From IMG/VR virus record IMGVR_UViG_3300044695_000426, positions 1-21,585 of that record: a stretch of 21,585 nucleotides of DNA. One strand, written 5' to 3'. The position numbers were made by a program, and so were the translations under genes. Each line of letters starts with the position of its first letter. The first letter of the stretch is position 1. Under the pieces are notes generated by a model. That model was not told the origin of the DNA. It worked only from the letters and a program-made list of their open reading frames with translations, and ran no database searches. This DNA is from a virus. This document shows positions 1-21,585 of the stretch, piece by piece.

Positions 1-62
1 CTTGCGGTATGATACTTGCTGTATCTTGAAAGCAAAGCCATACGGTCTTTGCGTTCAGCCAT
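1..62 (-). CDS. Unidentified gene, 5' end only (20 codons)
   Basis: An ATG at 62-60 opens a frame of 20 codons plus two bases before the window ends. The visible protein starts MAERKDRMALLSRY and is basic and hydrophilic. The start is well supported: a GAAGGA Shine-Dalgarno sequence lies just upstream inside the preceding gene, and the ATG overlaps that gene's stop codon in a TAATG junction, the commonest junction type in this window. Too little of the protein is visible to assign a function. It follows a zinc ribbon gene and a DNA-binding gene, so a nucleic-acid role is possible, but this is only positional inference. Confidence 0.65.
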   Translation of the reverse strand, partial: MAERKDRMALLSRYSKYHTA

Positions 63-295
63 TATCCTTCAGCAGCCTCCGATTGGGCTTCCAAAATCTT
101 TGCTGTTAGTTTGTCTTCAACAAACTTGTATACACGCTCAAAAGATTGATCAACTGTCTCTCCATTACGTGAACTATCAACTACACCAAGATCAAGCCTT
201 AGTGATTGAAAGTTTCCTAGATTAAGAGTGTATCCTAGTGTTACAGATACCTTGGTTGGTTCATTTGTTACCACATAACTTGAATCGTTTTGCAT
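62..295 (-). CDS. Small conserved-looking phage protein of unknown function, 77 aa
   Basis: I place the start at the ATG at 295-293. It is preceded by GAAGGG at a normal spacing of about 6-7 bases and lies 13 bases past the stop of the upstream gene. The frame stays open to an ATG at 376, but that longer version would overlap the upstream gene by 68 bases and is not preferred. The protein has a beta-rich middle (VSVTLGYTLNLGNFQSLRLDLGV, in residues 16-38, shown here as its pattern of alternating hydrophobics), followed by an amphipathic helix (DQSFERVYKFVEDKLTAKI region). The pattern of a 'LG.T.NLGN..S.R.D.GV' strand and then a helix looks like a small phage family seen near replication or recombination genes. 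I cannot name it with certainty. It ends in a TAATG overlap with the next gene. Confidence 0.75.
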   Translation of the reverse strand: MQNDSSYVVTNEPTKVSVTLGYTLNLGNFQSLRLDLGVVDSSRNGETVDQSFERVYKFVEDKLTAKILEAQSEAAEG

Positions 296-308
296 TTTAT
301 ACCCTTCG

Positions 309-851
309 TTAAATAGACTCATTCCAAATTGGAACGAATCGTCCATCTTCAGTTCTTCTATAAGTAAGTATACCATCGCCCATTCTTCGTGTCAACTCTT
401 GCTTGCTGGGCGTAATATCGTTAGTTATTAATTTGTCTTTCCTTGGTCTACCAATATGGTATGAAGCAAGTATATCACGAATCTCTTTTACCTGTGATTC
501 TGAATAATATGATCTAACCTGAAACCCTCTTGCACCACCTTTTTGAGATCCTGTTGGAAAAGGAATGACTCCTCGTTTCATTAGTGATGGCATATATTTT
601 TTATGACGATTAACTAAATCAGCAGTTTGGCCTACAGTGTATGCTCGTTCTCTTTTATTTTTAAACTCACTAATTAAACAACTTTCAATCTGATCTTTAT
701 TTATATTATAAACAGACATTATTCCGTTGGAATGATTGTAGTGATGAATTCTAACTAGGTCTCCGTTAAGAAACCAAACCTTTTTGTTGCCCTGTATTAC
801 AGGTGACTCATTGTACTTTTCGCTCTCAATTGTTCCTTTTTTAATAGCCAT
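309..851 (-). CDS. Helix-turn-helix DNA-binding protein with AT-hook-like motif, 180 aa
   Basis: This is probably a sequence-specific DNA-binding protein. Residues 71-92 (YTVGQTADLVNRHKKYMPSL and on) read as a MerR/excisionase-type helix-turn-helix. Residues 93-115 (VIPFPTGSQKGGARGF...) look like its wing, and residues 116-130 like a closing helix. GRPRKDK at 134-140 matches the core of an AT-hook (GRP flanked by basic residues). Residues 25-64 form a separate small, mostly beta segment of unknown role. The ATG at 851 follows a very strong AGGAGGG four bases upstream, although this makes the gene overlap the zinc ribbon gene by 55 bases. It could be a regulator of the adjacent module. A small terminase subunit is less likely, because packaging genes should lie before the capsid gene, outside the right edge. 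Confidence 0.8.
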   Translation of the reverse strand: MAIKKGTIESEKYNESPVIQGNKKVWFLNGDLVRIHHYNHSNGIMSVYNINKDQIESCLISEFKNKRERAYTVGQTADLVNRHKKYMPSLMKRGVIPFPTGSQKGGARGFQVRSYYSESQVKEIRDILASYHIGRPRKDKLITNDITPSKQELTRRMGDGILTYRRTEDGRFVPIWNESI

Positions 852-988
852 TGGCCCTCCTGAGAATTGCTAGGTGGATGAAAAAATTTTCTTGATCCAC
901 AAAGAATGCAGTATAGTTCTAGATTATTTATCTCTGTATACTGTCTATCTATAAACATTCTTCCATTACATTTTTTACATTTAATCAC
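797..988 (-). CDS. Small zinc ribbon protein, 63 aa
   Basis: The protein has two CxxC knuckles, C4-K-K-C7 and C27-I-L-C30, separated by 19 residues. This is the spacing of a zinc ribbon that should bind one zinc ion. The start codon is GTG at 988-986, overlapping the TGA stop of the adhesin gene before it as GTGA, a typical coupled junction. The last 17 or so residues are encoded in the overlap with the helix-turn-helix gene and carry that gene's ribosome binding site. Zinc ribbons of this size in phages are usually nucleic-acid or protein-contact modules, and the exact role is unknown. It marks the change from tail genes to what appears to be a regulatory or DNA-related segment. Confidence 0.75.
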   Translation of the reverse strand: MIKCKKCNGRMFIDRQYTEINNLELYCILCGSRKFFHPPSNSQEGQWLLKKEQLRAKSTMSHL

Positions 989-1431
989 GAGTTTGGTATT
1001 CCAACTGCTATTATATTAATTCCCATCGTTGTCTCTCCTCCAAGATTAAACTTCACGGTTCCTTCTACCTTTGATGTTGTTATGCTGTTGATCGTTACCG
1101 TAACGTCCTTTCCAGAATCATTAACACCCTTGTTGAATGCAGTTGCCGTAACAATTGGAGGGTATTTAAACTCTTTTTCAAAATCATGTGACCAAGGCAG
1201 AGAACTTCCTGCTGCTTGCAACGAAGAGGGGGAAACTAGTTCGTACCCACCAATTACATTTGCTCCAGAAGTTTTTGCGGTTTGTGGACCGTTTCTCTCT
1301 GTATCAACGACAAGGTATCCTATCTTAGAGGGAGCAACCTGAGTATACAATTCGTTAACTGACTGAACAATTTGATAAATATATGTTACGTCTAGTGGTT
1401 GACCACGCTCTGGTAAAGGTAAGATTGCCAT
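985..1431 (-). CDS. Putative tail-tip adhesin with H-type-lectin-like domain, 148 aa
   Basis: Residues 10-35 (PLDVTYIYQIVQSVNELYTQ region) look like a short trimerising helix. Residues 75-148 are a beta domain. The pattern, 'F..E....PPIVTATAF', then 'VTVTINSITTSKVEGTVKFN', then a closing 'INIIAVGI', resembles the H-type lectin fold found at the ends of phage and invertebrate receptor-binding proteins. It is probably a small trimeric host-binding protein. The start ATG at 1431 has no Shine-Dalgarno sequence. Instead a TGGTATAAT element lies exactly six bases before it, so the transcript may begin at the ATG itself. Re-initiation after the stop of the gene before it, seven bases away, is the alternative. 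The lectin assignment rests on pattern only. Confidence 0.7.
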   Translation of the reverse strand: MAILPLPERGQPLDVTYIYQIVQSVNELYTQVAPSKIGYLVVDTERNGPQTAKTSGANVIGGYELVSPSSLQAAGSSLPWSHDFEKEFKYPPIVTATAFNKGVNDSGKDVTVTINSITTSKVEGTVKFNLGGETTMGINIIAVGIPNS

Positions 1432-1437
1432 AATATA

Positions 1438-1446
1438 ATTATACCA
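1438..1446 (-). promoter_or_regulatory. Extended -10 promoter P5, leaderless geometry
   Basis: The minus strand reads TGGTATAAT, a perfect extended -10 (TGn plus TATAAT). Six bases (TATATT) separate the hexamer from the ATG of the adhesin gene, which puts the A of ATG at about +1. No -35 box is seen at 16-18 bases. The TAA stop of the upstream 143-aa gene lies inside the hexamer, so part of the match is forced by coding, which lowers confidence. The 20-base context closely matches that of P3 at 17682-17690. Confidence 0.55.
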
Positions 1447-1870
1447 GACTCACGATTCCAGAATCATAAACCTCTAGATCATTGTTAAGTTTTGGACCTA
1501 TAGACGAATACTGAACGATCACCTTGACCGACTGTGTTCCATTTTTTAAAAAAGAATAACTTGATCCTCCAGTTGAAGCAATAAACTTTGGATCTTCTCC
1601 ATCAAAACCTGCAAATACGTCATACATTACTGCTGGTCTAATTTCTGCATTACCACCCCAATTTACGAATACGCTATTTCCAATAATGTTGATATCTCCT
1701 GGAGCAATAATTATTGCATCTGACCCAGTAATAAATATTTGTGAGTATGCAGACTTTCTATTTCTATCTTCTGAAACAATTCTAAACCTAACAACTCTAG
1801 CATTTGAAGATGTTACCTTTCCAAGCAATTCTTTTTTAATAACAACATTCTTTATGCCTTTGTCTGCCAT
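1439..1870 (-). CDS. Minor tail protein with fibronectin-type-III-like domain, 143 aa
   Basis: Residues about 56-143 read as a single beta-sandwich: 'INIIGNSVFVNWGGN', then 'YDVFAGFDGEDPKFIAST', then 'SYSFLKNG', then 'SVKVIVQYSSIGP'. The tryptophan in the B-strand and the tyrosine-containing strands fit a fibronectin type III or Ig-like module as found in tail-tip and fibre proteins. The N-terminal 50 residues hold a second, less clear beta region. It follows the fibre gene with a TAATG overlap, has only a weak GGA before its start, and is therefore probably translated by coupling. The likely role is a structural spacer or accessory sugar-binding piece at the tail tip. The fold is inferred from pattern, not from a search. 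Confidence 0.7.
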   Translation of the reverse strand: MADKGIKNVVIKKELLGKVTSSNARVVRFRIVSEDRNRKSAYSQIFITGSDAIIIAPGDINIIGNSVFVNWGGNAEIRPAVMYDVFAGFDGEDPKFIASTGGSSYSFLKNGTQSVKVIVQYSSIGPKLNNDLEVYDSGIVSLV

Positions 1871-3021
1871 TATCCAACATCCAAAGAGAATCTAAACTCA
1901 ATATAGTTTGTTGTGTTTGCTGACTTTACGATTGGCTTTGATCCCACACTTTTAATAACAGAGTATCCAGTTAGACCATAAAGAGAATTTGTAGATGTTA
2001 TGTTTTCTAGTCTTAAGCCGTCGAGACATACATAAAATAAATCTGATGGGGATCCAGCCTCGGTAACACAAGAATATATCTTTGCTGTAGCAACTTCTCT
2101 CCAGTCAAACCCATCTGTCTTTTTTAAATCCTTTAATGCCTTTTTTGAAACAACATACCTGTTTAGAGAAAAATTTATTGTTTCTAATGCAGTTCCAGCA
2201 GAGTATCCCTGATCATCAATATCAATTTCTAGCCTGGCATATTCTAGACTTGACCCTACTCCAGGGTGAGAAAACTCTAGCAATATTTTTACATTGTCTG
2301 GCACTGTGTTCGAGTTAGCGACTTTGTTAACAACAGAAAATGCAAACCTCAATTCATCAAGAGGACTATTCTTTGTAAAATCTACGGATGTCTCGTTTAG
2401 TCTTATATAGTTTGATCCAGTACCTACCTGAATGTTTCCTGACTGATCAAGTGTAAGAGTGGAGTCATCTCCGACCATTGCGATTATGTTGTTTAAAAAT
2501 CTACATCTTTCGTTTCTTGCAACTCTGTCAGACTGAGTAAATATTCTATTATCTGCATTAGTTGCAAAAACATTTAAAGTTTGATTTATAATTCCGTTAT
2601 CTGCATCTCCGTCTAATGGAGTATACACAGGCTCTATTTCTACGGCTGGAGAACCAGCAGCCTGATATAGCCAGTTATCTGTATCTGCAAAAGAATAAAT
2701 ATTCCTGCTGTCAAATGATCCAGCAACTGGGTTTCTTGCAGCGGAAAAGACTCCGACCTCTGTTATTTCATATCTTTCTTCTGTTGGTAGTTCTGCTGTT
2801 AGGACTACCTTGTCAATACCGTTTTCATTAACGAAGCCTCTAGAGATAATTGGTACACGAAACATCTCAAAATCTAAGGACTGCTTTAAAGAGTAGTCTG
2901 CTAACTGCCCACCAGAAGCCACAGGATTGGGTCCACAGCCTACAGCAATGTGTGAGGCATATGATTGTGTCTGCCCAACAAGATACTTGGCTAAAAGATT
3001 CTTACCTATATTAGTTATCAT
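1870..3021 (-). CDS. Tail fibre / tip protein, 383 aa
   Basis: The first 120 or so residues (MITNIGKNLLAKYLVG..., then SHIAVGCGPNPV, then ELPTEERYEITEVGVFSA) match the usual layout of phage fibre attachment domains: an initial amphipathic helix, an 'ShIavG.G' strand, and a 'yeItEvGlF' strand. This part would anchor the protein to the baseplate. Residues about 165-383 are a beta-rich domain with jelly-roll-like periodicity ending in 'YIEFRFSLDV', which could be a carbohydrate-binding or capping domain. The start has GGGAG upstream and overlaps the previous stop as TAATG. It probably carries host-recognition function. No enzymatic motif was seen. Confidence 0.75.
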   Translation of the reverse strand: MITNIGKNLLAKYLVGQTQSYASHIAVGCGPNPVASGGQLADYSLKQSLDFEMFRVPIISRGFVNENGIDKVVLTAELPTEERYEITEVGVFSAARNPVAGSFDSRNIYSFADTDNWLYQAAGSPAVEIEPVYTPLDGDADNGIINQTLNVFATNADNRIFTQSDRVARNERCRFLNNIIAMVGDDSTLTLDQSGNIQVGTGSNYIRLNETSVDFTKNSPLDELRFAFSVVNKVANSNTVPDNVKILLEFSHPGVGSSLEYARLEIDIDDQGYSAGTALETINFSLNRYVVSKKALKDLKKTDGFDWREVATAKIYSCVTEAGSPSDLFYVCLDGLRLENITSTNSLYGLTGYSVIKSVGSKPIVKSANTTNYIEFRFSLDVG

Positions 3022-3593
3022 TAATTACTCCCATTATATATTGTATCATTAAAAATCTCTCCGCTAGAAAGAACCTGCACCTCTGCCTGCTCATTTTCTT
3101 TAACATTAACTAGATTAATAACCAAGTCTCCAGTTATCGGATCTATGTAGACTGACTTGCAGTTTGGAGTTTTTGTCCATTTTGTCTTGTCTTGTTCTTC
3201 TGGGTTGTTTTCTGGTGGAGATATGTCGTACCCAGTTCCACAAACTGGTAGGTGGTCAAAAATAGATAAAGACAAAGACTTGAAGTATGAGTCAGATGAC
3301 TGCAGTCTTAAAACATTGTTTGGATTGTATTGCAAATATAGATCTGTTAAGTTTTTAATTGGTGAGTAAATTACCTTTTGACCATTGATCAGGTCATGTC
3401 TGGATATAACAGCAAGTTCATAACCTCCTATATCCTCAAACACTAAGTCAGTCATTGTCTCAATAGACATAACCTCATCACCAAATATAATTAGATCTGG
3501 TGTTGCAATCTTTACAGAAGAATTGTCTACTGTTACCATTGGTTCTGGTAGGGCTGCTACTGCATCTGTTCCGCCATTAATTGGGCTTGACAT
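3021..3593 (-). CDS. Minor tail protein of unknown fold, 190 aa
   Basis: This gene sits between the large hub gene and the fibre gene, joined to both by TAATG overlaps, with GAGGTAG before its start. The protein is acidic and beta-rich. It has two cysteines in the second half (VCGTGYD and PNCKSVYID) flanking a proline- and charge-rich loop (ENNPEEQDKTKWTKT). I do not recognise the family. The context makes a structural component of the tail tip or a fibre adaptor most likely. Confidence 0.7.
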   Translation of the reverse strand: MSSPINGGTDAVAALPEPMVTVDNSSVKIATPDLIIFGDEVMSIETMTDLVFEDIGGYELAVISRHDLINGQKVIYSPIKNLTDLYLQYNPNNVLRLQSSDSYFKSLSLSIFDHLPVCGTGYDISPPENNPEEQDKTKWTKTPNCKSVYIDPITGDLVINLVNVKENEQAEVQVLSSGEIFNDTIYNGSN

Positions 3594-6500
3594 TATACTA
3601 CCTCACTTAAAAATACTGTCATCTCTGGTCCATCTGAACTTCTTGAAAAGTCAATATTGTATACAACAAACCTGCTTGCTGGATCTGATGCCATACTTAT
3701 TCCATTTTCTTTATAATCTAAAGTAACTATATCACCAAGTTGTATTGTTGGTATTGAGAATATTTTAACACCGACAGACTTTCTTGGCTTTGCTGTTTTT
3801 TCAATCATCCACCTCATTAGGCTTGATGCTTCATCTTGTGACTGAATGTAGGGAGTTTCTAGGGTAAAATCTTTTTTGCCGTATGTCATTCTGCTAAGTT
3901 TAATATCTTGGTAGTCTTGCTTAAATTTAAAAGGATTTGATATTAATTTATCTGCAACAAACTGTGGATTTGACTCTGTACTATTATTTTTAAAATACTC
4001 GTCAACTGTTAGATTATTATTAGATTGCTGAGTAAAAGTAATTCCCTGGATTCTTAAATAGTTTCCACTTGTCTCATCTAGGCTGAGTGCGGTGTCTGTT
4101 GCGTTAAATATTAAAAACTCTGCGCCATAAGACCCTGCTCTAAATCCAGATACTACATAACCCTTTACTTTATTAAAGGTTGGAGAAATTTTTGCAGTGA
4201 GTGCTGGGTATGCCTTATCATATTTAAAATTAAATGCTGCTGCTTCTCTCATTATGCTTCCAAACTCTTCAAAATATATTTTATACTTTGGAGGCTCTGA
4301 AGACCCAATACCAGACAGATAGGTGCTTTGAACTAAACCACTTATAGCATATTTTCTAAATGACTCATTTGCATCTATTTCATCATCGCCAAATACTGAA
4401 TTTACTGGTGCATCTAAAGAGAATGATGTATTTTGAGAGTAGTTATTTGATAGAGCATATACATTTTCAAACATTGCTCTTGAAGAGCCTCTTGTAAATA
4501 ATGCAAGAGCAGGGTATACTGGTAGGGGCTCTATGTCATCAACTGTCTTTATCATCTTACCATTAATGTATAGATAGAATCTGCGGACCTTTCCTATGTC
4601 TTCGTACTCAACTGCTAAATCATATACCGTTGGATTTTCTTCAGCAAACATTCTTGATTGACCAGTAAATCTTCCATCGTCTACTGTAATTTTTGCAAGA
4701 CCATCATACAGAACAATAGGAATTGCCTTTCCATTGTTTGACTTTATCTTATAAAAGAAAACATTGCTAACACTTTGTCTATCTTCTTCTGACAAATTAT
4801 CAAGTCCAAGTGCAGAAATTTCAAAATAATATCCCACATTGGTAGAAGTATTTAGCATTACTGCTATACCAGCAGAGCCACCAGTCACATTAATATTTTT
4901 ATCTGGTGTTGACCCATTAACTACATAAAGGTTAAATGCTCCGTTTGCAGTTTGACCTGAGTCCTTGCTACTTTCTATCTTTCCTATGATCCTAACTCTT
5001 GTTCCAAAATGCTTATACTTTGCATCTGATAGAGACTTATGCACATATGATATAAAGTTTCTTGGCTTTTCTTTTGTTGTAAAATTTGGACCAGTTAAAG
5101 AAAGCGCAGAAGCCTGAACAGATCCTGGCCTTGGCTGTGTGTTGGTTGTTATTTCTCCAGCCATTGATGTAGACATAAAGTTTTTAATTAGTCCAGTTCT
5201 AGAAGATGTTCTTGCTAGTGCATCAGAAGATATATTTGTATCTGTTGTCTTTCCTGCAGAACCAAGAGTTGTGATAGGTAGCGGAGTTTTCTTTTCAAAC
5301 ATATACTCTGCAGCCATATAACAACCCTTAACGTTGTCATCAGACTTCCAATAATCAGATATGCCAGCAGAGTGAGCGACAACTGTAGTTCCGAATTGTC
5401 CACGACCATGCTTTACAACTGGCCCATTTTGAAGTTTAACAACTCCAGACTGCTCGAAATATTTTGGTTCAGAATATATTCTTACAAGACCAGTAGGATA
5501 TATCTTTCCATTAAATGGTAATTTAGAAAAATAATTTTGATAGTCTTCTGTTGAAGTTATCCATACATTTCCAAAACCAGTAACGTTATATTGAACTGCA
5601 TCGTATCTAATTATTTCTCCTTGAGAATAAAAATAACCATTATATCTTGTAATCCAGTATGCTGCCTCACCAAGACTAAAGGTATTGTTTATAACAATAT
5701 TATTTTTAACAGACGGTACATCTGCAGAAAGATTAGAGTTTAAAGGAATTGCACTTAATACATATGCAGACTGTGTGTTTACCTCATTGTTAATAGACTT
5801 AGTATTTTCTGTTCCAGATACTTCCCATAAAAGAGCAGGCTTGTATGTGTAAACCCTTTCATCATCTAAAAGGCTTGCCTGTCTTATTGAGCCAACAGAT
5901 CTTTGTATATGTCTGACTGTATAATTTATTACGCCACCATTGTAAACGTTGTTTGCTTGTGTGGATACAGATATAACGTTTGCAATCTTTGCCTTATCGA
6001 TAGTTTTATTTTTAATTTCTCTGTCTTCAAATAAATCATTAGTACCTTTTAACTCAAAGGTTGTTGGTCTTTGGTCTTTTGTAGGCATCAAGTAGTCTTT
6101 GCTCATCATTACAAAATTGTTATATTCATCAAAAAACATTGCAGTCTGAGTTGAGATTGCTAAGTCTTGCAACACCTGTGCAACGCTTTTGTTTGGAGCA
6201 ACAAAAAAATATGGAATTATTATTTCTTTTTCATTTTCAACTCTTTTAAAAGTATAGTTGGAAAAACCTATGTGGTCTAGCAAAAGAGAAACTGCAGAAC
6301 TAACAGAAACTTCTGTCATCAATATCTCTGGCGCTGTAATAGATTCAAGGTACCAGTACAAGTCTCGCAAAGAAATAGAAACTGTTTTTCCCATAAGATC
6401 TTGCTTTGGAAATGCGTCTGAGTATAGAGTCTTGATTGGAACGTAATAGTCCCACCCTGCAACATCAACAATTACCTCATAAAATTTAAACTGAACGTGC

Positions 6501-7984
6501 CTATTTATATATTTTGCAATAATACTAGACAAATTGTTTTCATTAAATGCTTGATCATGATCAAAAATATTAATATTTCCGTCTGAAGCAATTAACTGTC
6601 CAACTGGTAAACCACTCAGACCAAGATCAGATGCGCTCTTGTTAATGGAGTAGTCCAATGTTTTGTCAGAAACATTCATAACTAGCCTTGGAGATATTTC
6701 TATGAGGTCAAATGTTGCGTCCTTTACGTTCATTGCATCTACAACAATTCTAATTCCAGAAATATATTCAAACTCTCTATACTGTTGTTTTCCATCTAAG
6801 TTTCTTGTAAATACGCTAGGAGATGTTGCATCTGTAACAAAGTTAGTAAGTCTGTTAACAGTTTCGTCCTGAACATACCATCCATATTTTGGAGTTATTA
6901 TAGTATAGTCTTCTCCGTTCCAGATATGAAATTTTCCTAAAGAGTTTTCATTTTCTTTTATTAAGTAGGCATAACCAAACACCGACTGCTCAGGAAGCAG
7001 TATCTCGCTTGCATATGTTTCTGCAAATACAAAACTTGATACCCACTCATCAGGAACAATTAATCCATAGGCAATTTCAAGATACCCATCGCTTTTTATA
7101 ATTGGTGATCCGTCTGATCTAAATGTGGATGAATTAAAAGACAAAACATCTTCCCAATTGTTATCTTTTAAAAACTGAATCTTCCACCTGCTTGGAACTT
7201 TTTTATTTAAATCTCCAAAAAATGGATCAGAAAAAGAACCAGTTGGGGATGAAAATGGACCAAGATTTTCTGTTCCAGTATGCGTTTGCATCTTAACAAC
7301 AACTCTGTTTGTTGGAACTCTTTCTTTGTACACTACAAATGGGCAGGCATCTTCAATAGAGTTTTGAGAACCTCTAACTTTTGATGCAATTCCATATTCT
7401 GAAATACTTTCTATAGTTCCTAATTTTTGTTTTCCATCTCTATCTCTAAAGATTTGAGAAGATCCAAAACTAAAGGTGTTATTATTATATGTATATCTAT
7501 ATAACACCTCTCCTCTATAAGATGTCCAATACTTAAACTTATCATTTTTATCTGGCATATAGTATCTTGGTCTGTCTGCCATAACAAGATTTGGATGATG
7601 CAGCCATCCATTTTTAAAGAATACGGCCTTGTTGATTCCAGATCTTGGCCTAAACTGCTCAAAGCATGCCTCTAGAGAATATAGAGTTTTTAGTTTTTCT
7701 TTTTTAGTTAAAAATGTTGTTGGTATATTGTCATTGTCAAACAATCCGTCAACTAATACATCTGCATCTGTTGCGCCTGTATAAAAATTTCCATCATCAT
7801 TAATATCAAAACTAGTTGGCAGTGAAGAATAGAGAGAGTCGGTTTGTGTTGGTCTGTATCTGTAGTTTCCAATATGCTTTATATTGGTTGGTATGTTCAT
7901 GTTCCATTCTGCTGTTATTATTGACTTGTTGCGTACCGTCGAAGAAGTCTCTAAAAATGTTTGCAGGTCTTTATCTTCAAACAT
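3593..7984 (-). CDS. Baseplate hub / tail-tip protein with embedded LamG-like domain, 1463 aa
   Basis: This is probably the central hub of the tail tip, the equivalent of Tal or gp27-type proteins. Residues about 575-640 (VSSAVSLLLDHIGFSNYTF, then 'PNKSVAQVLQDLAISTQTAMFFDEYNNFVM') match the hub pattern of a helix followed by 'fDe.gnfv'. The last 70 residues ('IQLGDIVTLDY', 'RFVVYNIDFSRSSDGPEMTVFLSEV') match the closing hub domain. Residues about 990-1170 form a beta-sandwich resembling laminin-G/concanavalin domains (for example 'VGYYFEISALG', 'YDLAVEYEDIGKVRRFYLYINGKMI', 'PALALFTRGSSRAMFENVYAL'), which usually bind sugars. No peptidase or lysozyme catalytic motif was recognised. The start has GAAGAGG upstream and a TAATG overlap with the distal tail gene. 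Its size and place after the tape measure and Dit fit the role. Confidence 0.8.
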   Translation of the reverse strand: MFEDKDLQTFLETSSTVRNKSIITAEWNMNIPTNIKHIGNYRYRPTQTDSLYSSLPTSFDINDDGNFYTGATDADVLVDGLFDNDNIPTTFLTKKEKLKTLYSLEACFEQFRPRSGINKAVFFKNGWLHHPNLVMADRPRYYMPDKNDKFKYWTSYRGEVLYRYTYNNNTFSFGSSQIFRDRDGKQKLGTIESISEYGIASKVRGSQNSIEDACPFVVYKERVPTNRVVVKMQTHTGTENLGPFSSPTGSFSDPFFGDLNKKVPSRWKIQFLKDNNWEDVLSFNSSTFRSDGSPIIKSDGYLEIAYGLIVPDEWVSSFVFAETYASEILLPEQSVFGYAYLIKENENSLGKFHIWNGEDYTIITPKYGWYVQDETVNRLTNFVTDATSPSVFTRNLDGKQQYREFEYISGIRIVVDAMNVKDATFDLIEISPRLVMNVSDKTLDYSINKSASDLGLSGLPVGQLIASDGNINIFDHDQAFNENNLSSIIAKYINRHVQFKFYEVIVDVAGWDYYVPIKTLYSDAFPKQDLMGKTVSISLRDLYWYLESITAPEILMTEVSVSSAVSLLLDHIGFSNYTFKRVENEKEIIIPYFFVAPNKSVAQVLQDLAISTQTAMFFDEYNNFVMMSKDYLMPTKDQRPTTFELKGTNDLFEDREIKNKTIDKAKIANVISVSTQANNVYNGGVINYTVRHIQRSVGSIRQASLLDDERVYTYKPALLWEVSGTENTKSINNEVNTQSAYVLSAIPLNSNLSADVPSVKNNIVINNTFSLGEAAYWITRYNGYFYSQGEIIRYDAVQYNVTGFGNVWITSTEDYQNYFSKLPFNGKIYPTGLVRIYSEPKYFEQSGVVKLQNGPVVKHGRGQFGTTVVAHSAGISDYWKSDDNVKGCYMAAEYMFEKKTPLPITTLGSAGKTTDTNISSDALARTSSRTGLIKNFMSTSMAGEITTNTQPRPGSVQASALSLTGPNFTTKEKPRNFISYVHKSLSDAKYKHFGTRVRIIGKIESSKDSGQTANGAFNLYVVNGSTPDKNINVTGGSAGIAVMLNTSTNVGYYFEISALGLDNLSEEDRQSVSNVFFYKIKSNNGKAIPIVLYDGLAKITVDDGRFTGQSRMFAEENPTVYDLAVEYEDIGKVRRFYLYINGKMIKTVDDIEPLPVYPALALFTRGSSRAMFENVYALSNNYSQNTSFSLDAPVNSVFGDDEIDANESFRKYAISGLVQSTYLSGIGSSEPPKYKIYFEEFGSIMREAAAFNFKYDKAYPALTAKISPTFNKVKGYVVSGFRAGSYGAEFLIFNATDTALSLDETSGNYLRIQGITFTQQSNNNLTVDEYFKNNSTESNPQFVADKLISNPFKFKQDYQDIKLSRMTYGKKDFTLETPYIQSQDEASSLMRWMIEKTAKPRKSVGVKIFSIPTIQLGDIVTLDYKENGISMASDPASRFVVYNIDFSRSSDGPEMTVFLSEVV

Positions 7985-8625
7985 TATACCTCTTCCAGAC
8001 TTATTGAGACATTCCAGTAATCAAAATTGCTTCCTCGTTTTTCAACAGAGTATGAAAAATCACTGACAAACATTTCAACAAGTTGGTTGTATTGCCCAAG
8101 ATGGTCGTATGGATCTGGCGTTCCTTTAAAAATTCCTTTTCTGTCATATGCAAGGAATACCCAAAATGATCCCTTGTGAGAGTCATACCACTCAAGCATA
8201 TCTGCCCCACCTGCCCCACCATCCGTTGTATAAGACTTGTATGGTGAAAGCCCAGTTATAGGATCAAAGGTTGGAACGTCTGCATGAGATCTAGATGGAA
8301 TCATATTCCAACTTGTGCTTAGTGTAAGTTTGTCTGCAATGTGGTAAGACCTCATACGGCCATTAATCATTCTTTCTCGCTTTTCAATTCTTTCTTGTGA
8401 AAATTCAATTGGCTGTCTGTTATCGTCAGTAATTAACAAAAATTGTTCTAGAAGTGTTTCGTCTTCAACACTTTCTGGATCTACTCCAATTTCATATCCA
8501 TTAGGAACATACAAACCATTCTTAAGAGTGCCAGAGTTTTCAGACCAAAGCATTCCGCTAGGCCTGTTGTACTTTTTACGACCCTGTATGTAGGTTACCC
8601 TAGGGTCTATCTCTTCATCGGCCAT
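7984..8625 (-). CDS. Distal tail protein (Dit-like), 213 aa
   Basis: This gene lies between the tape measure and the hub, the conserved position of the distal tail protein that caps the tube and carries the hub. Its length is usual for the short form of the family. It is beta-rich, with a characteristic central run 'LTLSTSWNMIPSRSHADVP', then 'DMLEWYDSHKGSFWVFLAYD', and ends in an acidic strand 'YWNVSISLEEV'. Actinophage annotations often call such proteins simply 'minor tail protein'. The start ATG at 8625 has GAGGAG nine bases upstream, and the gene overlaps the end of the tape measure gene by 11 bases, so the two are probably translated together. The Dit name rests mainly on position. Confidence 0.75.
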   Translation of the reverse strand: MADEEIDPRVTYIQGRKKYNRPSGMLWSENSGTLKNGLYVPNGYEIGVDPESVEDETLLEQFLLITDDNRQPIEFSQERIEKRERMINGRMRSYHIADKLTLSTSWNMIPSRSHADVPTFDPITGLSPYKSYTTDGGAGGADMLEWYDSHKGSFWVFLAYDRKGIFKGTPDPYDHLGQYNQLVEMFVSDFSYSVEKRGSNFDYWNVSISLEEV

Positions 8626-11600
8626 TTAGTGACACTCCTCTGACTCTTCTATCGTCAACCCTTTTAATTGTTGACATTACTGCCTGTGCAATATCATTTG
8701 GCTTTGCATCTGTCTTTGCATTAACTGTTAGAGTATATGTATTATTATACACTGTCCCGCCAATAGAATCACCGTTGTTAATCTTTCTCATATTATCCAC
8801 ACCGTATGTGTCTACAGCGTACTTGCTCATTATGAATTCTCCTGGTGTTAGCATTGCTGGAACTGTATCAGTCCCCTTTGCAAAACCACCAACAGCAAAG
8901 TAACTAGGTATTAGCCCACCCATGGAGTAACCTTTTCCAATTCCTGCAGGCATTGAGAACAGTGACTTTGGAGCGGCTGCTGCTTTCTTTTGTGCTGCTG
9001 CTTGTGCTGCTGCGTCTCTAACAGCCTTTTCTTGTGCAAGCATTCCTGGCGTTGGCTTCATTGCATTTTGGATTGCTGCAGCGTTTTGTTGCTTATACAA
9101 ACTGTCTACGTGCATTCCAGGGGTGCTTCCAGCATTCTTTGTTATTTCTCTAACATTCATGTTTTGCTGAAATAGCATTAAATTCTTTTTAGCATCTTGA
9201 GCAATTCTGTCTAACTCTTGTCTGTGTAAAATAGAATTGTTGTAGAAAGGATCTTTCTTTTGCAATTCTTCCAGAGTTGGTTTTGCTGCTGGTGGTGGGG
9301 TTGGATCAGCATTACCCTTTTTCGCAGGTGTTGTACCTGAATCTCCACCTGGACAGTTTCCTGGGAAACCACTTGATGGAACGTTTCTTCCTAATGAAGG
9401 ACAGTAGACCAAGGATTCTGGGTTTGGCTTTCCTGAAGACTCTGCGCCTGGGCAGTTCCCTGGAAAACCAACTGTTGGAACATTTCTCCCAAGTGATGGG
9501 CAGTATGTTAGTTCATTTCCTGGTCCTGGGATAGGAGTAGGATCTACTGGTACTGGGTCTTCAAAGCCTCCTGCTGGTAATATAATATCTACCTTTTCAT
9601 TTTTGTATGCATCAATAAGAGGCTGAATAATTTTTTCTGCATTATCTATTGCCTGCTGAGACCTAGCATTATTAACTCGTGCTTCATCAATTCTCTGTTG
9701 GTATTCTTCCCATTTTCTTCTAACCTTGTCGAGTTCCTTAATCTGATCTCTTAGAATTACATTCTTTTTTCTAATTTCTTCTTCTGGCTTTTCAATATCT
9801 TTTTCTTCTAGGTCAAAGATGTAGTCTTCTAAAACTTTAATTTCTTGCTCTAAAACTTTTCTAGTTTTTCCACCTGATGTTACTTTTGATAGTTCATTTT
9901 CTCTAGCCTTTTCTAATGCTTCTTTTTCTTTTGTCACTGCATCTTCTGCTGCTTGTGCTCTCATTTCTTGAGCAGCCTTTGCTGCTGCTGCAATGTCTCC
10001 AGAAGTTAATGCCTCTGCAAGACTTAATTGACCCTTTTGCTGTTGCGAAATTGCAGCGTTAGCCTTTTCAACTTCGTCCAAGGCCTTAATTCTGTCGTCA
10101 TATTTTTCATTAATTTTTTCTTCTTGCTTTTCAATTGCTCTTAATGCTGCTTCTTTGTCATCAATTTTATACTGAGCCTCATCAATTTTATCTTGTGCAG
10201 CGTCAATTGTTGCTTGTAAACCTTCTGTCTCTGCATCAAATTTTAATGTTAATCTTTTTTCTTCAACGTCGACTCTCTCCATTGCTGTTGAAAAACCTTG
10301 ATCAAATATCTTTTGCATTCCTTCAATAGAAACAGCATCAATCTGCAACTGAATTTTTTCTTTATTTAATGCTTTCTTAAGAACATCCAAGAACCTTTGG
10401 TATCCTTCAGTTCCTGGTTTTACACTTGACAAGTTAATTAATGCTTTTTTAAGGTTTTCGCTTTGCATGATTGCATTAAGTTGCTCCTTTGTAAACACAC
10501 CCATTACTTCGGTCAGTCTTTGCAAAAGTGCAACATTGTCATCTAGCATTGTTTCTTCGGCCTGTAATGCTTCAAGAGCAAGGTAGTTTCTTTTTTCTGC
10601 AGTCGCTATCTTCCAGGCATCGGCAATATCTTTAATTTGCTTATCATCTAGATTTTTGTTTGCAATCGCTGCTGCAAAGGTTGCGTCTGCTACTGCTTCT
10701 AGAGCAACAGACCCGTCAATTCCTGCTGCCTTTAGTCTACCTAATGCTGTAACCTGATTTCCAATTTGCTTGGCCATCTTTTCTTGATCGCTTACAAACT
10801 CTCCAAGTTTAATTGACTGCAAAGCATCCTGTATACTTTGAGCAGTGTCCTTTAGTCCTGATATGTTTCCATTTTCATCAAAGTTAAACAGTTTATCTTT
10901 TTGTGCTTCATACTCTGCTGGATCCATGCCTGTTATAAGATCAATTAGGTCTTCTCCTGCTCCTAGTTTTCTCATATCATTTTCAATACCGCTGAATATT
11001 CCAATAGTCTTTTTTCCACCAAACAGTTTGTTTAGTGTCTTAGATGATGCCATCCATCCTTCAGTAACCTTAATTTGATTTTTTCTTACATCTCTTAGTC
11101 TCTTTACTAGATCATCTAGCGGAGAAGAGTCTATCTTATCTTTTTCTCCACCACCAGTGACTCCTCCAGTTGTACCGCCATCATCTACAATCTTTCCTTG
11201 TCTTCCAACAAGCCAGGCGTTTGCTTTTTTCTGAAGCCTTTTCTTTTGATTTGCTGCGCCACGACCCTTAAGTTGTGGAATTCCTTCTGAGGCAAGATAG
11301 GCAGAGAGGACATTTTTGTCTCCAGCAGCGACAAAATCAACAACAACGCTCTTATTAATTGTCTTAGATGTTCCTACCAAAGTTGTCCATAACTTATTAA
11401 ACTCGTCGGAAGTCATGTCTCCAGTTATTCCTAAATCAAGAAATGCTTGCTTTGTTAGTTCTTCGCCTTTTATACCCTTTAGTCTCTCAGTTATAGCAAC
11501 AACTTCTTTAACCTGAGATGCACCGTCATCATTAACATCAACAGTGATTCCATATTTTTGTTGCATGTTTGAGAGAACGGATATAGCATTCATATTCTTA

Positions 11601-14600
11601 TCAAAATTCTTTGGATCTTTATTTAGAATATCCATGAAGATTGGAATATTTTGATCTGAGACTCCAGCCTTCATTAAAAGTTGCATAACTACGTTTGCAT
11701 CTTCAGCACCCTGAGTTTCAACTAAAATCTTAAATTTACTTTGTATTTCTTTATTGTTTGCTAACTTTGTAACAGTTATAGGATCAAGCGCTCCACTTGC
11801 AAACTGAAGTTGAAGCATTGCCCTAAAGTCTTCATCTTCAATATCCTTAAGTTCTTTCTTTGCCTCTTCTGCAAAAACCTTCATTGGTCCTTCTTTATAC
11901 ATTGCATCAATTGATGCGTTAATTGCATTTGTAAATACGTCTGGGCCAAATGCATCCTTCTGTGCAATAAGAAGATTTAACGCTTCTGCATTTTTGGCAT
12001 TAAGTTTTACTAGTGCTGCTTCTCTTTCTCTTTCTATACCTTGAATTTCTTTATCAGTTTTTGCCATAGAAACTTTGATGTCATACTGTTTGTTTAAAGA
12101 GTCTACTAGACCATTATTCATGGTTACCTGTTCTAGTCCAAGTTGAATTGCTGCTGATCCAAGTTTTTCATTTACCTGAGTTCTCTTGTTTTGATCAGAC
12201 ATTCCAGCACGAACTGAGTTGGCCCCTGCTGCTGTCATTCCAACGCCTGCTACTGCGCCTATTCCAGTAAATCCTGTTAGGGCAGCAGTTAGACCTCCTG
12301 CTGCTGCAAGAATTCCTCCACCTATAACTTGTCCAACATTTGTAAATGTTGTTGTACTAACAGACTGTTCTAATGCAGCCTTAAAAAAGTTTGACTGTCT
12401 TTCCATTGATTCTTTTTGAATTGCAAGAGTAATCTTTAGCGGATCTGATGCGAGGTTTTCACCATTTGGACCAAGAAGCGTAGTAAGTTTTCCACTTACA
12501 ATTGCTGGTATTTCGTAACTCTTTAATTCTTCTCCAAGTGCTGAAGATATGCTTCGTGCTTGATCTGTTGTGATAATCCCCTGGACAATTGCGTATGCAA
12601 GACTGTTAGAAATGTTTGTTCCTATTTGCTGAATACCCTGACCAGACGCTGCCTGCTTTTCGATATCTCCTAAAAGTGTTTTACCAAAGTCGCTTTCAAG
12701 AACATTCTGACCAAACTTTCTCTGTACTCCGCTTGCTCCAGTTAATGTATTTTGACGCTTTCTGTCTGCTGCTTCTGTTGCACTAACTTTTCCAGTTATC
12801 TCTGAAAGGCTTTGAAGTTTTTCAGATGTCATTGTCATAGACTGTGCAAGATCTATACCCGCTTGTCTTGCTTTCTTAATACTTTGATTAAAGAAGTATA
12901 TTGCTCCAGCAATTGCGCCAAGTGCAACAACTGCGATACCTATACCACTTGTCAATAATGGCATAATCATTGATAGAGCCATCATTGGCATCATAAGTTT
13001 TTGTGCAGCATCTCCTACGGCACCAGGTATCATGGAAGCACCCATCATGACTCCAGAGGCAGCCATCATTTTGCCACCTGCACCCATTCCAGTTCCTGAA
13101 TTTTTTCTTTCCGCTCTTTTATCTTTTATCTTTTGAGAAAGTGTTGACATTCTTGAAGACGGTGTTTGATTTTTAGCGGAGTCTGCTGCGCCAGACGTAA
13201 TTACTGATGCTGGGTATCCTGACTTTTGTGCAAGAGCACTTTTCTTTTGCTGTCTTTCTAGTTGTCTTCTTAATGACTTTTGATTAGCATCAATTGGTCC
13301 CGTGCCATAAAGTGCTGTTCTTGATGCTGCAGCCTTTGACTGTGATCCCTGAACAGTTGCTGCTCCAAGTGCTTGCCCTGTTGCTTTTGCATCGTCAATA
13401 TATTCTCTTGCTCCAAGAATTAGCCCAGCGCCTGCATCCTGTCCTACCTTACGCATTTTTCGTGATGGAGATTGTGTTTGTAGTGCTAGTGCTGCTGCGT
13501 TTGGCAACTCTTCTGCAATAGCCTGAATAGCCTTTTGATTTCTTATTGTCAATTCTCTCAATTGCTTAGGCTGTCTTGCAAGAACCTTTTCTCTTGCCAA
13601 TGCTCCTTGGCCAACTGCGTCTGCATACATTATAAAGTTCTTGCTTGTTCTTTTTTCAATCTCAGCATTTGTTCTTGAGTCAACAGCAATCTGTCTAAGG
13701 GCCTTGCCTTGAATCGACAACTGCTCTTCTGTTAGTGCAACACCATTATTTATATTTGCCATAATGGATGTAATTTGTGCCTCTGTTGCTCCAGTTTTTA
13801 CTAAGTACTCTTGATATAACTTTCTATATCTTTCAGACTTTTTAAGACTTTCAAGAATAGAGTTATTCTCTGCACCAGTTTGTGGAGTCCATACTGCACT
13901 GTTCCACGCTGGAGATTTCATTCCAGTCTTTGCGCCTGTCTTTACTCCCTTTTGCTCTTTAGATACGGCAACAGTGTGAGATCTGTCTATTTGTGTAGCA
14001 TTGGCAATCTGTGACTGCGATGCGCCATACTGCTCCATTGTTCTTCTTATTGCTTTTGCTGATGCTCTTGCAGGTGCCATTTCTGCTGCTGCTGCAACTG
14101 CGCCACGCTCTCTTCTTAGTTGGTCTGCAGGGCTTCCTAGAGACTTAGGTGCAGCATATGCGCCACCCCCACCTACTCTTTTTTCAGACTTAGATGCAAA
14201 CTCTTTTCCTAGGTCTGCGACTCTTCTTCCTTGTTCTTGAGCAATTCTTCTAACCTCTTTAACAAACATCTTTGTGCTTATCTTGGTTTCTGATGCAAGA
14301 TTTTGTAGTGCCTGAGCGATTATGTCATCGACCACTCCAATGCTTCCATCTATTTTTGCTTGAATTGCATTAATTGTTTGTGATCCTGCAGGAAGACTAT
14401 AGTCGCTTCCGCCAAACTTTACAGACTTTGAACCTACAACTCCAGCGTTCTTATATCCAGGGATGTTTCCTGCAATTAGTCCTTGAATAAGTCCAGGATA
14501 CTTTTTAACAATTTCTGCAGAAATTATTGCCTCTCCATTAGATGCCATGATTGGCACTGAGTCAGACTTAGGGCCACCAGGACCAGATATAATTCCACCC

Positions 14601-16597
14601 TCTGCAAACTTCTTTGGAACTACTCCAGGACGTGCAGCACCTGGCATACCAAATGCTCTCTGTGCCACCATTGCTCTTTGATATGCTAATGCTAATGCTC
14701 CGACTGCTGATGCTTCAGATGTAAATGTTTGTCGTAATCTTTGATGAACCTGATCAAGAGATGCTGCTACAGCAGATGCCTCAAGTTGTTCCTTAGTTAA
14801 ATAGTTTGTCTGCTCTCCAAGAATTTGTGTAGAAGATCCTGCTCTTTGAAATCCACCTCTTAGGGTTGCAAATAGTTTAATTATATTTGCAATACCATTA
14901 GCAAGCAAACCAAAAGACATAAGGGCAATTGGTCCAATTGCTCCAAGTGCTACTGTTAGTATTGTTATAAACCTTTTGCTACCGTCCCCAAGATCATTAA
15001 ACTTATCTAGTATCTTTGCAGCAAATTCAACAATTGGTGTTAGTGCTTTTAAGAACTGCTCTCCAACTGGAGCAAGAGTTACCTTTAGGTCTTCAATTGC
15101 TTTTTTAAACTTATATGTTGTTGTTTCTTCAATCTTTCCTAATTCTCGTTCAGACAAAATTGCTAGTTCTTCTGTTGTGTTCTTTGTAAGTTCTAGAACT
15201 CTTGCTGCCTGTGTTCCTTCTGCTGTTACATTTTGGAACAGTGTTGAAAGACGAGAGAACTGGAACTTGCCGAACAACTGCTCGATTGCTCTTGCACGGT
15301 TTAGTGGGTCTAACGTATCAAGTGCTTTAGAGAATTCAACAACTGTTGACTTTACATCGCCCTTATTTGCTTCTACAATTCCCTTAATATTTATGCCAAG
15401 ATCTGCAAGGAATCCTGCTGCTTTTTCAGATGGATTAATTAATGACGCAAGACCAGACTTAAGTGCGTTAGCACCTTCTGATGCGTTAATGCCACCCTCC
15501 TTCATTGCTGTAAGGAAGAAGGCTAGATCTTCTACATCTCCACCAAGTTGCTGAACAACTGGACCAGCCTTTGGAATCGCTATTGTTAAATCTTCAATAG
15601 ATACTACAGTTTGGTTTTCCACTGCGTTTAGGAAGTCAATTTTCTTAGTTAAATCTTCTGTAGCAACACCAAAAGCATTTGTAATTGATATAGTTGTTTC
15701 AAGTGCCTGCTCTTGTTCTACACCGCCAAGTACGGCAAGTCTTGTTGCTTGTGCAACCTGTGCAGTTAGTTCTGCTCCAATCTTACCTTGTGCTGCAGCG
15801 TCTGCTGCCATTTTCATTGTTTCTTCTACTGCAACGCCATACTTTGTATATTCTTTTGCCAAAGTCTGTATTTGATCAACCATATCCTGTGTTTGCTCTT
15901 TAGTCGTAAACATGTCTCCATATACACGCTTAAACCTAATTGCCTGCTCTTCCATTGCCATGAAAGTTTTTCCTGCAGCAGTTCCTAGCATTACAAGTGG
16001 TATTGTAAAACCAACCATTAACTGGCGACCAGCCCATTGAGTATTTTTACCAAAATTTAAAAGGTTGGTAGATCCCTGCTTAAGCAGTTGGTTTAAAAGT
16101 TGTTGCTTTTGTGCTGCCATGGCTGTTTGTGTGCCAAGGTTTTTCATGTCAAGCGCCAAAGGTCTTACAGCAATTGACTCTATGGCTCCGTTTGCGCCAC
16201 GGCCCAACTTAACATATTGTGTCTGTACATCTTTTACACGTTCACGGGCTACTTTGTTTATTGTTTCAAATTCGGATTTAAATAATCTACCGAAACTTTT
16301 TGTGGCTGCACCAGTATATCTAAAATACTCTCGTGACGTTAATTTATTTTTTTCTAGTGCATCAGTAAAAGACTCTGTGCTTGACTTGACTGAGCGCATT
16401 GATGCTTGGAATTTTCCAGTAGCATTTATGCTGTTCATCAAGTTTTGTGCTTGATTTGCTGAAACTGCTGATGCTGCTGCACCAGACTTTGACATCTGTG
16501 TATGGAAGGCTGATATTTGACGTTGCAGAAGTTTTAGACTTGCTAAAGCATCAGACGTATCAATATTTACATTAATATTGGATTGAACATCAGCCAT
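8615..16597 (-). CDS. Tape measure protein, 2660 aa
   Basis: It sets tail length, is packed inside the tube, and is released at DNA injection. Residues about 1-170 are helical. Residues 185-480 carry the TP901-type tape measure core ('TQWAGRQLMVGFTIPLVMLG', 'FMAMEEQAIRFKRVYGDMF', 'LAKEYTKYGVAVEETMKMAADAAAQG'). Strong hydrophobic helices lie at about 542-570, 1174-1237 and 1424-1461 and could insert in the host membrane. A long coiled coil spans about 2110-2333. Two cysteine repeats lie at 2365-2384 and 2398-2417. The motif 'GG...D[ST]VP.M...GE.I[IM]S' occurs twice, near 661-700 and 2564-2606. AGAGGTG precedes the ATG. It is much longer than the typical 700-1500 residues, implying a very long tail. 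No lysozyme or peptidase domain was recognised. Confidence 0.95.
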   Translation of the reverse strand: MADVQSNINVNIDTSDALASLKLLQRQISAFHTQMSKSGAAASAVSANQAQNLMNSINATGKFQASMRSVKSSTESFTDALEKNKLTSREYFRYTGAATKSFGRLFKSEFETINKVARERVKDVQTQYVKLGRGANGAIESIAVRPLALDMKNLGTQTAMAAQKQQLLNQLLKQGSTNLLNFGKNTQWAGRQLMVGFTIPLVMLGTAAGKTFMAMEEQAIRFKRVYGDMFTTKEQTQDMVDQIQTLAKEYTKYGVAVEETMKMAADAAAQGKIGAELTAQVAQATRLAVLGGVEQEQALETTISITNAFGVATEDLTKKIDFLNAVENQTVVSIEDLTIAIPKAGPVVQQLGGDVEDLAFFLTAMKEGGINASEGANALKSGLASLINPSEKAAGFLADLGINIKGIVEANKGDVKSTVVEFSKALDTLDPLNRARAIEQLFGKFQFSRLSTLFQNVTAEGTQAARVLELTKNTTEELAILSERELGKIEETTTYKFKKAIEDLKVTLAPVGEQFLKALTPIVEFAAKILDKFNDLGDGSKRFITILTVALGAIGPIALMSFGLLANGIANIIKLFATLRGGFQRAGSSTQILGEQTNYLTKEQLEASAVAASLDQVHQRLRQTFTSEASAVGALALAYQRAMVAQRAFGMPGAARPGVVPKKFAEGGIISGPGGPKSDSVPIMASNGEAIISAEIVKKYPGLIQGLIAGNIPGYKNAGVVGSKSVKFGGSDYSLPAGSQTINAIQAKIDGSIGVVDDIIAQALQNLASETKISTKMFVKEVRRIAQEQGRRVADLGKEFASKSEKRVGGGGAYAAPKSLGSPADQLRRERGAVAAAAEMAPARASAKAIRRTMEQYGASQSQIANATQIDRSHTVAVSKEQKGVKTGAKTGMKSPAWNSAVWTPQTGAENNSILESLKKSERYRKLYQEYLVKTGATEAQITSIMANINNGVALTEEQLSIQGKALRQIAVDSRTNAEIEKRTSKNFIMYADAVGQGALAREKVLARQPKQLRELTIRNQKAIQAIAEELPNAAALALQTQSPSRKMRKVGQDAGAGLILGAREYIDDAKATGQALGAATVQGSQSKAAASRTALYGTGPIDANQKSLRRQLERQQKKSALAQKSGYPASVITSGAADSAKNQTPSSRMSTLSQKIKDKRAERKNSGTGMGAGGKMMAASGVMMGASMIPGAVGDAAQKLMMPMMALSMIMPLLTSGIGIAVVALGAIAGAIYFFNQSIKKARQAGIDLAQSMTMTSEKLQSLSEITGKVSATEAADRKRQNTLTGASGVQRKFGQNVLESDFGKTLLGDIEKQAASGQGIQQIGTNISNSLAYAIVQGIITTDQARSISSALGEELKSYEIPAIVSGKLTTLLGPNGENLASDPLKITLAIQKESMERQSNFFKAALEQSVSTTTFTNVGQVIGGGILAAAGGLTAALTGFTGIGAVAGVGMTAAGANSVRAGMSDQNKRTQVNEKLGSAAIQLGLEQVTMNNGLVDSLNKQYDIKVSMAKTDKEIQGIEREREAALVKLNAKNAEALNLLIAQKDAFGPDVFTNAINASIDAMYKEGPMKVFAEEAKKELKDIEDEDFRAMLQLQFASGALDPITVTKLANNKEIQSKFKILVETQGAEDANVVMQLLMKAGVSDQNIPIFMDILNKDPKNFDKNMNAISVLSNMQQKYGITVDVNDDGASQVKEVVAITERLKGIKGEELTKQAFLDLGITGDMTSDEFNKLWTTLVGTSKTINKSVVVDFVAAGDKNVLSAYLASEGIPQLKGRGAANQKKRLQKKANAWLVGRQGKIVDDGGTTGGVTGGGEKDKIDSSPLDDLVKRLRDVRKNQIKVTEGWMASSKTLNKLFGGKKTIGIFSGIENDMRKLGAGEDLIDLITGMDPAEYEAQKDKLFNFDENGNISGLKDTAQSIQDALQSIKLGEFVSDQEKMAKQIGNQVTALGRLKAAGIDGSVALEAVADATFAAAIANKNLDDKQIKDIADAWKIATAEKRNYLALEALQAEETMLDDNVALLQRLTEVMGVFTKEQLNAIMQSENLKKALINLSSVKPGTEGYQRFLDVLKKALNKEKIQLQIDAVSIEGMQKIFDQGFSTAMERVDVEEKRLTLKFDAETEGLQATIDAAQDKIDEAQYKIDDKEAALRAIEKQEEKINEKYDDRIKALDEVEKANAAISQQQKGQLSLAEALTSGDIAAAAKAAQEMRAQAAEDAVTKEKEALEKARENELSKVTSGGKTRKVLEQEIKVLEDYIFDLEEKDIEKPEEEIRKKNVILRDQIKELDKVRRKWEEYQQRIDEARVNNARSQQAIDNAEKIIQPLIDAYKNEKVDIILPAGGFEDPVPVDPTPIPGPGNELTYCPSLGRNVPTVGFPGNCPGAESSGKPNPESLVYCPSLGRNVPSSGFPGNCPGGDSGTTPAKKGNADPTPPPAAKPTLEELQKKDPFYNNSILHRQELDRIAQDAKKNLMLFQQNMNVREITKNAGSTPGMHVDSLYKQQNAAAIQNAMKPTPGMLAQEKAVRDAAAQAAAQKKAAAAPKSLFSMPAGIGKGYSMGGLIPSYFAVGGFAKGTDTVPAMLTPGEFIMSKYAVDTYGVDNMRKINNGDSIGGTVYNNTYTLTVNAKTDAKPNDIAQAVMSTIKRVDDRRVRGVSLNGR
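9347..9505 (-). repeat. Two 60-base coding repeats of a cysteine motif in the tape measure
   Basis: Two copies of a 20-residue unit, YCPSLGRNVPxxGFPGNCPG, occur with a 33-residue period (bases 9446-9505 and 9347-9406). Eighteen of 20 residues are identical between copies; only the two marked x differ (TV versus SS). The DNA copies differ at several third-codon positions, so the protein sequence rather than the DNA is being kept. Each unit has two cysteines 16 residues apart, suitable for a disulfide-closed or metal-bound loop, set in a proline- and glycine-rich linker after the long coiled coil. Confidence 0.85.
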
Positions 16598-16615
16598 CCA
16601 TTAACACCTCTTTAT

Positions 16616-16939
16616 TTAATTATTTACAAGGTTGCCAAGTAGTGAAGCGTCTGAAAGTCTAATTCCAGATGCCTCTTCGACGATCTTGTATACTGTTGGA
16701 AGGTCTAGATTTTCTTCTAGTGCTTCCTTGTCTTCTGCCAATTCTGGCTTGTATTGTCTCATAGCGATTTGAACGCAATCGATAAGCAAGTCCATTGACT
16801 TTTCATTATCTTCTGCTACCTTTGCGATATCTTCAAACTTCTTCATAAATGGACGAAGTAGTGATATCTTTAGTGGTCTTACCTTGATCTTTGTTCCGTC
16901 GATCAAAGTTACTGTTTTTTCTTCAGTGGCGGTTGCCAT
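16616..16939 (-). CDS. Tail assembly chaperone, short paralogue (G-like), 107 aa
   Basis: The protein has only the compact N-terminal chaperone domain: a 'TVTLIDGTKIKVRPLKI' beta hairpin, then helices, then 'LEENLDLPTVYKIVEEASGI'. It would bind the tape measure during assembly, like lambda gpG. It aligns along its whole length with the first 97 or so residues of the gene just upstream, with about 40% identity by eye (shared LxDGT, PLKI, LRxF, QYxP, NLDLPT, AxGI). The gene ends 18 bases before the tape measure start, so there is no room for a frameshifted extension. AGGAGG five bases before the ATG is a strong ribosome binding site, and an extended -10 promoter lies upstream. Confidence 0.85.
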   Translation of the reverse strand: MATATEEKTVTLIDGTKIKVRPLKISLLRPFMKKFEDIAKVAEDNEKSMDLLIDCVQIAMRQYKPELAEDKEALEENLDLPTVYKIVEEASGIRLSDASLLGNLVNN

Positions 16940-16965
16940 TTATTCCTCCTTATAAGGTTTAGTCA

Positions 16966-16974
16966 ATTATACCA
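16966..16974 (-). promoter_or_regulatory. Extended -10 promoter P4 before the short chaperone
   Basis: The minus strand reads TGGTATAAT in the 58-base gap between the two chaperone genes. No -35 box is visible. Transcription from about 16959 would give a leader of about 20 bases containing AGGAGG (16945-16950) before the ATG at 16939. A ten-base palindrome, CCTTATAAGG, at 16948-16957 overlaps the edge of the ribosome binding site and could be an operator or chance. This promoter would also drive the tape measure gene. Confidence 0.65.
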
Positions 16975-16997
16975 TAGCACAGGCTTATTTTTTACTA

Positions 16998-17675
16998 TTA
17001 ATATGATTCGTAGTCAAGACCCATCCCAATACCAAATCCAGCCATTTCTGCATTTCTTCCTTGTAATGCAAGTATGTCATTACCATCTGTTGCTGCACCT
17101 TTACTAAATACCCTGGCTTTCATGTCTTCCCAAGCATTTTGATTGCCTGAGTTTTTATCTAAATCAACCCCCTGCATTGCAGCAGCAAACTTTTTGTCGC
17201 TATAATCTAACTCTCTTTTTATTTTAATTGTTGCAGTTAGTTCTGCCATTGACAAGGAACTTTCTAGTTCTTCGTAGTCTTTCCATATTCCAATAAGAAA
17301 TGCCTCTGCTTCTAGTTTTGCTAAATCTAGAGTGTCCCAGGATGCTCCACTATCAACTGCTTGCGATTTTACAGTATCTTCAGATTTTTCATTAATTTTA
17401 ATCCCTGCTGCAATGTCTATTACCTCATAGATAGTTGGGAGATCTAGATTGTCCTCAAGTTCATCGACTGTCTTAATGTGTGGAGCATATTGCTGCATTG
17501 AGATTAATGCACAGTTAACCAAAACAGATATTGACTGATCGTCCGTGGTTGCTTTTTTAATTGTATCAAATTCTTCTAAAAATTCTCTAAGGTATTTTAT
17601 TTTAAGTGGGGCAGCGGAAATCACAGTTCCATCCACCAAACTAAATTTCTTTTTGTTGTAAACGCTTGTTGCCAT
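16998..17675 (-). CDS. Tail assembly chaperone, long paralogue (GT-like without frameshift), 225 aa
   Basis: Residues 1-97 are the same chaperone domain as in the short gene that follows (LVDGT, PLKI, LREF, QYAP, NLDLPTIY, AAGI). Residues about 98-225 are a separate C-terminal extension starting with a polar linker (NEKSEDTVKSQAVDSGASWD), then helices, and ending in a glycine- and methionine-rich tail (MAGFGIGMGLDY). It thus has the layout of a GT fusion but is encoded in one continuous frame. No canonical -1 slippery heptamer was seen around the domain boundary. I take the ATG at 17675. A TTG at 17705 would sit inside the upstream terminator hairpin. No Shine-Dalgarno is present. A TGGTATACT element six bases before the ATG suggests a leaderless message. 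Confidence 0.85.
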   Translation of the reverse strand: MATSVYNKKKFSLVDGTVISAAPLKIKYLREFLEEFDTIKKATTDDQSISVLVNCALISMQQYAPHIKTVDELEDNLDLPTIYEVIDIAAGIKINEKSEDTVKSQAVDSGASWDTLDLAKLEAEAFLIGIWKDYEELESSLSMAELTATIKIKRELDYSDKKFAAAMQGVDLDKNSGNQNAWEDMKARVFSKGAATDGNDILALQGRNAEMAGFGIGMGLDYESY

Positions 17676-17681
17676 TATATA

Positions 17682-17690
17682 AGTATACCA
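17682..17690 (-). promoter_or_regulatory. Extended -10 promoter P3, leaderless geometry
   Basis: The minus strand reads TGGTATACT, then six bases (TATATA), then the ATG of the long chaperone. A start site 6-7 bases past the hexamer falls on the ATG itself. The gene has no purine-rich ribosome binding site, so the geometry explains how it can be translated: leaderless mRNAs are common in actinobacteria. The element sits directly on the T-rich end of the terminator of the previous gene. No -35 box was seen. Confidence 0.65.
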
Positions 17691-17722
17691 AACAGAAAGG
17701 CCCAATCCAGAAGGATTGAGCC
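17689..17722 (-). terminator. Rho-independent terminator after the major tail gene
   Basis: The minus-strand RNA folds as GGCUCAAUCC, loop UUCU, GGAUUGGGCC: a ten-pair stem with one G-U pair, followed by UUUCUGUUU. The hairpin spans 17699-17722. It lies 20 bases past the stop codon of the major tail gene. The stem is equally strong on the plus strand, but no plus-strand gene ends there and there is no T tract on that side. Confidence 0.9.
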
Positions 17723-17741
17723 TCTCATATATTAAGTTGTA

Positions 17742-18416
17742 TTATGCTGATAGTGTACGATCAACGATCTTACCGTATGATGCGTCATCATTTGGAAGAA
17801 GACGGAATGATACTTCAAACATTGAAGCCTCATCACGCTTTGCTGATACTGTAACATTCTCAATTGAGAGTGCACGGTATGCAACATAAATTCTTTCCTT
17901 TGGTGTTAGTGCAGAACCAGATCCTGGTCCTACTGCTACAAGGCCACGCTCTAGTGGAACGTCACCAATATCTCCAGCAGACATCTTGAGCGTTGTTGCG
18001 CCTGATGCTGTTGCTAGATCTGTATCATCTCCTGCAATTGCTACTAGAAGATTTTCTAGTGTTGCCTCTGCAAAAGCAGTATTTAGATTAACTGTCATAC
18101 CTTGCTTGAACAAACGAGCAACGTCGAGAAGTTGATCTACTGCTACTTCACCAAAATCTGGCTGAAAAGCAAGTTCCAAACCATTAGATGTGTATCCAAT
18201 GTTTGTGTAATCTTCTGTCCAGTCTGGTGTTAGGCTATCGTTTGACAATGTTTCCTTTATAGAAGTTGCTGACTGTGCGAATGATGGTAAATCTAATGCT
18301 GCTTGAGCATCGGTAATCTTTCCATCTTCGTCTAGTCCGATTGGGCCTGCATTATGTGTGAAAAGTGCTGCTGCACCCACGATAATGTTACTACTTGAAC
18401 CACGGCTATATGCCAT
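17742..18416 (-). CDS. Major tail tube protein, 224 aa
   Basis: It forms the hexameric rings of the tail tube. The evidence is its place between the tail-terminator-like gene and the chaperone/tape measure pair, its 224-residue length, and its make-up: acidic, beta-rich, with strands such as 'LELAFQPDFGEVAVDQLLD', 'ERIYVAYRALSIENVTVSAKRDEASMFEVSFRLLPND'. The last block, ending in 'FEVSFRLLPN', is a pattern typical of phage tube proteins. Its start has AGAGGTGAG just upstream. It alone in the window is flanked by both a promoter (18465-18473) and a strong terminator (17699-17722), which fits a protein needed in hundreds of copies. An Ig-like decoration domain is not present. Confidence 0.85.
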   Translation of the reverse strand: MAYSRGSSSNIIVGAAALFTHNAGPIGLDEDGKITDAQAALDLPSFAQSATSIKETLSNDSLTPDWTEDYTNIGYTSNGLELAFQPDFGEVAVDQLLDVARLFKQGMTVNLNTAFAEATLENLLVAIAGDDTDLATASGATTLKMSAGDIGDVPLERGLVAVGPGSGSALTPKERIYVAYRALSIENVTVSAKRDEASMFEVSFRLLPNDDASYGKIVDRTLSA

Positions 18417-18464
18417 ATTCTCACCTCTTTCATTTTATTAAAAGGGGGTTGTTTCCTCGTTTCA

Positions 18465-18473
18465 ATTATAACA
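18465..18473 (-). promoter_or_regulatory. Extended -10 promoter P2 before the major tail gene
   Basis: The minus strand reads TGTTATAAT eight bases after the stop codon of the tail-terminator-like gene. The start site would be near 18458, giving a leader of about 40 bases with GAGGTGAG as the ribosome binding site. No -35 box matches. The sequence just after the hexamer (AAACGAGGA) resembles that after P1 (AAACAAGGA), though this second match may only reflect purine-rich leader sequence. Confidence 0.7.
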
Positions 18474-18481
18474 CCTTTTTA

Positions 18482-19036
18482 TTATGGAGTTACTGGGTGC
18501 CAATCGTAGTCAATGATAATCTTATTCCCCGCATAAGTACGGGCTGTGCCAAAGTCTACGATATCTCTGGTTTCTTCTAGTTGATATATTTTAAAGTTAT
18601 GAAAGAATAGAGGTTTAGACTCATCATCCCAATATCTACCTGAAGGGCTTGTTGGAGATATAGGCTCATTGCTAGGTCTTGCATTTTGTGCTGCCCAATC
18701 ATTTAACTCTTTTGCTGAGTCATCGCCATTATCTAAAAGATCACTTATCTGCTGCTGAGTAATTACCATCTTTGTCGTTGCGTCTTGACCCACTGCGTAA
18801 AAGTAATAAAGTAACTGCTCACACTTGATGTATGGGAATGGCATCCTTCTCATTTTAAACATACGATCATATACAGCAAAAACCTCGTTACTGTCTGGAA
18901 ATGTTTCTGTCAGGGCATCGATTTCCGTTGGAAGAGTTGGGAAAAAATATGTAGTTCCTTCTCCACCAAAATTTGGATCTAGTTTTGCTGCTAAGTACTT
19001 ATTAATAATTGTAGGTGGATGATGAATGTTAGCCAT
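18482..19036 (-). CDS. Tail terminator-like protein, 184 aa
   Basis: The gene lies just before the major tail protein, the usual position of the tail terminator (lambda gpU-like), which caps the finished tube and joins it to the head. The protein starts 'MANIHHPPTIINKYLAAKLD', a helix of the kind that opens terminator proteins. A 'GTTYFFPTLPTEIDALTETFPD' segment follows, then a middle helical pair around 'YIKCEQLLYYFYAVGQ', and it ends in 'NKIIIDYDWHPVTP', a beta strand plausible for the edge of the fold. The start is in a TAATG overlap with the preceding gene, with AGGGG about 11 bases away. The role is given by order and is not proven by motif. Confidence 0.65.
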   Translation of the reverse strand: MANIHHPPTIINKYLAAKLDPNFGGEGTTYFFPTLPTEIDALTETFPDSNEVFAVYDRMFKMRRMPFPYIKCEQLLYYFYAVGQDATTKMVITQQQISDLLDNGDDSAKELNDWAAQNARPSNEPISPTSPSGRYWDDESKPLFFHNFKIYQLEETRDIVDFGTARTYAGNKIIIDYDWHPVTP

Positions 19037-19710
19037 TATGCAACAACCCCTGCGTTAGCAATCCATCGGTATCCAGTAGAAACACCTTTTGCTCTTCCCA
19101 TCTTCTTACCTGCCTGCATATCTTTTTTATATACTTGAGGATTTTCAAGATACTGTGCAACACCGCTTACTCTTAAAAATGCTTGAGAAAAATATCTATT
19201 AAAGAACATGTCAAAAACCTTTTCAAATCCACCCTGAACTTCTGTTCCTCCAGGATTGTCTACCCTTACTGGTCCTTGTGTAAAAATAGTTTCGCCATTA
19301 TCTTCAAACGCTAAAACCTGTGCAACCTTTGGTCTAATTGTAACTGGAATTCCTTCTTCCATAATTCTAGCCTTATCATAAAATGGAGTTCTTGATCCAT
19401 TTTTAATTGATACGGACTGACTAAATGATGATCTAAATGATAAGCCAAGGTTGCTTGTTGTATAGGATATGTCGTATAGTCTTGCGCTTGGGCTTCCTGT
19501 TTGGTTCCATTCATATATGTGATGCAGCATGTCTGGATTAACTCTTGCGTTTGAGTCAATAAACTTTTTCATCAACTCTACTGTTTCCATTCCCAATGTT
19601 TTTAAAAACACATTCTTTCCTTTTTGTATACCTTCTAAAAATCCAATAGAGTAGTCAACAATATTGTTCATCTCTTTCTTAAACTGACTAGAACTAAACA
19701 CCGCTCTCAT
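19036..19710 (-). CDS. Tail completion / HK97 gp10-like head-tail joining protein, 224 aa
   Basis: A long N-terminal helix region (residues 5-60) is followed by a beta part with 'SRTPFYDKARIMEEGIPVTIRPKVAQVLAFEDNGETIFTQGPVRVDNPGG'. In HK97 gp10-type proteins a similar 'YA...EfGt...i.pk.a..L.f...g' arrangement is usual, including the 'RPKxAQVLAFE' strand, so I assign this family with moderate confidence. The C-terminus is basic (KKMGRAKGVSTGYRW) and may contact DNA or the neck. The start has AGGTGA and an ATGA overlap with the stopper gene. At 224 residues it is longer than the usual 110-150. Confidence 0.65.
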   Translation of the reverse strand: MRAVFSSSQFKKEMNNIVDYSIGFLEGIQKGKNVFLKTLGMETVELMKKFIDSNARVNPDMLHHIYEWNQTGSPSARLYDISYTTSNLGLSFRSSFSQSVSIKNGSRTPFYDKARIMEEGIPVTIRPKVAQVLAFEDNGETIFTQGPVRVDNPGGTEVQGGFEKVFDMFFNRYFSQAFLRVSGVAQYLENPQVYKKDMQAGKKMGRAKGVSTGYRWIANAGVVA

Positions 19711-20156
19711 ACATCACCTGTTTGATTTTCTGATCTTCTTATTAAAATATTAAAAGATTCAATAGTTCCAAATGGTCCAGTGAATGGTTCGTATGTCGCT
19801 ATTTCAAAAAGAGTTCCTCTTCCAGATCTTGGTCCAGAAGTCTCCATATAAATAAGATTTCCTTCTTGATCCTTAATGTCTGTAATTAAAATATTGGTTA
19901 GTGCATTCTTGTTGTCTAAAGAAGAAATTCTAAGATCAGACTTTGTTCTTCCAACTAAGACTGAGTGCTGGGTTATGTTTACATTTGGCTTTACCTCTTC
20001 TTTAAAGGCAGAGCCTCCAGAGGTAAAACTGCAAGCAAAAACTCTATCTAAAACCCATTGCTTCTTTATTGCTCCATACTGACCTTGCTCGATGATCGGG
20101 TGGTACACAGATGCCTGCATAGGAAACATAAAGTCTGGTGTCTCACAAACCGTCAT
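19707..20156 (-). CDS. Head-tail stopper-like neck protein, 149 aa
   Basis: This small beta-rich protein (for example 'WVLDRVFACSFTSGGSAFKEEV', 'LRISSLDNKNALTNILITDIKD', 'GTLFEIATYEPFTGPFGTIESFNILIRR') is encoded between the adaptor gene and the tail completion gene, where siphophages keep the stopper that plugs the DNA channel (SPP1 gp16-like). The size and the pattern 'gtlyEI...ep..gp....~~y.v~i.r' suit that role. The start is in a TAATG overlap with GGGGTG upstream. There is no catalytic motif. The name is positional with weak pattern support. Confidence 0.65.
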   Translation of the reverse strand: MTVCETPDFMFPMQASVYHPIIEQGQYGAIKKQWVLDRVFACSFTSGGSAFKEEVKPNVNITQHSVLVGRTKSDLRISSLDNKNALTNILITDIKDQEGNLIYMETSGPRSGRGTLFEIATYEPFTGPFGTIESFNILIRRSENQTGDV

Positions 20157-21052
20157 TACAACACCCCAATTTTTGTAATAGACTTAACATACTTAGAAAG
20201 TATCTTGTCTACGATTATATTTCCTGTTCCTTCGAAAAGACCCTTATCAAACTGAATTCTATATTGATCTGTATTATAAGAAGAAATGAATCTCTTGTAG
20301 TAATCTAACTTACCACACTCTAAATCATGAATTAGCATCTCTGTTGCTCTAACTATGTCAGATGGAACGGTTGTATATCCATGTTCTACTGTAATTCTGT
20401 AGTCCCAAGTAATTCCAAACCCTCTGTACACAAACTGTGGGTCTAAAGAGTCTGAGGATGCTGCTGGCAAAACCAGGGGTGCAGACTCTGCACGATTAAT
20501 ATTGTCTGTAGACTTTTCAACAATTGCTGTCCTGTCTGGTGTTACCTCGAACTGTCTGTCCTCTACCAACTTGTTGTTTTCGTATACTGACAAAACCTTT
20601 TTTACATCATCCCAGATAGGTAGGTAGTCTGATCCAGTTCCTGTAAAATTTAAAACCTTTTTTCTGTAATAGAATCCATCTGGAACTATTGAGTCAATAA
20701 TTGCTCTTGCGATTTCTTCATTTAATGCATACCCTGCTATGTCTGATGCAGTTGTTGCTTTTGTTGATGGGTCGACATATGGTCTAAATATTTCGTATGT
20801 CTCATCTTGTAAAATCTGCTCATCTGATGTTCCTAGGTCTGCAACAATCTCAACTCTATAAGTTGAATCGTATTTTCCTGGCAAAGAAATTTCTAAAACT
20901 TCTGTAGAAGAAGAATCAGAAAATGTAGATGTTGATACTGAAAGATCCGCCATATCTGTTATAGTGACAGTTATATCTGAATCTGTTATCCCCGCAGGAA
21001 TTACAAAATTAACAGGTATATCTGCATATGGCGAAACTCTCAATATCTCCAT
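20156..21052 (-). CDS. Head-tail adaptor with N-terminal Ig-like domain, 298 aa
   Basis: This appears to be a two-part protein. Residues 1-92 form a beta-sandwich with alternating strands ('DIPVNFVIPAGITDSDITVTITD', 'EVLEISLPGKYDSTYRVEIVAD', 'DETYEIFRPYV'), similar to bacterial Ig-like or FN3 domains. From residue 100 on it is mostly helical ('TTASDIAGYALNEEIARAIIDSI', 'VPSDIVRATEMLIHDLECGKLDYYKRFISSY'), with the helix-rich plan of connector adaptors such as HK97 gp6 or SPP1 gp15. The adaptor should sit on the portal. Usual adaptors are 90-200 residues, so the Ig-like part is an addition. The start lies six bases after the stop of the upstream gene, with only weak AAAG before it. Confidence 0.7.
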   Translation of the reverse strand: MEILRVSPYADIPVNFVIPAGITDSDITVTITDMADLSVSTSTFSDSSSTEVLEISLPGKYDSTYRVEIVADLGTSDEQILQDETYEIFRPYVDPSTKATTASDIAGYALNEEIARAIIDSIVPDGFYYRKKVLNFTGTGSDYLPIWDDVKKVLSVYENNKLVEDRQFEVTPDRTAIVEKSTDNINRAESAPLVLPAASSDSLDPQFVYRGFGITWDYRITVEHGYTTVPSDIVRATEMLIHDLECGKLDYYKRFISSYNTDQYRIQFDKGLFEGTGNIIVDKILSKYVKSITKIGVL

Positions 21053-21058
21053 CTTTAA

Positions 21059-21496
21059 TTATCCAAAAGCCTTCTGCACTTCTTCAGGTGAAGCGATGCG
21101 AACATGGCTTCGAGTTAGCCACTTTTCTGCTTGTGCCTTTGTAACAATATTGTATCCCTTAGAAATTGCACCAACCTCTTCCCAACGAACGCTCTTTGTT
21201 GAGTGAAGTGCTACCTTTTCTGAAAGATTTAATGCTACTGGCTTTGGTTCTACTTTAGCGCCGTCTGCTGCCATTGACCCAATAGCGCCTGTTTCTGTAA
21301 ACCCTAGTGCTTGAACTGGTTCTTCTGCTGCAGGTGCTTCGACAACTGGTGTCTCAACTACTGGTGCTTCAACGACTGGCTCTGCTACTGGCTCTGCTAC
21401 ATGCTCTACTGGTGCCTCTACCACTGGGGCTTCGACATGTACTTGCTCTTCTGCATTATCTGCTGAAAACGGATGATTGTAATTATTGTTTTCCAT
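21059..21496 (-). CDS. Low-complexity V/E/A/P protein with conserved-looking C-terminal domain, 145 aa
   Basis: Residues 19-61 are a low-complexity run of VEAPV/AEPV units, acidic and proline-rich, likely to be an extended linker. Residues 93-145 are a separate, compact domain ('ALHSTKSVRWEEVGAISKGY', then 'VTKAQAEKWLTRSHVRIASPEEVQKAFG'), with two predicted helices and a conserved-looking 'KGYNIVTK..AE.WLTR.HVR.A.PEEV' pattern that I recall from small proteins following the capsid gene in other phages. A role in the capsid or neck is possible, such as a decoration or adhesion piece. A strong GGAGGA ribosome binding site and an extended -10 promoter precede the ATG at 21496. Confidence 0.75.
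   Translation of the reverse strand: MENNNYNHPFSADNAEEQVHVEAPVVEAPVEHVAEPVAEPVVEAPVVETPVVEAPAAEEPVQALGFTETGAIGSMAADGAKVEPKPVALNLSEKVALHSTKSVRWEEVGAISKGYNIVTKAQAEKWLTRSHVRIASPEEVQKAFG
21314..21442 (-). repeat. Degenerate repeats coding VEAPV/AEPV units
   Basis: Residues 19-61 of the 145-aa protein contain eight E[AHTE]P[VA]- or AEPV-type units of 4-6 residues. The DNA shows matching short direct repeats (for example GGTGCTTCAAC and CTGGCTCTGCTAC, each more than once on the plus strand), so slippage or local duplication could change the number of units. Confidence 0.8.
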
Positions 21497-21514
21497 TGTA
21501 TCCTCCTTGTTTGT

Positions 21515-21523
21515 ATTATATCA
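21515..21523 (-). promoter_or_regulatory. Extended -10 promoter P1 before the head-tail joining operon
   Basis: The minus strand reads TGATATAAT. The start site would be near 21508, which puts the GGAGGA at 21501-21506 only a few bases into the leader and the ATG at 21496 about 12 bases in. No -35 box is recognised. The promoter follows a GC-rich hairpin, and it would drive the 145-aa gene and the chain of head-tail joining genes. Confidence 0.6.
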
Positions 21524-21527
21524 TTAA

Positions 21528-21566
21528 AGTATTAAGGGGGACAGGAGAGTGAACTCCCGCCCCCCA
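21528..21566 (-). terminator. GC-rich hairpin, possible terminator of the gene to the right
   Basis: The minus-strand RNA has GGGGGG-C-GGGAG, loop UUCA, CUCUC, then CUGU-CCCCC: an inner five-pair stem (one G-U), an internal loop, and an outer five-pair G-C stem, followed by UUAAUACUUU. The trailing T tract is interrupted, so termination may be partial. It probably ends the unit upstream, likely the capsid gene. The remaining 19 bases to the window edge (21567-21585) show no supportable feature. Confidence 0.55.
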
Positions 21567-21585
21567 TTAAAGGTACTGTTTACAG

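Follow-up and report, generated by a model that had tools for sequence, protein, structure and literature searches.

The window analysed here, a 21,585-nucleotide stretch of viral DNA (IMG/VR record IMGVR_UViG_3300044695_000426), carries on its minus strand a tail locus with the gene order major tail protein, gene A, gene B and tape measure (Table 1). The tube gene occupies the position of the annotated major tail protein in Streptomyces phages, and the host of the phage is probably actinobacterial. The stop of B lies 18 nt from the start of the tape measure gene at 16597, as the original prediction, made from the letters of the window, had counted. The tape measure is the expected client of both A and B.

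Table 1. Features of the tail chaperone locus, in order of transcription
Feature	Position	Strand	Basis and remarks
Major tail (tube) protein	17742..18416	(-)	PHROG 2175, E 2e-31; weak match to Phage_TTP_17; upstream neighbour of A
Terminator-like hairpin	17695..17726	(-)	14 pairs and a T-rich tail; between the tube gene and A
-10 box of A, TATACT preceded by TG	17682..17687	(-)	Ends 6 nt before the ATG; without Shine-Dalgarno sequence
Gene A, putative long tail assembly chaperone (GT, TAC-NC type)	16998..17675	(-)	ATG start, 225 aa; in-frame fusion
G (chaperone) domain of A, residues 1-98	17382..17675	(-)	Alignment to B and PHROG 10504
Linker of A, residues 99-112	17340..17381	(-)	Site where relatives carry the slippery site; without heptamer
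T domain of A, residues 113-225	17001..17339	(-)	PHROG 10474; homologue of the Stanwilliamsviridae -1-frame T
-10 box of B, TATAAT	16966..16971	(-)	26 nt before the ATG of B
Shine-Dalgarno sequence of B, AGGAGG	16945..16950	(-)	Sequence
Gene B, putative short tail assembly chaperone (G, TAC-N type)	16616..16939	(-)	ATG start, 107 aa; paralogue of the N-terminal domain of A
Tape measure protein, 2660 aa	8615..16597	(-)	PhageMin_Tail, E 7e-25

The two small genes had been described as sharing a chaperone domain at about 40% identity by eye. BLASTP aligned residues 1-98 of A with residues 1-99 of B at 42% identity (E 9e-26), and a profile-profile comparison built on 63 homologues of each protein gave a probability of 99.9% and an E value of 1e-34 (hhalign). 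Both proteins matched PHROG 10504 (E 3e-20), and PHROG 10474 was matched by the C-terminal part of A only (residues 130-218, E 9e-17). The open reading frames and these PHROG matches bore out the further statement that A has a long C-terminal extension in frame and that B ends after the domain. Read from the genes alone, the short and the long encoded proteins share their N-terminal domain.

PHROG 10504 and PHROG 10474 are also the families matched by G and T of phage Coruscant, whose G/T genes sit between those for the major tail protein and the tape measure and carry the annotation tail assembly chaperone. The G part is homologous to Stanwilliamsviridae G at about 40% identity; the T domain of A is 42% identical to Coruscant T and has tblastn matches to Streptomyces T frames. 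The tblastn searches matched 124-128 phage records, mostly annotated as tail assembly chaperone, and with A as the query they comprised 127 Streptomyces phages and Rhodococcus phage NiceHouse. Among the matches listed, A matched in two pieces; in the phages read in detail, the cause is that G and T lie in different frames. Judged by sequence, A is an in-frame fusion of homologues of the G and T halves of the Stanwilliamsviridae chaperone, and B is a second, stand-alone G. Homology and gene position together point to the roles of long chaperone for A and short chaperone for B. Neither A nor B matched a chaperone family in Pfam, and a sequence search of the PDB matched nothing. A Pfam match to Rubisco LSMT fell below its cut-off, and matches to SGTA_dimer or Arc were weak and confined to few members; all were set aside.

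Structure prediction had been proposed as a check on the duplication, and the AlphaFold2 models of the N-terminal domain of A and of B were alike in the order of their elements, two strands followed by helices, with a pLDDT of about 85 for the G domain of A. Two rows were left out of each of the underlying alignments (L456 and L482, by position). In a Foldseek search of 350,542 PDB chains, the best match to the B model was the HK97 tail assembly chaperone gp13 (2ob9; E 0.28, probability 0.63, TM score 0.45), a score too weak to establish kinship by itself. The A model had no useful Foldseek match.

The G/GT frameshift is widely conserved in long-tailed phages. Single-gene frameshift versions, for which a search of related genomes had been suggested, were found among the relatives of this lineage, which we take to be siphophages; they have homologous G and T and conserved slippery sites. 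In ten relatives read in detail, a stop codon closes the single G gene, and the -1 frame stays open through T over about 112-126 codons. The slip site in the G/T overlap is CCCAAAT in the Loccivirinae, CCCGGAA in the Boydwoodruffvirinae, usually with a -1-frame stop directly upstream, and GGGAAAA in NiceHouse; a joined G-T product is annotated in the records of Patelgo, TunaTartare and NiceHouse. The apparent site CCCGGAA of four Boydwoodruffvirinae (L163, L165, L167 and L169), usually right behind a -1-frame TGA, is not of the canonical form X-XXY-YYZ and may be an unusual kind of slippery sequence in tail chaperone genes.

We next surveyed the architecture of such loci in six IMG/VR scans with profiles of A, B and the T domain, classifying the loci with HMMs for G and T. 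The scans covered the best 80 loci each, and many loci were the same contig repeated, so that the counts do not equal frequencies in nature. Within this scope, at least 404 of about 490 loci had GT fused in frame and followed by a second G, and at least 79 had one G only, its T lying in the -1 frame; no locus among the approximately 490 listed combined the two layouts. Among the loci listed, the 79 frameshift loci consisted of 61 with a Streptomyces-type G and 18 with a B-like G, and in the latter a canonical heptamer, GGGAAAC, CCCAAAT or CCCAAAC, preceded the stop of G by 37-46 nt. Loci that departed from these layouts had short stored sequences or an apparent assembly frameshift. In 150 of 160 loci, the genes ran in the order major tail protein, in-frame GT fusion, G and tape measure. 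Distinct A sequences carried into further analysis numbered 221, of which 103 were non-redundant at <80% identity.

Several loci were considered as intermediates and rejected. In four with GT and no G (L352, L355, L116 and L474), the stored sequence stops soon after T, and in another (L433:3407-3724) the split of B over two frames is probably an assembly frameshift. One locus with overlapping ORFs (L408) was set aside. In a single contig (L060), gene A is 153 aa long, with the middle of the T domain absent in frame and its ends kept; the shortened T may be real or an assembly join. A NiceHouse-like locus (L253:2988-3359) has its T frame broken midway (TT-TT), possibly by a sequencing error. 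The only match in bacterial genomes (L492) has the single-G frameshift layout and stems from a MAG labelled uncultured cyanobacterium. It is probably a mis-binned phage contig in a contaminated bin, and its gene content fits this phage group.

A scan of A and B in the window, as had been proposed, found no canonical X-XXY-YYZ heptamer in frame. Among relatives of A, an in-frame heptamer occurred within the 45 codons before T in 31 of 205, as opposed to 29.8 +/- 3.8 in codon shuffles. A lacks the marks of a programmed -1 frameshift: its T is fused in frame, and its relatives have no excess of heptamers. The tails of B align to the old slip site (S-D-A-S-L versus D-D-P-N-L) and have no heptamer there; seven heptamers were found among 128 distinct tails, all of them elsewhere. 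Residual frameshifting in A or B was rejected on these scans of A, B and the B tails. The linker of A, N-x-K-S-E/D-E/D, resembles the -1-frame product of CCCAAAT sites, P-K-S-D-D. This likeness is short and is a possible fossil of the old slip site.

Both copies are maintained. In relatives, dN/dS was about 0.1 for the G part of A, about 0.06 for its T part and about 0.08 for B (range 0.05-0.10), low values indicating that all three are kept as protein under purifying selection. The G domain of A changes faster than B, with a mean pairwise identity of 0.47 versus 0.62, and B was the more conserved in 155 of 171 pairs. The G genes of the frameshift group score best with the B profile.

The start signals of the two genes are of opposite kinds. 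The original prediction had two promoters and a separate start type for each gene, leaderless versus AGGAGG. Both sets of signals, the leaderless-like one of A and TATAAT with AGGAGG of B, are conserved in 103 non-redundant relatives. A Shine-Dalgarno-like motif preceded A in none of the 103, and TANNNT stood 5-7 nt before the ATG in 95, with a spacing of exactly 6 nt in 81 of them, as opposed to a mean of 4.8 at other distances; the start of A is predicted to be leaderless. B had a Shine-Dalgarno-like motif in 102 of the 103 and TATAAT 18-45 nt upstream in 99. The G genes of frameshift relatives start like B, with a -10 box, a leader and usually a Shine-Dalgarno sequence. Of the two start types, the leaderless one of A is therefore derived. 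Of 221 relatives, 131 had a terminator-like hairpin ahead of A and 1 had it between the two genes, so B could also be read from the promoter of A. From these signals we infer that expression may now set the G:GT ratio, giving a suitable excess of B. Elsewhere in the window, the start at 1431 (985..1431, minus strand) also looks leaderless (TGGTATAATtatattATG, without a Shine-Dalgarno sequence), so such starts may serve other genes of the phage.

We placed the change on a backbone tree of the tail tube protein and the N-terminal tape measure (55 rows, 707 columns). All 19 two-gene representatives formed one clade (support 100/99), and a frameshift phage (L443) was its sister (99/95). The other frameshift phages lay outside the two-gene clade, with the Streptomyces-type group as the outgroup. 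The two-gene clade is thus nested among frameshift phages, which makes frameshifting the ancestral state, with one loss. This change appears to have occurred a single time and to have been retained thereafter. The proposed duplication is supported in that the two-gene form is derived and has one origin on the backbone tree.

The tree of the G domain resolved an A clade (100/99) and a B clade (99/98), with a long stem for A and with the frameshift G genes near B on short branches. NiceHouse was omitted from the later G and backbone trees for its very long branch. With one such locus tested on the G tree, the AU test for whether the B-like frameshift phages split off before the duplication gave p 0.33. 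A combined G+T tree recovered the A clade (99/99), in agreement with the backbone tree.

Taken together, we read A as the long (GT) and B as the short (G) chaperone of a long-tailed phage, the two-gene form having arisen from a duplicated G and a fusion, and we assign this reading a probability of about 0.88. The ancestral layout would have been a lone G gene followed by T in the -1 frame. A tandem duplication of G would then have occurred in one ancestor, the upstream copy becoming permanently joined to T in frame and the downstream copy losing T, and the slippery site would have gone from both copies. B would coat the tape measure in many copies, and A, through its T part, would tie the tape-measure complex to the tube subunits. 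The dose of A may be set by its promoter and leaderless-type start, and that of B by its promoter and strong Shine-Dalgarno sequence, probably with read-through from A.

This division of labour follows phage lambda. There, G covers the tape measure, and GT, the rarer form at a G:GT ratio of about 30:1, brings in tube subunits through its T part (PMC5009743). A TP901-1 mutant with only a permanent G-T fusion forms normal-looking, non-infectious particles, which has been taken as evidence that a G:GT ratio is needed (PMC4493119). Because that fusion was non-infectious, a fixed GT fusion would need a separate source of the short form, and B would be that source. At about even odds, we hold the wider proposal that this is a single traceable swap of frameshifting for duplication and fusion, in which control of G:GT moved from elongation to the start of transcription and translation and the G domain of A subsequently diverged, perhaps to take up a fixed position in a chaperone assembly of mixed composition.

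Other explanations of the pair were weighed against the duplication. In one of them, B would have taken up a new role, for example in assisting a different part of the tape measure, and A would give both forms by proteolysis or early termination. The copies are indeed not equivalent, the G domain of A diverging faster than B; however, B retains the ancestral sequence and start type, as expected if it kept the old short-form role, and A has no conserved slip site. We regard a new role for B as very unlikely. The view that the two small tail genes are unrelated, and alike by chance or through shared composition, is refuted by the BLASTP and hhalign values (E 9e-26 and 1e-34), the shared PHROG and the same predicted topology, and its probability is negligible.

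A different history, in which the two-gene form is the older one and phages with a B-like G are reversions that regained frameshifting, draws on the tree of the T domain alone (119 columns), where 12 frameshift T domains were nested among those of A. Taken at face value, this nesting would suggest a regained frameshift or an exchange of T. A single A clade was not rejected for the T domain by an AU test, however (p 0.335), and the G+T and backbone trees contradict the nesting; we provisionally treat the conflict as noise or some exchange of T. Reversion would also require several independent regain events, whereas the backbone tree has a nested two-gene clade (100/99) and frameshift phages branching off one after another outside it, and the distant relatives L168 and L253 frameshift too. 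We therefore consider reversion very unlikely and retain duplication and fusion as the preferred history.

The locus resembles several known systems. As in lambda-type G/GT (PMC5009743), a short form and a long form with a C-terminal T are encoded between the tube protein and the tape measure; the lambda-type pair, however, is made by a -1 programmed frameshift, whereas here a fixed in-frame fusion is accompanied by a separate paralogous G gene. Stanwilliamsviridae (for example the Streptomyces phages Coruscant, Karimac and Patelgo) share homologous G and T and the same gene order but carry one G gene only, and their T follows CCCAAAT or CCCGGAA in the -1 frame. In Rhodococcus phage NiceHouse, too, the gene order is shared and the T part is homologous, but the G is longer and lies in a single gene, with a GGGAAAA slip site and an annotated frameshift.

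In T4-like phages, separate short and long chaperone genes are described as replacing the frameshift (Vladimirov, Gautam and Davidson 2022, via PMC10274946). By that description, they resemble this locus in having a short-form gene and a long-form gene into which a copy of the short form is built, without a frameshift. Considered as a strategy only, the arrangement here is the same, with the short and the fused long form on two genes and no frameshift, and the separate-gene principle itself is already known from T4-like phages. These are a different phage group, however, and no T4-like record was among the tblastn matches. Here the genes are neighbours with opposite start types, frameshift relatives are known and the point of change can be located on a tree. 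On the evidence of its direct frameshift relatives, the present case appears to be independent of the T4-like one. What is apparently new is the split of start types, together with frameshift relatives from which the change and its direction can be read; the literature searched, which covered few subscription papers, contained no earlier report of this two-gene case.

Evolution can thus replace a programmed frameshift by gene duplication, in a large uncultured group related to Streptomyces phages. The coexistence of frameshift relatives, a placeable loss and a large two-gene clade raises the question of whether the frameshift serves the ratio only or also links timing and stoichiometry. For annotators, the absence of a slippery site need not mean the absence of the long form. 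PHROG 10504 and PHROG 10474, both of unknown function in PHROGs, correspond to G and T of the tail assembly chaperone in Stanwilliamsviridae, which suggests a function for the two families.
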